Source: Oleiharenicola lentus (GTDB taxonomy: Bacteria > Verrucomicrobiota > Verrucomicrobiia > Opitutales > Opitutaceae). From it: DNA of 64,000 bases. The notes under the pieces were generated by a model. The model worked only from the letters and a program-made list of their open reading frames with translations, searched no databases and was not told where the DNA came from. The translations under genes were made by a program, and so were the position numbers. Shown here piece after piece: positions 1 through 64,000 of this stretch. Every line of letters begins with the position of its first letter. Within the stretch, counting starts at the first letter, position 1. The stretch is taken from contig NZ_SDHX01000001.1 in the NCBI RefSeq assembly GCF_004118375.1, forward strand, positions 1,801,693-1,865,692, given 5' to 3'.

Positions 1-1
1 G

Positions 2-583
2 GCAATGGGCGTGGCCATCGGGCGCACCCGCCTGGTGACCGCCATCCGGATCCTGATGCTGCTCGCGGCTGGACTGGCCGGGGCCGTCTACCTGTTTCGT
101 GGCGAGGATCTTTACAACCCTGATTCAGTGGCGAGCCTTGTGAACTTCGACTCCAATTTCTCGAATGTCCAGCGACTACAGTACCTGCGCGCCGCCGGAT
201 ATTCCCTGGTGAACTTCCCTTTTGGGCAGGGCATCGGTACCGCCAGCGCCTACTTTACGCACAACGTCTTCATCGAGATGGAAAGCCCGACTCCCCACAA
301 CACGGCCGCGCTGCTGGCCACGGAGATGGGCGTGCTGGGCCTCGTCAGCTATGTACTCCTAGCCTTGTACCTGCTCGGTCGTGCGCTCGCGACATTGCTG
401 CGTCGCTACCGACAGCCGGTGGGGCACCGGCGGCTGTTCATCATCCTACCGCTGATCCTGCTGATGGTGAGCATTTACGATGCGGTGTTTTTCAATGGGG
501 GCCTGACCGCGATCTATTTCCTAGCGGCGGCAACGGTGTTCGCGACACCTTGCGAATCCGTGCGTCCCTTGTCGCAAGCCTGA
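2..583 (+). CDS. O-antigen ligase/polymerase-like membrane protein, C-terminal part
   Basis: The reading frame is already open at the window edge, so this is the 3' end of a larger gene. The first ATG (position 5) is probably internal. The visible 190 or so residues hold three clear membrane helices (about residues 10-30, 100-125 and 142-162) and a periplasmic stretch with an H-N-x-F-I-E-x-E and S-P-T-P-H-N-T region. That pattern is seen in WaaL/Wzy-type enzymes that ligate or polymerise undecaprenyl-linked glycans. It ends 7 bp before asnB, so it probably belongs to the same polysaccharide operon. The family assignment is moderate because most of the protein is outside the window. Confidence 0.6.
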   Translation, partial: AMGVAIGRTRLVTAIRILMLLAAGLAGAVYLFRGEDLYNPDSVASLVNFDSNFSNVQRLQYLRAAGYSLVNFPFGQGIGTASAYFTHNVFIEMESPTPHNTAALLATEMGVLGLVSYVLLALYLLGRALATLLRRYRQPVGHRRLFIILPLILLMVSIYDAVFFNGGLTAIYFLAAATVFATPCESVRPLSQA

Positions 584-590
584 ACCCATC

Positions 591-2444
591 ATGTGTGGCA
601 TTGCTGGCACCTTCCGGTTGAACGAAGAATCACGGCAAGATCTCGCCGTGGACCTGGCCCGGATCATGATCCGGCGCCTGGCCCATCGCGGGCCCGATGG
701 GATCGGGGATTTCGCCGATGAGCGCGCCTGCCTGGCGCATGCCAGGCTGAGCATCATAGATCTCGAGGGCGGGGCGCAGCCGCTTTTCAACGAGGAGGGA
801 AACCTGGCCCTTGTCTTCAATGGCGAGATCTACGGGTACAAGCAGCTGCAAGCCGAACTGGCGAAAACCCATGTCCTCCGGACACAAAGTGACTCCGAAG
901 TGCTGTTGCATCTGTACGAGGATCTGGGTTTCCGGATGCACGAGCGGTTAAATGGCATGTATGCGTTCGCCCTCTACAACCGGCAATCCGGCGAGTTCTA
1001 TGCGGCGAATGATGGGGCGGGAATCAAGCCCCTCTATTACGCGGTCAGGAACGGGATCCTGCTGTTCGCCTCCGAGATTCGGGCCATCGTCGAGGCGTTG
1101 CGGGCGGGGCGCATGGAATGTGAGGCCGATCTGGAAGCGGCGCGCTCTTACCTGCTAAACGGCTGGATTCCGCCGCCGTATTCCCTGCTCAAGGGGGTGC
1201 GAAAGCTGCCGCCCGGCGGATTCCTCCGCGTGCGCGATGGCCGGGTCGAATCAGGCGTTCACCGGGCGAAGACTCCGGTCGCGGTCCTAGGAAATGCGGC
1301 GGCGGTTTCCAGCCTGGAGGCCCAACTGACCGCGGTGATCGAAGACCAACTAGTGGCCGACGTGCCGGTAGGTCTCTTCCTGAGCGGAGGCATCGATTCC
1401 AGCCTGTTGCTCGCGTTGACGCCGGCGGCGCGCCGGAAGGAGCTTTCGACTTTCACCATCGGCTTCGCCGGGAACACGGCCGAGGTGCGGCGGAGCAACG
1501 AAGCGGATTATGCCCGGGATGTGGCCGCGCACTTCGGCACCCAGCATCACACCGAGTACATGGCGGCGCAGGATCTCCTCCAGCTGCTCGATGCCGGGCT
1601 GGATGCCATGGACGAACCCATCGCGGATCCCGCGATTCTGCCGCTCTTGCGGATGTCCACCTTTGCGCGGGCCAAGGTCAAGGTGTGCCTTTCGGGGGAT
1701 GGTGGGGACGAATTGTTCGGCGGCTATCTTCGCTTCCGAACCCTGCGCGCCCGGCAGTGGGTGCAGGCCTTGCATGCCGGGGCCCCGTTGCTGGCCATGC
1801 GCCGGGTGATGGGCCTCGGGATGATGGGACGCTCGGCCGTTTGCGGGCGGATGCGGTCCTTGCTGGGCCATCTGAGTGATCCGCGTTTTTTCTCGGGTCC
1901 GATCGACCCGAAGCATGTGCGCTACCTGGAGCAACCTCTGCCCGCCGGGTTTCGCTCGAAGCACGTGGCGGATGTTGCGCGTTCGACCATCGAGGAAGAG
2001 ATCGAAGGACAGCTGGCTGGGCAGTTGCTCCCTAAGACGGATCGGATAACCATGTGGACGGGACTGGAGGTCCGGGTGCCATTCCTGGACGACCGGATGA
2101 TCGATTATGCGCGGCGGCTGCCTCCGGCCGGGATGGCAACCCTAACCCGCGGCAAGATGCCATTGCGCGACATTCTAAGCCGGCACCTGCCGGCGCGCCT
2201 AGCCATGCGAGAGAAGCACGGGTTCAGGGTCCCGCTGGCCGGGTGGTTTCGCCATGAGCTCCGATCGGAATTGGAGGGCCGGCTGCGCGATGGCCGCCAT
2301 TTCCCGGTGCAACTCCTGCCGGTAAACCACCTCACGGAAATATTGGATGCACACCTTGGTGAAACCAGGGATGAAAGCTACTTTCTATGGGCGGCCTTTG
2401 CGCTAGAATCTTGGTTCAGGCGGCATGGCGTCTCGTGCCACTGA
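591..2444 (+). CDS. asnB: Asparagine synthase (glutamine-hydrolysing)
   Basis: A full-length 617-residue AsnB-type amidotransferase. The N-terminal Ntn glutaminase domain begins MCGIAGTF, so Cys2 is the nucleophile after Met removal, and it contains R-G-P-D-G and N-G-E-I-Y. The C-terminal synthetase domain has the ATP-pyrophosphatase loop SGGIDSS near residue 265 and the S-G-D-G-G-D-E-L-F-G-G motif. It converts aspartate, glutamine and ATP to asparagine. AsnB paralogues inside exopolysaccharide clusters are often thought to amidate a sugar or a surface component, and the neighbours here fit that. The start is fixed because Cys2 must follow the initiator Met. Confidence 0.93.
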   Translation: MCGIAGTFRLNEESRQDLAVDLARIMIRRLAHRGPDGIGDFADERACLAHARLSIIDLEGGAQPLFNEEGNLALVFNGEIYGYKQLQAELAKTHVLRTQSDSEVLLHLYEDLGFRMHERLNGMYAFALYNRQSGEFYAANDGAGIKPLYYAVRNGILLFASEIRAIVEALRAGRMECEADLEAARSYLLNGWIPPPYSLLKGVRKLPPGGFLRVRDGRVESGVHRAKTPVAVLGNAAAVSSLEAQLTAVIEDQLVADVPVGLFLSGGIDSSLLLALTPAARRKELSTFTIGFAGNTAEVRRSNEADYARDVAAHFGTQHHTEYMAAQDLLQLLDAGLDAMDEPIADPAILPLLRMSTFARAKVKVCLSGDGGDELFGGYLRFRTLRARQWVQALHAGAPLLAMRRVMGLGMMGRSAVCGRMRSLLGHLSDPRFFSGPIDPKHVRYLEQPLPAGFRSKHVADVARSTIEEEIEGQLAGQLLPKTDRITMWTGLEVRVPFLDDRMIDYARRLPPAGMATLTRGKMPLRDILSRHLPARLAMREKHGFRVPLAGWFRHELRSELEGRLRDGRHFPVQLLPVNHLTEILDAHLGETRDESYFLWAAFALESWFRRHGVSCH

Positions 2445-2495
2445 AGCAATTGAGACTGACCTCCCGCCCAAGTCGGGATCACCCTACCTGAAATT

Positions 2496-3641
2496 ATGAG
2501 TGCCCCGGCCGTGCGTTATTACGGGATCGATGTTTTGAGGGGAGTTGCCGCTTTGCTAATACTGTTTCGTCACGTCCCTCGGCCGGAAGAGGTTGGATGG
2601 TTGGCTGATACGGTAAGGTTTGTCTCGGCGGTGGGGTGGATTGGGGTCGATCTGTTCTTTGTGGTGTCGGGCTTTCTTATCTCGCGCATACTTTTCCGTG
2701 AAATTGACCAAACTGGCCGGATCAATCCCGGCCGGTTTTGGTTCCGGCGGGGATGCAAAATATGGCCGTCGTATTTTGTCTTTTATAGCATCGGCATGGC
2801 CTCAGTTGTCTTGGGCGACCCTAGCGCTCCGGTTCATTCCCAAGGCAAATACTGGCCCAATCTCCTATTTATTCAGAACTACTTTCCGGATGACATGCGG
2901 TGGCGGCATAGTTGGAGCCTTGCGGTGGAGGAACAGTTCTACATCATACTGCCACTGCTTCTGATGCTGTGCCTGATGTCACGGGCAAGGCGCTTGGGGG
3001 AGGCGAGCAATCTTTTCTTGCCTGGTTTGTTGACGCTTTGCTTTCTGGCGCCCGTGGCGCGAGCGGTCGTTATTTCAAGTGGCGGGGATTGGGAGGCGAT
3101 CTACTATCCAACGCACCTGAGAATTGACGCCTTGGCGTGGGGCGTACTTCTGGGTTATTTTGTTCACTACCGCACCGCATGGTGCGTTGCGCAGCTGGCC
3201 AAGCTCAAGGGGGCGGCAGGCTTTTCGGTGGTGCCCCTGGTGGCGGTGGTCTACCTCAATCCGATCGAGACCTCCTCGATGTTCTGGGCGGCGGGATTCA
3301 CCCTTCTTAGCATTTGTTTTTTCGGGATGGTGGCCGTGGCCGCGCTGCCGCATGATCGGTCGGAAGGCCCCCAATGGACTTGGTTTCACCGGCTGACTCG
3401 GGTGTTTGCATGGGTGGGAGTCTATTCCTACACCATCTATCTGGCGCATGCCATCGTCTTCAAGTTGCCAAATATGAGTGAATTTCGAGGATGGTTCTAC
3501 CGCATGGCCGATATCGGCACGTGGAGTGACTTCTTGTTATTCATCGGGCTGTCGATTCTTCTCGGCTGGTTGGGCGCCAAGTTATTGGAACAACCCATCC
3601 TGAGATGGAGGGATCGGACTTATCCCGTGCTGAAGCCTTGA
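2496..3641 (+). CDS. Acyltransferase family 3 (OafA/YrhL-like)
   Basis: A 381-residue polytopic inner-membrane protein with about ten hydrophobic helices. It opens with the family hallmark Y-x-x-I-D-V-L-R-G-x-A-A (residues 8-19) and the conserved His in L-F-R-H a few residues later. A second hallmark, H-S-W-S-L-A-V-E-E-Q-F-Y, lies near residue 138. Members transfer acetyl or other acyl groups from the cytoplasmic side to surface polysaccharides. Its place between asnB and the flippase suggests it decorates the glycan made by this cluster. Length is normal for the membrane domain alone, with no SGNH domain fused. Confidence 0.88.
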   Translation: MSAPAVRYYGIDVLRGVAALLILFRHVPRPEEVGWLADTVRFVSAVGWIGVDLFFVVSGFLISRILFREIDQTGRINPGRFWFRRGCKIWPSYFVFYSIGMASVVLGDPSAPVHSQGKYWPNLLFIQNYFPDDMRWRHSWSLAVEEQFYIILPLLLMLCLMSRARRLGEASNLFLPGLLTLCFLAPVARAVVISSGGDWEAIYYPTHLRIDALAWGVLLGYFVHYRTAWCVAQLAKLKGAAGFSVVPLVAVVYLNPIETSSMFWAAGFTLLSICFFGMVAVAALPHDRSEGPQWTWFHRLTRVFAWVGVYSYTIYLAHAIVFKLPNMSEFRGWFYRMADIGTWSDFLLFIGLSILLGWLGAKLLEQPILRWRDRTYPVLKP

Positions 3642-3658
3642 ACCCCAGCGAGATAACC

Positions 3659-5224
3659 ATGCGAATCACGGACAGCTTGCGCACCCTCCTGTCGGGCAGG
3701 TCGCTGAGCATCCTGCTGGTTTTGCTGGTCAACATCTTTGGGAAGTTCCTCGGTTTCCTGAGGGTGCAGCAGATTGCCGTGGTCATGGGCGCGACGGGCG
3801 CGGCGGACGCGCTCCTGCTCTGCCTACAGCTGTTCAGCGTCTGGGACGTGGCCTTTGTCAGCGGTGGCATTGCCACGGTCCTGTTGCCGGAACTTGTCCG
3901 GCGCAATGCAGCGGGGAGCATGCTGAAGTTCTCGATCGTGTCCTCGCGATTTGTCATTGCGACCGAAATCCTCTCCGTCGCCTTTGCCCTGGTGATCGTC
4001 CTTGCCTGCCTGGGGGCGGGCAGGATGATCGCCCCGGGCTTTGATGGGGAAACCCGGAATTTGTTCGGCACCAGCGTGCTCGTTTTCTCGCTTTATCCGC
4101 TCGCGATCACCGCGATGAACCTATTCGCGACGATGCAACGGTCGCTGGGCCGGTATGTGCTATATGCGGTCAATCCGATAGTGATCAATCTTTCGGCGCT
4201 CATCGCCCTATGGATCGGCAAGCACCAGGGCAGCAGCCAGGAGCAGCTGGTCGTGGGCTACCTTCTGGCCATCACGGCCGCAACGCTGCTGATGGCGGGA
4301 ATCAACTTCGCCCTTTTGCCGGTTCAGATCCGGTTGAATGCGGCGGGGTTCTGGTCCAAGGCGACGGGAACCCTGCGGCATGTTGCCGCCTCGACGATCC
4401 GCTCGATTCGATCCACGGCGGTGGCCAGCCCTCTGATCGTCGTGACGGTGCTTCAGAGTCTCACCGCGCTGATCACTTCATCCATGGCGTCGCGGATGGG
4501 GGCGGGGGGGATTGCTGCCTACGGTTACGCCGACAGGTTGTCCATGATCATATACAGCGTCATTGTCGGCGGAATTTTCGTCGTGATCGAGCCAGCTTGG
4601 GCCCGCGTGCTGGCCGTCATGGACCGGCGCGAGGCACTGAGGCGGATTGAGAATGACACCTTGCTGATGCTGCTGGCCGTCCTTCCCTTTGTCTGGGTTG
4701 TCATATATGCAGGAAAGGATGTCGCCGGAGTGGTCTACAGCGGGATGAAGGGGGAGGAAGGAAGCGGACTGATTCTGGTTGCCCGCATCGCCGCTCATTG
4801 TGCCATTGGCATGCTGGCTCTGGCGGTCTCCCATGCCTTTTCTCGGGTCATCATCATTTCCGGTTATACAAATAAGATATTGCTGCCGAATGTGGCCGTT
4901 TTGGCTGCGGCGATTCCGGTCAATCTGGTTTGCGCCGCTTGGCTTGGACTTCCCGGAATCGGGCTAGCTTATGCGATCCTGATGTTCATCCAAGCTGTCG
5001 GTTACGGCCGCGTGCTGGTCACCGCCGGGTTGGGGTTAGCATTTTTCCGGCCCATGGCGCTTGCCAAGCTCGCAATCTTTGTGGTCGGAACCTCCTTGGT
5101 GGCGGCTGCGGCGAGCATGGCCCCATGGCCGGGATTCGTGCGGGCAGCCATCGTCACGGGGGTGGGATTGTGTTTTTCCTTGGTTCTTGGCTATGTGTTT
5201 AAACTGCGCCTAGAAAGAGCCTGA
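3659..5224 (+). CDS. MurJ/MviN-like lipid-linked glycan flippase
   Basis: About 521 residues and roughly 14 membrane helices, matching the MurJ/MviN branch of the MOP exporter superfamily (G-F-L-R-V-x-x-I-A near the N-terminus, then repeated helix pairs). It should flip an undecaprenyl-linked precursor to the periplasmic side. In this polysaccharide cluster it probably plays the Wzx role rather than being the housekeeping lipid II flippase. I chose the ATG at 3659. An upstream ATG at 3605 would overlap the acyltransferase by 37 bp and add 18 polar residues unlike the family N-terminus. Confidence 0.83.
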   Translation: MRITDSLRTLLSGRSLSILLVLLVNIFGKFLGFLRVQQIAVVMGATGAADALLLCLQLFSVWDVAFVSGGIATVLLPELVRRNAAGSMLKFSIVSSRFVIATEILSVAFALVIVLACLGAGRMIAPGFDGETRNLFGTSVLVFSLYPLAITAMNLFATMQRSLGRYVLYAVNPIVINLSALIALWIGKHQGSSQEQLVVGYLLAITAATLLMAGINFALLPVQIRLNAAGFWSKATGTLRHVAASTIRSIRSTAVASPLIVVTVLQSLTALITSSMASRMGAGGIAAYGYADRLSMIIYSVIVGGIFVVIEPAWARVLAVMDRREALRRIENDTLLMLLAVLPFVWVVIYAGKDVAGVVYSGMKGEEGSGLILVARIAAHCAIGMLALAVSHAFSRVIIISGYTNKILLPNVAVLAAAIPVNLVCAAWLGLPGIGLAYAILMFIQAVGYGRVLVTAGLGLAFFRPMALAKLAIFVVGTSLVAAAASMAPWPGFVRAAIVTGVGLCFSLVLGYVFKLRLERA

Positions 5225-5288
5225 TTCGGCAATCCCGCGCGCGATCCGCACGGGCCGATTTTTCCTCCACCCCATTCACCTCTCGAAA

Positions 5289-6392
5289 ATGCCTGAATCT
5301 CCCCGCCTAAAATTGTTGCCACGACTACTGCTGTCCGGTGGGGCGATCGCCTTGACCTGCCTGTCGCTTGAGATTGGCATTCGGGTGGTGGACGCCAAGG
5401 CCGGGCGGGGTTTTTTCTCCAGCCATCGCAACCTCTTGCTTGAAGCGACGCCGCTCCTGCCGTTCCGGACCTTCGGGTTCGACCAATACCAGGAGGTCGG
5501 AGGCCAGCGATACATATCTGGGCGGCGAGGTGAGCTATATTCATTTAAGAAACCGCCCGGCGTCTTCCGGATTGTTTGCTTCGGCGGATCAACCACGGAA
5601 CAGCGGTCGGACGAAGGAGTACAATATCCGCTCAGGTTGCAGCAGCTGCTTCGTGAACGGCTTGGACGGGACAATATCGAGGTGATCAACCTTGGTTTTT
5701 CGGCCTACGCGACTCCTCATTTCCTCATCCAGTTGGAATTGGACGTGCTGTCGTGGGAACCCGATCTGCTGATCCTCAGCGAAAACATCAACGATCTTAC
5801 GGCCTCATACTTCGAGAACTTCACACCAGATTACTCCAACAAGTACCGGCATCCGTTCTACAGTGTGCCTGACTATCGGTCCCGATTTACGCGCGCGAAT
5901 GTCCTCTTTCAGGACGTTCAACTATACTGGATCACTCGAGCGTTTGTTGAGAGTCGCCTGTTTCCACCATCCAGGATTGATATCCGGCGCGCTTCACTTG
6001 GCGACCAACCCTTGCCCGAGGCTCAGCAGGTCTTCGAAAGAAACCTGCGATCATTCGTAGCTTTGGCGCGGACGAACGGCATCGGGGTGGTTCTGGCCAG
6101 TCAGCCGCTCGAGCCGGGACGGGATTTTTTTGATCAGCAGATGGCGTACAAGCCGTATGCGAATATCACATTGTATCCACTGCACGAAGAGTTTCTCAAA
6201 CATCACCTGTCCTACAACCGCACGATCGAAAAAGTTGCCCGTGAGACGGGGGGGTGGTTTCTGGACAATAACTCAGAATTCGGAGGGGACCGAAAATATT
6301 TTATAGATATGGTGCACTACTCGAGCGCCGGCATCGACCGATTGGCTGAGAATTACGCCAACTTTATCCTGAGCCAGAAGATTGTCCGGTAG
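5289..6392 (+). CDS. SGNH/GDSL-family hydrolase
   Basis: A 367-residue protein with one N-terminal membrane anchor or signal (residues 10-28). The catalytic core shows a GDS-like nucleophile motif, F-G-G-S-T-T-E (Ser near residue 100). The block around E-N-I-N-D-L gives the oxyanion Asn, and D-M-V-H near residue 340 gives the Asp/His pair. Members are ester hydrolases, and relatives in polysaccharide loci act as O-acetyl transferases or esterases on glycans. It sits with an acyltransferase and a large esterase, which suggests control of glycan acylation. Substrate is unknown. Confidence 0.78.
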   Translation: MPESPRLKLLPRLLLSGGAIALTCLSLEIGIRVVDAKAGRGFFSSHRNLLLEATPLLPFRTFGFDQYQEVGGQRYISGRRGELYSFKKPPGVFRIVCFGGSTTEQRSDEGVQYPLRLQQLLRERLGRDNIEVINLGFSAYATPHFLIQLELDVLSWEPDLLILSENINDLTASYFENFTPDYSNKYRHPFYSVPDYRSRFTRANVLFQDVQLYWITRAFVESRLFPPSRIDIRRASLGDQPLPEAQQVFERNLRSFVALARTNGIGVVLASQPLEPGRDFFDQQMAYKPYANITLYPLHEEFLKHHLSYNRTIEKVARETGGWFLDNNSEFGGDRKYFIDMVHYSSAGIDRLAENYANFILSQKIVR

Positions 6393-6463
6393 CACTTCGA
6401 GACCGAGATCACAATATTCCGCCTGTAGGTCCCATATTCCACAGCATGTAATCCTGCAGCCGT

Positions 6464-8458
6464 ATGGGTTCTGTTTTCTTCATATTTGGATTTCTTCGGC
6501 ATACGGCCCCCGGATGGCGCGTGGCCGGCTTGATTTTCTGCACCGCGGCTGGAATAGCGGCGTCGGATGACCCGGGTGGTGGCGTCATCCAGGGAGCAAC
6601 AGCCTATTTCGAGAAGTTGTCCGCGCCAAGGCCGGCGCGTCCAGCATGGGCGAAGGACTTCTCAGGTCGACGCGAGGAAATCCGGGAAAGGCTGCTCCGA
6701 TCCATCGCTTTGGATCCACTTCCGGAACGCGTGGTCCTGGATGCAAGGTTCTCCGCGGTGCTGGATCATCCCTGGGCAAAAATACGGCAGGTGGCCTATC
6801 AATTGTGGCCTGGGGTGTACTCGACGGCACTACTCTACGAGCCGAAGAATTTCTCGGGACGTTTGCCAGCGATCCTGACCCCGACGGGACATTATGGTCA
6901 GTTCGACAACGCCTATGTCGAGGTTCAGGAATTCTGCCTGAACCTGGCAAGGCAGGGCTATCTGGTGCTCTCAACAGCGCAGAATCACTACGAGGATCTG
7001 TCCATGGGAATTTCGCACCAGACCGTCATGGTTTGGACGAATATGCGAGCGTTGGATTTGTTGGATGCTATGCCAAATGTAGATCGGGAGAGGATTGGCA
7101 TTGCCGGAGCATCTGGAGGCGGACTTCAGACGGAGATGCTTGTGGCGCTCGATTCCAGGCCGCGGGCCGCCTCGATCGTCGGGTTCACTTGTGAGTTTCG
7201 CACGCTTCTGTATCCGGACCCGCCACATTGCGACTGCAACCACTTCCCCGGAGTCCTGCGTGATACCGATCATCCCCAGATCAGCGCATTGCGGTTCCCG
7301 ATCCCCATGCAGTTCGTGACGATGAATGACTGGACGGTCGATTTCCGCACAAAAAACTTTCCGAGTATAAAGGCGCTATACGAATCCGCGGGAACGGGCG
7401 ACAGGGTCGCGGTCGAGTATTTCCCGAGCAGTCATGCCTTCGAACGACCCAAAAGAGAGGCGGTCTATCAATGGCTGGCCCGGTGGCTGCAACCACCGGG
7501 AGGAACGGCGTCGGTGGTCGAACCGGAAACATCCACATTCTCCCTCGAGCGACTTCTAGCGCTTCGAGCGGAAGTGGAAACGGGCATGGGCTTCGGGGGC
7601 GTCTCGCGGCACTTCGAGGCCCGATGGCGATACCTGCCCGCCACGATCGGCAATTCCAAGCAGCTGGCCGACTTTCAAAATCGCCTGGCTAAGGTGCTAA
7701 TGCGCTTGGCGGGAAATGATGCCGTCCTGCCTGTGGCGCCTGGAGCGAGACCGGTAGAATTCCCCCCGGCTGAGGCCGGCGGGTGCTTGGTGAACCGGGT
7801 CCTGATCCCAGGAGAGGGGGGATTGGTGATCCCGGCCCTGGAATTAAAGCGCCGGACCACCGGTGCCCCCCGCCGGGCTGTGCTGTATCTTTCACCCGAC
7901 GATAAGAACGAACTCGTTTCACCGGTCATCACCCAGGAAATCGAGGAACTGCTGGCGGGGGACACCTTGGTGCTGATTCCCGACTTCAGGGGGAAGGGCG
8001 AGTTGGAGCAAACATGGCTGGGTCGTTCCGATTATCAGGGGAAAATGTGGGAACGTAACGGCATTGTTTGGGGCCGGCCGATTGCCGCTATGGCGGCGAC
8101 CGATATCAGTTCAGTCATCGATCACCTCCTGGAGAACCGTGGCATAATGCGCGGTCAGGTTTCCATCGTGGCAAGAAAATCGGGTGAAGCCGCCCTCGTC
8201 GGCCTGCTGGCCGCAGCCATGGACCAGAGGGTGGCCAAAGCCGATCTCGATCTGAGGGGGGCCTGTTTCCAGCTCCGAAACCTGCCGCCCATGCCCTTTA
8301 TCCTGCAGCACGGGGATGTGCTGCAAATCGCGGCGCTGATCGCCCCCCGATCCTTGGTGTTGCGCGGCGTGCCGCCGGAAGCCGGCTCAAGCGGCTGGCT
8401 CCAGGCGGCCTACCAGGCGGCAGGCGCCCGGACCAAACTCGACTTGCCAATCAACTAG
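6464..8458 (+). CDS. Secreted tandem alpha/beta-hydrolase (acetyl esterase-like)
   Basis: A 664-residue protein with an N-terminal hydrophobic signal (about residues 3-30). The first half is a complete alpha/beta hydrolase resembling acetylxylan-type esterases: nucleophile elbow G-A-S-G-G-G (Ser near residue 217), acid in N-D-W-T (near 289) and His in S-S-H-A-F-E (near 324). The second half (about 440-660) looks like another alpha/beta-hydrolase fold with a Y-L-S-P-D strand region. Its expected nucleophile elbow reads A-R-K-S-G-E-A, so it may be non-catalytic. Position in the glycan cluster suggests deacylation of a polysaccharide. The exact reaction is not known. Confidence 0.72.
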   Translation: MGSVFFIFGFLRHTAPGWRVAGLIFCTAAGIAASDDPGGGVIQGATAYFEKLSAPRPARPAWAKDFSGRREEIRERLLRSIALDPLPERVVLDARFSAVLDHPWAKIRQVAYQLWPGVYSTALLYEPKNFSGRLPAILTPTGHYGQFDNAYVEVQEFCLNLARQGYLVLSTAQNHYEDLSMGISHQTVMVWTNMRALDLLDAMPNVDRERIGIAGASGGGLQTEMLVALDSRPRAASIVGFTCEFRTLLYPDPPHCDCNHFPGVLRDTDHPQISALRFPIPMQFVTMNDWTVDFRTKNFPSIKALYESAGTGDRVAVEYFPSSHAFERPKREAVYQWLARWLQPPGGTASVVEPETSTFSLERLLALRAEVETGMGFGGVSRHFEARWRYLPATIGNSKQLADFQNRLAKVLMRLAGNDAVLPVAPGARPVEFPPAEAGGCLVNRVLIPGEGGLVIPALELKRRTTGAPRRAVLYLSPDDKNELVSPVITQEIEELLAGDTLVLIPDFRGKGELEQTWLGRSDYQGKMWERNGIVWGRPIAAMAATDISSVIDHLLENRGIMRGQVSIVARKSGEAALVGLLAAAMDQRVAKADLDLRGACFQLRNLPPMPFILQHGDVLQIAALIAPRSLVLRGVPPEAGSSGWLQAAYQAAGARTKLDLPIN

Positions 8459-8485
8459 GCAAGGAGATTGGCTGGGCGCTGCCAT

Positions 8486-9082
8486 ATGACGTCCGATCCA
8501 TCGCCCGCTCCCCAAGCCAGCCAGGCCCTCAAACGAGCCTTAGACCTTGTCGTATCCGCGCTCCTGCTGGCGATCCTGCTCCCGTTGTTGCTGTTGATCG
8601 CGTTGCTCGTGGCGGTGGGTTCCCCGGGCGGCGCGCTTTTCGTTCAGGAGCGGATTGGCCGGGGCGGGCGCCCGTTCCCGATGTACAAGTTTCGCAGCAT
8701 GGTGAAGGGCGCGGACCGGTCCGGCCCCTATCACACGAGCGTCAACGACGCCCGCATCACGCCCTTGGGAAAGTTGCTCCGGGCGACTAGTCTCGATGAA
8801 TTGCCCCAATTGTTCAATGTGCTACGCGGTGACATGAGCCTGGTCGGACCGAGACCGGATGTGCCCGCGCAAAAGCTGCTATACAATGCGGAGGAGTGGC
8901 GGCTACGCCATTGTGTGCGCCCTGGTGTCACCGGACTGGCCCAGGTGGTCGCAAGAAATACGGCCACTCACGAGGAACGGGTGGCCTTGGATCTTGAATA
9001 TGTCCGGTCGGCTTCACTCGTAACCGACATCGCGATCCTTGCCCGCACCGCGCGCAATCTGATCATCAAGCGCAGTTACTGA
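8486..9082 (+). CDS. Initiating sugar-phosphate transferase (WcaJ/WbaP-like)
   Basis: About 198 residues, the size of the minimal catalytic unit of polyprenyl-phosphate hexose-1-phosphate transferases. It has one N-terminal hydrophobic helix (about residues 20-42) followed by Q-E-R-I-G, K-F-R-S-M, D-E-L-P-Q-L and D-M-S-L-V-G-P-R-P, all family signatures. It would load the first sugar phosphate onto undecaprenyl phosphate. The ATG at 8486 is used. A TTG at 8468 is in frame, but a purine-rich AAGGAG (8461-8466) lies only 1 bp before it, while the ATG is about 20 bp downstream of that motif, so the start is not settled. Confidence 0.9.
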   Translation: MTSDPSPAPQASQALKRALDLVVSALLLAILLPLLLLIALLVAVGSPGGALFVQERIGRGGRPFPMYKFRSMVKGADRSGPYHTSVNDARITPLGKLLRATSLDELPQLFNVLRGDMSLVGPRPDVPAQKLLYNAEEWRLRHCVRPGVTGLAQVVARNTATHEERVALDLEYVRSASLVTDIAILARTARNLIIKRSY

Positions 9083-9084
9083 GA

Positions 9085-10308
9085 ATGACTGCAAAAAGAC
9101 CTAAAGTTTTGTTTGTGACGTATGGCGGCGGCCACGTTAACGTCGTGCTGCCCGTGATCCAGGCGCTCCGGAAAGCGGACATGGTGGACGTTGAAGTGTT
9201 GGGATTGACCACCGCTTCAGCCGTGCTCACCCGGCACCAGATCCCACATCTGCGGTTCAAGGACCTGACGGGACCCGGGGACGCCGAGGCTCTCGTCGCG
9301 GGTCGCAAACTGGCGGCGGGATTAGGCGGGGCCATGATCGACAGCGATGAGACCGCCGCTTACCTAGGTTTGTGCTATACCGACTTGGTGCAGCGGGAGG
9401 GAGAGGCGAAGGCCGCGAAGCTATACCAAGAGAAAGGCCGCATGTGTTTTTTACCCCAGGGTCCCTTGCGCAGGCTGTTTGATCGCTGTAATCCTGATCT
9501 CCTCGTCTCAACCAATTCACCGAGGGCCGAGCAGGCGGCGTTTTTGGTGGCGCGGGAAAGAGGCGTCCGATCGCTTTGCATCGTGGATTTGTTCGGGATT
9601 GATGAATACGCTTGGATCGGGGAAGCTCACTATGCAACTCGCATAGCAGTCCTGACAGAGAGTGTTCGGCAATTCTACATTCGATCCGGAAAGTCACCCG
9701 CTGAGGTGGTGGTAACTGGCAACCCGGCCTTCGACCGCCTGGAGAGGCACCTCAAGGGCGAAGCGCGGGATACCTTCAGGCTAGCCAAGGGTTGGACTGG
9801 CAAAAAGGTCATCCTTTGGGCCTCATCCCCGGAGCCGACGATTCATCCCACCAATGGAACCCTCGGCGACGCGTCATTGCCGCGTCGCGTGGACCAAGCG
9901 CTTATCGCGGCGGCGGCCGGGCACCCGGAGTGGCTGGTGGTGATCCGCCCCCATCCATCCGAAACCGTGTCGCCGCGGGATTGGCCAGCGAATGTAGTGA
10001 TAAGCAACAAAGACGAGGATTTGGAATCGCTCTTGAGCGCGGTTGACTGTGTGCTCGTTCTTGCGTCCACCGTGGGCATGCAGGCAGCCTTGCTCGGGAG
10101 GCCTGTCATACAACTGACGGAATCGATCATCACCTCAGCAGGTCCATTCGCGGAGATGGGCTTGGCGCGCGCGGTTAACTCTATTGATGGGTTGGAAATG
10201 GCCATTGCCGAGGTGGTGGAGCATGGGCGACATTTACCGATCAAACTCGATCCGCCGGGGCATGCCTGTGAAAACGTAGTTTCACTTATCGACAGTCTCC
10301 TTCGTTAA
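9085..10308 (+). CDS. GT-B fold glycosyltransferase or epimerase-like protein
   Basis: A 407-residue cytosolic protein that follows the sugar transferase after 2 bp. It starts with a Rossmann strand and glycine-rich loop (V-L-F-V-T-Y-G-G-G-H) like MurG- and WecB-type GT-B enzymes. The C-terminal half has V-V-V-T-G-N-P-A-F-D-R and I-R-P-H-P-S, common in capsule glycosyltransferases and UDP-GlcNAc 2-epimerase relatives. The context favours sugar transfer. Donor and acceptor cannot be read from the sequence. Confidence 0.6.
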   Translation: MTAKRPKVLFVTYGGGHVNVVLPVIQALRKADMVDVEVLGLTTASAVLTRHQIPHLRFKDLTGPGDAEALVAGRKLAAGLGGAMIDSDETAAYLGLCYTDLVQREGEAKAAKLYQEKGRMCFLPQGPLRRLFDRCNPDLLVSTNSPRAEQAAFLVARERGVRSLCIVDLFGIDEYAWIGEAHYATRIAVLTESVRQFYIRSGKSPAEVVVTGNPAFDRLERHLKGEARDTFRLAKGWTGKKVILWASSPEPTIHPTNGTLGDASLPRRVDQALIAAAAGHPEWLVVIRPHPSETVSPRDWPANVVISNKDEDLESLLSAVDCVLVLASTVGMQAALLGRPVIQLTESIITSAGPFAEMGLARAVNSIDGLEMAIAEVVEHGRHLPIKLDPPGHACENVVSLIDSLLR

Positions 10309-10357
10309 ATTTTCTTTTTGGATCCATTCGAATCCCGTCATCATTCCGTTTAACATC

Positions 10358-11473
10358 ATGAGAATTCTTCAAGTTCGTTCTGTACTCAGCGACATGGGTC
10401 CAGGCACACAGCCGTTGTCGATTGCCAAGGAGCTGCGCCGGCGCGGGCACGAAGTCTCATTTGCTACCAGTGGAGGCGCCTATGCGCAAGAGGTTGTCAA
10501 GGCCGGGTTCAAGGTCCACATCGTGCCTACAATGGCCTATGACCGCCGTGATCCGCTGAGCACATGGCGGACCTTGAGGAGAGTCGGGCAGATAGCCCTG
10601 GATGAAAAAATCGATATCGTTCACGGTCACAATGCGGCGGCGACTTTTCTGGCCTATTGGGGTGCGAGGCTGCGCGGTCGACGGGTGCGAGCGGTGAACA
10701 GTGTGCGGGGCCTTGAGCAGAGGCCCAATTACCTGTGGCGAAATTACATTTATCGTATCCTGCCGGGACAGATTCTTACGGTCGCCACCATCACCCAGCG
10801 CGAACTGGTGCAGATTGGTGTCCCCGCCCAGAAGATCAAGGTGACTTACAATGGTTATGATCCGTTGCGCTTCGATCGAGCGGCGACGAATCCCGACCGG
10901 GTTCGCCAGGAGTTCGGCCTCCAAGGCAAACGTGTCATCGGATGTGTGGGAGCCATGGTGCGACGTCCGCCGTCAAAGGGGCAGCATCTTCTGGTGCACG
11001 CCATCAAACAACTTGTTGCGCGGTTCCCCGATGTGCACCTCCTGCTGGTTGGTGACGGCGAAGGCCGGGCGGATGTTGAAGAGGCGGTGAAACAATCGGG
11101 GCTTCAAGCCCATGTCACCCTCGCCGGCCGGCGCTTTGACACGCCGGACTTCTTTGCCTGTTTCGACATCTACAGTCTTCCTTCAATCGAGGGTGAGATT
11201 TTCCCCAATTCGATTGTAGAGGCCATGGCCCTCGGCGTTCCTTGGATCGGTAGTGACATCGCCGGATTGAAGGAACTGACCGCCAACGGGGAAGCCGGCA
11301 TCGTCGTTCCGATTGGAGATGTTGATGCGCTTGCCGAGAAGCTTGCCACCCTACTCAGCGATGAAGCCTTGCGCCAAAGGATGGGTCGCCGAGCTCTGGA
11401 GGAGGCGCAAAGTCGTTTCACGATCAGCTCCGTCGTCGACCGGATTTTCACCGCTTACGACGCGAAAGAATAA
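10358..11473 (+). CDS. Glycosyltransferase family 4 protein
   Basis: A 371-residue GT-B retaining glycosyltransferase. The N-terminal domain includes G-P-G-T-Q-P-L-S near residue 11. The C-terminal nucleotide-binding domain has I-G-C-V-G-A-M, L-L-V-G-D-G-E-G and the E-x7-E type motif ending in P-N-S-I-V-E-A-M-A-L-G-V-P. It lies 49 bp after the preceding gene in the same direction. It probably adds a sugar to the lipid-linked repeat unit. The linkage made is unknown. Confidence 0.85.
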   Translation: MRILQVRSVLSDMGPGTQPLSIAKELRRRGHEVSFATSGGAYAQEVVKAGFKVHIVPTMAYDRRDPLSTWRTLRRVGQIALDEKIDIVHGHNAAATFLAYWGARLRGRRVRAVNSVRGLEQRPNYLWRNYIYRILPGQILTVATITQRELVQIGVPAQKIKVTYNGYDPLRFDRAATNPDRVRQEFGLQGKRVIGCVGAMVRRPPSKGQHLLVHAIKQLVARFPDVHLLLVGDGEGRADVEEAVKQSGLQAHVTLAGRRFDTPDFFACFDIYSLPSIEGEIFPNSIVEAMALGVPWIGSDIAGLKELTANGEAGIVVPIGDVDALAEKLATLLSDEALRQRMGRRALEEAQSRFTISSVVDRIFTAYDAKE

Positions 11474-11508
11474 GTCCGCATAGCTTCCCCTTGTAACCAA
11501 CGATATCA

Positions 11509-12543
11509 ATGGCTAGTTATCTTGTGACTGGAGCTGCCGGTTTCATCGCCTCCAAAGTAGTGGAATTTCTGCTTCGCGACGGGCATTTGGTCGTCGGCAT
11601 CGACAACCTCAATGATTATTACGATCTTCGGCTGAAGGATTGGCGGCTTTCCCGATTGCTTGAGCGGTCATATGCGCATGTCCTCGGCAATCCCAAGGCC
11701 TCGTGTTTTGACGGTGTATGCGTCAGCCATGGGAACTTCCACTTCAGGGCTCTCGATGTTGAGAATCTGGCGGGACTCGATGCTCTATTCGTCGAATATA
11801 AATTTGACGGTGTCTTTAATTTGGCCGCCAGAGCGGGTGTTAGGTATTCGATGGAGCATCCACATCTATACTTGTCCACTAACACGGTGGGGGCGCTCAA
11901 TATTTTGGAATGTATGCGAAAGTATGGCGTCCAAAATCATGTACTTGCATCAACTTCATCGCTGTACGCGGGCTGCCCCATGCCGTTCACAGAGGAGCTG
12001 CCAGTAAATGCGCCACTTTCACCATACGCCGTTTCAAAAAAGGCAGCCGAATTAATGTCGTTTAGTTATTACAAGCTGTATGGAATCAAAACCTCTGTCG
12101 TTCGCTATTTTACCGTATATGGACCTGCGGGTAGGCCTGACATGAGTCCTCTCAGATTTATCAAGTGGATAGATGAAGGGACCCGCTTGGAGCTTTACGG
12201 TGATGGAACTCAAGCACGTGATTTTACCTACGTCGACGATATCGCTCGTGGCACAATCTTGGCGCTGGATTGTGGTGGATTTGAGATCATCAATTTAGGT
12301 GGTGGGGCAACCCCGATCACTTTGCAGGTGCTTATTGCCTCGATAGAACGGGCACTCGGTAAAAAGGCACTGATATCCAGCAAGCCTTTCCATATTGCTG
12401 ACGTGAAGGAAACTTGGGCTGATATTTCGAAAGCCCAGAGACTGTTGAATTGGCGTCCCGAGGTGCCTTTAGCCGAAGGTTTGCGGCGGACAGTTGAGTG
12501 GCATCTATCTAACCGAGAATTGGTTCGTGATCTAAAGGTCTAG
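11509..12543 (+). CDS. NAD-dependent epimerase, UDP-glucuronate 4-epimerase-like
   Basis: A 344-residue extended short-chain dehydrogenase. The N-terminal NAD site reads V-T-G-A-A-G-F-I-A-S, and the N-L-N-D-Y-Y block typical of UDP-glucuronate 4-epimerases follows. The catalytic Tyr/Lys is in S-P-Y-A-V-S-K-K (about residues 169-176), and R-Y-F-T-V-Y-G-P lies downstream. The expected product is UDP-galacturonate. The C-terminus overlaps the converging reverse gene by 4 bp. Base composition here is visibly more AT-rich than in the flanking cluster, as it is in the converging gene. Confidence 0.87.
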   Translation: MASYLVTGAAGFIASKVVEFLLRDGHLVVGIDNLNDYYDLRLKDWRLSRLLERSYAHVLGNPKASCFDGVCVSHGNFHFRALDVENLAGLDALFVEYKFDGVFNLAARAGVRYSMEHPHLYLSTNTVGALNILECMRKYGVQNHVLASTSSLYAGCPMPFTEELPVNAPLSPYAVSKKAAELMSFSYYKLYGIKTSVVRYFTVYGPAGRPDMSPLRFIKWIDEGTRLELYGDGTQARDFTYVDDIARGTILALDCGGFEIINLGGGATPITLQVLIASIERALGKKALISSKPFHIADVKETWADISKAQRLLNWRPEVPLAEGLRRTVEWHLSNRELVRDLKV

Positions 12544-15302
12544 TCGCCCTTGGTAGTGGCTTTAGCTATTGGTGGCTTGGCAGAACGCAGGTCAGTAACT
12601 TTATGAGTGTTCTCGATGCGTATTATGATTGGTGTGGGCCCTCGCGCTAAAGCATGAGCCAAGGCGGACAATTCGGCGCCACCGGCTAGATCACTAGCCA
12701 CCTGATTTACGGGCCAATGGCGGGAAAGAAATGCAGTATAGGATTGCGTGCTACTGAGCAACATAGGCGAGGCTAGAAGCACATATATTTGCTCGTCACT
12801 CAAGAAAGTGCCGCTGGCGATGATGGGTATATCACGATGTTTCTGCCAGATATGCGCTCCTGTAAACTGGATCCGAGCTCCAGGGGTCGACGCATCATTC
12901 AGTATCGCTCCGATCCTGAGAAATGAAGCGGATTCAGGTATCGAGACTGGTTCACTTGGTCCCATCGAAATTCGATAGGTGGTCCATGAGGCGGGCGCGA
13001 CATCCTGAATGAGCCCAAAGTAGCTGAAAGTGCCATTACCCCAGCCTGCCGGGGACCCGGCACCGCGAGGGCTGGGCAAACTACTTTCAAGAAATCTTCC
13101 GTTAGCATCATACCATGCGATGCAGAGGTAGGCGGTTGCTTTCGTATCCGTTAGTTGCCGAATGCTGAGTTCTGCAAAATAGGCGCTTCGCGGGTTGATT
13201 GGAATTAACTCTGCAGTGAATACTGTGCATCTCCGTCCAGCTGGATTTTGTAGACCAGTTCCACTGGGCGGAAACCCCTCTATTGCTACAAATTCAGCCA
13301 CATCTGGATCCAAAGAAACCCATTGATCTCGGTGCCTAACTGAGGGATCGCGATTTATTGAGGCGACCTCTTCGGAATACATTGGGCGGTTGGATGCGGT
13401 GATGGCCACGACCGAGAAAATTGAATTCGAAATTGGGCGAGCTATACAGTTTCGGCGCTCACTCAAACCGAGCAGATTGGGGTGGAGGGTGTGAATGATA
13501 CTAGCAGTGGGGGCCGGTGAAATAAATCTACAGGTTTCTTCTGTGGAGCGTTCCAACACAGCGGATGCGATAGAATGAATCGCCTTCAGCTGAAGATCGT
13601 CAGGTGTGATGGCGAGTAAATGCTGGGCTCTGGTTGGACCCCAAGCTGATGAGGAGGGTATTGTGACCATTGCAGCTAATGCTCCGCACACTGTTATGTA
13701 CTGTGGAGAAAGGCTGGATGGGGCCATGGAATTGACCGTTCTGCCAGCCGTTGGACGAAAACTCTGGAGCGCAGCATGCCAAGTAATAACAAGGGCTAAA
13801 CCGGCTGGCATGGCCAAAAACATGCGGCTATAGACCGTAATCCCTCCGGCAATGGAGTTGGCAAACGGAATAGAAAAAAATGGACAAAGAAGAACTAGAA
13901 ATGGGGTGATCGTCATCCAGCCAGCTACATTGTTATGGCTGATCAGGAACAGACTTACAGTCAGGCCCAAGACCCCGTAGAGGCCAACAGTTCCGAGCAT
14001 ATTGACAAATGCAACCGATCCGGGGGTGCAGTGGTTGAACCCATACCAAGGTGTGAGCCAGCCAAGGTTGAGTAATTCGGAATTAGGGAGATATTGCCTA
14101 GGGATAAATAATACTGTGGCAACGCTGAGCAGCAGAATGACAACTGCTAACCAGCCAAAGGCGGCGCGCTTCCATTTGATCAGGCTCCAGAAGACGACTG
14201 CTAGAATGCCCAGTCCCGCGATGCCGAGGCCTTGGATGTGGTTGAGTGCGGTCAGGGCGCTTAGCGCGCAGGTACACGCACACAATTTGAGAAGGGAAGC
14301 GGGAGTAGGGAGTAGTGATCTAACCAGTGAACGGTAGCCTGTAGACGGTGGAGTCACCTGCTTCCCTTGAGCTCCGAGTGCCTCAATCGTAATGCGCGTA
14401 AGTGCGATGGCGCCGATCTGGGCGAGGATGCTGCTCGAAAGGCCGTAGTAGCGGTAGAACGAGAAGATGTTGTTGCCGAAGGTGAGGGCGTTCAGGAGCA
14501 AGAAGACAAATGAAGCGCGCTCGCTTAAGCCAACGGCGCGAGCTAAACGGTAATACTGCCAGCTGAGCAGCAGACAGACACTCGTATAATAGAAATTCAG
14601 GAGGCTGAGCTGCGCGAGACCGGTCGTGTGTCCGGTCAGGCTATAGGGCAGGAAGTAGCTGGATTTGGTCCAAGAGGAGTGGGCGGTGACCTGCTCAAGG
14701 ATGTGCCATTCATTGATCCGCCGGAGGTGTTCCCACGGGTCGGAGGGCCACTCGAGGTAGAGGCCAGGGATCCAGAAGAGGAGGGCGAGGCAGGCCCAAG
14801 GCAGGAGGCGGTAACCGGTGGACAGTAGTCGGTAGACGGTTGGCGGAGGCCGGAGGCCGGAGACTGAAGGCTGGATACCGGAGACAAGGGGACCACCTTT
14901 TCCCCTGTAACCTTCACCTTTCTCCTGCGCTGTGCGCTTCCACCAAAAACGGAGGGCGATTCCGCCAAGAATCAGGTGGATGGCGTGGAGGGTCCAGTAA
15001 ACATGCAGCAAGCAGGGCACCCACGTTCCTGTTTCATTCTCAATGCCTCTTTCTCCCGCACCAGCATTAACCGGCCATTTCAGCCACGCATAGAGCAAAT
15101 ACGCGACAAGGTAGGGGATAAGGAAGGCCCAGCCGGACCGGAAATAGGACGGGAGCAACGCTCCCAGCCTACTTCCGGAGGAGGAGGGAGGCGGGAGAAG
15201 GGAGGAAGGAGGCCCGCCGCCGCCTTGAGGGCTGTGGCGCGGCTCGTCCTGCCCTTGTGTTGCAGGCGAGGAGGCTGGTTGGCTGGCGGAGTCGCTCGAC
15301 AT
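12540..15302 (-). CDS. Large hypothetical polytopic membrane protein with repeat-derived insertions
   Basis: About 920 residues in reverse orientation, converging on the epimerase. The first 550 residues or so hold many membrane helices. The rest is a soluble, probably periplasmic domain of beta-rich character. It resembles big membrane glycosyltransferases or glucosyl-modifying proteins in layout, but I see no diagnostic catalytic motif. The N-terminal 60 residues and two loops (DNA 14330-14360 and 14815-14895) are encoded by the same GGAGACC/GGTAGACGG-type repeats that fill nearby intergenic DNA, giving Pro/Ser/Arg-rich peptides. The C-terminal half is AT-richer than the neighbours. The ATG at 15302 is used; a GTG at 15311 is an alternative. 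Confidence 0.55.
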   Translation of the reverse strand: MSSDSASQPASSPATQGQDEPRHSPQGGGGPPSSLLPPPSSSGSRLGALLPSYFRSGWAFLIPYLVAYLLYAWLKWPVNAGAGERGIENETGTWVPCLLHVYWTLHAIHLILGGIALRFWWKRTAQEKGEGYRGKGGPLVSGIQPSVSGLRPPPTVYRLLSTGYRLLPWACLALLFWIPGLYLEWPSDPWEHLRRINEWHILEQVTAHSSWTKSSYFLPYSLTGHTTGLAQLSLLNFYYTSVCLLLSWQYYRLARAVGLSERASFVFLLLNALTFGNNIFSFYRYYGLSSSILAQIGAIALTRITIEALGAQGKQVTPPSTGYRSLVRSLLPTPASLLKLCACTCALSALTALNHIQGLGIAGLGILAVVFWSLIKWKRAAFGWLAVVILLLSVATVLFIPRQYLPNSELLNLGWLTPWYGFNHCTPGSVAFVNMLGTVGLYGVLGLTVSLFLISHNNVAGWMTITPFLVLLCPFFSIPFANSIAGGITVYSRMFLAMPAGLALVITWHAALQSFRPTAGRTVNSMAPSSLSPQYITVCGALAAMVTIPSSSAWGPTRAQHLLAITPDDLQLKAIHSIASAVLERSTEETCRFISPAPTASIIHTLHPNLLGLSERRNCIARPISNSIFSVVAITASNRPMYSEEVASINRDPSVRHRDQWVSLDPDVAEFVAIEGFPPSGTGLQNPAGRRCTVFTAELIPINPRSAYFAELSIRQLTDTKATAYLCIAWYDANGRFLESSLPSPRGAGSPAGWGNGTFSYFGLIQDVAPASWTTYRISMGPSEPVSIPESASFLRIGAILNDASTPGARIQFTGAHIWQKHRDIPIIASGTFLSDEQIYVLLASPMLLSSTQSYTAFLSRHWPVNQVASDLAGGAELSALAHALARGPTPIIIRIENTHKVTDLRSAKPPIAKATTKGD

Positions 15303-15324
15303 GGTTCGCACCTGCGGTGGTCAC

Positions 15325-15432
15325 GTTTAAGTTTGAAGTTTATGTTGAAGGCGAAGGACAGGGAGGCGCAACGTCTTCTCGCTTCAACTTCAGTCAAGTG
15401 CCCGCGCGCAGAGCTCAACCCTCAACTTTAAA
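15325..15432. repeat. Degenerate inverted-repeat unit with AAGTTTAAG-type arms
   Basis: A left arm of AAGTTT/AAGTTG-type units (15325-15350) faces CTTCAACTT- and CTCAACTTT-type units (15381-15432). It lies in the 140-bp gap between the start of the reverse membrane gene and the 3' end of the PIN-domain gene, ending about 10 bp from the latter's stop. The same arm type bounds units at 18664, 19640, 20909 and 21240. Confidence 0.6.
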
Positions 15433-15442
15433 TGGGCAACTT

Positions 15443-15865
15443 TCAGGTGGTGGAGAGCAAGGGCACGCCGGCGGCGGTGGCGGCCTGCCTGAGCGTGCGA
15501 TCATCCGTCGCCAAAGTGGCGCCGCGGCGCATGGCCAATTCCAAATAAGCGGCATCGTAGATGGTGAGCCCATACTGTCGGGCGAGCGCGGCGGTATCGC
15601 TGCCCGAGCGCCGGCCCGTTTCGTCGTCGGTGGTCACGGGCAGAGCCTGGACGAGGTGCAGTGCTTCCGTGATGTCGGCCTGTGTGGCCCGCTTGCGCCG
15701 CTCAGCCATGATCAGGCCGTTGGCCACTTCCACCCACCAGTGGGCCGGCACGAGCACCGGCGTCCCATCCTCCATCGCACTCATGGCCTTCAGGGCATGC
15801 GGCGCCTGCTCATCCTGCATCAGGAAACCGAGGGCGGTCGAGGCGTCGATGACGAGAAACTTCAC
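15443..15865 (-). CDS. PIN-domain toxin (VapC-like ribonuclease)
   Basis: A 140-residue PIN-domain protein. Acidic metal-binding residues are visible in V-I-D-A-S (Asp near 7), W-V-E-V-A-N (Glu near 46) and Y-D-A-A-Y-L-E-L-A (Asp near 103), with a final T-D-D. It should be an Mg-dependent RNase of the VapC class. The start ATG overlaps the antitoxin stop by 4 bp (ATGA), the usual toxin-after-antitoxin arrangement. Confidence 0.9.
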   Translation of the reverse strand: MKFLVIDASTALGFLMQDEQAPHALKAMSAMEDGTPVLVPAHWWVEVANGLIMAERRKRATQADITEALHLVQALPVTTDDETGRRSGSDTAALARQYGLTIYDAAYLELAMRRGATLATDDRTLRQAATAAGVPLLSTT

Positions 15866-16092
15866 AAGCGGCGTCCCGCATTGACCAGATCCCGGGCTGT
15901 TTCGCCGCGGTCAAGGCTCAGTCGCGCGCGGAGCCGGCGGATCTGGCCAAAGACATCCACGCCAGGCGAGTCAGGACTGGTGATAATGGCGATGGGTTGC
16001 CCGCGGTCGGTCACCTGCACCGGCGCACGCGCCGCCCGTCGCACCAAGGAGCCCGTTTTGGCATGGAGCTGCTTGAGGGTGATGGTCTTCAT
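15862..16092 (-). CDS. Phd/YefM-type antitoxin
   Basis: A 76-residue protein whose N-terminal half (residues 1-50) follows the Phd/YefM DNA-binding pattern, with V-x-V-T-D-R-G-Q-P-I-A-I-I near residues 25-38. The C-terminal tail with L-x-L-D-R-G-E-T would wrap the toxin. It is first in the two-gene operon. A perfect 8-bp inverted repeat lies 5 bp upstream of the start codon and is a good candidate for its autorepression site. Confidence 0.85.
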   Translation of the reverse strand: MKTITLKQLHAKTGSLVRRAARAPVQVTDRGQPIAIITSPDSPGVDVFGQIRRLRARLSLDRGETARDLVNAGRRL

Positions 16093-16097
16093 TTAAG

Positions 16098-16116
16098 GTG
16101 TAACTCAAAGTTACAC
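16098..16116. promoter_or_regulatory. Perfect palindrome upstream of the antitoxin, probable operator
   Basis: GTGTAACT, a 3-bp CAA spacer, then AGTTACAC. It sits just upstream of the start at 16092 on the reverse strand. Phd/YefM antitoxins bind short palindromes overlapping their own promoter, so this is the likely operator. No strong -35/-10 pair could be fixed beside it. Confidence 0.6.
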
Positions 16117-16172
16117 TTTGCGAAGAAAGGCAAGCTTGTTCGGTCGTGAGGGCAGAAGGAGGGACAGAGGGC

Positions 16173-16224
16173 CCGCCTACGCCGAGCTTCGGCGAGACTC
16201 GTCCCGAGGCAGCGCCTCAGGCGG
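16173..16224. repeat. Multi-hairpin palindromic element
   Basis: An outer 6-bp stem CCGCCT/AGGCGG encloses two hairpins, CGCC/GGCG around a GAGCTTC loop and CTCG/CGAG around TCC. It is one of several structured motifs in the 450-bp gap between the antitoxin and the CapD-type gene, which otherwise holds GGTAGACGGT-type repeats and no gene. Confidence 0.5.
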
Positions 16225-16354
16225 GGTAGAACCGTCTTCGCCTGGCTTAGGCGCGGTGAGCGGTGGGCGGTTGCGGCGAAGCCGCACGGTAGACGGTGTC
16301 CGGTTGCAACGAGGTCGCACTGTTGGCGGTTTTCTCACTGTCATCCGTTGCTCC

Positions 16355-16427
16355 GGTTAGCCCCGACAAAGTCGGCCCGACAGGGCGCCTATTTCTCACC
16401 TCTGGGTGTGAAATATGCGGGTTAAAC
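16355..16427. repeat. 73-bp cloverleaf-like structured repeat, copy A
   Basis: It pairs with the copy at 24234-24306 (about 88% identical by eye). A closing stem TTAGCCC/GGGTTAA encloses three hairpins: CCGAC/GTCGG, GCCC/GGGC and a longer arm around TTTCTCAC/GTGTGAAA. The differences between copies keep most pairs. It lies 118 bp before the chosen start of the CapD-type gene. Confidence 0.6.
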
Positions 16428-16544
16428 GGCGCGTTCTGCGCCCGGCGAGGAGCGCGCTTTGCTCTTGCCTGCTCGAGTGGGACCGGATGTCACTGTTTGC
16501 CTCAGGGATTAAGACATGAGTCCGGCTTGGGCCAGAGCCGGGCC

Positions 16545-18641
16545 ATGTGGTTGAATCCCTGGTTTTCCTTCATGAAATCTTTTCAGCATCAGTTTGGCCT
16601 GCGCTTCCTGCTTACCGTCGGATGCTATCTGGCCATTCTGGCGACCTCGTTCTATTTGGCTTACGAACTGCGGTTCGATTTCGCGCCGCCGCCCGAGATG
16701 CAAGAAGAGCGCTTGCGCCTCCTGAAATATGCGCTCGTGGTCAAGTTTCTGGGCCTGGTCCTATTGCGGCAGATGGGGAGCATGTTACGCTACTTCAGCA
16801 TTCCTGATCTGATCCGGGTGGCGGTGGCGATGGCGGCGAGCAGTGCGTTGTTGATCACGCCCCGTTTGCTCGGCCAAGCCAGCTATATTTTCCCACGTGG
16901 TGTGCTGCTAATCGATCTCCTGCTGAGCATCGTCGGTCTTTGTGCTTTCCGCATCGCCTTGCGCGTTTACCAAGAGCGTAATCTGTCGGATCGCGGGACC
17001 AAGTCTGAGGATATTGTAATCGTCGGGGCGGGGGACACCGGCGCTTCTCTGGCCAGGGAATTGCTGGCCAAGCCGGCTCGCGGGTTGAAGCCGGTGGCTT
17101 TTTTTGATGACGACCCGAAGAAACGGGGACGCCTGCTGCACGGCGTACCGGTGCTCGGCGGCCCTGATGCTATTTCCCAGGGCAAGTTGCCTGACGTGCG
17201 CACGGTGGTTGTGGCCATGCCATCGGCCCCGCAGCGGCGGGTGCGCGAAATCGTGCTTTTGCTGGCACAACAGGGATACAAGGTGGAGATCGTCCCCGCG
17301 ATTGAGGATCTCGCCTCGGGCCGCGCCAAGGCCAGTCATCTGCGGGCGGTTGAGGTCGAGGATCTGCTCGGGCGCGAGCAGGTGGCGCTCGATACCTCGG
17401 CGATCCGGAAATTTGTCGAATCCAAGGTCGTGATGGTGACCGGAGCGGGTGGGAGCATCGGCAACGAACTTTGCCGCCAGATCGCCCGGTTGAACCCGCA
17501 GCGCCTACTCATGGTGGAGCAATCGGAAGTGAGTCTGTTCCAGATTGAGCAGGAAATGAACGAACTGGGCATGGGAGCCATCGCCGTGCCGTTGGTCGCG
17601 AACATCACTGACCAGGTTCGCATGCAGGATGTCTTTTCCAAGCACCACCCGCAGGTCGTTTTCCATGCCGCGGCGCACAAGCACGTCTTCATGATGGAGC
17701 GCCAGCCTTCCGAGGCCATTCGCAACAACAGCATCGGGACTCGGCTCTTGGGCGAAATGGCGGCGGCGTTCAAGGTCGAGTCCTTCGTGCTGATATCGAC
17801 CGACAAGGCCATCAACCCCACTAACGTCATGGGTGCGAGCAAGCGACTCGCGGAGATTCATCTGCAGGCCCTGCAGGCTCGCCTGCAGGCGGGAGAAAGG
17901 AGAAAGGAGCAGGGAGCACGGATGGCCGGGAGCATGCCTGAGCGCATGGTAGTGGTGCAGACGGTCCTTGGAGCGGAGGCCGGGTTGGCAGAGAACGGAG
18001 GCCGGAGACAGGAGGCTGGCGAGCCTCCAACGAAAATCGGGGATCGGGTTGTCGGCACAGGCATCCCTTCTCCCTCCTCCATTCTCCATTCTCCCGTAGC
18101 CGCGCAGCCGGCTACCAAATTCATCGCCGTGCGCTTTGGCAATGTGCTGGGCTCCTCGGGCAGTGTGGTGCCGATTTTCAAAAAGCAAATCGCTGCAGGC
18201 GGCCCGGTCACGGTCACCCATCCCGATGTCACGCGTTACTTCATGACGATTCCCGAGGCGGTCGGCCTGGTCATGCAGGCGGCCGTGATGGGCAAAGGCG
18301 GCGAGATTTTCGTCTTGGACATGGGGCAGCCGGTCAAGATCGCGGATCTCGCCCGCCAGATGATCGAACTCAGCGGCCTGAAGGTGGGGGAAGACATCGA
18401 AATCAAGTTCACCGGCCTCAAGCCTGGCGAAAAACTCTACGAGGAGCTGCAACACCACGATGAACAGCATCTGCCGACGGAGCACCCCCGGGTGATGCGC
18501 TTTGTGCCCTCAGGCGACGCCTCAGCGGCCAGCGCGCAGGCCATCGACCAACTTGAACCGATCCTCTACACGGTCAGTCCCAATCCCATCAAGGAACAGA
18601 TCAAGGGCATCATTCCGGAATATACGCCGTATCTGGATTGA
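16545..18641 (+). CDS. CapD/WbpM-type nucleotide-sugar dehydratase with in-frame insertion
   Basis: About 698 residues: four N-terminal membrane helices (about 1-130), a first Rossmann domain (V-I-V-G-A-G-D-T-G near 158) and a catalytic SDR domain (V-T-G-A-G-G-S-I-G near 297, then S-T-D-K-A, N-x-M-G-A-S-K-R and R-F-G-N-V-L-G-S-S-G). Family members are UDP-GlcNAc 4,6-dehydratases that start rare-sugar synthesis and are about 75 residues shorter. The extra segment (DNA about 17880-18110) separates L-Q-A-L from F-I-A-V-R-F-G-N, normally adjacent, and is bounded by 32-bp inverted repeats. Starts at 16545 or 16572 both fit. An upstream open frame from 16296 is repeat-derived. Confidence 0.88.
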   Translation: MWLNPWFSFMKSFQHQFGLRFLLTVGCYLAILATSFYLAYELRFDFAPPPEMQEERLRLLKYALVVKFLGLVLLRQMGSMLRYFSIPDLIRVAVAMAASSALLITPRLLGQASYIFPRGVLLIDLLLSIVGLCAFRIALRVYQERNLSDRGTKSEDIVIVGAGDTGASLARELLAKPARGLKPVAFFDDDPKKRGRLLHGVPVLGGPDAISQGKLPDVRTVVVAMPSAPQRRVREIVLLLAQQGYKVEIVPAIEDLASGRAKASHLRAVEVEDLLGREQVALDTSAIRKFVESKVVMVTGAGGSIGNELCRQIARLNPQRLLMVEQSEVSLFQIEQEMNELGMGAIAVPLVANITDQVRMQDVFSKHHPQVVFHAAAHKHVFMMERQPSEAIRNNSIGTRLLGEMAAAFKVESFVLISTDKAINPTNVMGASKRLAEIHLQALQARLQAGERRKEQGARMAGSMPERMVVVQTVLGAEAGLAENGGRRQEAGEPPTKIGDRVVGTGIPSPSSILHSPVAAQPATKFIAVRFGNVLGSSGSVVPIFKKQIAAGGPVTVTHPDVTRYFMTIPEAVGLVMQAAVMGKGGEIFVLDMGQPVKIADLARQMIELSGLKVGEDIEIKFTGLKPGEKLYEELQHHDEQHLPTEHPRVMRFVPSGDASAASAQAIDQLEPILYTVSPNPIKEQIKGIIPEYTPYLD
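17890..18096. repeat. Inverted-repeat-bounded insertion inside the CapD-type coding sequence
   Basis: The left arm (17890-17921) and right arm (18065-18096) match 27 of 32 positions as inverted repeats built on the 7-mer GGAGAAA/GGAGAAT. The enclosed 143 bp contains GGAGGCCGGAGAC-type repeat DNA and keeps the reading frame open. It encodes an Arg/Gly/Glu/Pro-rich peptide with no family counterpart. Confidence 0.8.
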
Positions 18642-18664
18642 GCGCGTACGCGCGCTCAATCCAG
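18633..18664 (+). terminator. Perfect hairpin overlapping the stop of the CapD-type gene
   Basis: A 14-bp perfect stem starting CTGGATTG, with a TACG loop, spans the last codons and the stop (18639-18641) and is followed by TTTAAG. Stem strength is high but the U tract is short, so it is a probable Rho-independent terminator or 3' stabiliser. Confidence 0.6.
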
Positions 18665-18914
18665 TTTAAGTGGGAAGTTTAAGTTTAAGGAGAAGGCGGG
18701 GTGCGGGGTGCGCCGGTGACCGGAGGACGGTCGGACGGTCGGACAGTGGACGGCGGCGGGAGACCGGAGACCGGTAGACGGTCGGACGGTGTGCGCGAAG
18801 CGCGGGAGGAGGGAGGTGCGCTGAGCGGGAGCAGGGGCAAGGGACCAAGGACCAAGGACTAGGGACTAGCTGCTAGGAGCTAGTGGGGCTTCAACTTAAA
18901 CTTCAGACTTCAAT
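18664..18914. repeat. Composite repeat unit R1 with AAGTTTAAG arms
   Basis: Left arm 18664-18690 and right arm 18889-18914 are inverted copies of an AAGTTTAAG-type array. The interior carries GGACGGTCGG and GGAGACCGGAGACC arrays, a polypurine block and 7-bp GGACCAA/GGACTAG repeats ending in an ACTAGC/GCTAGT hairpin. The interior is nearly identical to R2 at 19640-19927 except for one 78-bp insertion in R2 (71 bp plus the 7-bp duplication). No gene is seen in this 283-bp gap. Confidence 0.75.
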
Positions 18915-18924
18915 TCGCGCGGCG

Positions 18925-19344
18925 CTAGTTGAGCGCCAGATCGATCCCCGCTTTTAGCGCGGCACCGCGCAAATCGCCGTCGAGCGAGGCCAGGGGCAGT
19001 CCCTTTCTCAGGGCCAGCTCAAGGTAGGCGGCATCGTAGGCGGTCAACCCGTATTGTTCGGCCAAGGCCAGGGTTTGGCTCCACGCGACCGAAGGGGTCT
19101 CCATGTCCACCTCGATATCGTAAAGCTGAAGCGTGGAGAAAAACTTCCTGATGCCGGCTTCGTCAATGCGACCGCGCTTTTTGGTTCCGAGCAGGACATT
19201 CGCGATCTCCAGATGCCAGAGGGATGGCACCCACACCTTCCGGCCGCGGGCGATTTCGTCCTGCAGGGCGGTCGTGGCGGCGGTGGATTCGTCGGCAAAC
19301 ACCCACGGAAGGGTTGCCGAACAATCGACGACCACATCGCTCAC
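18925..19344 (-). CDS. PIN-domain toxin (VapC-like), second pair
   Basis: A 139-residue PIN protein with V-V-D-C-S near the N-terminus (Asp near 6), L-E-I-A-N (Glu near 46) and Y-D-A-A-Y-L-E-L-A (Asp near 102). It is related to, but clearly different from, the toxin at 15443-15865. The two pairs flank the CapD-type gene, both reading leftward. The start overlaps the antitoxin stop by 4 bp. Confidence 0.9.
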   Translation of the reverse strand: MSDVVVDCSATLPWVFADESTAATTALQDEIARGRKVWVPSLWHLEIANVLLGTKKRGRIDEAGIRKFFSTLQLYDIEVDMETPSVAWSQTLALAEQYGLTAYDAAYLELALRKGLPLASLDGDLRGAALKAGIDLALN

Positions 19345-19592
19345 CGTCGTCCCTTCGCGATGAGTTCACGAGCCGAAAGGCCCTTGAGCCGGTATTTCCG
19401 GCTCATCACGCGGAGTTCCTTGGTGGCTTTGAGGCGCGCCGCGGCGAGCGAATCGATGGCGGGGACGAGCTTGGCCACCGGAGTGTCGTGCTTGGTGATC
19501 GTGACCTCGCCGCCGCGTCCCACCCGTTCGATCAATTCGGACAAGCTGTTCTTGGCCTCGAAAACTCCGACAGTGGTCGAATGGGATTTCAT
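19341..19592 (-). CDS. Phd/YefM-type antitoxin, second pair
   Basis: An 83-residue antitoxin. It has the family pattern F-E-A-K-N-S-L-S-E-L-I-E-R-V near residues 11-24 and G-G-E-V-T-I-T-K-H-D-T-P-V-A-K-L-V-P near 26-44. The basic C-terminal tail should bind the toxin. It precedes the toxin with a 4-bp overlap. The upstream gap is filled by repeat R2, and no operator as clear as that of the first pair is visible. Confidence 0.87.
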   Translation of the reverse strand: MKSHSTTVGVFEAKNSLSELIERVGRGGEVTITKHDTPVAKLVPAIDSLAAARLKATKELRVMSRKYRLKGLSARELIAKGRR

Positions 19593-19639
19593 GGCTGCAA
19601 GCTAGTTATTCTGGCTACAAGGTCAAGGCAGGGCGAGGC

Positions 19640-19927
19640 GCGGGACGCGCTGCGCGCCGGTGACCGGAGGACGGTCGGACAGTGGACGGAGGCGAGAGAC
19701 CGGAGACCGGTAGACGGTCGGACGGTGTGCGCGAAGCGCGGGAGGAGCACTGTTGCCCACTGCTGTGGGCACATGTGTTTGTCCGACGTTCTTGAGCTAT
19801 GCTCAAAACGTAGGCAAAGGAGGAGGGAGGTGCGCTGAGCGGGAGCAGGGGCAAGGGACCAAGGACCAAGGACTAGGGACTAGCTGCTAGGAGCTAGTGG
19901 GGCTTCAACTTAAACTTTCGACTTCAA
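19640..19927. repeat. Composite repeat unit R2, carrying the 71-bp hairpin element
   Basis: It repeats the R1 interior in the same order (GCGCCGGTGACCGGAGG block, GGAGACCGGAGACC array, GCGCGAAGCGCG hairpin, GGACCAA/GGACTAG array, TTCAACTTAAAC arm). R1 reads GGAGGAG once where R2 has GGAGGAG, a 71-bp insertion, then GGAGGAG again. It fills the 356-bp gap between the second antitoxin and the export permease. Confidence 0.75.
19748..19818. mobile_element. 71-bp double-hairpin element, copy 1 (filled site)
   Basis: Hairpin 1 has the stem TGCCCAC/GTGGGCA. Hairpin 2 is an imperfect stem of about 18 bp whose tip is TTGAGC-tat-GCTCAA. It is flanked on both sides by GGAGGAG (19741-19747 and 19819-19825), while the homologous site in R1 has this heptamer once (18805-18811). 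That is the pattern expected of an insertion with a 7-bp target duplication. No protein is encoded, so any mobility would be in trans. Confidence 0.65.
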
Positions 19928-19948
19928 CTCGCGCCGGGTCGGCGCGAA

Positions 19949-20764
19949 TCACAACACATCCGCAAAGCTCGGGCGCAGGCGCTGGTAGATCCAGGCGCCG
20001 AGCAGATAGCTGATCAGGCCGCAGCCGCCGAGGTAGGCGAGGTGGGTGAAGTTGAGCGGGTGATCCCAGAAGACCACGCTGCGGGCTTCCTGGATGGTCA
20101 GGAGCAGGGGATTGAAGCGGAGGATCGTGTAGATCTCGGGCGGTATCTTGGCGACGGGGTAAAAGACCGCGCTGGCGAAGAGCAGGGCCAGGGAAAGAAA
20201 CTGGGTGATCTGGGCCACGTCCCGCCAGAATACGCCGAGCGCGGAAAGCCCCAGCGAAAGGCCAAGGGCCATCAGGGCCAGCGGCAGGATCAGCACGGGG
20301 AGCCACAACACCCCGGCTTGCAACGGCACGCCGCACACCAAGGCCCCGCCCAGCACCAGTCCGAGGGTGATCAGGAAATGCACGCTCGCGGCACCGAGGT
20401 TGGCGGCGGGCAGGATTTCCAAGGGGAAGACGACTTTCTTGACGAAGTTCGGGTTACTCGTGACCAGTGAGGGGGAGGTGGCCATGACCTCCGCCAGAAA
20501 ATGGTGGATGGCCAGACCGAGGAAAACGACGAGGGCATATTCGACGCGGGTTTCGGGCAGTTCCTCCGGCTTGAAGCGTCCGCCGAAAATGTAGCCGAAG
20601 ACCACGACGTAGAGCGCCAACATCAAGAGCGGATTCAGCAGCGACCACACCAGCCCGAGATGACTGCCCTTGTGCCTCAGCTCGACCTGCCGCTTGGTGA
20701 ACTGACCCACGAGACTGCGATTGCGCCAGAGGGTGACGAGGATCGCGTTGGGGCGGGGAGGCAT
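19949..20764 (-). CDS. ABC-2 type polysaccharide export permease (Wzm-like)
   Basis: About 271 residues with six membrane helices. The amphipathic N-terminus (Q-F-T-K-R-Q-V-E-L-R-H-K-G-S-H-L-G) is typical of O-antigen and teichoic-acid ABC export permeases. It would move a completed polysaccharide across the inner membrane with a Wzt ATPase, but no such ATPase lies beside it. The reading frame runs upstream to 20899, but those 45 residues are translated repeat DNA, so I start at the ATG at 20764 (M-P-P-R-P-N). Confidence 0.85.
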   Translation of the reverse strand: MPPRPNAILVTLWRNRSLVGQFTKRQVELRHKGSHLGLVWSLLNPLLMLALYVVVFGYIFGGRFKPEELPETRVEYALVVFLGLAIHHFLAEVMATSPSLVTSNPNFVKKVVFPLEILPAANLGAASVHFLITLGLVLGGALVCGVPLQAGVLWLPVLILPLALMALGLSLGLSALGVFWRDVAQITQFLSLALLFASAVFYPVAKIPPEIYTILRFNPLLLTIQEARSVVFWDHPLNFTHLAYLGGCGLISYLLGAWIYQRLRPSFADVL

Positions 20765-20993
20765 GGGGCGTTGTATCCGTCGGGCGATTTGCAGGGCAAG
20801 GGCTTTCGTGGCGCGCTGCGCGCCAGTGCGGGAGGAGGGAGCAGGGATGGAGACGGGAGGCAGGAGTCGGTGGGCGGTGGGACGGTGGGCGGTGGGCACG
20901 CAGCGCCAGTTGAAGTCTGAAGTTTAAGTTTAAGTTGATCGGGTACTGGTGGCCGGTAGACGGTGGGCGCGGTGCGCGGTGCGCCGGGAGAAA

Positions 20994-21062
20994 CACTGTT
21001 GCCCACTGCAGTGGGCACATGTGTTTGTCCGACGTTCTTGAGCGCAGCTCAAAACGTAGGCA
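20994..21062. mobile_element. Double-hairpin element, copy 2
   Basis: It starts with CACTG like copy 1 and has the stem TGCCCAC/GTGGGCA and a conserved second hairpin with tip TTGAGC-gca-GCTCAA. Its last bases run directly into copy 3, so the two are tandem. Confidence 0.6.
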
Positions 21063-21137
21063 GTGACACCGTTGCGGTGTGTTCACCGCCCGGTGTTTGT
21101 CCGACGTTCTTGGACATTCGTCCAAAACGTAGGCAAA
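21063..21137. mobile_element. Double-hairpin element, copy 3 with covarying stems
   Basis: Hairpin 1 is replaced by ACACCG/CGGTGT. Hairpin 2 keeps the lower stem (TTTGTCCGACGTT / AACGTAGGCAAA), but its tip is TTGGAC-attc-GTCCAA instead of TTGAGC/GCTCAA. The paired changes on both sides of the stem point to selection or copying of a folded form. Confidence 0.6.
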
Positions 21138-21239
21138 GGTGGAGGGGGGAAGGGATGGAGACGGGAGGCAGGAGTCGGTGGGACGGTAGACGGTGGGACG
21201 GTAGACGGTGGGACGGTGGACGGTGGGTGCGATGCGCCA

Positions 21240-21412
21240 GTTGAAGTCTGAAGTTTAAGTTGATCGGGTACTGGGGGCCGGTAGACGGTGGGCGCGGTGC
21301 GCCGGGAGAAAGCAGAAGGGAGGAGGGAGAAGGGACCAAGGACTTGGGACTAGTGGCTAGGGACTAGCTGCTAAGAGCTAGTGGGGCTTCAACTTAAACT
21401 TCAGACTTCAAC
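21240..21412. repeat. Unit R4 bounded by perfect 24-bp inverted repeats
   Basis: Left arm 21240-21263 and right arm 21389-21412 are exact reverse complements built of AAGTTTAAG-like steps. The interior holds GGTAGACGGT, polypurine and GGACCAA/GGACTAG repeats. Gene-less. Confidence 0.75.
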
Positions 21413-21431
21413 TCGCGCGGCGTCGGCGCCG

Positions 21432-21486
21432 CGTGGTGGTCCACTGACCACGCTTTCGCCTGCGGCTTAAGCGCGGCCACACTTTT
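21432..21486. repeat. Paired hairpin repeat D, copy 1
   Basis: An inner hairpin GTGGT/ACCAC followed by CGCTT/AAGCG around a CCTGCGG tip. The second copy is at 54627-54683, 33 kb away, with nearly the same sequence over about 52 bp. Confidence 0.6.
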
Positions 21487-21504
21487 TAAAAATACTTTAG
21501 GTTG

Positions 21505-21596
21505 AAGGGTGGAGGCAGAAGGGACCAACGACTAGGGAGTAGCTGCTAGGAGCTAGTGGGGCTTCAACTTAAACTTCAGACTTCAACTCGCGCCGC
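21505..21596. repeat. Partial repeat unit R5 upstream of the TolC-like gene
   Basis: A truncated copy of the R-type unit: polypurine, GGACCAA/GACTAGG repeats, the ACTAG/CTAGT hairpin and a TTCAACTTAAAC right arm. It lies about 80 bp before the tolC-like start. Confidence 0.6.
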
Positions 21597-21677
21597 GCTG
21601 GGCGCGGCGCGCCCAGCGCGGTGCGTTTACTGTTGCCAAGGCACCGGCTTTGCGGCGCCTTGTCTGTCAATTATCCC

Positions 21678-23024
21678 ATGAAATTCTCTCGATTGTTGGT
21701 GGCGGGTGTGGTGTTGACCGGTGGTTTGTTCGTCCAGGCTTTCGCGCAGGACGTTGTGACGGTGGAAAAGCTCTATCCCGAGCTCGATAACATCCTCAAG
21801 CAGGCCGTCGCGCAGTCCCCGCGCATGCTCAGCCGGGCCATTGATCTGGAAATTGCGGAGAACGACCGCATCGCAGCCCGGGCCGGCCTCCTGCCGACGG
21901 TCGGTGGCGCCTTCCGCTACTATGAAGCCCGCGAGCGTCGCGCCGATCTCGGTGTGCGCATGAGCGTGCCGAAGACTTATTACGATTTCAGCATCTCCCA
22001 GCCCCTCTACCACTGGGGCGAACGCACCAACACGGCCCGCATGGGCGAAATCCGTGAGTTCATTGCCCAAGGCAACTACCGCGAGGGCTACCGGCTCTTC
22101 GCGCAGGAGGTGCGCAACGCCTATCTGAAGCTCATCGTGGACAAGCTCCGCGCCAAGCGCTCGGCTTATGCCCTCGACTACGCCAACAACCAGCTGAAGC
22201 AGGGCGAGGAACGGCTGGCCCAGAAGGTCATTTCCGAAGGTCAGATGTTTGTCATCCGCATCGACGCCGAGCGCGCCCAAGTCACGGCCGAGCGGGCGGC
22301 CTTTGAATTTGAAAGCGGCCTCGCCTCCTTTGCCCGCCTGACCGGTGCGCCGCTCCGCGCCGAGGCGGTGCCGGACGTAATTCCGCCGGTGAAAGACCAG
22401 GGCACCGCGCTCAATTCGCTGGTGCAGGGCTATCTGGCCCAGTCCGAGCTCCCGAGCCATGAGGCCGTCAGCCTGCGCAACACGCTCGATCTGGAGCGGC
22501 TCAATCTGGCCAATCACAAAACCCGGCTCAAACCCAAGTTCTCCCTCGTCGCCGGCGCCAATCAGGACGAACAGCGCTACACCGCGCTGGGTTCGAAATA
22601 CAAGGTGGATTCCTACTATGCCGGCGTGAGCGTCGGCTGGACCATTTTCGACGGCTTCAGCGCCCGTTCGGCGGTGCGTTCCTCCCTGGCCCGCCTCCGC
22701 AGCATGGAAAGTGACTACCGGGTGTTGACCGACCGGCTCGCCCAACACGTGCAGAGCCAGGCCCGACTGGCGGGTTTTGCCGCGCGTTCGGCCGCCATCA
22801 ACAACAAGCTGCTCGATTCCGCCGAAGGCAACTTGTCGGAAAAGACCGAACAATTCTCCCGCGGTGCGGTCGCTCAGGAGCAGGTCAACCTTGCGCAACT
22901 GAATCTCTACGACATGCAGCTCACCGCCTATCTTTCCCGCATCGAGTATTTCACGCACGTCAGCGAACTGCTCGGCACCGTGCGTGAGGACCCCGTGCTC
23001 GCCAACCTCCCGGCCGGCAAATGA
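21678..23024 (+). CDS. TolC-family outer membrane efflux protein
   Basis: About 448 residues. A signal peptide (residues 1-23, ending F-A-Q-A-like before D-V-V-T-V-E-K-L) precedes two OEP repeats rich in long coiled-coil helices. It forms the outer-membrane duct of a tripartite exporter. The adaptor gene follows with a 4-bp ATGA overlap, and permease and ATPase genes lie downstream on the same strand. I use the ATG at 21678 because it starts a normal signal peptide; an upstream ATG at 21621 adds repeat-derived sequence. Confidence 0.9.
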   Translation: MKFSRLLVAGVVLTGGLFVQAFAQDVVTVEKLYPELDNILKQAVAQSPRMLSRAIDLEIAENDRIAARAGLLPTVGGAFRYYEARERRADLGVRMSVPKTYYDFSISQPLYHWGERTNTARMGEIREFIAQGNYREGYRLFAQEVRNAYLKLIVDKLRAKRSAYALDYANNQLKQGEERLAQKVISEGQMFVIRIDAERAQVTAERAAFEFESGLASFARLTGAPLRAEAVPDVIPPVKDQGTALNSLVQGYLAQSELPSHEAVSLRNTLDLERLNLANHKTRLKPKFSLVAGANQDEQRYTALGSKYKVDSYYAGVSVGWTIFDGFSARSAVRSSLARLRSMESDYRVLTDRLAQHVQSQARLAGFAARSAAINNKLLDSAEGNLSEKTEQFSRGAVAQEQVNLAQLNLYDMQLTAYLSRIEYFTHVSELLGTVREDPVLANLPAGK

Positions 23025-24157
23025 CCAAGCCTGCGGTTTCCACCTCCTCCTTTCCCTGGCGCTGGCTCGTGGCCGGCGGAATTCTGGCGGTTGCCGCCTA
23101 TGTTTACTTCATCGCTCTGCGGCCGGTGGCCGTGGTGGTGCCGGTGGTGCGCGGCCGGGCCGTCAATTCCGTGCCCGGCAGCGTCGAAGTGAAGGCCGAA
23201 TCCGTGCTCCCCGTCAAAAGCGAGGCCGGCGGCCGCATCGTCACCTCCTCGCTCAATCCGGGGCGCGTGGTCACCAAGGACGAAGTGCTGCTGCAACTGG
23301 ACACCGGTGACGTGGACATCGAGATCGAGCGCATCGCCAACGACCTCGAGGCCGCGCGGCGCCGCGCCCAGGTCGGTTCCACCCTGCGCGCCGAGCGGGA
23401 CAACAAGCTCGATTCCCTGAACGAACTCGAGCGCCGCGTAAAGGCCGGCGCCTTTTCCGTGGCGGAGTTCGAACGGGAGAAACGCCTTTACCAGCAGCTC
23501 GTGCAACGCGTCGATCTGGAGGAGGTCAATCTGAAGCTGGGCGTGGAAAACCTGGAGAACGCCCTGCGGGCCAAGCAGCGCGAGAAGGCCAAGATGACCA
23601 TCGTGGCGCCGTTTGACGGGGTGATTGCCGAACTCAACATCGCCGGCAAGCCGGGCGAGCTCATCGGGCGCGACTTCACCCTGGCGACGCTCATTTCCAA
23701 GAGCCGCGTGGTGGAGGCCAAGATCAGCGAGGAAAACTACGCCGGACTCATCGTGGGGCAGGCCGCCGGGGTGAGCTTCCTCAGCTACGGTCCGCAGCAG
23801 TATCGTGCCACGCTCACCAAGAAGCTGCCCACGGCCAACGCCGAGACCCAGCGCTACACCATCCATCTCAACGTCGAGATCCCCGAGGACAAGCTCGTGC
23901 CCGGCCTGACGGGCGAGGTGGTCATCGTGATCGGCCAGCGAGACAACCAGATGATCATCCCTCGCCGCGCCCTCCGCAGCAAGCAGGTGATGCTGGTCGA
24001 GTCCGGCCAGGTGGTCGTTCGCTCGGTGGAGGTCGGCTACACCGCCCTCAACGAAGTCGAAATCCTGAAGGGCGTCTCCGCGGGTGACCTCGTGATCGTC
24101 GAGGAGCTGGACACTTTCCGTCCCGGGCAACGCGTGCGCACGCGCACCGCAAACTAG
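23021..24157 (+). CDS. HlyD-type periplasmic adaptor of an ABC exporter
   Basis: A 378-residue membrane-fusion protein with an N-terminal anchor (about 13-33). A biotinyl-lipoyl-like hairpin (V-K-S-E-A-G-G-R-I ... V-T-K-D-E-V-L-L-Q-L-D-T-G) is split by a coiled coil (about 105-195) and followed by beta-barrel and membrane-proximal domains. It links the inner-membrane transporter to the TolC-like duct. Gene order tolC, hlyD, permease, ATPase suggests a DevBCA- or MacAB-like ABC exporter rather than an RND pump. Confidence 0.88.
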   Translation: MTKPAVSTSSFPWRWLVAGGILAVAAYVYFIALRPVAVVVPVVRGRAVNSVPGSVEVKAESVLPVKSEAGGRIVTSSLNPGRVVTKDEVLLQLDTGDVDIEIERIANDLEAARRRAQVGSTLRAERDNKLDSLNELERRVKAGAFSVAEFEREKRLYQQLVQRVDLEEVNLKLGVENLENALRAKQREKAKMTIVAPFDGVIAELNIAGKPGELIGRDFTLATLISKSRVVEAKISEENYAGLIVGQAAGVSFLSYGPQQYRATLTKKLPTANAETQRYTIHLNVEIPEDKLVPGLTGEVVIVIGQRDNQMIIPRRALRSKQVMLVESGQVVVRSVEVGYTALNEVEILKGVSAGDLVIVEELDTFRPGQRVRTRTAN

Positions 24158-24233
24158 CCCGGATATTTCACCCCCATGAAAGACGTTGAATCAGAAGTAT
24201 CCGTTTTGCCTTCGGCAAAAGCGACTTCGTCGC

Positions 24234-24306
24234 GGTTAGCCCCGACAAGGTCGGCCCGGCCGGGTGCCTATTTCTCACCTCTGGGTGTGAATCATGCGGG
24301 CTAGCC
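24234..24306. repeat. 73-bp cloverleaf-like structured repeat, copy B
   Basis: Partner of 16355-16427. The closing stem is extended to nine pairs (GGTTAGCCC / GGGCTAGCC, one G-T). Two perfect small hairpins, TTTTGCC/GGCAAAA and GCGAC/GTCGC, lie just upstream (24213-24233). It sits in the 335-bp gap between adaptor and permease genes, which has no gene. Confidence 0.6.
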
Positions 24307-24321
24307 CCGGTGCAGGGCGTA

Positions 24322-24482
24322 GGGTGAAAGGAGGAGGGAGCAAGGAAATCCTCGGGCCATAACCACTGACCCCAGCTGCCCCGGCCAGCCAGTCGCAGCT
24401 CCCCGCCACCCAGCTCCAAGACCTTCCTCGCAGTCCGTCCCTTCTCCCCGCTTCCTTCACCTTCTCTCTCCTCCTTTCTCCC
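24322..24482. repeat. Gene-less polypurine/polypyrimidine inverted-repeat unit
   Basis: A left arm of GGTGAAAGGAGGAGGG type (24322-24345) faces CTTCACCTTCTCTCTCCTCC type (24455-24482), enclosing about 110 bp with no gene. It ends 10 bp before the permease start, as the gene-bearing cassettes do in other ABC operons here. Confidence 0.55.
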
Positions 24483-24492
24483 GCCTCATCCC

Positions 24493-25743
24493 TTGTCCCC
24501 GACCCTGCGCATCGCCTTCCGATTCCTCACGGCCAAGAAACGGGCCATGCTGATGAGTCTTTCGTGCATCGTGCTGGGCGTCGGCCTGTTCGTTGTCACG
24601 CAGGCGACCACGAGCGGCTTCGAGGAGTTTTTCATCAAGACGATCCTGGGCAACGACGGTGCCATCCGGGTGGAGGACCGCATGCAGGACACCATCCGCT
24701 CCCGCGAGGCAGGGGGCCCCGACGGCGGCAGCACCTTCCAGATCCAGCAGAAAGAGGGGCGGAAATACATCGAGGGCATTGAGGAGCCGAAGCAGATCAT
24801 CAAGGCGCTGCGGGAATTCCAGAATGTCCGGGGCGTTTCCGAGGTGATCACCGGCTCGGCCGTGCTGGCGAGCTCGTTCAAGAGCGAAACGGTGAAGCTC
24901 TTCGGCATCGACATCGACAACCACATCACGGTCTCGGAACTCGGAAAACAGATCGTGCAGGGCGAGTTGAACAATTTTCGCACCAAGGCCGCGGGGGCCC
25001 TCATCGGCAAGGAAGTCGCCGACCGGCTGCAACTCGGGGTGGGGGACTCCTTTCTCCTCGAATCCGCCGGCCAGCTCCGCCGCTACAGCGTCTCGGCGGT
25101 TTTCCAGACCGGCGTCAGCGACATCGACAAGACGCGGATCTATCTGCACCTGCCCGAGGCGCGCTCGCAGCTGAAGAAACCGACCGGGGCTACCTTCATC
25201 CAGGTCAGCGTCTATGATCGCGACCGGGCGGACGAGGACGCCCTCCAGATGGAAGAGGTGCTGAAACACGGGGTGCGGGAATGGCAGCGCCGCGAAAAAA
25301 CCTGGCTGGAGACCTTCCGCGCCTTGCGTCTGTCGTCGGCCATCACCGTCTCCATGTTTTCGCTCATCGCGGGTCTGGCCATGTTCAATACGCTCGCGAT
25401 GATTGTCATGGAGAAGACCAAGGAAATCGCGATCCTCCGCTCGATGGGTTACACGCGGGAGGATATCTCGCAGATTTTCCTCTGGCAGGCCACCATCGTC
25501 CTGGCGATCGGCTCCATGGTCGGCTGCATCCTGGGGGCGGGCGGCACGTTTGCGGTGTCGCGGATTCCGCTCAACATCACCGGCATTTTCCGGACCAACA
25601 CCTTCATCGTGAGCTGGTCCGCGTGGCATTATGTGGCGGCGGTGCTCACCGCCGTGGCCATGGTCATGGTCGCCTCGCTCATCCCCGCCCGCCGCGCCGC
25701 GCGCCTCGAGCCGGGCGACATCATCCGGGGGACGTCCACATGA
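24493..25743 (+). CDS. FtsX/LolCE-type ABC transporter permease
   Basis: A 416-residue protein with one N-terminal helix (about 19-40), a large periplasmic MacB-PCD-like domain (about 45-275) and three C-terminal helices. The latter hold the E-K-T-K-E-I-A-I-L-R-S-M-G-Y motif near 305-320, typical of the LolC/MacB/FtsX class. These move lipids, peptides or drugs from the periplasmic face using ATPase-driven leverage. The start is a TTG at 24493; no ATG gives the conserved N-terminus. The hairpin TGACGG/CCGTCA overlaps the stop. Confidence 0.87.
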   Translation: MSPTLRIAFRFLTAKKRAMLMSLSCIVLGVGLFVVTQATTSGFEEFFIKTILGNDGAIRVEDRMQDTIRSREAGGPDGGSTFQIQQKEGRKYIEGIEEPKQIIKALREFQNVRGVSEVITGSAVLASSFKSETVKLFGIDIDNHITVSELGKQIVQGELNNFRTKAAGALIGKEVADRLQLGVGDSFLLESAGQLRRYSVSAVFQTGVSDIDKTRIYLHLPEARSQLKKPTGATFIQVSVYDRDRADEDALQMEEVLKHGVREWQRREKTWLETFRALRLSSAITVSMFSLIAGLAMFNTLAMIVMEKTKEIAILRSMGYTREDISQIFLWQATIVLAIGSMVGCILGAGGTFAVSRIPLNITGIFRTNTFIVSWSAWHYVAAVLTAVAMVMVASLIPARRAARLEPGDIIRGTST

Positions 25744-25909
25744 CGGCTCCCGCCGTCATGTCAGGAGCAGGGAGAAGGGAGGAGGGAGCTTTTTTGCGAC
25801 CGGAGGCCGGAGACTGGAGGCTGGAGACTGTAGGCTGGAGGCTGGAGACCGGAGACCGGAATCGGGAATTTCAACGGGCTATAACAAACAAACCCAAGGA
25901 GATCGTGTC

Positions 25910-26271
25910 ATGAAGCAGCCCATCAAACGTTTTGAAGACCTGGAAGTATGGAAGGAAAGCATGCAACTCGCGGTGCAAGTCTATAAAGCCATGGAGCATT
26001 CGCGGGATTTTGGCCTGAAAGATCAGATGCAGCGGGCGGCAGTGTCTGTTCCCTCCAATGTGGCGGAAGGTTACGAACGCAGTTCCAACCGTGAATTTGT
26101 GCAGTTTCTCAATTATTCGAAGGGATCGAGCGGCGAATTGCGCACCCAGATTTATTTGGCAGCCAAGCTCGGTCAGCTGAAGCAACCGGTGGCGGGTCAG
26201 CTGTTGGAAAAGAGCCGCAAAGTATCGGCCATGCTGCACAAATATGTGCAGGTTCGTCAAAAGGACTTCTG

Positions 26272-26272
<1 letters not shown>
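25910..26272 (+). CDS. S23-type four-helix-bundle protein
   Basis: A 120-residue all-helical protein of the 23S-rRNA intervening-sequence (S23/four-helix-bundle) family: F-E-D-L-E-V-W-K near residue 8, then Q-M-Q-R-A-A-V-S-V-P-S-N-V-A-E-G-Y and F-V-Q-F-L-N-Y-S-K-G-S-S-G-E-L. A good AAGGAGA lies about 7 bp before the ATG. The stop overlaps the ATPase start by 1 bp. Family members form pentameric bundles; their function outside rRNA and retroelement contexts is not established. It sits between permease and ATPase and is flanked by inverted repeats. Confidence 0.85.
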
Positions 26273-27009
<737 letters not shown>

Positions 27010-27246
27010 GGGCACGGCGCGTTATTTGTTTTCACAATTAGCAGCGCATCCGGGTCCCCGGACTTTGCTAATATTCAGGGGGAGGGTGATTTGGCCGGAA
27101 ATTTTGTTTTACATCCCCCATGGCCTCTCTCTTTGCTCTGGCTCTCTTTTTACCGCACACACAATCGCTAGCCTGAATTCTGCGCTTAATCAGGGGGAAC
27201 GGTTGCCGATCCTTCGTTTTTTTCGCCGGGTTCCAGTCTGACGCAC

Positions 27247-27906
27247 ATGTCAAAGATCTTCCCGAAATCCGCCAACGCCCTGCCCCTGCAGATCCTGATT
27301 TTCCTCGGTATCCTGGGTGGTGTCGCGGCGGCAGGCATCACTTACTACGCCACCCCGGCTTACCTCCGCGTTGGTTATGCTCCGGTCCAGCCGGTGCCCT
27401 TCGACCACAGCCTGCACGCCGGCCAGCTTGGTCTCGACTGCCGTTACTGCCACACCTCGGTGGAGAAGTCCGCGACCTCGAGCGTTCCCGCGGCGCAGAC
27501 CTGCATGAACTGCCACGGCACGATCAAGGCCCAGAGCCCGCTGCTCGAGCCCGTGCGCCAGAGCTACCAGAGCGGTGATCCGGTGCCATGGGTGAAGATC
27601 CACGCCGTGCCGGACTACGTTTATTTCAACCACTCCGTCCACGTCGCCCGCGGCGTCAGCTGCGTCGAGTGCCACGGCAAGGTGAACGAGATGAAAGTCG
27701 TGAAGCAGGACCAGCCGCACAGCATGAGCTGGTGCCTCGACTGCCACCGCGATCCGGCCGCCCGCATCCGCGACCCGCAGGATGTTTTCAACCTGAACTC
27801 CGCCCGCCTCATTGACCAAGGCCCCGAGGGGCTCAAGAAGGCCCAGCAATTTGTCGAACACGCCAAGATCATGCCCCCGCAGAGCTGCTCCGGCTGCCAT
27901 CGCTGA
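27247..27906 (+). CDS. actA: Alternative complex III pentahaem cytochrome c subunit ActA
   Basis: 219 residues with an N-terminal membrane anchor (about 12-35) and five CxxCH haem motifs: C-R-Y-C-H, C-M-N-C-H, C-V-E-C-H, C-L-D-C-H and C-S-G-C-H. That is the pattern of ActA, which passes electrons from the iron-sulfur subunit towards the monohaem subunit at the periplasmic surface. It opens the operon after a 237-bp gap where the promoter should lie; I could not fix a promoter there. The next gene starts in the stop codon. Confidence 0.93.
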   Translation: MSKIFPKSANALPLQILIFLGILGGVAAAGITYYATPAYLRVGYAPVQPVPFDHSLHAGQLGLDCRYCHTSVEKSATSSVPAAQTCMNCHGTIKAQSPLLEPVRQSYQSGDPVPWVKIHAVPDYVYFNHSVHVARGVSCVECHGKVNEMKVVKQDQPHSMSWCLDCHRDPAARIRDPQDVFNLNSARLIDQGPEGLKKAQQFVEHAKIMPPQSCSGCHR

Positions 27907-30900
27907 TGAAACGCAAATTTGACCATTCCCCTGCCGCGAGCCTGTCGAACGGCGCCCCCACCGGCCCGAAATACTGGCGCAGCCTCGACGAACTGGCCGA
28001 CACGCCCGGCTTCCGCGAGCACATGGCCCGCGAGTTTCCCGAGGGCGCGTCCGAGCTGAACGGCGTCGATCGCCGCCAGTTCATGCGCCTCATGGCGGCC
28101 TCGTTCGCCCTGGGCGGTCTTGGTCTCGCCGGCTGCCGCCGTCCCGAAAAGCACATCCTGCCTTACGGCAAGTCGGTCGAATACACCGTCCCCGGCCTCC
28201 CGCTTTATTTCGCGACCGCGATGCCCCTGCGCAAGACGGCCATCCCGCTCGTCGCCGAGACCCATCAGGGCCGCCCGACCAAGCTGGAAGGCAATCCCAG
28301 CTACCTGCCGCACGGCGGCGCCAGCTCGCTCCTCGCCCAGGCTTCCGTCCTCGATCTCTACGACCCGGAGCGCGCCTCCGCCCACACGGCCGGCACCCGC
28401 ACGCTCAACGTGGCCGATGTCAACGACCTCCTCGCGAAGATCCGCTCGACCTACGCCGGCAACGGTGAAGGGCTCGCCTTCCTGGCCGACGAATCCGCCT
28501 CGCCGACCCGTGCCCGCTTGGTGGCCAAGCTGAAGAAGGAATTTCCCCGCGCCATATGGGCCGAATACGAGCCCGTGCAGGACGAGGCTCCGATTGCCGC
28601 CGCGCAAGCTGCCTTCGGCAAGAACGTCAAGCCGGTCTATCGCTTCGCCAAGGCCAAGCGCATCGTCAGCATCGACGCCGATTTCTTCCACGCCGAGGCC
28701 GGTTCGCTCTATTACGCCCGCGATTTCGCCAAGGGCCGTCGCGTCTCCTCCAAGGAAGACGCCGACAAGATGAACCGCCTTTATGTGGCGGAGAGCGGTT
28801 TCTCGCTCACCGGCAGCATGGCCGACCACCGCCTGCGTCTCGCCAGCAACCACATGCTGGCCTTCGCCGCCGCCCTCGCGGGCAAGGTGCTGGGTACCTC
28901 CGTTTTCGAGTCGCTCACCAAGGGGCTCGACATCAAGGCCGAGTGGGTCGAGCAGTGCGCCAAGGACCTGCTGGCACACAAGGGCGAGAGCCTCGTGGTC
29001 GCCGGCGCCCATCAGCCCGCCGCCGTCCATGTGCTCGCTTATGCGATGAACGCGTTCCTCGGCGCCCCGGGCAAGTCCGTGGACTTCGTCGCCGTCGAGC
29101 CATCGTCCGCCTCCACGATCCAGGCCCTGACGACCGCCATCGACGCCAAGTCGGTCAAGACCCTCTTCATCCTCAACGGCAACCCGGCCTATAACGCGCC
29201 TGCCGATCTCGATTTCGGGGCGAAGCTGAAGTCCGTGCCGCAGGTCATCCGCTACGGTTACTATCAGGACGAGACCTCCGCGCTGGCCGGCACGCACCTG
29301 GCGGCCACCCATTACCTCGAGTCGTGGGGCGACGCCCGCACCGTGGACGGCACCATCGTGCCGGTGCAGCCGATGATCATGCCGCTCTTCAACGGCCTGA
29401 ACGAGGTCGAGCTGCTGGCCCGCCTCGCCGGCGAAGCCAAACCCGACGCCTACGAGCAGGTCTTCACGACCCGCGGCGGCGACCGGAAGGCCTTCGAGAA
29501 ATTCCTCCATGACGGTCTGGCCGAAGGTTCGGCCTACAAGTCCGTGGATGTCGCCTTCGATCCGCAGCGTGCCGGTGCCGTACTCTCCAAGGTTCCGGCC
29601 TTTGCCGCGCTCTCCAAGGACAGCCTCGAAGTCCGCTTCGTGACCGATCACAAGATGGATGACGGCCGCTTCGCCAACAACGGCTGGCTCCAGGAGTGCC
29701 CGGACCCGATGACCAAGATCGCCTGGGACAACGCGATCCTCATCAGCCCGCGCCTGGCCAAGGACCTTGGCATCGTGCCCGGTGGCAGTCTCCTGCAGGT
29801 TGCCCGCAAGGAAGAGGCGGAGTTCACGGTCGGCAAGGAGAACGCCTTCCTCGGCGAAGTCACCGTCAACGGCCGCAAGATCACCGGTCCGCTGCACATC
29901 CAGCCCGGTCTCTCGAATTACACCATCGTCCTCCCGCTCGGCTACGGCCGCACCAAGACCGGTCATGTCGGCACCGGCGCCGGCTTCGATGCCTATGCGA
30001 TCCGCACCGGCGACAGCATGGGTTTTGTCACCGGTGCCACGATCCGCGTGACCGGCGAGCGCAAGCTCCTCGCCAACACGCAGGAGCACTGGTCCATGGA
30101 AGGCCGCGATATCGTGCGCGAGGCCAACCTCGACGAGTTCAAGGAGAACCCCGCTTTCGTGACCGGCATCGGCATGGAGTCGCATTCGCCCGCGATCTAC
30201 GGCGACCTCACGCCCGAGGCTTTCGCCAAGCTGTCCCGTGAGGAGCGCGCCAAGATCACGGCCGAGCGCGCCGGCACCACGCCCCGCGGTCAGTCGCTTT
30301 ACGAGACGCCCGACTTCGCCGGCGAGAACGCCAAGTTCGACGGCCTCCACCAGTGGGGCATGTCCATCGACCTCAACACCTGCATCGGCTGCAACGCCTG
30401 CGTGATCGCCTGCCAGGCGGAGAACAACATCCCGATCGTCGGCCGCGACCAGGTACAGCGCGGCCGTGAGATGCACTGGATCCGTCTCGACCGCTACTAC
30501 TCCGACGGCCAGGCCGATCCGACGGCGTTTGGCGTCGAGGGGGGCAACTCCGTGCTGCCCGAAGACCCGCAGGTTTCGATGCAGCCCATGACCTGCCAGC
30601 ATTGCGAGCTCGCGCCCTGCGAGACCGTGTGCCCGGTCAATGCGACGGTGCACGACGAGGAGGGCCTCAACACGATGGCCTACAACCGCTGCATCGGCAC
30701 CCGCTATTGCGCGAACAACTGTCCCTACAAGGTTCGTCGCTTCAATTTCTTCGACTTCAACAAGCGCGCCACCGACTCGCTCTACATGGGCCCGCTCGGT
30801 CACCAGAAGGAGATGCCGGAACTGGTCAAGATGGTGAAAAATCCGGACGTCACCGTGCGCATGCGCGGCGTCATGGAAAAGTGCACCTACTGCGTCCAGC

Positions 30901-31277
30901 GCATCCAGCAGGCCAAGATCGCGCAGAAGCGGAAGACCGGCCTCAACGGCGTGCCCGAGATTCCCGACGGCACGATCAAGGTGGCCTGCCAGCAGGTTTG
31001 CCCGGTCGAGGCCATCGAGTTCGGCAACGTCAAGGACGTGAACAGCGCGGTCTCCAAGCTGAAGGCCCAGGAGCGCGACTACGCGGTCCTCGGCTACCTG
31101 AACGTCCGCCCGCGCACCACCTACCTCGGCAAGCTCCGCAACCCGAACCCGCACATGCCGGATTATTCCCAGCTCCCGCTCAGCCGCGTGGAGTATAACC
31201 GCAAGAACGGTCACGCCGAGCACGGCGCCGGCCATGGTCATGCCGACCATGGTCAGCAGAACGGAGGGACCCATTAA
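27906..31277 (+). CDS. actB: Alternative complex III molybdopterin-like/iron-sulfur subunit ActB
   Basis: 1123 residues, the fused ActB1-ActB2 form. A Tat-type D-R-R-Q-F-M (near 57) is followed by a hydrophobic run ending L-A-G-C, a possible lipobox. Residues about 90-780 form the molybdoprotein-like domain, which in characterised complexes binds no cofactor. The C-terminal part holds four Cys clusters: [11 protein letters not shown] near 824, [21 protein letters not shown] and C-T-Y-C with C-Q-Q-V-C-P. These bind [4Fe-4S]/[3Fe-4S] clusters that take electrons from menaquinol. The tail is His/Gly-rich. Confidence 0.94.
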
Positions 31278-32710
31278 TGGCCTCACACGCTTCTGATCAT
31301 CCGGCTCCCGCCATCCTCTCCGAGGTCAAACCCGCGGTGCTCGCGCGCCCGGTGCTGGTGCATCATCACCGGGACTTCAAGTGGATCACCGACAAGATCT
31401 GCGGCATCGTCGAAGGCACCACGCCGACCTGGTGGTGGGTGTGCTTCGTGGTCGCCAGCTTCGTGGCCTGCTTCACGATCGCCGGCCTCATCCACCTCGT
31501 CGCCACGGGCGTCGGCGTGTGGGGTCATGCGAATCCGGTCAACTGGGCCTGGGACATCGTCAACTTCGTGTTCTGGATCGGTATCGGCCACGCCGGCACC
31601 CTGATCTCGGCCATTCTCTGCCTCCTCCGCCAGAAGTGGCGCACCTCGATCAACCGTGCGGCCGAGGCGATGACGATCTTCGCCGTGGTCTGCGCCGCGA
31701 TCTTCCCGGTGTTCCACGTCGGCCGCATCTGGTTCGCGGTGATGCCCGGCTACCTGTTTCCGTTCCCCAACTCGAACGGCATCTGGCAGAACTTCCGCTC
31801 GCCGCTGGAGTGGGACGTGTTCGCGGTCTCGACCTACGGCACGGTGTCCTGCCTCTTTTGGTATATCGGCCTGATCCCCGACCTCGGCACGATGCGCGAC
31901 CGTTTCACGGCCGCCGGCAAGATGATGCGGGCTCGCATCTACGGCTTCTTCGCCATGGGCTGGCGCGGCTCCAACCGCGCGTGGAGCAACTACGAGATGG
32001 CCTACCTGATCCTGGCCGGCATCTCGACCCCGCTCGTGCTCTCCGTGCACACGATCGTGTCGTTCGACTTCGCCGTCTCGCTGATCCCCGGCTGGCACAC
32101 GACGATCTTCCCGCCTTACTTCGTGGCGGGCGCCATCTTCTCCGGCTTCGGCATGGTCATGACGCTCATGCTCCCGCTGCGCGCCGTTTACCGCCTGGAG
32201 GACCTGATCACGCAGTATCACATCGACTGCATGTGCAAGATCACCCTCGCGACCGGCACCATGGTGGGCTACGCCTACTCGATGGAGTTCTTCATCGCGT
32301 GGTATGGCGCGAATCCGTATGAAGGCTTCGCGTTCATCAACCGTGCGTTCGGCCACTACGCCTGGGCCTACTGGATCATGATCGGCTGCAACGTCATCAC
32401 GCCGCAGTTCTTCTGGTTCAAGGCCGTCCGCGAGAACACCGCGCTGGTCTGGATCCTCTCGATCTTCGTCAACGTCGGCATGTGGTTCGAGCGCTTCGTG
32501 ATCATCGTGACCTCGCTCGCCCGCGACTTCCTGCCGTCGAGCTGGGGCTACTACTCGCCCTCGATCGTGGAAATCTTCACGTTCTTCGGCACCTTCGGTG
32601 TCTTCTCCGTCCTCTTCCTGCTCTTCATCCGCTTCGTGCCCATCATGCCGATGTCCGAGGTGAAGGCGGTCATCCCGCAGGCCGACCCGCACGGCGAGCA
32701 CAAGCACTGA
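31277..32710 (+). CDS. actC: Alternative complex III NrfD-like membrane subunit ActC
   Basis: 477 residues with about ten membrane helices in the NrfD/PsrC fold, the first quinol-binding membrane subunit of alternative complex III. The start overlaps the ActB stop by one base. The N-terminal cytoplasmic segment (L-V-H-H-H-R-D-F-K) and the helix containing [13 protein letters not shown] are typical. It pairs with ActF downstream. Confidence 0.94.
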
Positions 32711-32720
32711 GGACCCTGCC

Positions 32721-33251
32721 ATGAGCAAAAATTACGGAATCATCGCCGCTTTTGACACCGTGCCGGATGTCTTCCACGCCTGTGAACAGGTGCGGGATGC
32801 CGGCTACTCGCAGTGGGACACGATCACCTCGTTCCCCATCCACGGCCTCGATGCCGCCATGGGCATGCGCCGCTCCCGGGTGCCGCGGTTCTCGCTCGCG
32901 GGCGGCATCACCGGTTTCTGCACCGGCATGTCGTTCATCTGGTGGGCCGGCGCCTACGAATATCCGCTGATCGTGGGCGGCAAGCCCTACTTCAGCCCGA
33001 TGTTCGCCTTCCCGGTGTCCTACGAGCTCACCATCCTGTTCACCGCCTTCGCCACTATCTTCGGCATGTTCTTCCTGAACAAACTGCCCATGCACTACCA
33101 CCCCGTGCTGAAGGCCCCGCAGTTCGTCCGCGCGCTGGATGACCGCTTCTACATTGTGATCGAGTCCGCCGACCCGAAATTCAACGCCACCGAGACGCGC
33201 GCCCTGCTGCAGCGCGCCGGCGGCAAGGACATCGTCGAAATCGAGGAATAA
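32721..33251 (+). CDS. actD: Alternative complex III subunit ActD (DUF3341)
   Basis: 176 residues. It starts Y-G-I-I-A-A-F-D, with V-F-H-A-C-E-Q-V-R-D-A-G-Y and P-I-H-G-L-D-A-A-M-G near residues 37-46, then two membrane helices (about 58-80 and 95-118). This is the DUF3341 subunit found between ActC and ActE in all such operons. It packs against ActC and the cytoplasmic face; no cofactor is known. Confidence 0.93.
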   Translation: MSKNYGIIAAFDTVPDVFHACEQVRDAGYSQWDTITSFPIHGLDAAMGMRRSRVPRFSLAGGITGFCTGMSFIWWAGAYEYPLIVGGKPYFSPMFAFPVSYELTILFTAFATIFGMFFLNKLPMHYHPVLKAPQFVRALDDRFYIVIESADPKFNATETRALLQRAGGKDIVEIEE

Positions 33252-33252
33252 G

Positions 33253-33894
33253 ATGCGTTACGCCTACTACACCCTCGCGTTCCTCGTCATCCTGACCCTC
33301 TCGGTCATGGGCTACCGTGGCTCGCTCTCCACCCGTCCCCCGGTCGAAATCTGGCCCGACATGGACCACCAGGCCAAATACAAGCCGCAGGCGGAATCCA
33401 AGTTCTTCGCCGACGGCCGCGCCGACCGTCCGATCCCCGCCGGCACCGTGCCCTTCGGCCGCAACAGCCAGGAGTCCGACGACGCCTACCTGCGCGCCGA
33501 CGACGCCCGTTACGCCGGCAAGCACGCCGACGGCTCGTTCGTCCGCGGCTTCCCCGCCGGCCTGGAGCTCAACGAGAACTTCGTGCGCCGCGGCCAGAAC
33601 CGTTACCAGATCTACTGCGCTCCCTGCCACGGCGCACTCGGCGACGGCAACGGCATCACCAAGTCCTACGGCATGGTGGCCACCCCGAATTATCACGAGG
33701 ACCGTTTCCGCTCGATGGCGGAAGGCGAGTTCTTCAACACGATCACCAACGGCAAGAACACCATGCTCGGTTATGCTGACAAACTCAGCCCCGACGACCG
33801 CTGGGCCGTGATCGCCTATGTGCGAGCCCTGCAACGCGCCGCCCACGCCACGATTGACGATGTCCCTCTCGAACAACGCGGAGGCCTGAAGTAA
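33253..33894 (+). CDS. actE: Alternative complex III monohaem cytochrome c subunit ActE
   Basis: 213 residues with an N-terminal membrane or lipoprotein-like anchor (about 5-20) and a single C-A-P-C-H haem motif near residue 122. A likely axial Met is in the N-T-M-L-G-Y segment. Starting 1 bp after actD, it fits ActE, the exit point handing electrons to cytochrome c or directly to an oxidase. Confidence 0.93.
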   Translation: MRYAYYTLAFLVILTLSVMGYRGSLSTRPPVEIWPDMDHQAKYKPQAESKFFADGRADRPIPAGTVPFGRNSQESDDAYLRADDARYAGKHADGSFVRGFPAGLELNENFVRRGQNRYQIYCAPCHGALGDGNGITKSYGMVATPNYHEDRFRSMAEGEFFNTITNGKNTMLGYADKLSPDDRWAVIAYVRALQRAAHATIDDVPLEQRGGLK

Positions 33895-33895
33895 C

Positions 33896-35176
33896 ATGAG
33901 CGCCGCTCCCTCCACTCACGCCTCGACGGCCGCCCTGGCCAACAAGTTTCTCCTGGCCGGCATCGCCGGGCTCGTGCTCACCGCCATCGGTCTCTTCGTG
34001 GACGCCCACGGGGCGGCGTTGTCCTACGTGGTCGGCATCAGCTACTGGACCGCCGTTGCCATCGGCATGCTCATGCTGGTGATGATCCACCATATCTTCG
34101 ATGCCGGTTGGTCCACCGTGATCCGCCGCCAGTTCGAGCACGGACTCTCGGCCTTCAAGTGGCTGTTCATCCTCTTCATCCCGCTGGTCATCTCGGCCTG
34201 GGCCAAGCCCGGCTTCATCTGGCACTGGATGGATCTCAGCCACCCCCTGCATGGCGGACACGGCACCATCGGTGACGATCCGCTCTACCTGAAGAAGGCC
34301 GCGTTCCTCAGCAAGGAGATGTTCACCGGCATGACGGTGGTGTTCTTCCTCGGCTGGATGGGCCTCTCCGCGCTCCTGCGCCGCAACTCCTTCAATCAGG
34401 ACAAGGACGGTGACGTGAACTGGACCTACAAGAACCGCCAGACCGCGGCCTGGGGCATCCCGTTCAACGCCCTCGCCCTGACTTTTGCCGCCATCTACTG
34501 GATGAAGAGCCTCGAGTATCACTGGTTCTCCACGATGTATGGCGTGTGGTTCTTCGCCAACTGCATGCGTGCCGCCCTGGCCATGGGTGTGGTCATCACC
34601 TGGTGGCTCTACACCCGCGGAGACTACAAGGGCATCTTCAACACCAACCAGCTGCACTGCCTCGTGGCGCTCGCCTACGCCTTCGTGGTGTTCTGGGCCT
34701 ACGTCACCTTCTCGCAGTATTTCCTGATCTGGAATGCCAACGTGCCGGAGGAAACCTTCTGGTATAACCTCCGTGAGCATGGCGACTGGCAGTGGGTGGG
34801 ACTCGGGCTGCTCTTCGGCCATTTCTTCGTGCCGTTCCTGCTCTGGCTCTCTTATCGCCGCAAGTCCACCCTCGGGCCTGCACTGAAGATCAGCCTCTGG
34901 ATCGCCGTCGTGATCCTCGTGGACATCTGCTACAACGTGCTGCCCGCGCTCCGCGACTCGCATGAACAGCCCCTGCCGTTCCTCTCGCTCAACCTGCTGT
35001 GGGTCCTGAGCTCCGTGGTCGGCGTCGGTGGCATCTGCGTCTGGTCCTACCTGAAGAGCTACGGCAGCGGTCAGGCCAAGCTGATTCCGATTCGCGATCC
35101 CCGCATCGTCGAGTCTCTCACCCATCATGACGCCACGGCTCCGGAGCCGGCGCCCGCCCGTCCCCACTGGATATGA
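33896..35176 (+). CDS. actF: Alternative complex III membrane subunit ActF
   Basis: 426 residues with about ten helices, the second NrfD-like subunit and structural partner of ActC. It follows ActE after 1 bp. Short polar N- and C-termini are normal for the family. The next gene starts inside its stop (ATGA). Confidence 0.93.
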   Translation: MSAAPSTHASTAALANKFLLAGIAGLVLTAIGLFVDAHGAALSYVVGISYWTAVAIGMLMLVMIHHIFDAGWSTVIRRQFEHGLSAFKWLFILFIPLVISAWAKPGFIWHWMDLSHPLHGGHGTIGDDPLYLKKAAFLSKEMFTGMTVVFFLGWMGLSALLRRNSFNQDKDGDVNWTYKNRQTAAWGIPFNALALTFAAIYWMKSLEYHWFSTMYGVWFFANCMRAALAMGVVITWWLYTRGDYKGIFNTNQLHCLVALAYAFVVFWAYVTFSQYFLIWNANVPEETFWYNLREHGDWQWVGLGLLFGHFFVPFLLWLSYRRKSTLGPALKISLWIAVVILVDICYNVLPALRDSHEQPLPFLSLNLLWVLSSVVGVGGICVWSYLKSYGSGQAKLIPIRDPRIVESLTHHDATAPEPAPARPHWI

Positions 35177-35481
35177 GCGATTCCTCCTCCAACTTTTCCT
35201 TCCCGCACCGCACCCCGGTCTTCACCGCGGTCATCGTAATCTTGTGCTTTGCCGCGTTTGGCTGGCTGGCGCGCCGCATTTATGTGCCGCACGCCGCCAC
35301 TGTCCAGCCGGTTGAGGGCGTCCTTACGCCGGCTGAGCGCAAGGCGCGGCTTGATGAACACCACGCCAAGGACCAGGCCGCCGCCACCAGCTATGGCTGG
35401 GTGGACCAGTCCAAGGGCGTGGTCCGCCTGCCCATTGACCGGGCCATCGAGCTCACGGTCCGCGACCTCGCCAAGAAGTAA
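35173..35481 (+). CDS. Small membrane-anchored protein between complex III and cytochrome oxidase-like genes
   Basis: 102 residues: one membrane helix (about 13-33) followed by a polar domain with T-P-A-E-R-K-A-R-L and the conserved-looking block Y-G-W-V-D-Q-S-K-G-V-V-R-L-P-I-D-R-A. I recall this Y-G-W-V-D...L-P-I-D-R-A-x-E-L pattern from small proteins in oxidase gene clusters but cannot name a function. It overlaps actF by 4 bp and ends 3 bp before the CcoN homologue, so it is translated with both and may join complex III to the downstream module. Confidence 0.75.
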   Translation: MSDSSSNFSFPHRTPVFTAVIVILCFAAFGWLARRIYVPHAATVQPVEGVLTPAERKARLDEHHAKDQAAATSYGWVDQSKGVVRLPIDRAIELTVRDLAKK

Positions 35482-35484
35482 CCC

Positions 35485-36942
35485 TTGCTGATGAATCCCA
35501 ACGTTTCCCACAGCCGCGCCGAGCAGGCGGAGATCGATGCTTCCGCCCGGTGGCCGGTCACCGTCTTCCTCGTCTCGGGTCTGCTCTGGCTCATCGCCGG
35601 CGGAGCGCTCCAGCTCGCGGCCAACATCCAGCTGCACACCCCGTCCTTCCTAGCGGATTGCGCCTGGTTCACCCATGGTCGCCTCGCCCCCGCCGCGCAG
35701 AACGCGCTCGTCTATGGCTGGGGCTTCAATGCCGCCTTCGCCTTTGGGCTCTGGCTGATGGCTCGCCTGTCGGCCACCACGTTGCGCCACGGTGGCTGGC
35801 TCTTTGTCGCCGCAAAGTTCTGGAACGTCGGTGTCACCCTCGGCCTCGCCGGCATTCTGGGCGGGTATTCCACCTCCTTTGAGCTGCTGGAAATGCCCAA
35901 GCACGTCGCGCTGCTCTTGCTCGGCGCCTACGCCTTGATCGGTGTCTGGGCCGTCACGACCTTCAGCATCCGCAACACGGAGAACATCTATGCCTCGCAG
36001 TGGTATCTATTCGGCGCCGCCTTCTGGTTCCCGTGGATTTACAGCATCGCGCAGGTGATGCTCATCCGCACCCCGGTGCGCGGTGTCCTCCAGCCGGTCG
36101 TCAACGCCTGGTATGTCCACAATCTCTACGCCCTGTGGTTCCTGCCGATGGCCCTCGCCGCCATTTACTACCTTCTGCCCAAGCTGCTCGGCAAACCCAT
36201 CAGCCAATACTATCTGGCGCCGCTCGCGTTCTGGTGGTTCGTGATCTGTTCGGCCTTCGCCGGCGGCGCCCGTCTCGTCGGCGCGCCGGTGCCGGTCTGG
36301 ATTCCGACGCTCGGCACGGTGGCCAGTTTCTCGCTGCTCCTGCCGCTGATCATCTTTGGTCTGAACTTCATGGGCACCGTTTCCGGCCGGTTTGGCCATG
36401 TCGGCGGCAGTCTTTCACTCCGCTTCGTGCTGCTCGCGATGGGTGGCTTTCTGGTCAACGTGATCCTGACCCTCTTGCTGTCCCTGCCGCGGTCTGCCGA
36501 GATCGCACAGTTTACCCTGCTGGGCACCCTGCGGGACTGGTCGGCGCTCTACGCGACCTTCACCGTGGCGATCTTCGGTGCCGCTTACTTTTTCCTGCCA
36601 CGCCTGACCGGCAAGGAGTGGCGTTCTTCCGCCCTCATCAAGGCGCACTTCGGCGCCACGGTCGTGGGGCTCATCCTGCTGGTCATCGGCTACGGTGCCG
36701 GCGGGTGGCAGCAGGGCGGCTTGCTCAACAGTGCCTCGGTCGGCTTCGCTGACATCACCGCCGCGCTCTCCGGCTGGCACATGCTGAACACCGTCGGCCT
36801 GGGCGTTCTGCTCGTCGGCCATCTCGCTTTCCTCATCAACTTTGTCTGGATTGCCTGCCCCATCAACTCGCAGGGCACCGCCAATGTCTCCATCCCGGTG
36901 CCGCCCGCGCTCGCCTTGGCGGGGAAGGAGGGCCACGCATGA
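35485..36942 (+). CDS. CcoN-like (cbb3 subunit I) homologue lacking most metal-binding histidines
   Basis: 485 residues and about 12 helices, aligning along its length with cbb3 oxidase subunit I. Key histidines are missing. The helix II haem ligand in G-R-L-x-P-L-H-T-N-A reads G-R-L-A-P-A-A-Q-N-A. The CuB pair in A-G-P-H-H reads A-G-G-A-R. The haem-ligand H-x-H before the helix ending Y-L-V-P-R-L is absent, the segment reading D-W-S-A-L-Y-A-T-F. Only the His in W-Y-V-H-N, equivalent to the first CuB ligand, remains. It cannot be a normal oxygen reductase unless other residues substitute. The frame is intact and the genes overlap, so it is not a decaying pseudogene. Motif comparison is from memory of the family. 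Confidence 0.8.
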   Translation: MLMNPNVSHSRAEQAEIDASARWPVTVFLVSGLLWLIAGGALQLAANIQLHTPSFLADCAWFTHGRLAPAAQNALVYGWGFNAAFAFGLWLMARLSATTLRHGGWLFVAAKFWNVGVTLGLAGILGGYSTSFELLEMPKHVALLLLGAYALIGVWAVTTFSIRNTENIYASQWYLFGAAFWFPWIYSIAQVMLIRTPVRGVLQPVVNAWYVHNLYALWFLPMALAAIYYLLPKLLGKPISQYYLAPLAFWWFVICSAFAGGARLVGAPVPVWIPTLGTVASFSLLLPLIIFGLNFMGTVSGRFGHVGGSLSLRFVLLAMGGFLVNVILTLLLSLPRSAEIAQFTLLGTLRDWSALYATFTVAIFGAAYFFLPRLTGKEWRSSALIKAHFGATVVGLILLVIGYGAGGWQQGGLLNSASVGFADITAALSGWHMLNTVGLGVLLVGHLAFLINFVWIACPINSQGTANVSIPVPPALALAGKEGHA

Positions 36943-37595
36943 AAAACGGTCTCATCATTTTCCTTGGCGTCTTCGCCACGCTGGCGGTCTCCTGGGCCGG
37001 ATTGCTGCTCGGCGCACACAAACAGATCGGCTCGCTCCCGCAGTTCAAGGACCCGATCGAACAGACCCTGAACCCGGCGCCGCTCAGCGGCATCGCCGAC
37101 CAGGGCCGCCTCGTTTACCAGGATCTGGGCTGCGCCACCTGCCACACGCAGCAGGTGCGGTACGCCGGCTTCGGCGCCGACATCGAGCGCAAGTGGGGTG
37201 AGCGCGGCAGCTTTGCCCGCGACTACATCCGCGAGCAGTCCGTGCTGATCGGTTCCAGCCGCCTCGGTCCGGACCTGCGCAATGTCGCCGCCCGGCCCTA
37301 CGCCAGCGCCGAGTTTTTCCACGGCCTGCTTTATGCCCCGGAGTCGGTCGCCCCCGGCACCAACATGCCGGCGCACAAGTTCCTTTACGAGGTGCGTTCG
37401 CTGAATGGCAGCCAGTCCTCCTACAAGGCGCTCAAGCTCTCCGGCACACACGCCCCCGCCGAAGGCTCCGAAGTGGTGCCGACCTACCGGGCCGAGGCCC
37501 TTGTCGCCTACCTGATGAGCCTCAAGGACACCTACAACTATCCCGACGAACAGGGCCTGAATGCGCCCGCCCCCGCGAAGGAGGGCGGCCACTAA
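36939..37595 (+). CDS. ccoO: CcoO-like monohaem cytochrome c
   Basis: 218 residues with an N-terminal helix (about 5-23), a C-A-T-C-H haem motif near residue 65 followed by T-Q-Q-V-R, and the S-S-R-L-G-P-D-L-R-N-V and N-M-P-A-H blocks that correspond to the G-P-D-L and axial Met regions of CcoO. Haem binding looks intact, in contrast to its CcoN partner, which it overlaps by 4 bp. Confidence 0.88.
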   Translation: MKNGLIIFLGVFATLAVSWAGLLLGAHKQIGSLPQFKDPIEQTLNPAPLSGIADQGRLVYQDLGCATCHTQQVRYAGFGADIERKWGERGSFARDYIREQSVLIGSSRLGPDLRNVAARPYASAEFFHGLLYAPESVAPGTNMPAHKFLYEVRSLNGSQSSYKALKLSGTHAPAEGSEVVPTYRAEALVAYLMSLKDTYNYPDEQGLNAPAPAKEGGH

Positions 37596-37596
37596 G

Positions 37597-38250
37597 ATGA
37601 GCGCCAATCACGACAACAAGTTCAACTTCGAGGCCTCCGCCGCGAGTGATGACAGCATCCGCGAGGTCCACGCCAAGCTGCAGAGCAACAAGCCCGACAA
37701 ACCCCACGGTTATCCGGCGCTCCCGCTCGTGATGCTTGGCATCATGTGCTGCGTCGGTTTCTTCGGCTCCATCTACATGGTGCATTACTCGATTCGCTTC
37801 GACCCGCTCGTGGTCAACGCGCACGCGAACCGCGCCAAGCCGGGTGAAAAAGCCGCCGTTACGCTCACCCGCGCTCAGCTGGGCAAATCCATTTACACGG
37901 CCAACTGCATTGCCTGCCACCAGGCCACCGGTGGCGGCGTGCCGGGTGCCTTCCCTCCGCTCGCTGGATCCGAGTGGGTGGCGGGGAGCGAGGAGCGTCT
38001 CGTGCGCATCGTGCTGCACGGCCTGCAGGGCCCCATCAAGGTCGCGGGCAACGACTATAACAACGTCATGGCGCCACTGGGCGCCGTCCTGAAGGACGAG
38101 CAGATTGCCAACGTGCTCTCCTATGTTCGCCAGACCTGGGGCAACAACGCCCCCGATGTGGAGCCCGCGACGGTTGCGAGGATTCGGGCCGAAACCGCCT
38201 CGCACTCCGGTTACTGGACCGCGGAAGAGCTGCTCAAGATCGGCAACTGA
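37597..38250 (+). CDS. Membrane-anchored monohaem cytochrome c (CcoP position)
   Basis: 217 residues: a cytoplasmic N-terminus, one helix (about 43-65) and a class I cytochrome c domain with C-I-A-C-H near residue 104 and a probable axial Met in N-N-V-M-A-P. It takes the place of CcoP but has one haem motif, where CcoP normally has two. It is last in the respiratory operon, 25 bp before a strong terminator. The ATG at 37597 follows the CcoO stop by 1 bp. Confidence 0.87.
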   Translation: MSANHDNKFNFEASAASDDSIREVHAKLQSNKPDKPHGYPALPLVMLGIMCCVGFFGSIYMVHYSIRFDPLVVNAHANRAKPGEKAAVTLTRAQLGKSIYTANCIACHQATGGGVPGAFPPLAGSEWVAGSEERLVRIVLHGLQGPIKVAGNDYNNVMAPLGAVLKDEQIANVLSYVRQTWGNNAPDVEPATVARIRAETASHSGYWTAEELLKIGN

Positions 38251-38274
38251 GCACGAAGGGATTTTTTCAATACG

Positions 38275-38302
38275 AAGGCCGGGCATTTCGCCCGGCCTTT
38301 TT
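38275..38302. terminator. Strong Rho-independent terminator after the respiratory operon
   Basis: A 10-bp perfect stem AAGGCCGGGC/GCCCGGCCTT with a 5-base loop, followed by TTT on the forward strand. The A-rich left foot could also serve the converging DUF4412 gene. Confidence 0.85.
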
Positions 38303-38310
38303 GCTGGGGT

Positions 38311-38373
38311 GATCGTGGAGCCGGGGCTTCCTCGCCCCGGTGGTTACGATCAACCGGCCCGAAGGCGGGCCGG
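38311..38373. repeat. Two adjacent GC-rich hairpins
   Basis: First hairpin: outer GATCGT/ACGATC with inner CCGGGGC/GCCCCGG. Second: CCGGCCCG/CGGGCCGG with an AAGG loop. They lie between the operon terminator and the converging gene and have no U tract, so they are not simple terminators. Confidence 0.5.
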
Positions 38374-38388
38374 CTTCAGGGAAATGAT

Positions 38389-39102
38389 TCAGCCGCCGCC
38401 CATGCCCTTCAGCATGTCCCCCATGTTGGGCATTTGGAACTTCTGCCAGCCGGCGGGGGGCTGGAACAGCGAGGCGGGCAGGCTGCCGGGTTCAACCTTG
38501 GTGGCCTCCATGCGGAAGGTTTCCTTGCTTTTGCCGTCACGGCTCACGACGCGGAGAGGAAAGCCGGGCTTGCCCTTGAATTTTTCCTCCCAGCTGGCGC
38601 CGGCCTTTTTCTTGCCGCCGAACATGCCGCCCATGGGGCCGCCACCGCCGCCGTTTTCACCCAGGCCCATGAACACGCCCAACCCCTCGGCGATCCAGAG
38701 CTCGGTGGTGCTGTTTTTGTCCTTGGTGACGTATTCGTCGCACTTGTAGCCGAGGATGGTCTCCGTGCGGCCGGTCTTCTCGATGTCAGGCTCCTTGCCT
38801 TCCATCTTCTTGGCGGCCTTTTCGACGGTGCCCTTGAGCTGCATGACCATATACATCTTTTCGGAGGGCATCAGCATCATCATCTCCATTTTCTTCAGGT
38901 CCATGATGCTGGCGAAGGACTGGCCGTCGGCCTGCATGTCGATCCGGATGGCATTTTCCTTGATGGAGTAATCCATCACCTGCGGTTTGCCTTTGCCGGC
39001 GGTGATGTTGAGCGAGAGCTTGCCCTCGAAGGCCGAGGCCGCGTGGGCGAGCGTGGCGGTGAAGAGCGTGCCCACCGCAAGCAGACGAAGTAAGGGATTC
39101 AT
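38389..39102 (-). CDS. Secreted DUF4412 protein
   Basis: 237 residues with a signal peptide (residues 1-23, cleaved after A-H-A-A-S-A or nearby) and a beta-rich domain of DUF4412 type: F-E-G-K-L-S-L near 25, then I-L-G-Y-K-C-D-E-Y and T-T-E-L-W-I-A. It is Met/Lys-rich, with a Gly-rich loop G-G-G-G-G-P-M-G-G. The function of the family is unknown; it is probably a periplasmic or outer-membrane binding protein. It converges on the respiratory operon. Confidence 0.75.
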   Translation of the reverse strand: MNPLLRLLAVGTLFTATLAHAASAFEGKLSLNITAGKGKPQVMDYSIKENAIRIDMQADGQSFASIMDLKKMEMMMLMPSEKMYMVMQLKGTVEKAAKKMEGKEPDIEKTGRTETILGYKCDEYVTKDKNSTTELWIAEGLGVFMGLGENGGGGGPMGGMFGGKKKAGASWEEKFKGKPGFPLRVVSRDGKSKETFRMEATKVEPGSLPASLFQPPAGWQKFQMPNMGDMLKGMGGG

Positions 39103-39187
39103 GCGCGCAGCCTACGCCCGCCCGGTTGCGACACAAGCCGCGGATTAAGGGCGTTGCCAAGGGGCCACGCGGCCGCAGGCTTCGGGC

Positions 39188-39643
39188 ATGCCCTCCGAGT
39201 TCCGCCTGCAGCGCACGGTTGAGTTCTGCGAGACCGACATGGCCGGGATCATGCACTTCTCGAATTTCTTCCGCTGGATGGAGGCCTGTGAGGCCGGCTT
39301 TTACCGCTCCCTGGATCTGCCGCTCATTTCCTTCGTGCCGGGCAACGTCGTGGGCTGGCCGCGCGTGACCGCGAGCTGCACCTACAAGGAGCCGCTCCGC
39401 TTCAATGAAACCGCCGAGGTCCGCCTGCTCATCAAGGAGCTCCGCACCCGGGCGGTCATCTACGTCTTCCAGTTTCGGAAGCTCGACGCAGCCGGCACGG
39501 TGCTGCCGCCCGTGGTCGCACAGGGTGAAATCGCCGCGGTCTGCGTGACGGCCGACGCGTCCGGCAAGATGGTGGCCCAGCCGATCCCGGCCGCAGTGCG
39601 CGCGAAATTGGAGCCGGCCCCGGCGTCGGCCTACACCGTGTAG
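39188..39643 (+). CDS. Acyl-CoA thioesterase, hot-dog fold (YbgC-like)
   Basis: 151 residues of the 4-hydroxybenzoyl-CoA thioesterase type. F-C-E-T-D-M-A-G-I-M-H-F-S-N-F near residues 13-27 contains the catalytic acidic residue (Asp) and the H-F-x-N-F motif. It should hydrolyse acyl-CoA thioesters; the substrate cannot be read. It stands alone between divergent and converging reverse genes, and its 3' end overlaps the cyclase gene by 13 bp on the other strand. Confidence 0.85.
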   Translation: MPSEFRLQRTVEFCETDMAGIMHFSNFFRWMEACEAGFYRSLDLPLISFVPGNVVGWPRVTASCTYKEPLRFNETAEVRLLIKELRTRAVIYVFQFRKLDAAGTVLPPVVAQGEIAAVCVTADASGKMVAQPIPAAVRAKLEPAPASAYTV

Positions 39644-41400
39644 GGCGCCCGGGTTTCTCCCTTGGCGGAGAGCGCGAAGATTTTCACCGGGGTGGCCTTG
39701 CCCTTGACCAGCACCTCGCCGAGCTCGCGCGCGGCCGGCGGCGGCTGCATGGCGTTGAGCGTCGCCTCGCTGACGATGACCGGCGAGGCGTAGGCGGGGT
39801 CCTTGGTCAGGCCTTCCAACCGGGAGGCGAGGTTCACACCGTCGCCGATCACGGTGTAGTTGAGGCGGTTTTTGGAGCCCATGTTGCCTGCCACGACCCG
39901 CGCGGTGTTGATGCCGATGCCGAAGGCGAGCGCGGGCTTGCCCTCGGCAACGAGCTCGCGGTTCAGGAGATCCAGCGCCCGGGCCATCTCGCGCGCGGCG
40001 CTGACCGCGCGGTTGGCGGCCTCGGGGATGGCGATGGGCGCGCCGAAGAGGGCCATGATCGCGTCGCCGATGTATTTGTCGATCACGCCGCCGTGGCGCT
40101 CGATGATCGAGCTCATGCGGTCGAGGTAGCGGTTGAGCAGGGCCAGCATCTCGGTGGGCGGCATCCGTTCGCTCATGCCGGTGAAGTTGCGCAGGTCGCA
40201 GAACAGGATGGTGACCTCGCGCTCCTCGCCGCCGAGCTTGAGGTCGGACTGAAGGAGCTGCGTGGCGATCTCGGGCGACACGACCTTGCCGAGAAGATTG
40301 CGCACCTTGTCGCGCTCGGCCAGGCCGTCGGTCATCTGGTTGAAGGCGGTGGCCAGCTGCCCGAGTTCGTCCGCCCGCGGCAAGTCGATGTGTTGGGTGT
40401 AGTCACCCTCGGCCACGAGCTTGGTATGCCGGGCCAGCTGCTGCATCGGGCGGCTCACCCCGCGTGCGATGGCGAAGGCCACACCCGTCGCGGCCAGCAG
40501 GGCGGCGAGGGAGATGTAGAGGACTACCCGCTCCAGCTCCCGGGCGGGCGCCAGTTCGGCGGCGAGGGAACGCTGGAGGGCGATGCTGGCGGGGGCTTCC
40601 TCAATCAATTCCAGCGGTTCAAGCAGTGTAACATACGGTTCACCGGCCAGAGAGAGCTCCTCGGTCCGGTCGGGGTGCGCGTTCAGGTGGCGCACCAAAT
40701 CCTCCGCCATGCCGGTATCGAGGGTGGTGGAAAGCACGCGCAGGCCACCGGTCGCAGGATTCGTAAGGAAGGTGACATCCAGCTTGGAGGTCTGCTTGAT
40801 CGCCTGCGCAAAGGAGTCGATGGGGTAGGCGAGGCCAAACCAGCCGGCGATGTTCGGCCGCGGGGCATAAAGCGGGGCCAGCACGACCACATGCAGTTTG
40901 CCGCCCAGGTAACAGTAGCCGCTGCTCTGCTCCAGATCCTGCCCGGTGGATTTCGCGATCAGATGACGGAAGGGCGCGACATTGGCCCCCGCCAGTTCAC
41001 GATTGGCGGAAGTGTCGGCCAGGATTTCTCCGTCGAGATCGAACAGCGCGATGATCGGAAGCACCGAGTCTTCGTTGAACTGCATGCGTTCCGTGTAACT
41101 CACAAGAGTGGAGCGGAGCGTTTCGCGGTCGATCGGCTCCTTGATGATCACCGAGCGCATGGCGTAATCGTTGCTGAGCACCATGGCGAAGCCGGTGAGG
41201 TATTCGATCCGGTTGGTGAGGTTCAGCCGGAAGTTTTCCGCGCCTCCGCGCAGATTCTGGGCGATGTGCTCGCGGGCGTTCGCCTCGTTGGCGCGGGTCA
41301 CCAGCAGATAGACCGAGGCCTGCACGATGGCGAACAACCCGGCCAGCAGCAGGAGCAGCTGCGTGCTGAAGCGTCGGAAACGGAAGAGCCGCCGGGCCAC
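39631..41400 (-). CDS. Membrane adenylate/guanylate cyclase with HAMP domain
   Basis: 589 residues: a membrane helix (about 12-30), an extracytoplasmic sensor region (about 31-285), a second helix (about 290-310), a HAMP domain (about 312-365) and a class III cyclase domain (about 390-575). Metal-binding Asp residues are in F-C-D-L-R-N-F and D-K-Y-I-G-D-A-I-M. The V-I-G-D-G-V-N-L-A-S-R block gives the base-selecting Asp and catalytic Asn/Arg, favouring cAMP. It lies 3 bp downstream of the cupredoxin-like gene and probably shares its operon. Confidence 0.9.
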   Translation of the reverse strand: MARRLFRFRRFSTQLLLLLAGLFAIVQASVYLLVTRANEANAREHIAQNLRGGAENFRLNLTNRIEYLTGFAMVLSNDYAMRSVIIKEPIDRETLRSTLVSYTERMQFNEDSVLPIIALFDLDGEILADTSANRELAGANVAPFRHLIAKSTGQDLEQSSGYCYLGGKLHVVVLAPLYAPRPNIAGWFGLAYPIDSFAQAIKQTSKLDVTFLTNPATGGLRVLSTTLDTGMAEDLVRHLNAHPDRTEELSLAGEPYVTLLEPLELIEEAPASIALQRSLAAELAPARELERVVLYISLAALLAATGVAFAIARGVSRPMQQLARHTKLVAEGDYTQHIDLPRADELGQLATAFNQMTDGLAERDKVRNLLGKVVSPEIATQLLQSDLKLGGEEREVTILFCDLRNFTGMSERMPPTEMLALLNRYLDRMSSIIERHGGVIDKYIGDAIMALFGAPIAIPEAANRAVSAAREMARALDLLNRELVAEGKPALAFGIGINTARVVAGNMGSKNRLNYTVIGDGVNLASRLEGLTKDPAYASPVIVSEATLNAMQPPPAARELGEVLVKGKATPVKIFALSAKGETRAPYTV

Positions 41401-41403
41401 GGG

Positions 41404-42042
41404 TCAGCGGTAGCCGCCGGTCTTGCCGCCGGTGGCGCGGCGCACGCGCCGGTCGGGTTTGAGGGTGAGGGGGGCGGAAGCCTGCGCGGCTGAACCGTCG
41501 CTGAGCGTGACCTCGCGTGTGTCAGGCTTGCCCAGACGCGGGTGCCAGATTTCGAGGCGGTAGCGGCCGGCCGGGGCGCTGATGCGGGCCGCGCCCTGGT
41601 CGTCGGTCTTGGCGAACCAGGGTGTCGGCACCACCACGACGTGCGAGATCATCCAGTCGTGGATGTTGCAGCCGATGGTAACCTGGCCTTCCACCTCAAA
41701 GACGATGGATTCGGTCTGGCCGGGGTTGTAGAGCGGGAGTTCGAAGCGACGCGGACGGGAGAGGGAATAGACGTGGTGCTGCACGTTGTCGCGATTGGGC
41801 AGCATCACGTGGGTGCCGGTTTGCACGACCGTGAGAAAGACGGAGAATTCCTGGTCCTGCTGCACAATCTCCACTTTGGCGTCGGCCGGGACCGGCGGGG
41901 CGGGCTGGTCGAGCGGGATGAGCGAGACGGCGGCCTCGGCGAGGGGCTCTCCGCCCTTGGCGTTGGTGACGGTGCAGCTGAATTCAGCGGCCCGCAGGGA
42001 CACCGCCAAGGTCAGGAACAGGATGGCGCGAAGGACGAACAT
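41404..42042 (-). CDS. Secreted cupredoxin-like protein (methylamine-utilisation type)
   Basis: 212 residues with a signal peptide (about 1-18). The centre resembles a cupredoxin: V-Q-H-H-V-Y-S (His ligand) and G-C-N-I-H-D-W-M (Cys, His, Met). A short carboxypeptidase-regulatory-like beta segment follows (A-K-T-D-D-Q-G-A-A-R-I). It is probably a periplasmic copper protein. It is one of three reverse genes, barrel, cupredoxin and cyclase, downstream of tesA. Confidence 0.7.
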   Translation of the reverse strand: MFVLRAILFLTLAVSLRAAEFSCTVTNAKGGEPLAEAAVSLIPLDQPAPPVPADAKVEIVQQDQEFSVFLTVVQTGTHVMLPNRDNVQHHVYSLSRPRRFELPLYNPGQTESIVFEVEGQVTIGCNIHDWMISHVVVVPTPWFAKTDDQGAARISAPAGRYRLEIWHPRLGKPDTREVTLSDGSAAQASAPLTLKPDRRVRRATGGKTGGYR

Positions 42043-42110
42043 GGTCGGGCGGGGGGAGGAACGGCCGGAGCATACAGGTTTGTCGGTCCCTGCGAAGCGA
42101 AGAATCGCGC

Positions 42111-43019
42111 TCAGAAGCGATGGCTCAGGCCCACACTCCAGGAATCGGTCGGATAGGTGACGCCCACGCGGTTGACGACATAGGCGGCCGAGCGGCGCAA
42201 CTCGAGCGACGTGCGGTCGGAGACGGAGAAACCGAGCGAAACCGACCAGAGGTCCACGTCAGCCTCGACGTTGTAGGACACCCAGCCTTCGCCGTAGAGG
42301 TGGGTGGTCGTCCAAGGGCGAGAAGTGTAGTAGTTGAGGATGGTCGGGCCGAAGCCCCCGGCGAGCATCGTGCTCCAGACCGGCCAGGAGGCGTTGGCCA
42401 CGATGTCGCCGGAAAGCCGGCCGGCGCTCCCGGAGAGGCTCCAGCGGTCGCTGATGTCCCAGTGGACCTCGGCCGAGTAGGACTCCTGGCCGAGGTCGAA
42501 GGTGTCGCGCCGGGCCGAGTGCTCGAGCCAGCTGGCATTGGCGACGAGCCGGAGGTTGGGGAGCACGCGCTTGGAGAGCTGCAGCCCGGCCTCCGTGGTC
42601 CAGCCGCGGTCAGCGGCGAGACGAGCGTCCTTGTAGCCGGCCGAGGCGGTGAGCTGCAGCACGGTGGCCTGCGGGCCGAGGCCGAACTTGCGTTGCAGGG
42701 TCAGCCGGCCGCCGAGGCGGTTGTGGTTGGTCAGCTCGTAGTCGGGCACGGCGAGGGTCGACAGCTCGGCCGAGGCAATAAGGAGGAGGTTCCGGGAGAG
42801 CTGCCGGCTGTGCGTGCTGTTCAGGGATAGTTCGTAGGTCTCGGCATCTTTGCGCGTGGCTTCATTTGAAGTGCGGCTGATGTTGCCCGTCTGGCCGAAC
42901 GTGCCGCTGGCGCTGAGGTGCAGGTTTTCCAGCCAGGAGGGGGTGGCGGTTTCGCGTTGGGCGAAGCCGGACGACAGAGCCAGCAGGAACGCGGAAAAAA
43001 GACTGAGGCAGGACTTCAA
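42111..43019 (-). CDS. Outer-membrane beta-barrel-like protein
   Basis: 302 residues with a signal peptide (about 1-20, ending G-F-A-Q). Alternating amphipathic strands continue to a terminal aromatic, G-L-S-H-R-F, typical of outer-membrane barrels recognised by BamA. I do not recognise a specific family. Its start overlaps the tesA stop by 4 bp, so the two are co-translated, and the cupredoxin and cyclase genes follow. Confidence 0.7.
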   Translation of the reverse strand: MKSCLSLFSAFLLALSSGFAQRETATPSWLENLHLSASGTFGQTGNISRTSNEATRKDAETYELSLNSTHSRQLSRNLLLIASAELSTLAVPDYELTNHNRLGGRLTLQRKFGLGPQATVLQLTASAGYKDARLAADRGWTTEAGLQLSKRVLPNLRLVANASWLEHSARRDTFDLGQESYSAEVHWDISDRWSLSGSAGRLSGDIVANASWPVWSTMLAGGFGPTILNYYTSRPWTTTHLYGEGWVSYNVEADVDLWSVSLGFSVSDRTSLELRRSAAYVVNRVGVTYPTDSWSVGLSHRF

Positions 43020-43666
43020 AGCAGGGGGTGAAGGACGGTCCAGACGGTCTCGGCCACGATTTGGTGGCCTTGAGGGGTTGGGTGGATACCGTCGGGCAAG
43101 TTGAGGCTAGCCACGCCGCCCACGCCTTCAAGGAGGAAGGGAATGAGCACGGCTTCCGTCTTCCGGGCAACTTCCGGGAAAATGGCGGCGAATTCGCGAG
43201 TGTGTTCGGGGCCCATGTTGGTCGGCATCTGCATGCCGGCGATCACCACTTTTACGTCTGGTTGGCGCTGCCGGATGCGTTGGATCATCGCCTCGAGATT
43301 GGCCCGCGTGGTGGCGGGTGGGATGCCGCGCAAGCCGTCGTTGCCGCCGAGCTCGATCACAAAGATGTCCACCTTTTGTTTCAGGATCCAATCGAGACGC
43401 CGCAACCCGCCGGAGCTGGTCTCGCCGCTGAGACCGGCGTTGACCACGCGCCAAGTTTTGCCCGCCTCGTCGATTTTTTTCTGGATGAGGGCCGGGTAGG
43501 CCTCGTCAGGGTCCACGCCATAGCCGGCGGTCAGGCTGTCGCCGAAAAAAATCACGGTTTTGAATTCCGCCGCGACCGCGTTGACGGCCAGCCAGAGCAG
43601 CATAAAGGCCGTTCGCCACGATTGGCTTTTGCGCTTTGGGGGAAGTTCACTCTTGTTCGGGGCCAT
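43016..43666 (-). CDS. tesA: Arylesterase / lysophospholipase L1 (TesA-like)
   Basis: About 216 residues with an N-terminal signal or anchor. The SGNH core has F-F-G-D-S-L-T-A-G-Y-G (catalytic Ser), E-L-G-G-N-D-G (oxyanion Asn) and D-G-I-H-P (Asp/His). It is divergent from an ABC ATPase/permease pair, the same arrangement as tesA-ybbA-ybbP in enterobacteria. The ATG at 43666 leaves 14 bp to the divergent start at 43681. A start at 43681 on this strand is possible but would overlap. Confidence 0.88.
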   Translation of the reverse strand: MAPNKSELPPKRKSQSWRTAFMLLWLAVNAVAAEFKTVIFFGDSLTAGYGVDPDEAYPALIQKKIDEAGKTWRVVNAGLSGETSSGGLRRLDWILKQKVDIFVIELGGNDGLRGIPPATTRANLEAMIQRIRQRQPDVKVVIAGMQMPTNMGPEHTREFAAIFPEVARKTEAVLIPFLLEGVGGVASLNLPDGIHPTPQGHQIVAETVWTVLHPLL

Positions 43667-43680
43667 ATTTGATTCCCGCA

Positions 43681-44373
<693 letters not shown>

Positions 44374-44402
44374 GTCACTATCCAAACCAACAAGACACAG
44401 CG

Positions 44403-44851
44403 GGCCCACGGAACACACGGAATACACGGAAAGACCTGACCATGAAAAAGCTGATCAACGAAAAGGAGACCTACAGGATTCTAGGAGCCTGCTTTGAAGT
44501 CTATAAGGAGAAGGGATGCGGCTTCCTGGAGGCGGTATATCAGGAATGCCTCGAACATGAATTTGATCTTCAGCAACTGCCGGCCAAGAGCCAGGTGACT
44601 CTGCCGCTGACCTACAAAGGGCGAAAATTAAAGAAGACTTACGAAGCAGATTTCATCTGTTTCGACCGGGTCTTGCTGGAGATCAAGGCGGTCTCAAAGC
44701 TGACCGACGAGCACCGTGCGCAGCTCCAAAATTATCTGCATGCCACAGGTCTCGGAGTCGGGTTGCTGGTGAATTTCGGGCACTACCCCAAAGTGGAACA
44801 TGAACGCTATGTGCTCTAACTTTTCCGTGTATTCCGTGTGTTCCGTGGGCC
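44403..44851. repeat. Cassette with perfect 30-bp inverted repeats around a GxxExxY gene
   Basis: Left arm 44403-44432 and right arm 44822-44851 are exact reverse complements. Each begins GGCCCACGGAACA (or its complement) and is built of the 9-mers CACGGAACA, CACGGAATA and CACGGAAAG. The gene inside starts 9 bp after the left arm and stops 2 bp before the right. The unit lies precisely between the ATPase stop and the permease start. Confidence 0.9.
44442..44819 (+). CDS. GxxExxY protein (PD-(D/E)XK-like)
   Basis: 125 residues. G-F-L-E-A-V-Y-Q-E-C-L matches the G-x-x-E-x-x-Y hallmark. Y-E-A-D-F-I-C-F-D-R-V-L-L-E-I-K-A-V (about 68-85) gives the Asp...Glu-x-Lys signature of PD-(D/E)XK nuclease folds, and L-Q-N-Y-L-H-A-T follows. 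Nuclease-like catalysis is plausible; the biological role of the family is unknown. It is the only gene in a cassette bounded by perfect inverted repeats inside the ybbA-ybbP pair, which suggests it is a passenger or the driver of a mobile unit. Confidence 0.9.
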   Translation: MKKLINEKETYRILGACFEVYKEKGCGFLEAVYQECLEHEFDLQQLPAKSQVTLPLTYKGRKLKKTYEADFICFDRVLLEIKAVSKLTDEHRAQLQNYLHATGLGVGLLVNFGHYPKVEHERYVL

Positions 44852-44861
44852 ATCCCCTCTC

Positions 44862-47387
44862 ATGAACTTCATCCTCAAGATGGCCTGGCGCGACACGCGC
44901 GCTTCGCGGCGGCGGTTGCTGCTGTTTTCGCTGGCGATCGTGCTCGGGGTGGCGGCGCTCGTCGCGGTCGGCTCGGTGCGCGACAATCTCCGGCTCGCGA
45001 TTGAGCAGCAGACCAAGTCGCTGCTCGGCGCCGACCTCACCGTCAATTCCCGCACGGAGTTTCCGGAGGACGCGGCGAAGCATTTTGCCACGCTGGGGGA
45101 GGACCGGGCGCGGGAAATTTCCTTCAATTCCATGCTGATCGTGCCGCGCGAGGGCGGGCCGACGCGCCTCGTGCAGGTGCGCGCTATTGAGGGGGAGTTT
45201 CCCTTCTACGGTGACTTTGACACCGAACCGGCCGGCGCCCGTGCGTCGCTGCGCGACGGCATGAACGCCGTGCTTGAGGAAAGCCTGATGGTCCAGTTTG
45301 GCCTGAAGGCCGGCGACTCCGTGCGTCTGGGTACCGCAATCTTCACGGTGGCCGGCGGCCTGCGGGCGATCCCGGGCGAGGCGGCGGCGGTCACGCAGAT
45401 GGCCCCGCGGGTTTTTGTGCCCTTGGCCACGGTTGGGGGCACCGGACTGCTCAAGCAGGGCAGCCTTTCGCGGCACCGCCTGTATTTCAAATTTCCGGAG
45501 AAATTCGATGTGCAGGCCCTGGAGCGGGACCTGCGTGAACGCTTCCGGGAGCACCGCTTCGGCTACGACACCGTCGAGGAGCGGAAGCGCGAACTGGGGC
45601 AGTCCATCCAGAACGTGAACGCCTTCCTGAGCCTGGTCGGCTTTGCCTCGCTGTTCCTTGGCGCCATTGGCGTGGCCAGTGCGATCCACGCCCACATCCG
45701 GCAAAAGATTCCCACCGTGGCCATGCTGCGCTGCCTGGGGGCCACGGCGCGCACCGCCCTGGCCATCTACCTTGTGCAGGGCCTGAGCCTCGGCCTCATT
45801 GGCGCCACCCTGGGCGCACTGCTCGGACTCGGCGTGCAGATGGCGCTGCCGATGCTGGTCAATGAGTTTCTCCCGTTCACCTTTGAGCTGGCGGTATCGT
45901 GGGGCGCCCTGTTCCGCGGGCTCGGTGCCGGTGTGGTCGTGAGCGTGCTCTTTGCCTTGCTGCCCTTGCTGGAAGTGCGGCGCGTGTCCCCGTTGCTGAC
46001 GCTCCGTTCGGCCTATGTGGCCGCACCGGGCCGGGATCTGTGGCAACTGGGCCTGCTGGTGGTGATCGGCTGCCTGGTGTTCGGTTTCGCCTGGTGGCAG
46101 ACGGGACGCCTGCAATGGGGTCTGGGGTTTTCGGGCGCGCTGCTCGTGAGTTTCGGCGTCCTCGCCGGGCTGGCCCGGGTCGTGTCGTGGCTGGCCCGCC
46201 GGTTCACCCCCCGCGGCCTGCCCTACGCGTGGCGCCAGGGCGTGGCCAATCTCCACCGGCCCAACAACCGCACGCTGCTCCTGCTGGTGTCACTCGGCCT
46301 CGGGACGTTCCTCATGATGACGCTCTACCTGTCGCGCGACACGCTGATTGGTCAACTGCGCGTGGTGGGCGGGGGCGACCGGCCCAACCTGATGCTGTTC
46401 GACATCCAGGACGATCAGGTCGAGCCGTTGAAGAAGCTCCTCGCCGACAACGGCGCGCCCGTGCGCCAGCATGCCCCGATCATCACGATGCGCATTGCTT
46501 CGGTCAAAGGCCGCGCCACCGGCGATATTCTGAAGGAGAAGGATTCCCGCGTGCCGGCGTGGACGCTGCGCCGCGAGTATCGCTCGACCTATCGCCGTGC
46601 GCTCACCGACAGCGAAAAGGTTACGGCGGGCACCTTCACCGGCCGGGTGACAGACGAGCCGGAAGTCGTGCCCGTCTCGATGGACGAGAACCTCGCGCGC
46701 GACCTGCAGGTCGCGCTCGGTGATGAAATCGTGTTCGACGTGCAGGGCGTGCCGGTGAAGGCAAAGGTGGACAGCCTGCGGCAGGTGGACTGGCGCCGGA
46801 TGCAGGCGAACTTTTTCCTCGTGTTCCCCGAGGGCGCGCTGGAGGCCGCACCGAAGTTTCACATCATGGCGCTGCGCGTGGCCGATGCGACGCAGTCCGC
46901 CCGCGTGCAGCAGGCGGTGGTGCGCGATCATCCCAACGTCTCGGCCATCGATCTCGCGCTCATCATCCGGACGATCGACGGGGTTTATACGAAGGCCTCG
47001 TTTGTGGTGGAGTTCCTCGCCCTGTTCACGGTGATCACCGGCGGCATCGTGCTGGCGGGGGCCGTGCTCATCGGCCGCTCACAACGCGTGCGCGAGAGCG
47101 TGCTGTTGCGCACGCTGGGCGCCACCAAGGCGCAGGTGAACCGCATCATGTTCGCGGAGTATCTCGCGTTGGGCACGCTCGCCGCCGCCGTCGGCGCGGT
47201 GCTGGCCGTCGGCGCCAACTGGGCGCTGGCCTGGCAGGTTTTCCAAGTCAAATGGACCGCGCCGTCGGCGGGGGTGCTGCTCGGTGGCTGGGCGGTCGTG
47301 AGTGCGCTGACCGTCTTGACCGGCTGGATCTCCAACCGCGGCATCTGCGACCACCCGCCGCTGGCGGTGCTGCGGGAGGAAACGTAA
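44862..47387 (+). CDS. Large FtsX-type ABC permease (YbbP-like)
   Basis: About 841 residues with ten predicted helices in the duplicated FtsX layout of YbbP: one N-terminal helix, a periplasmic domain (about 40-255), a block of helices, a second periplasmic domain (about 490-700) and three C-terminal helices. It partners the ATPase at 43681. The eight residues between an upstream ATG (44838) and the chosen ATG (44862) are encoded by the cassette arm and are probably not native. Confidence 0.88.
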   Translation: MNFILKMAWRDTRASRRRLLLFSLAIVLGVAALVAVGSVRDNLRLAIEQQTKSLLGADLTVNSRTEFPEDAAKHFATLGEDRAREISFNSMLIVPREGGPTRLVQVRAIEGEFPFYGDFDTEPAGARASLRDGMNAVLEESLMVQFGLKAGDSVRLGTAIFTVAGGLRAIPGEAAAVTQMAPRVFVPLATVGGTGLLKQGSLSRHRLYFKFPEKFDVQALERDLRERFREHRFGYDTVEERKRELGQSIQNVNAFLSLVGFASLFLGAIGVASAIHAHIRQKIPTVAMLRCLGATARTALAIYLVQGLSLGLIGATLGALLGLGVQMALPMLVNEFLPFTFELAVSWGALFRGLGAGVVVSVLFALLPLLEVRRVSPLLTLRSAYVAAPGRDLWQLGLLVVIGCLVFGFAWWQTGRLQWGLGFSGALLVSFGVLAGLARVVSWLARRFTPRGLPYAWRQGVANLHRPNNRTLLLLVSLGLGTFLMMTLYLSRDTLIGQLRVVGGGDRPNLMLFDIQDDQVEPLKKLLADNGAPVRQHAPIITMRIASVKGRATGDILKEKDSRVPAWTLRREYRSTYRRALTDSEKVTAGTFTGRVTDEPEVVPVSMDENLARDLQVALGDEIVFDVQGVPVKAKVDSLRQVDWRRMQANFFLVFPEGALEAAPKFHIMALRVADATQSARVQQAVVRDHPNVSAIDLALIIRTIDGVYTKASFVVEFLALFTVITGGIVLAGAVLIGRSQRVRESVLLRTLGATKAQVNRIMFAEYLALGTLAAAVGAVLAVGANWALAWQVFQVKWTAPSAGVLLGGWAVVSALTVLTGWISNRGICDHPPLAVLREET

Positions 47388-47393
47388 CCCGGC

Positions 47394-47514
47394 CGGCGGC
47401 CGGGAAGTAACAAGGATCAGGATCTCAAGTATCAGGAAAGAATCTGCAGAACCCCGTGGGTTGGTCTCTTGTTACTTGGAAACTTGTTACTTGATACTTG
47501 GCCGGAGGCCGCCG
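47394..47514. repeat. Gene-less inverted-repeat unit after ybbP
   Basis: Outer arms CGGCGGCC/GGCCGCCG (exact) enclose AAGTAACAAG and CAAGTATCAGG-type units facing TTGTTACTTG and TTGATACTTGG units, with a central loop of only about 30 bp. It has the same design as the gene-bearing cassettes but no gene, between the ybbP stop and the FKBP gene. Confidence 0.6.
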
Positions 47515-47529
47515 TCACTTGGCCTGCCC

Positions 47530-47982
47530 ATGTCCGCTCTCCACCTGACCTTCCACTACACTTTGCGCAACCGCGAGGGGCGCGTGCTGGACACCTCGCG
47601 CGGGGGCGAGCCGCTCAATTGCGTGCAGGGGGCCGGACAGATTATCGAGGGCCTGGAGGCTGAACTGGTGACCATGCAGGCGGGCGAGAAACGCAGCGTG
47701 ATTGTGCCGCCGGAGCGGGGTTACGGCCTGCGCGAAGAGGCCATGATCCAGAAGGTTCCGCGGGCGCGACTGCCGGTGGACGACGTGAGAGTGGGGGACC
47801 AGTTCCAGACCGGGCCCGACCGGCAAGACCCGGTGGTAACCATTGTGGCCGTCGAGGGCGACCAGGTGCTGCTCGACGCGAATCACCCGCTGGCCGGCCA
47901 GGATTTGCATTTTGAGGTGGAGTTGGTCGCCCGGCGCGCGGCGACGCCTGCGGAGTTGCAAGCCGTCGGTCTGCCGGCGTAG
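47530..47982 (+). CDS. SlyD/FKBP-type peptidyl-prolyl isomerase
   Basis: About 150 residues. It has the SlyD-like split FKBP domain, with G-A-G-Q-I-I-E-G-L-E near 38-47, R-G-Y-G-L-R, the inserted-flap region, and D-A-N-H-P-L-A-G-Q-D-L-H-F near 117-129. It catalyses prolyl isomerisation and chaperones folding. There is no His-rich metal tail. The ATG at 47530 is used because upstream in-frame sequence is repeat DNA. Confidence 0.9.
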   Translation: MSALHLTFHYTLRNREGRVLDTSRGGEPLNCVQGAGQIIEGLEAELVTMQAGEKRSVIVPPERGYGLREEAMIQKVPRARLPVDDVRVGDQFQTGPDRQDPVVTIVAVEGDQVLLDANHPLAGQDLHFEVELVARRAATPAELQAVGLPA

Positions 47983-48000
47983 TTTCCCGGCCCCTAACCC

Positions 48001-48735
48001 ATGAAAGTTCTCGGCATCGACATCGGTGGCTCGGCCTTCAAAGGCGCGCCTGTGGACCTCAAGACCGGCCGCCTGTTGGCCGAGCGTCATCGCGTGGAAA
48101 TAAAATCGCCGTGTTCGATCAAAGAGGGCGTGGCCGCGGCGCGCGAGATCGCGCGGCATTTCAAATGGAAGGGACCGGTCGGCATTGGTTTTCCCGGCAT
48201 TATCGAAGCCGGTCGCATCGGCGAGGTCGGCAACCTCGGTGACGTATGGGTCGGCCAGAACGGCGCCGCGCTTTTTCGCCGGGCAACCGGTTGCCCCGTG
48301 CGCCTGCTCAACGACGCCGATGCCGCCGGTCTGGCCGAGATGCAATTCGGCCGGGGCCGGGGCAAGACTGGCACGGTCATTCTGCTCACGTTTGGCACCG
48401 GCATCGGCTCGGCGCTTTTCCGCGACAGTCGCCTGCTGCCCAATGCGGAGCTCGGCCACATTCCGTGGCGGGGCAAACCCTTCGAACGCTACGCCGCCGC
48501 CTCGGTGCGCAAGCGCGCCCGCCTCGATTGGCCCGAATGGGCCGCCCGCGTGAACGTCTATCTGGCCGTGGTTGAGCGCCTGTTCGCCCCCAAGCTGCTC
48601 ATCCTCGGTGGCGGCGTGAGCAAGAAGGCGGACAAGTTCCTGCCCTACATCAAGGCGCAGGCCAAGGTGGTGCCGGCCCGCCTGCACAACGACGCCGGCA
48701 TCGTCGGGGCCGCGCTCGCCTGGGCGCGCCCCTAA
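48001..48735 (+). CDS. ppgK: ROK-family polyphosphate glucokinase
   Basis: 244 residues with the ROK phosphate site G-I-D-I-G-G-S near 5-11, N-D-A-D-A-A-G-L-A-E near 102 and G-T-G-I-G-S near 131. Short length and the lack of the zinc-binding Cys cluster match polyphosphate/ATP-dependent glucokinases rather than repressors. It lies 18 bp after the isomerase gene. Confidence 0.85.
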   Translation: MKVLGIDIGGSAFKGAPVDLKTGRLLAERHRVEIKSPCSIKEGVAAAREIARHFKWKGPVGIGFPGIIEAGRIGEVGNLGDVWVGQNGAALFRRATGCPVRLLNDADAAGLAEMQFGRGRGKTGTVILLTFGTGIGSALFRDSRLLPNAELGHIPWRGKPFERYAAASVRKRARLDWPEWAARVNVYLAVVERLFAPKLLILGGGVSKKADKFLPYIKAQAKVVPARLHNDAGIVGAALAWARP

Positions 48736-49072
48736 GGCGATTGCCGGCTGGCCGCCATCCATCCGGCCGGGGCTCCGCTCATCAAAACCGGGTGCAACTT
48801 TCCCGGGATTCGCGTGTGATACGCCCATGCACGACACCAACCGCCGTCCCGCGCGCCCTGTCCACCCGGTGCTGCGGCCGACCGCGAAAAACAGCTCTTT
48901 CACCGCTCAGCGGTTCCCAGCCGTTTCGGCCCGGTCATTCTCGCGCCTGTTCGTAGTTATCTGTTGTGTGACAGGGGAGCCCCTCGGGGCTCCCCTGTGT
49001 GTTTCGGCCCGGGAGTAATCGCTGGCCAAGTCCGTCCCTTTTCACCCAATCTATCCGACCCAACTGATTCCC
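48736..49072. other. 337-bp intergenic region without a convincing gene
   Basis: Open frames here (for example 48827-49018) have no recognisable features and run through the hairpin at 48971. It probably contains the 3' end of the kinase transcript and the promoter for the MacA-like gene; no promoter could be fixed. Confidence 0.5.
48971..48998 (+). terminator. 13-bp perfect hairpin, terminator-like
   Basis: ACAGGGGAGCCCC, a TC loop, then its exact complement, followed by GTGTTT. It is very stable but has a weak U tract. It lies 236 bp after the kinase and 75 bp before the exporter operon. Confidence 0.6.
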
Positions 49073-50446
49073 ATGTCCGCCCCTGCGAACCAATTCACCG
49101 CCCCGGCCTCCGCCGCGCCCAAGAAGAAATCACGCCGCACCCTCTGGCTGATCATCGCCATCGTGGTGGTGGCAGTCGTGGCCGGCGCCGCCGCCGTTGC
49201 GAACAAGCGCAAGGACAAGTCCATCGTCGTCACGACGGACAAGGCTGTCGTCAAGAGCATCACCCAGACGGTCAACGCCACCGGCAAGGTCCAGCCCGAG
49301 ACCGAGGTGAAAATCGCCCCCGAGGTCGCCGGTGAGATCATCGAGATGCCCTTCCGCGAGGGCGCCAAGATCAGCAAGGGCGACCTGCTCGTCAGCATCC
49401 GCGCCGACAACTACCGCTTCCAGGTCGAACAGCAGGAGGCCGGGCTTGTCGCCGCCAAGGCCTCGAGCCTCTCCACCAAGGTCAACCTCCTGAAGGCCGA
49501 GGAGGACTTCAAGCGCGACCAGGACCTTTACCAGAAGCAGCTTATTTCCGACTCCGCCCTTACCGCCAGCAAGACCGCCTTCGAGAGCGCCAAGGCGAAC
49601 TACGATAGCGCGCTGGCCAACATCGCCCGCACCGAGGGCCTCCTCAACCAGATGCGCGACCAGCTCGCCAAGGCGATCATCTACTCGCCGATCGACGGCA
49701 CCGTCACCGCCCGCACCAGCGAGGTCGGCGAGCGTGTCGCCGGCACCGGCCAATACGGCGGCGCCGAGATCATGCGCATCGCGAATCTCGCCAACATGGA
49801 GGTCCGCGTGAACGTGAACGAAAACGACGTCATCAACGTCAAGATCGGCGACAAGGCCCGCATCGCGGTGGACGCCTACCCGAACCGCCGCTTCAACGGC
49901 CAGGTTTGGGAAATCGCCTCCTCCGCCCGCACCCTCGGCCAGAACACCCAGGAAGAGGTGACCAACTTTATCGTGCGGATCCGCATCCTCGACAACGACG
50001 CCACCCTCCGCCCCGGCATGAGCGCCAATGCTGACATCGAGACCAAGTCCGTGACCGATGTCGTGGCCGTGCCCATCCAGTCGGTTACCGTTCGTTCCAA
50101 GGAGGGCGCCAAGACCATCGACGACCTCGCCAAGGAGCGTGACAAGAAGGCCAAGGAGACTCAGGGCGAAGGTGCGCAGGCCGCGGTCAACCAGAAGCAG
50201 CAGAGAGATGCCGAGCGCGCCGACCGCGAGGCCCTGCAGCGCGTCGTGTTCCTGCGCGACGGTGACAAGGTCAAGATGGTCAACGTCGAGACCGGCATCG
50301 CCGACACCACCCACATGGAGATTAAGTCGGGCCTGAAGAAGGACGACGAAATCGTCACGGGCCCCTTCAGCGTCGTCACCCGCACGCTCAAAGACGGCGA
50401 CAAGGTCCGCCTCGAGGCACCCAAGAAGCCCGCTGAGAAAAAATAA
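49073..50446 (+). CDS. macA: MacA-type periplasmic adaptor protein
   Basis: 457 residues with an N-terminal anchor (about 21-41) and a lipoyl half-motif ([11 protein letters not shown]). A long coiled coil (about 120-195) is followed by the second lipoyl half ([10 protein letters not shown]) and beta-barrel domains. A charged insertion (about 345-385, rich in Lys/Glu/Gln/Arg) is unusual. It heads an operon with a MacB-class ATPase and two permeases. A GC-rich hairpin (about 50456-50477) separates it from the ATPase gene. Confidence 0.88.
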
Positions 50447-50490
50447 ATGCTGAAGGGCGGGATCGCCGAACCCCGCCGCTTACGCCCACC

Positions 50491-51225
50491 ATGACACCTT
50501 CCCCCGCACCCGCCTTTGAGCGCGTCACGCGCCCTCCGGGCAAACTCGTCATCAAGATTGATGGCGTGACGAAGCTCTACCAGATGGGCGACGAGACCAT
50601 CCGCGCCCTGCGCGGCGTCGCGCTCGAGATCCGGCGCAACGAGTATCTCGCCATCATGGGGCCCTCGGGCTCCGGCAAGTCCACCCTGATGAACATGCTG
50701 GGCTGCCTCGATACGCCCACCGCCGGCCACTACGACTTCAACGGCAAGAACGTGGCGCACATGTCCGACGACGAGCTGGCCGACATCCGCAACCGCGAGA
50801 TCGGGTTCGTCTTCCAGACCTTCAACCTGCTGCCGCGCTCCAACGCCCTGCACAACGTTGAGCTGCCCCTCATTTACGCCGGTGTTTCCCGTCACGAGCG
50901 CATCGAGCGAGCGAAGCAGGCGCTGCAGCACGTCGGCCTGGGCGACCGCATGCATCACCGGCCCAACGAACTTTCCGGCGGCCAGCGCCAGCGTGTGGCC
51001 ATCGCCCGCGCCCTCGTCACCCGCCCGTCCATCATCCTCGCCGACGAGCCCACCGGCAACCTCGACTCCCGCACCGGCGTCGAAATCATGGCGCTCTTCG
51101 AGCAGCTCTACGAGCAGGGCAACACGATCATCGTCGTCACCCACGAAGAGGACATCGCCCGCCACGCCCGCCGTATCGTGCGACTGCGCGACGGCTTGAT
51201 CGAATCCGACGCGCCGGCGTCCTGA
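50491..51225 (+). CDS. MacB-class ABC transporter ATPase
   Basis: 244 residues with Walker [11 protein letters not shown]-loop F-Q-T-F-N-L-L, signature L-S-G-G-Q-R-Q-R-V, Walker [13 protein letters not shown] and T-H-E-E. In MacB proper the ATPase is fused to the permease; here ATPase and permeases are separate genes. It should energise the permeases at 51637 and 53321 with the adaptor at 49073. Confidence 0.92.
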
Positions 51226-51228
51226 GTT

Positions 51229-51638
51229 TTTTAATTTTTGAATTTTGGTTTTTGATTCTATGACCGAAACCGAGCTCAAAGCCCGAACGAAGCTTTTTGC
51301 CCGCCGGGTGTTGCACCTGGTCGAGGCCTTGCCGCGCAGCCGTTCGGCTGCAGTGGTGGCGAATCAGCTGGGCCGTTCCGGCACGTCGGTCGGCGCCAAT
51401 TATCGTTCGGCGTGCCGCGCCCGCTCGACGGCTGACTTCATTTCCAAGCTAGGCATCGTTGAGGAGGAAGCAGACGAGAGCGCGTTCTGGATGGAGCTGA
51501 TCATCGAGGAGGAGATGTTGCCCGGGAAGAAGGTTCAGCCGCTTTGGGACGAGGCCAATGCTATCACCGCCATGATGGTGAGTTCGCGCAAGACGCTCGG
51601 CCGGAGAAATCAAAAGGCAAAAATCCAAAGCCAAAAAT
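51229..51638. repeat. Inverted-repeat cassette with a four-helix-bundle gene (exporter 3, first)
   Basis: The left arm (51229-51258) is an array of TTTTTGAA/TTTTGG/TTTTTGATT steps starting 3 bp after the ATPase stop. The right arm (51606-51638) is its imperfect inverse (AATCAAAAGGCAAAAATCC type) and encodes the last residues of the gene. It fills the whole space between ATPase and permease. Confidence 0.8.
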
Positions 51639-51640
51639 GA
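51260..51640 (+). CDS. S23-type four-helix-bundle protein, paralogue 1
   Basis: 126 residues: M-T-E-T-E-L-K start, a helix ending in L-G-R-S-G-T-S-V-G-A-N-Y-R-S-A-C-R (about 42-58), then I-V-E-E-E-A-D-E-S-A-F-W. The last ten residues (N-Q-K-A-K-I-Q-S-Q-K) are read from the inverted-repeat arm. Its stop overlaps the permease start by 4 bp (ATGA). It is about two-thirds identical to the copy at 52932 and clearly related to, but distant from, that at 25910. Function is unknown. Confidence 0.88.
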   Translation: MTETELKARTKLFARRVLHLVEALPRSRSAAVVANQLGRSGTSVGANYRSACRARSTADFISKLGIVEEEADESAFWMELIIEEEMLPGKKVQPLWDEANAITAMMVSSRKTLGRRNQKAKIQSQK

Positions 51641-52884
51641 GAAGGCTGTTCTACGAACTCAGTGAGTCTATCCGCATCGCGGCAGCCCAGATCCGGGCCA
51701 ACAAGCTGCGCTCGGCCCTCACAGCGCTCGGGGTGATCATCGGCATCGTCGCGGTCACGCTCATGGGCACGGCGATCAAGGGCATTGATGCCGGCGTGGA
51801 CCGCAGCATGGCCGGCTTCGGTGATGATATTCTCTATGTTTCCAAGTGGCCGTGGTCGGGCGTCGAGGACTGGTGGAATTACCGCAACCGGAAGCCGATC
51901 CGGCACGACTATGCACCGCAGATCAATGCCTGGATCGCCGCCAACCCGAACAGCCCGCTGAAACTGGCCGTGCCCAACGGCGAGCGCTTCACCTCCATCA
52001 TTCGCGGCGAATACCGGGTGAATGGTATCTACACGCTCGGCACGACGTCCGACTACGCCCGCATCACGCGCTCGGACATGAAGGAAGGACGCTTTTTCAC
52101 CGACTTCGAGGGGCAAGCCGGGTCCAACGTCTGCGTGATCGGTTTCGATGTGGCCGACGCGCTCTTCCCCAACGAATCCCCGCTCGACAAGACCATCCGC
52201 ATTCGCGAGCAGAATTTCCGGGTGATTGGCGTGGTCGCCCGACAGGGCAGTTTTCTCGGCCTGTTCAGCTGGGATTCCATGGTGGCGATGCCCCTCACGA
52301 CCTTCCGCCGCTACTACCGGGTGGGCGAGGGCGGCGAGATCCGCGTGCAGGTGGACAACACCCGCATGGCCGAGGCCAAGGAGGAGCTGCAAGGCCTGAT
52401 GCGCCGTATTCGCGGCCTTGGGCCCGAGCAACGGGACGATTTCAGCATCAACGAGCAGGGCACCATCCGCCAGCAGCTCGACCCGATCAAGAATGGTATC
52501 GCCATGGCCGGCCTCTTTATCACCGGTCTGGCGCTCTTCGTCGGCGCGATCGGCATCATGAACATCACCTATGTGAGTGTGAAGGAGCGCACCAAGGAGA
52601 TCGGCACGCGCAAGGCCCTCGGAGCCCGCCGGCGCACCATCCTGCTCCAGTTTCTCATCGAAGCGGTGTCCATCTGTTTTGTCGGCGGTGTCGCCGGGCT
52701 GTCCTTGGCCGCCGCCCTGACCAGCGTGGTCAGCGTGGTGGCGCCTTCTTTCCCGCTCGTGTTCTCCACCGGCCTCGTGGTCACCGGTCTGACCGTCTCG
52801 GTGCTGACCGGCATCTTCAGCGGCTTCGCCCCGGCGTGGGCGGCCAGCAAACTCGATCCCGTGGTGGCCCTGCGCTACGAATAG
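51637..52884 (+). CDS. MacB-type ABC permease 1
   Basis: About 415 residues: an N-terminal helix (about 24-46), a periplasmic MacB-PCD domain (about 50-285) and three C-terminal helices with K-E-R-T-K-E-I-G-T-R-K-A-L-G-A. It probably forms a heterodimer with permease 2 at 53321. The start at 51637 overlaps the cassette gene stop. Upstream in-frame sequence to 51544 belongs to that gene's DNA. Confidence 0.9.
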   Translation: MRRLFYELSESIRIAAAQIRANKLRSALTALGVIIGIVAVTLMGTAIKGIDAGVDRSMAGFGDDILYVSKWPWSGVEDWWNYRNRKPIRHDYAPQINAWIAANPNSPLKLAVPNGERFTSIIRGEYRVNGIYTLGTTSDYARITRSDMKEGRFFTDFEGQAGSNVCVIGFDVADALFPNESPLDKTIRIREQNFRVIGVVARQGSFLGLFSWDSMVAMPLTTFRRYYRVGEGGEIRVQVDNTRMAEAKEELQGLMRRIRGLGPEQRDDFSINEQGTIRQQLDPIKNGIAMAGLFITGLALFVGAIGIMNITYVSVKERTKEIGTRKALGARRRTILLQFLIEAVSICFVGGVAGLSLAAALTSVVSVVAPSFPLVFSTGLVVTGLTVSVLTGIFSGFAPAWAASKLDPVVALRYE

Positions 52885-52893
52885 AGCTGAGCT

Positions 52894-53318
52894 GATTTTT
52901 GATTTTGGATTCTCGATTTTCGATTTCAACCATGACCGAAACTGAGCTCAAAACACGAACCAAGGCTTTCGCGCTGAGAGTGCTGAAGCTGATCGATTCG
53001 CTGCCGGACACCCGTTCGGGTCGGGTGTTGGCGGGCCAGCTGGGCCGCTCAGGCACTTCGGTAGGTGCGAATTACCGGTCGGCCTGTCGGTCGCGTTCCA
53101 CCGCGGAGATGATTTCCAAGCTATCGATCGTTGAAGAGGAGGCGGATGAGTCGGCGTTTTGGCTCGAGTTAATCGGCGACCATCGGCTGTTGGATCCGCA
53201 GAAAGTTGCCGCGCTCCATCAAGAAGCAGGGGAATTGACGGCTATCATGGTCGCGTCCCGACGCACGCTGGCGAAGCGGAGTCAGAAATCCAGAATTGAG
53301 AATCCAAAATCGAAAATC
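52894..53318. repeat. Inverted-repeat cassette with a four-helix-bundle gene (exporter 3, second)
   Basis: Left arm 52894-52927 and right arm 53285-53318, both 34 bp, match as inverted repeats at most positions. They are built of GATTTTTGATTTTGGATTC-like steps. The left starts 9 bp after the permease 1 stop and the right ends 2 bp before the permease 2 start. Confidence 0.85.
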
Positions 53319-53321
53319 TGA
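52932..53321 (+). CDS. S23-type four-helix-bundle protein, paralogue 2
   Basis: 129 residues. It has the same N-terminal M-T-E-T-E-L-K and central L-G-R-S-G-T-S-V-G-A-N-Y-R-S-A-C-R as paralogue 1. The C-terminal S-R-I-E-N-P-K-S-K-I is encoded by the right arm. The stop and next start share one base. It starts 4 bp after the left arm with no obvious Shine-Dalgarno, so translation may depend on the upstream gene. Confidence 0.88.
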   Translation: MTETELKTRTKAFALRVLKLIDSLPDTRSGRVLAGQLGRSGTSVGANYRSACRSRSTAEMISKLSIVEEEADESAFWLELIGDHRLLDPQKVAALHQEAGELTAIMVASRRTLAKRSQKSRIENPKSKI

Positions 53322-54547
53322 TGCTTTTCACCGAAATCCTCAAGCTCGCCCTCGATTCGCTGAAGGCCAACAAGCTGCGCTCCAGCCTCACGATGCTCGG
53401 TATCGCGGTCGGCGTCTTTTCGGTCATCGGCGTGATGACGGTCATCTCGGGTCTGAAGGGATCGATTGAATCCGGCCTGAACGTGCTCGGGGCGAACAGC
53501 TTTCAGTTCATGAAGTATCCGGCGCTGAACTTCAGCGATCCGCGCCAGCGCTTCGCCAACCGCCGCGACATCGACTACCATCAGGCCCAGCGCTTCAAGG
53601 AGCTGATGGGCGACCAGGCCCAGATCAGCCTCATGCTCCGGCGGGGCGGCCGCGTGGCCACCTACATGGACCGGCGTACCAACCCCAACGTCATGCTGGG
53701 CGGCGGCGACGAGAACTTCATCAGCAGCCGTAACTACGAGATCGCGGCCGGCCGCAACCTCGGAGCCGATGATGTGGAATACGGCCGGGCGGTCGTGCTG
53801 CTGGGCGACGAACTCAGCAACAAGCTTTTCCCCAACGAAAATCCCCTCGGCCGCATGGTGCGGATCGACGGTCAGAATTACACCGTGGTCGGCCTGCTCA
53901 GCAAGAAGGGCTCTTCCTTCGGCCAGAGTCAGGATAACTTTGCCGTCACCCCCATCAGCCAGTTCCTGGAGGCCTACGGCCGCACGGGCCGGTCCATCGC
54001 CGTAAATATCCAGGCCAAAAACCAGGCGGAGCTTAAGGCGATCGAGGAAGTCGCGGTTGGCACGATGCGCCTGGTGCGCGGTCTCGACCCCGAGGACCCC
54101 AACGACTTCGAGGTGTTTTCCAACGACTCGCTGATCGAGGCTTTTAACAGCATCGCCAACACCGTGGCGGTCGGCGCCTTTGTGATCAGCGCCATCGCCC
54201 TGCTGGCCTCCGGCGTGGGCGTGATGAACATCATGCTCGTGAGCGTGACCGAGCGCACCAAGGAGATCGGTATCCGCAAATCCATCGGCGCGAAAAAGCG
54301 CAGCATTCTCTCGCAGTTTCTGATCGAGGCCGTGGTGCTGTCGATGGTCGGCGGACTCGGCGGCATCGCCGTGGGCGTCATTGGCGGCAATATCGTCGCC
54401 GGCATGCTCAATGCCACGGCGGTCTTCCCTTGGGGCTGGGCCTTTGGCGGCATGACCGTGTGCTCCGGCATCGGCATCGTGTTCGGCTTCTATCCCGCAT
54501 GGAAAGCCGCCTCGCTGGACCCGATCGAGGCCCTGCGCTACGAATGA
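53321..54547 (+). CDS. MacB-type ABC permease 2
   Basis: 408 residues with the same layout as permease 1: N-terminal helix (about 22-44), periplasmic domain and three C-terminal helices including T-E-R-T-K-E-I-G-I-R-K-S-I-G-A. It completes the exporter of adaptor, ATPase and two permeases. No TolC-like gene is adjacent; the one at 21678 or another elsewhere could serve. Confidence 0.9.
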   Translation: MLFTEILKLALDSLKANKLRSSLTMLGIAVGVFSVIGVMTVISGLKGSIESGLNVLGANSFQFMKYPALNFSDPRQRFANRRDIDYHQAQRFKELMGDQAQISLMLRRGGRVATYMDRRTNPNVMLGGGDENFISSRNYEIAAGRNLGADDVEYGRAVVLLGDELSNKLFPNENPLGRMVRIDGQNYTVVGLLSKKGSSFGQSQDNFAVTPISQFLEAYGRTGRSIAVNIQAKNQAELKAIEEVAVGTMRLVRGLDPEDPNDFEVFSNDSLIEAFNSIANTVAVGAFVISAIALLASGVGVMNIMLVSVTERTKEIGIRKSIGAKKRSILSQFLIEAVVLSMVGGLGGIAVGVIGGNIVAGMLNATAVFPWGWAFGGMTVCSGIGIVFGFYPAWKAASLDPIEALRYE

Positions 54548-54626
54548 TCGGGTCGGCGGAGTGTTTGCCCTGCTTCGCGCCCAGAGCAGTTTAATTTGAA
54601 GTGTAGCCGCTTTGGAGCGCAGCGAC

Positions 54627-54683
54627 AAAGTGGTCGTCCACTGACCACGCTTTCGCCTGCGGCTCAAGCGCGGCTCCACCTTT
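54627..54683. repeat. Paired hairpin repeat D, copy 2
   Basis: It matches 21432-21486: AAAGTGGTC, a stem GTGGTC/GACCAC, then CGCTT/AAGCG around CCTGCGG. It lies in the 159-bp gap after the MacB operon and could end transcription from both sides. Confidence 0.6.
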
Positions 54684-54706
54684 AGTGAAACTGCTGTAGC
54701 ATCCGC

Positions 54707-55069
54707 TCAGTCCATGATCCAACTGAGCAATGAATGCCATGGACCGCCGGACTTCATCACCACAAAATCAGCAACCCAGAGGGCGCTTCCCATGAAATAG
54801 AGCGGGAGAGTTCCATGGCGCAGAGTCAGGGGTTGTTTGCGCCACGCCGCGATCCCTCGGGCTACGGTATAAGCAATTGGCAGCGCCAACACTGCAAGGA
54901 TGCCAGCCAAGCTGGTCAATGCGACCGCATAGGACAGTGGTCGGAGGGGAAGTTCCTTAGGGTCCGGGTGCGCGTAGTATGGCCAGTGGCCGACCACCAC
55001 GGTGCCATAGCAGCCGTAGGCGAATAGCACCAAAAAACAGACGAGGGGCAGGGCGCTCAGACGAGACAT
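54707..55069 (-). CDS. Small hypothetical membrane protein
   Basis: About 120 residues with three hydrophobic helices (about 6-28, 50-75 and 95-112) and a short polar loop, Y-Y-A-H-P-D-P-K-E-L-P-L-R-P. The frame is open further upstream, but that part lies antisense to the sulfatase-like gene and is Arg/Pro-rich, so I start at 55069; an ATG at 55111 is an alternative. No family is recognised. It is divergent from the sulfatase-like gene. Confidence 0.55.
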   Translation of the reverse strand: MSRLSALPLVCFLVLFAYGCYGTVVVGHWPYYAHPDPKELPLRPLSYAVALTSLAGILAVLALPIAYTVARGIAAWRKQPLTLRHGTLPLYFMGSALWVADFVVMKSGGPWHSLLSWIMD

Positions 55070-55192
55070 GGGGCGAAGATATGAACGACTAGGTGACAGA
55101 ATCGTGTTCATGACGAGAGATCTGTTTCGGCCAAGCCAACCGCAGGGTCGATTTTTATGCCCCTTTGTGCCTCTTTGTGGCTGAAACTTCCC

Positions 55193-56464
55193 ATGGCTGC
55201 GCAGCCCAATATTCTTTGGATCGTGACCACCCAGTGGCGGGCGCAGGCCACGGGCTACGCAGGCGACGCCAACGCCCGCACGCCATGGCTCGACGGACTG
55301 GCCAGCGAGGCGGTTAATTTCACGCAGGCGGTCACCCCGCATCCGCTGGGGCCGCAGGCGCGCGCGGCGTTGCTGACGGGGCGGCTGTGTCCGGACAACG
55401 GGGTGAGCGGCTACTGGGATGCTTTGCCGGTTTATCAGCAGGAAAAGCCCGGCGGTCATAGACCGCCGCACCAGCCAGGCCGCACGGTGGCGCACGCGCT
55501 GGCGGACCGGGGCTACGCGACGGCATTTTTCGGCAAATGGCATCTCGCGCCGCGCGACCGGTCGGCGCCGTTCGTCGGCGAGGCGCATGCGAAGATAATC
55601 GTGCCGCCCGAGCGGCGCGGCGGGTTCGGATTATGGGAGGGGTTCGAGAGCGGCTTCCTGCTCAACGACCCCTGGCTGCATGGCACGCGCCTGCCGCAGC
55701 CGAAGCATTTCAAGGGCTATCAGGCCGATGTGCTAATCCAGCGGGCGGCGGAGTGGCTGAAGGCGCCCCATTCCCAGCCGGTCTTCTGTATGGTGAGTCT
55801 TGAGGCGCCGCATCCGCCGTATCACGCCCCGGCCCCACAGGTGGCGGAAGTGAAGCCGGCGTCGCTGCGGCTGCGGGCGAACGTGCCGACCGGAGGACCG
55901 GTCGAGAAACAGGCCCGCGAGGAACTCGCGGGTTACTACGCGCACATCGAGGCGACGGATCGCGCCGTCGGCAAACTCATCGCGGAGGCGGATCTCAGCG
56001 GAACCGTCGTGGTGTTCACTTCGGTGCACGGCGACATGCACGGCAGCCACGGATTGTTTCGCAAGGCCTGGCCGCACGAGGAATCAGTGCGGGTGCCGCT
56101 CCTGATCAGAGGACTGAAGCCCGGGAACAGAGGACGAACCGATCTGAGTCCGGTCAGTCTGGTCGATCTACCGCACATGGCCGTCGCGTGGGCCGAGGGT
56201 CGCGAGTGGCACAGCCGACGCGACAACGCGCTCATCTCCATGCCCGCGGCCACGGAAATCCCGCTGCAATGTCCCGTGGCCTGGCGCGGCTTCCGTTCGC
56301 CGAAGCACAAGCTCGTGCTCAACGCCGACCCATCGGCCGGCTCAGGGCAGGCGGCAACCCCGTGGCTCTATTACGATCTCGAACGCGATCCGCTGGAGAT
56401 GCGAAACCTGGCCGAAGATCCCGGCCGACAGGATGAGATCAAAGAGCTGATTCGCCTGATGTAG
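55193..56464 (+). CDS. Sulfatase-fold protein with degenerate active site
   Basis: 423 residues matching the sulfatase fold: P-N-I-L-W-I near the start, R-A-A-L-L-T-G-R, F-F-G-K-W-H-L and G-L-F-R-K-A-W-P-H-E-E-S-V-R-V-P-L. Residues needed for catalysis are replaced. The C/S-x-P-S-R formylglycine site reads G-P-Q-A-R, the metal-binding D-D after the first strand reads T-T, and the later D-H reads V-H (T-S-V-H-G-D). A hairpin GGCGGTC/GACCGCC (55451-55467) adds an in-frame G-G-H-R-P-P insert. It is probably not an active sulfatase. Confidence 0.8.
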   Translation: MAAQPNILWIVTTQWRAQATGYAGDANARTPWLDGLASEAVNFTQAVTPHPLGPQARAALLTGRLCPDNGVSGYWDALPVYQQEKPGGHRPPHQPGRTVAHALADRGYATAFFGKWHLAPRDRSAPFVGEAHAKIIVPPERRGGFGLWEGFESGFLLNDPWLHGTRLPQPKHFKGYQADVLIQRAAEWLKAPHSQPVFCMVSLEAPHPPYHAPAPQVAEVKPASLRLRANVPTGGPVEKQAREELAGYYAHIEATDRAVGKLIAEADLSGTVVVFTSVHGDMHGSHGLFRKAWPHEESVRVPLLIRGLKPGNRGRTDLSPVSLVDLPHMAVAWAEGREWHSRRDNALISMPAATEIPLQCPVAWRGFRSPKHKLVLNADPSAGSGQAATPWLYYDLERDPLEMRNLAEDPGRQDEIKELIRLM

Positions 56465-56477
56465 GGCCGTTGATGAA

Positions 56478-59400
56478 TCAACCCGCCTTGTTGCCGAAGT
56501 GGCGGTGAATGACGGTCTGGATGTCGTCGAGTTTGACCGGCTTGGTCAGGTAGTCGTTCATGCCGGATTCGAGGCAGCGCTCGCGGTCGCCGGTCATGGC
56601 GTTGGCGGTGAGGGCGATGATGACCGGCTGGTTGTCGGGCAGGCACTCGGCGCGAATGGTGCGCGTGGCTTCAAGGCCGTCCATTTCCGGCATCTGGAGG
56701 TCCATCAGCACGAGGTTGAAACGGCGCTCCTTCACGGCGGAGACAGCCTCGCGGCCATTGTTGGCGGTGGCGGCCTTGTAGCCGAGGCGTTCGAGGTAGC
56801 CGAGGGCGACCTTGCGGTTCACGGGGTTGTCCTCGGCGAGCAGGATGTCGAGCGGCACGGCTTCGGCCAGGCGGGGGCTGCTGGCGAGGGGATTGCGCGA
56901 ATCGGGCCGAGCGGCGGGCACGGCCAGAACCCGGCGAAGCGCGTCGTGGATTGCGTAGGGTTTGAGGGGCTTCGCCAAACGCTGGAGCAAGGGATCCGCG
57001 CCGTCGGCGCGCTTGAGGTTGGAGCCGGGGGGCGCGAGCAGCACCACGGGCAAGCCGGGGTGGATTTCGCGCAGCCGGATGACCAGGTCGGCTCCGGCGC
57101 TTCCGCCGAGGTCCTGATCCACGATCGCGGCCCCGATGGGGCGGACTTCGGCCAGGGCCAGCGCTTCCTCGGCGGAGCCCGCGACCACGGGCTCCAGCAA
57201 CCACTCGCGGAGGGCGCGATCCAGCATCAGGCGGTTCACCTTAAGGTCGTCCACCACGAGGACCGGACCGGGATTGGGCAGGGTGGAGAACAGCGGGGGC
57301 GTGTGGCTGTCGGTGATCGCCACTGCGGTGCTCTTGATTGAGAAACGGAAGCAAGAGCCCTGGCCAGGGTTGCTGGTCAGGCCGATCTCTCCACCCATGA
57401 GCTCGACCAGGCGGCGGCAGATGGCGAGGCCCAGGCCGGTGCCGCCATATTTTCGGGTGGTGGAGGCGTCCACCTGACTGAAAGGGCGGAACAACAGGTG
57501 CTGGCGATCGGGGGCGATGCCGATGCCGGTATCGGTGATGCGGAATTCGATGCGAACCTGATCGGATTGCTCGCCGGCCGCAGCCGGGGTGGAGGAAACT
57601 TCCACGGTCACGTGGCCGCGGGAGGTGAATTTCACGCCATTGTTGAGCAGGTTGACGAGGACCTGACGCAGGCGCGTGATGTCGCCGAGGATGCAGGCCG
57701 GCACCGCGGGGTCGATGTAGGCGGCGAGCTCGATGCCCTTGCCGGCGGCCGCGCCGGCGAAAATGTCCACGGCCTCCTCGATGCACTGGGCGAGTTCGAA
57801 GGGCTGTTGCTCGAGCTCCAGTCGGCCTGACTCGATGCGGGAGAAGTCGAGGATGTCGCTGATGATCGTCAGCAGCGAGTCGCTGCTGGTGCGGATGGTG
57901 CTGACGTAGTCGCGCTGTTCGGGGCTCAGCTCGGTCTCGAGGAGCAGACTGGTCATGCCGATCACGCCGTTCATCGGCGTGCGGATTTCGTGCGACATCG
58001 AGGCGAGGAAGTCGGACTTGGCGCGCGAGGCGGCATCGGCGTCTTCCTTGGCCCGGCGGAGCTGCTGCTCGGTTTCCACGCGGGCGGAGATGTCGGAGAC
58101 GATGGCGATGTGGTTTTCGACAAAGCCGTCCTCCGCCAGGGCCGGTTGGATCTCGACGCGCACATGGAGCCGGCGGCCGTCGGTGGCGACTTGCACGGTG
58201 TCAATGGCCACAGGTTCGCCTGCCTCCAGCGCAGCGGCGATGCGGGCGTGACCGGCAGGATCATCCGCGGCCGACACCACCTGGTCGAGGAAGGGTTGCC
58301 GCAGCACCGCGGCCGCGGGACGGCCGGTCAGGCGGGCAAAGCTTTCGTTGGTCCACTCGATGAGGCCCTGAGCGTCGGCAATGATGACCGCATTGTCGGT
58401 GCGGCTGGCGACAAGCGAGAGCTTGCGCGCCTCGGCCTGGCTGGCGCGGAGAGCCTCGTCGGCGCGCTTGCGGGCGTTGATGTTCTGGATGGTGCCGAGC
58501 ACGCGCCGGGGCTTGCGGGCCGCGCTGAACGACGTGCACTTGGCACGGAACGCGAGCCAGATCCACTCGCCGGAAGCGAGGTGGACGCAGTGCTCGATCT
58601 CAATGAGCGGCGTCTCCCCGCGGAAGTGGGCGTCGATCACGGCACGCACCACGGGCCGGTCGTCGGCATGCAACAGCCCAAACCAACCGGCCCCGGTGGT
58701 GGGCATGCCGGCCGGGTCGCTACCGGTCAGTTTCCAAACGCTGGGTGTGCAGTAAACCGTGTCGTTCTCCACGTCCCATTCAAAGACGCCGGTTTGGGTG
58801 GACTCGAAGGCGAGAGTGAGACGCTCGTCGGCGGTTTTGAGGCGGGACTCCACGCGCCGACGCTCCTCGTTTTCCACGCGCAACTGGCTGCTGGTGAGTT
58901 CGGCGGCGCGCTGGCGGCGCCAGGCGGTCTGGGCGAGATGGGTGACGAGTCCCAGCAAAAGACTGACGCCGAGGCCGGAGCCCAGCGTTATTTCCGGCAG
59001 GAACCGGCGGGTGGCCGCCACCAGGGTCGGGCGGGGCGTGAGACTGATGGACAGGGACTGGTCCAGCAGACGGTAACGTGAGGTCCGGCGCAGGCGGAGG
59101 TCCACGCGTTCGTGTTCGGTTGAGGTCTGATAAACCCGGGTGCCCGGTCCCCCGCTTGGGCTGTCGATCTCCACGGTGACCTGGTAGCGATCAGCCAGAT
59201 TCAGGCGGCGGTCGATGGAATCAAAAAACCGGTCGTAGAAAAATTCCGCGGCCACGAAGCCCTCGGTCGCACCGACGGGTCCGGACGGAACATAGATGGC
59301 AAAAGTCGGGCGCAGGCTGGCGTTGCCGAGCAGGCCGGCGATGCCGTAGGTGCCCTGGCGATGCGCTGTCATGATCGCAGCGCGTCGCGCTGGATCAGTG

Positions 59401-60398
59401 CCGTGGTCGAAGGAAGGTGCGTCCTCGTTGCCCTCGCGGGGCCAGAACCACACCGTGCGCAGCAAGCTGTCGGTCAGCAGGAGCGTGCGATAAACAGGGA
59501 AATCGTGAACCAGGCTGGAGGCGTCGACTTCCCAGCCGGAGCGATCCGTGGTGGTGCGACGGGCAAAACGCCGGACCGTTTCGATCTGACTATCGGTTTC
59601 TCCGGAAAAAAGCGCAGCCACCGAGTCCGTGGTCAGCTGGGTGGCCTCGTGCAAGTAGGCGGTCTCGCGGGCGCGCAGGCTCACCCAGAAACTCAGCGTG
59701 AGGGTGAGGCCGCTGATGGCGACCGGCAGCCAGAGCCAGCGGGGTCCCGTGCCGGATTCGCCGGGTTGCAGGCGGGCTCCGTGCCAGATCAGACCCACGC
59801 CGAGCAGGCCCAGCAGGACGGAGGTGTGTGGACCGAGGCGCGCGTAGGTTTGCCACGCCGGCAGGAAGTTAAGGCCGTTGCGGTAGGCGAGCAGTCCCGT
59901 CAGCGCGTAGGCCAGCACGAGCGAGCCCACGAGACCGGCGAGCATGGAGAGCCGGGGTTCCCTCGGGCGGGCGGTGAGCCAGGACAAGGTCAACGCGGCG
60001 AGGGTGAGAAACAGGGCCAAACCGGCCGGCATGCGATCAACATCCGGGCCGGCGATCAGGCGGGCATGGTCGGCCAGGGCGTCGTCCAACCCAAAGTCGA
60101 TGCCCAGCGGATGTTGCAGCAAGGTCGCAAGCGAAAGCAGGCTGGCGCCGAAGGCCAGCGTGAGCCCGGTGCGACGCCAGTGCAGCGCAAGACAAAGAGC
60201 GGCCGTGCCGATGAGCGTCAGGCAGGCGGCGGCATTGGCCGGCAATGGCGCGTCGTAGGAACGCGGTTGCACCCAACTCACGCGGCCCGTCCACCAACCG
60301 GTCAGGACCAGCAGACCGCCGCCGGCCAGCAGGAAGAAGGGCAGGAGACCTAGCAGCCGGAAAAAAAGCGGCGGACTGCGATTCTCGAGGGACGACAT
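56478..60398 (-). CDS. Hybrid sensor histidine kinase with two receiver domains
   Basis: About 1306 residues: seven or eight N-terminal helices (about 10-250), a CHASE-like sensor (about 260-480), a further helix, two PAS domains (about 540-780), HisKA with [10 protein letters not shown] (His near 809), HATPase with N-N-G-V-K-F-T and G-T-G-L-G-L, then two receivers. The first receiver starts V-L-V-V-D-D. The second has L-A-E-D-N-P-V-N and a phospho-acceptor D in [21 protein letters not shown] lies 4 bp before the ATG at 60398. The open frame to 60557 overlaps the AsmA-like gene and is not used. Confidence 0.9.
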
Positions 60399-60475
60399 GG
60401 GGCTCTCTCCACTGCTAGGAGAGCGTTGTCTCCATGGCAACGCATTAGCGGTTCCCGCCGGCCGGTGACGCAGCG

Positions 60476-63244
60476 TCAGGGGGTGCTCGGGGCGGCCGGC
60501 GGTTCCGGCGCGGTCGGGATCGTGGGCTTGGTGCCGGAGCCGACGGCAAACGACCACCGGGGGTCGGCCAAGGGGCCGCTGAGCTTCAATTCGAGCATGC
60601 TGGTCAGCGGATTCATGACGATGCTCACGGCCGCCGCCAGCAGGCTGCCCGGCTGTTCGTAGGGTTTGAACTTGGCCGTGAAATCAAGCGCGCTGCTGGC
60701 GAAGGTGTAGCGGCCGCGCGCATCTATGACTGCGCTGGGTCCGGTGACCTTCAGGTCGGGAAAGTTCAGCTCGCCCTTGTCCAGTTCGACGCTGGTGTAG
60801 GCGGTGTCGAGCTTGAGGGAGGAGAAGCTCAGGGTCAGACCGCTGAGCACCTGGGACAGCAGGCCAAAGAGGTGGACCTCGCCCAGTTGACCGCCGGTGA
60901 GGGAGGCGCGACCGGAGCCGTGGAAGCTCGCCAAGTCGGCGGGGTTGCCCTGGGCGGTGAGCGAAACATTGAGCAGGCTGCTGGCGGCCGTGCGCACAAA
61001 CTTGCTGTCGGCCGTGGGCTCCAGCGGCGCGCCCCGGCGGGCGGCGTCGTATTGTTGGACGGCGTGGACCGTGTCACCGAGCCGGGCCTTGTTGAGGTAG
61101 AGATCAAATCCCAGCTGCCGCTGGCCGGTGGCGCCCGTGAGCGTGGCCTTGCCCGCGCCCGTTCCGCCCGCGACGCCGTAGTCAATCTGTTCGAGGCGAA
61201 CCTCGTCACCCTGCACGGCGCCCTGCACCCGGGCATTTTCAAGCGGGAAACCATAATATTCCAGCGGATGATCCACGCGGGCGGTGAAACGGTAGTCCGG
61301 GACGAGTCGCGGGCCGTTTCCGACCATGGCGCCCCAGGCGTGGATCTGCGGCGGGGCGGTGAAGCGCAGCGAGGCGAGCACCTCGTCGGCCCGGCCCTCC
61401 AGCATGCGTCCGAGCACCGCCGGCGTGGCGTTGGTCTGGAAGTCGAATTCAAAGCGGGCGGTGTCGCGGGTGCCGGGCACACCGATCCGCTTGAAGCTGC
61501 CGCCGAGTTGCTCCCGGCCCCCGGCCCGCACGCCGCTCAGCTCGAGCCCGTGCACGAAGGAGGGACGGATGAAAACCCGGGCCGCCACCTGGTCGAAGTC
61601 GCCGCCCCAGATGGTGGCGTTCTTCACCTCGGCGCGCACGAAGTTGTCACCGAGGGCGGGATTTTTCCAACGGCCCCGAAGATCGACCTCGCCGGCGGGG
61701 GGCGCGCTGGCGGAAAAAGCGAACCATCGGTTCCAGAAATCCGACCACCAGTCGCCACGGAACCAGCCCTTGATCGCGACCGGATGCAGCCGGCCTTCCA
61801 GGAGCATGCGGTAATCGGTGGTGCCGAAATCCATCCAGTAGGATCCGCGCGCGACATTCAGTTCACCGAGGGTTACGCGGGCATCAAAGGCATGAAAGCT
61901 GCGGCCCTCGAGCGTGATGCGTCCGCGGGCGGAGGTGATGGGTACGCCGCGGGAGTCCAGCCGGCCGGCGGACACCCAGGCGGCCAAACGCTCAAAACGC
62001 CAGCCGGCGGCCAACTCGGCCGCGGCGTCGAAGGTCACCGGGTCGCCAAAGCGGAAATAGGGTTCGGCGCGCGGAGTGTGGCGGGAGAGCACCCGGGTGA
62101 TCAGGTCGTGGTTGACGCGCCCGGTGGCGCGGATCCGGGCTGACTTTTCCGCGAGCGAGGATTCGACCTCGGCGGACAAGGTTTCGCCTGCGAGGCGGGT
62201 GGCGAGTTCCGCCTGCACCACCGGCCAGCGGCTGAGCTCGGCACGCAGCAGCGGGGCGTCGAGCCGGTCATCGGCGTTGCGGAGTTCGGCGGCCGCCACC
62301 CGCAAAGTGCCAAAGCGTCCGCTCAGACCGGCCGGGGAAACCTCCGCCCCGAGTTGCGCCCGCACGGACTCGGCGACAAGACCCGCGGGTCCCTCCAACC
62401 GGCGGAGGGCGAGCTGAAACTGCAGGGCTTGCGGCTGGCGGTTGTCGAGGGAAAGGGAGGTGGCCGCGGCAAAAGGCCCGAGCGTGACCGGTTGGCCCCA
62501 GGGCTGGCGCGCACCGGAGGCGGTGAGCAACAGGGTCGCGCGGTTGGGGCCGCCGCCTTCGCCGGTCAGCAGGACGTTGAGGGAGGGATCCGCGAAGGCC
62601 TCAAGGCGTTCCTTGACCGAGGCCAGCTGACGGGCGAACTGCAGGTAGCGCGAGGTGATCAGCTGGAGGTCGGGCTGCACATGGCGCCCGCGGACCGGGG
62701 TGAACTCACCTTGGACGGAGAGTGCGAGCCGGCCCAGCCGGCCGGAAAATTGTTCCACCCGCCAGAGGTGATCCTGGTGCCGCAGCGTGGCCGCGAGGTC
62801 ACTGACCACGGGTTCGCCGGTGCCGCTGGGGGAGAGCATGGCGGGCAACTGCAGGGCCGCGCCTTCAATCTGGATTTCCTCGGGGAAGGTCCAGCCGGAC
62901 AGAAAAGCCCACAGATCGTGACGCACGTAGAGCAAGCGGCAGGTGAGCAGGGGTTCTTCGAAACGGGCGGCCCGCACGCTGACGTTTTCCAGCTGGATTT
63001 TGCCCGTCGGGTCGAGCCGCGCCTTGCCGAAGTGCAGGATCAGGCCGGAGCGGGCCAGCTCCGATTCGATCCGGCGCAACACATAGCCGGGCACCGGCAG
63101 CTCGCGCGCCACTGCGACGTAGAGCATCATCGCCAGCAGCCCGCCGAGCATGATCCAAAGGGCCCAGCACAAAACGGTGACGAAGCAGGAGCCGCAGAAA
63201 CGCAGGCCCGACTTGAACCAGCTGTGCTTGGGCGCGAGGGACAT
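60476..63244 (-). CDS. AsmA/TamB-like envelope protein
   Basis: 922 residues with one N-terminal helix (about 18-45) and a very long beta-rich periplasmic region, ending with an AsmA-C-type segment near residues 780-900 (A-R-G-R-Y-T-F-A-S-S-A-L-D-F). Such proteins are thought to bridge the envelope and carry phospholipids. A Pro/Ala-rich tail ends the protein. It lies 77 bp upstream of the kinase start on the same strand and may be co-transcribed. Confidence 0.78.
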   Translation of the reverse strand: MSLAPKHSWFKSGLRFCGSCFVTVLCWALWIMLGGLLAMMLYVAVARELPVPGYVLRRIESELARSGLILHFGKARLDPTGKIQLENVSVRAARFEEPLLTCRLLYVRHDLWAFLSGWTFPEEIQIEGAALQLPAMLSPSGTGEPVVSDLAATLRHQDHLWRVEQFSGRLGRLALSVQGEFTPVRGRHVQPDLQLITSRYLQFARQLASVKERLEAFADPSLNVLLTGEGGGPNRATLLLTASGARQPWGQPVTLGPFAAATSLSLDNRQPQALQFQLALRRLEGPAGLVAESVRAQLGAEVSPAGLSGRFGTLRVAAAELRNADDRLDAPLLRAELSRWPVVQAELATRLAGETLSAEVESSLAEKSARIRATGRVNHDLITRVLSRHTPRAEPYFRFGDPVTFDAAAELAAGWRFERLAAWVSAGRLDSRGVPITSARGRITLEGRSFHAFDARVTLGELNVARGSYWMDFGTTDYRMLLEGRLHPVAIKGWFRGDWWSDFWNRWFAFSASAPPAGEVDLRGRWKNPALGDNFVRAEVKNATIWGGDFDQVAARVFIRPSFVHGLELSGVRAGGREQLGGSFKRIGVPGTRDTARFEFDFQTNATPAVLGRMLEGRADEVLASLRFTAPPQIHAWGAMVGNGPRLVPDYRFTARVDHPLEYYGFPLENARVQGAVQGDEVRLEQIDYGVAGGTGAGKATLTGATGQRQLGFDLYLNKARLGDTVHAVQQYDAARRGAPLEPTADSKFVRTAASSLLNVSLTAQGNPADLASFHGSGRASLTGGQLGEVHLFGLLSQVLSGLTLSFSSLKLDTAYTSVELDKGELNFPDLKVTGPSAVIDARGRYTFASSALDFTAKFKPYEQPGSLLAAAVSIVMNPLTSMLELKLSGPLADPRWSFAVGSGTKPTIPTAPEPPAAPSTP

Positions 63245-63264
63245 GACGCGGCGACCGCCTTAAC

Positions 63265-64000
63265 TCAGGGCTGGGTGCCGGCGGGTTTGTTTTCGGCCGG
63301 GGCGGGTGCAGGGTCGGCGGGCGGAGCGGGTGCGGGGCCCGGATCATTTTTTTCGCGGTAGGTAAGCGTGAAGAGAGCGTCGAGCAGCGGCTGGTTCACG
63401 GCAAAAGTTACGCCGCCAAATTCCGCCGTCCCGGCCAGCAGTGTGCTGCCGCCCAGTCTTTCGGTGACAAACAGGCTGGCAGGCGTGTCGGGCGCGTTGG
63501 CAAACGAGACCGTGTAATCGAGGCGGTAGCGCCAGGGATGGCTGCCCTCCGGCGTGATGGCATGATCGGACGAAAAGCTTTCCGCGGTGAACCGGGCGGC
63601 GCGCAGGGTTGCGAGTTCATCGATCACTGCCCGAAGGGCCTTGCGGGCGGACTCCGATTCAACGGCAAGCGCCGCGTCCCAGGACTTGTCCCCGGCGGCG
63701 AGTTTCTGGCTGTAGATCGAGGTGCCGGTGCCGAGATCAACGAGGCTCAGGCTGGTCAGGACGGCTCCCTCGGGCAGCTTCCGCAGGAGCCGTTGCCGGT
63801 AGTGCAGGGCGGTGACGGGCGTGTCGTTGAGGATGTCGGGGACGATCTCGTAAACGAACGGCGGGTTGTTGAGCCGGGCGAAGGCGAGGCCCGGGCGGTC
63901 GGGCGAGACGCCGATCTGCAGCAGGGCGGTCGTGGGGTCGTTGCCGGTGAGTCCGCCGCCCGTGCTCAGGCTGAGGCTGATTTCGCGCTCGGGGCGGTTG
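63265..64000 (-). CDS. Hypothetical protein, 5' end outside the window
   Basis: The reverse frame is open from the window edge to the stop at 63265, about 245 residues. It has a mixed alpha/beta region (L-S-L-V-D-L-G-T-G-T-S-I-Y-S-Q-K-L-A-A-G), then L-D-Y-T-V-S-F-A-N, and ends in an Ala/Pro-rich tail. No family is recognised. It ends 20 bp before the AsmA-like start, so it is probably the first gene of a three-gene unit with that protein and the kinase. Confidence 0.6.
   Translation of the reverse strand, partial: NRPEREISLSLSTGGGLTGNDPTTALLQIGVSPDRPGLAFARLNNPPFVYEIVPDILNDTPVTALHYRQRLLRKLPEGAVLTSLSLVDLGTGTSIYSQKLAAGDKSWDAALAVESESARKALRAVIDELATLRAARFTAESFSSDHAITPEGSHPWRYRLDYTVSFANAPDTPASLFVTERLGGSTLLAGTAEFGGVTFAVNQPLLDALFTLTYREKNDPGPAPAPPADPAPAPAENKPAGTQP

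Follow-up and report, generated by a model that had tools for sequence, protein, structure and literature searches.

The alternative complex III (ACIII) operon described here ends in a cbb3-type oxidase module whose central subunit has kept the CcoN fold and lost most of its metal ligands. The operon lies in a 64,000-nucleotide stretch of Oleiharenicola lentus DNA (contig NZ_SDHX01000001.1, positions 1,801,693 to 1,865,692), hereafter the window. We think it probable, judging from sequence comparison, that the three proteins of the module (N, O and P) represent a disarmed cbb3-type oxidase that is now part of ACIII and is retained as a scaffold for c-type cytochromes. Heme-copper oxidases show strong conservation of their catalytic subunit, and repeated loss of its ligands with the protein kept suggests that what the module does in ACIII can be separated from oxygen chemistry. 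Across the class, forms that are intact, half-disarmed or disarmed make up a natural series in which to study ACIII's need for this partner and the way electrons leave the complex.

The operon and its products

Ten forward-strand genes, in the order actABCDEF-orf7-N-O-P, form the operon that holds the CcoN-like N, a synteny common to the class. The ACIII gene set comprises ActA, a pentahaem cytochrome c with five CxxCH motifs (27247..27906); ActB, a molybdopterin-oxidoreductase-like and Fe-S protein (27906..31277); ActC, an NrfD-like membrane subunit (31277..32710); ActD, the sole ActD match in the host genome (32721..33251; PF11821, 210.7 bits); ActE, a monohaem cytochrome c with the motif CAPCH (33253..33894); and ActF (33896..35176). 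ActE and ActF were assigned partly by position and synteny; ActF, which has no Pfam match, was recognized by its position and its conservation in syntenic operons. The following orf7 (35173..35481) encodes 102 aa with one hydrophobic stretch, as judged by eye. It found no family match in the profile search, is kept in most syntenic loci, and occupies the position of ActG (compare the accessible part of PMC5928083).

N-O-P lies directly 3’ of actF and orf7, as do other ACIII-linked C-type modules of the class. N spans 35485..36942, with the ATG at 35491 a more likely start than the TTG at 35485. O (36939..37595) is a CcoO/FixO-like monohaem cytochrome c with a CATCH motif and a FixO match (PF02433, 59.3 bits against a cut-off of 29.6), and its NMP motif likely supplies the Met ligand. 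P (37597..38250) is a CcoP-like monohaem cytochrome c (CIACH) with an N-terminal hydrophobic stretch. The original prediction had the coordinates and reading frames right, and its description of translationally coupled genes with intact O and P agrees with the 4-bp overlap of N and O, the start of P just past O, and the haem motifs of both cytochromes. In the fold of N, the FixO-like O and the CcoP-like P, the module resembles the CcoNOP of cbb3-type (C-family) oxidases, but it differs from them in the ligands missing from N, in having no ccoS-like gene, and in P, which has one haem motif where a typical CcoP has two.

N keeps the CcoN fold and lacks most metal ligands

N matches the COX1 fold well above threshold (PF00115, 131.3 bits against a cut-off of 34.8), and its structural model (pLDDT 93.9) aligns to the cbb3 CcoN fold of 3mk7_A with a TMq of 0.87. 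We read its ligand positions against the Pseudomonas stutzeri CcoN (3mk7) and the host genome's own intact CcoNO fusion. Five of the six haem and CuB histidines are missing, together with the helix VII tyrosine, which in its cross-linked form is a mark of the CcoN family. Both low-spin haem b ligands are replaced, the helix II histidine by A71 and the second histidine of the helix X H-x-H motif by W352; the first histidine of that motif, the axial ligand of haem b3, is R350; the CuB His-His pair is A262 and R263; and the tyrosine is S256. The losses originally predicted, of the helix II histidine, the His-His pair and H-x-H, hold against 3mk7. The prediction did not mention the helix VI histidine, which remains as H212 and is the one CuB histidine of three still present.

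The score of N against NCBIfam TIGR00780 (92.6 bits) is below the cut-off of 583, as are those of four complete act-linked relatives (225-258 bits), while the host CcoNO reaches 643. An alignment artefact was rejected as the cause of the ligand loss, given the clean flanking motifs, the close fold match and the agreeing loss of ccoS described below. The seven ligand positions read A-H-[ST]-[AS]-R-R-W in 20 sequences sampled from the window's genus, 19 of them fully covered and one ending before helix X; this genus-wide pattern, together with the dN/dS of 0.22 reported below, excludes recent decay of one copy. We infer that haem b, haem b3 and CuB are probably all absent from depleted N, which would then be unable to reduce oxygen.

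Complete and depleted forms across the class

Matches to N were present in 171 genomes of the class, of which 122 were eventually classified (40 complete, 82 depleted). Our main comparison uses a chosen subset of 147 N sequences from 146 genomes, one of which contributes a second copy. In this subset 48 are complete, with all ligands and by definition the helix VII tyrosine, and 99 are depleted, with at least one ligand missing. A nitric oxide reductase reading of the complete forms was set aside; the tyrosine is kept in 48 of 48, as the definition requires. Eleven genomes were classified later and stand outside the 147, the trees and the ccoS counts: Methylacidiphilum Kam1, SolV, G077 and G046, and a set of seven (G086, G094, G150, G154, G170, G203 and G241), in all seven of which N is depleted. 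In G251 the contig stops short of N.

The gene immediately upstream of depleted N is actF in all 97 testable loci of the subset, and ten further depleted loci include nine with actF directly upstream; in the tenth, G086, about 7 kb separate N from actF, which we counted against our preferred explanation. The residues that replace the ligands vary between lineages. Partial states also occur: G161 has lost one ligand, and family f30 keeps only the two low-spin haem b ligands (four genomes examined).

ccoS, a gene for cofactor insertion, is expected beside N of a cbb3-type oxidase. A ccoS-like gene lies in front of N in 46 of 48 complete loci versus 2 of 99 depleted loci, and there is none before N in the window. 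Ligand state and ccoS presence agree in 15-16 of 17 independent pairs and are opposed in none (p about 3e-5). The copy in G044 is degenerate, the four f30 loci have no ccoS-like gene, and the seven later genomes gave no ccoS-like match at E < 0.01. CcoG, tried as another marker, was uninformative, since TIGR02745 was found only in G000 among 32 genomes. Taken together, the 99 depleted sequences, the disappearance of ccoS with the ligands and the nearly constant position behind actF strongly support the predicted non-catalytic, ACIII-attached nature of the module, and they show His-poor N following act genes in relatives as well.

Probable repeated loss of the ligands

The distribution of the two forms supports a scenario in which the ancestral ACIII operon of the class would have included ccoS-N-O-P, with every haem and copper ligand in place, and many lineages, the window's included, would separately have lost the ligands and ccoS while N (with its fold), O and P stayed in the operon and N came to evolve about three times faster. 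On an independent tree of ActB-E, built from 94 operons in which half or more of ActB and ActC is covered, complete and depleted states interleave, requiring 20 changes (19 in a rebuild), and ligand losses number 26 when resolved and 18 when counted conservatively. The likely surviving intermediates are the single lost ligand of G161, the haem b pair left in f30, forms with no ligands, and the O of family f37 that lacks its haem motif.

Phylogeny of N itself gives a different picture. In a tree of 133 of 148 rows (13 near-identical or partial rows from the window's genus and two other partial rows were excluded), 77 of 86 depleted rows fall in one clade (SH-aLRT 92) and only five changes are needed; a 50-row mixture-model tree needs three, with 20 of 25 depleted rows still together under the default mixture model. 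The raw N tree counts against parts of our explanation, and it could favor two ancient paralogues, the ancestor having had both a complete and a ligandless N of which each lineage kept one, with one or few losses. We read the single clade as long-branch attraction; in an AU test (p 0.265) the alternative to the joined clade was merely not rejected. Placed singly, the depleted groups come out close to complete N from the lineage they belong to and do not gather on a common branch (mean rho 0.82 over 30 groups, against a maximum of 0.48 in 2000 permutations), and on this ground one ancient ligand loss was rejected despite the raw tree. Replacement residues that are unlike between lineages, the one-ligand case of G161 and the degenerate ccoS copy of G044 also argue against paralogues, as does the fact that no genome was seen with act-linked copies of both kinds, second and more distant matches in G023, G027, G038 and G078 aside. 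We consider the paralogue explanation unlikely.

Depleted N does evolve about three times faster (normalized divergence 1.44-2.03 in depleted pairs versus 0.53-0.56 in complete pairs), with ActC, ActE and ActF little altered, and O and P are more mildly accelerated. The acceleration of N, O and P would fit a functionless relic decaying within the operon. However, N in the window is under purifying selection, with a dN/dS of 0.22 against G003 (79% identical) where ActF has 0.21. Of the positions in N, 44 remain at least 80% conserved over 80 depleted rows, whereas 35 have been dropped, every ligand among them; the depleted matches listed contain no internal stops, the single stop being in a complete form (G278); and N is retained behind actF. 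A pseudogene was rejected on these grounds, and a decaying relic seems very improbable. It seems improbable, too, that depleted N has acquired a redox or ion-conducting function in its own right, for instance through haem bound by different side chains, a site for quinone or a channel for protons. H212, R263, R350 and D351 are present in at least 18 of 20 rows from the window's genus, and f30 retains exactly the low-spin haem b pair in the four genomes examined, both of which would fit such a role, but the former-pocket residues differ by lineage, so there is no common new site, and the f30 loci lack ccoS.

Possible electron path and partner oxidases

On the scaffold explanation that we prefer, depleted N would persist because the complex needs a membrane scaffold holding O and P beside ActA and ActE, and it may also hold a partner oxidase next to them. 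Electrons from menaquinol would pass through ActB and ActA, perhaps via ActE, to P, with O taking part in most lineages, and from P to a soluble cytochrome c or to the CuA or cytochrome c domain of a separate aa3 or caa3 oxidase. The full picture, a ten-subunit ACIII whose oxidase module was independently switched off some 18 or more times and whose cofactor-free N is a hub leading to a separate oxidase, we put forward tentatively, at slightly under an even chance.

In depleted loci the c-haem motif CxxCH is found in ActE (75/75), O (93/95) and P (87/89), both P sequences without it being cut short. In 18 depleted loci an aa3-type CtaD is encoded downstream, and a CuA-type subunit is present in 78 of the 81 genomes of the class whose N is depleted (the COX2 table omits G161); it is absent from three of these 81 versus nine of 40 complete genomes (Fisher p 0.002, with relatedness and completeness ignored). 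The host genome carries, outside the window operon, an intact ccoNO, which answers whether a normal ccoN exists elsewhere, as well as a caa3 oxidase and a third one that resembles the B type on visual inspection. N is the sole COX1 match in G046, G059 and G190, which have complete forms. It is plausible that electrons take the route originally proposed, leaving ActE for CcoO, then the last cytochrome and finally a separate oxidase. Against it stand f37, where O lacks CxxCH in both genomes examined and P retains it, and G094 (95% complete, 300 contigs), where the search gave, besides depleted N, a single weak match to COX1 and none to COX2, so that a partner oxidase of this type is not in evidence; both also count against parts of our own explanation.

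Relation to known systems

Act genes are followed by oxidase genes in the ACIII-caa3 system of Rhodothermus marinus and the ACIII-aa3 system of Flavobacterium johnsoniae, and direct electron transfer from ACIII to an oxidase has been proposed (accessible parts of PMC5928083 and PMC8552683). The partner there is an active A-type oxidase, whereas the window's module is derived from the C type and disarmed. For Opitutaceae and verrucomicrobial methanotrophs, an ACIII next to a ‘C-type oxidase’ is noted (PMC8498564, in the part available, citing Refojo 2010), and these loci are the same operon as the window's. In practice, Methylacidiphilum Kam1 has been credited with a high-affinity cbb3 oxidase on the presence of the genes; the available part of PMC6688271 treats its ACIII-adjacent module as such. 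At the seven ligand positions N reads SESSHFV in Kam1 (G104) and SolV (G069) and QQGRHQQ in Opitutus terrae (G023); one of six ligand histidines, in helix VII, is left in Kam1. As read at these positions, what was published for Kam1 and SolV as a ‘cbb3 oxidase’ adjoining ACIII is the disarmed form. Our literature search, with subscription journals mostly outside its scope, found no mention of ligand loss in an ACIII-linked CcoN.

The complete form occurs in other Opitutaceae, for example IMCC26134 (G182). Among 288 genomes of the phylum, 25 outside the class gave a match, eight of 457-517 aa and 17 in frames of more than 700 aa that resemble CcoNO fusions. In a scan with complete forms, which confirmed 566 stretches, 79 of the best 80 are labelled as Verrucomicrobiota or its groups and one as Omnitrophota; four of the 79 come from ‘Akkermansia muciniphila’ MAGs that are probably mislabelled.

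A ligand-depleted CcoN homologue behind the act genes

The actABCDEF genes of the window (G000:C1:1801693-1865692) lie at 27247-35176 on the + strand and are followed on the same strand by orf7 (35173-35481; 102 aa), between actF and N, and then by N (35485-36942), O (36939-37595) and P (37597-38250), which Pfam matches to COX1, the oxidase catalytic-subunit family (131.3 bits), to FixO (59.3 bits) and to cytochrome c, respectively. The gap between orf7 and N is 3 bp, or 9 bp if counted to the ATG. The original prediction was that N had lost the helix II haem histidine, the CuB His-His pair and the H-x-H ligands of CcoN, and comparison with intact CcoN bears this out: N carries A71, H212, S256, A262, R263, R350 and W352 at the positions that are H, H, Y, H, H, H and H in the intact protein. 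Five of the six histidines and the tyrosine are thus gone, and the loss stops short of completeness at helix VI, where H212 is still a histidine. CcoN of solved cbb3 oxidases nevertheless aligns with most of the length of N (best E 3e-21), and CcoN structures are the best structural match (3mk7_A, TMq 0.87, rmsd 2.3, 22% identity) of its AlphaFold model (pLDDT 93.9, pTM 0.93, from a 79-row alignment). O and P are intact as claimed, each keeping its single CxxCH. N therefore does not show the ligand features by which CcoN is defined as an enzyme and ought not to be classed as a cbb3 oxidase; judged from sequence, it appears to be a functional subunit of alternative complex III (ACIII) that descended from a cbb3-type catalytic subunit.

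The genome has three COX1 matches besides N: a caa3 locus (L001), with a CxxCH domain on its CtaC; a ccoNO fusion that is intact (L002; 643 bits against TIGR00780), so that a normal ccoN does exist elsewhere, a point the prediction had raised; and a third oxidase (L003), B-type by eye. It has a single ActD match and therefore probably one ACIII. PF00032 was not found in this genome, and its one PF00033 protein adjoins the third oxidase.

Complete and depleted forms in relatives

A search with N found matches in 50 of 57 relatives (E <= 0.001), the weak one in G001 being probably another CcoN. Within the class, 171 of 236 genomes matched N (E <= 1e-20), 191 have ActD and 169 have both. Thirteen of the 22 genomes with ActD and no N match belong to genus g55 and have weaker ActD scores; in G066 and G074 an A-type oxidase comes after ActD on the same contig (by eye). 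In the loci compared (up to 19 kb around N in a chosen set of genomes) the order actA-B-C-D-E-F-orf7-N-O-P is retained nearly everywhere, with P ahead of N in family f24 as an exception.

We call N complete when all seven ligand positions are kept and depleted when at least one is missing. Of 147 sequences, one each from the window and 145 other genomes plus a second copy from one genome, 48 are complete and 99 depleted; the latter retain no histidine in 33 cases, one in 54, two in eight, three in three and five in one (G161, a single loss of one CuB His). The substituted residues, read from helix II to helix X, vary by lineage (for example QQGRHQQ, AAGVNQQ, HSAQKFI, FNAAEVL and AGGPAQQ), and both forms occur within five family codes (f1, f11, f38, f48 and f52). 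In the class sample, 122 of the 171 N-positive genomes were classified, 40 as complete and 82 as depleted. In family f30, exactly two ligands, those of low-spin haem b, are retained in 4/4 genomes read (L076, L097, L131 and L132), a possible haem-b-only intermediate to go by its residues; a ccoS-like gene was not found at these four loci.

A depleted N behind actF is common in relatives: ActF lies within 1.5 kb upstream of N in 97/97 depleted loci whose sequence reaches far enough, and in 43/47 complete loci. Nine of ten depleted loci read later have the same arrangement; in the tenth (L291 of G086, family f29) ~7 kb separates actF from orf7-N. Another rearranged operon (L080 of G165, f47) has N-O-P beside actE-actF, with ActD on another contig. 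In family f49, L139 (G271) and L151 (G127) carry a complete N-O-P in genomes with no ActD match, and act genes are absent near N at L139; apparently, ACIII need not be present for the complete module to occur. G033 has a second, complete copy of N (L063:6695-9679), distant from the act genes and near aa3-type oxidase genes, in a 995-aa frame of which ~530 N-terminal residues are unassigned. Five genomes with an N-type operon also have a second ActD with a same-strand CuA subunit gene ~3.5 kb off (G103:C17, G216:C216, G235:C114, G219:C14 and G258:C17), resembling the classical cluster of ACIII with an A-type oxidase.

CcoS is a cofactor-insertion factor of cbb3 oxidases; an oxidase that has been switched off would be expected to lose it along with its ligands. 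In 32 genomes, PF03597 (FixS/CcoS) matched in 9/14 with complete N (8 above the cut-off), always just upstream of N, and in 0/17 with depleted N (chosen for two COX1 matches), nor was it found in the window's genome. A model seeded with two PF03597-matching frames and run iteratively on the 1.3 kb preceding N recovered a ccoS-like gene in 46/48 complete loci, including 4/5 complete genomes that Pfam had left without a match; the two exceptions are the stand-alone copy L063 and L151, where the contig ends just upstream. It recovered one in 2/99 depleted loci, namely in G161 and as a degenerate-looking copy in G044, and gave no match at E < 0.01 in seven further depleted loci. Presence of the gene tracks that of the ligands in 15-16 of 17 independent pairs on the ActB-E tree and opposes it in none (p ~3e-5).

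Probable repeated loss of the ligands

On a tree of the neighbouring ActB-E proteins of 94 operons the two forms interleave, requiring at least 20 changes (19 in a rebuild), 16 of which are unavoidable given the strongly supported branches; with loss irreversible and a midpoint root, 26 losses are counted on the resolved tree and 18 with weak branches collapsed. The main evidence the other way, for depleted N as one old group, is the raw N tree (133 rows, rooted on the genome's own CcoN), where five changes suffice and one clade takes in 77 of 86 depleted rows, uniting families far apart on the ActB-E tree. When each depleted group was placed singly among complete sequences, as a test of long-branch attraction, the groups instead landed close to the complete sequences of their respective lineages, with W, Q and f8 attaching at deeper branches adjoining these. 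Distances of 30 groups to 27 complete rows agree between N and ActB-E (mean rho 0.82; lowest in group Q, 0.35), against at most 0.48 in 2000 reassignments of groups. In a 50-row set, the free tree unites 20 of 25 depleted rows, and an AU test is compatible with family f1 forming one N clade (p 0.265). From these sequence comparisons we conclude that N probably descended along with the rest of its operon and was disarmed on many occasions.

The window's disarmed N is still under purifying selection: between the window and G003, dN/dS is 0.221 for N, 0.206 for ActF, 0.169 for O and 0.210 for P. Divergence normalised by ActB-E distance, in two distance bins of which the nearer has only 8 complete pairs, rises from 0.56 and 0.53 in complete pairs to 2.03 and 1.44 in depleted pairs for N, from 0.81 and 0.64 to 1.43 and 0.96 for O, and from 1.24 and 1.05 to 1.73 and 1.36 for P, with little change for ActC, ActE and ActF. 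Complete forms have 145 positions with conservation of 90% or more. Across 80 depleted rows, 44 of these are still conserved to 80% or more and 35 drop below 30%; the latter include every ligand and also R68 and W208 of the window's N. The pocket has been lost and the frame retained.

Haem c motifs and possible partner oxidases

CxxCH is present in ActE at 75/75 depleted and 33/33 complete loci, in O at 93/95 and 44/44, and in P at 87/89 (the two misses being sequences cut short) and 43/43. The two O misses, L085 (G085) and L168 (G175), belong to family f37, where P still has its motif, and are a further step of decay. O and P are apparently one fused frame with two CxxCH in L124 (G037) and L125 (G053), and P has a second CxxCH domain in family f59 (L155, L162 and L172).

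A same-strand aa3-type CtaD lies downstream in 18 depleted loci, beyond a 19th where a contig end leaves a fragment, and in 6 complete ones, counts to which many loci too short to reach CtaD could not contribute. The COX2/CuA-type subunit (PF00116) is missing from 3/81 depleted and 9/40 complete class genomes (Fisher p 0.002; 2/74 depleted and p 0.0012 before late additions), values uncorrected for relatedness and completeness. At least two COX1 matches were seen by eye in 80/81 depleted genomes; the exception, G094 (L296, f39; 95% complete), has a depleted N, one weak COX1 match and no COX2 match. N is the sole COX1 match in 3/40 complete genomes (G046, G059 and G190).

We propose that depleted N would bind neither haem b nor Cu, perform no oxygen chemistry and act as a scaffold, with electrons leaving through P and usually O too; the elements of this scheme that the sequences support are position, fold, ligand loss, ccoS loss, selection and synteny. 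For R. marinus and F. johnsoniae, an association of ACIII with an A-type oxidase is reported (PMC5928083), and electron transfer to aa3 in F. johnsoniae does not need ActE (PMC8552683); exits from ActA other than ActE are therefore plausible.

The depleted form also occurs in published genomes, namely those of Kam1 (G104; SESSHFV), SolV (G069; SESSHFV) and Opitutus terrae (G023; QQGRHQQ). The ACIII genes of Kam1 are described as co-located with a cbb3 oxidase and tied to high oxygen affinity (PMC6688271), and isolated verrucomicrobial methanotrophs, PQ17 excepted, are credited with a cbb3-type oxidase (PMC8498564). Homologues of ctaD, ctaE and ctaC come after N in both Kam1 and SolV. An alignment search in which other CcoNs score ~1e-88 to 1e-118 found only N in SolV (5/7 first-look candidates scored); in Kam1 (5/9 scored) it found N and, weakly, one further sequence (3e-16). 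A second CcoN in either is unlikely. A Verruconatronum gene table lists ActABCDEF and then three consecutive genes labelled caa3 (2) (PMC13274419); the gene count would fit orf7-N-O-P, and the caa3 label may deserve a check.

Elsewhere in the window, two frames adjoin ABC transporter genes. The frame at 25631-26272, between permease and ATPase genes, encodes a four-helix-bundle-looking protein that we take to resemble a 23S rRNA intervening sequence-like protein, and the frame at 43560-44819 adjoins an ATPase gene and has a 3' part resembling a small protein, presumably of the GxxExxY type.
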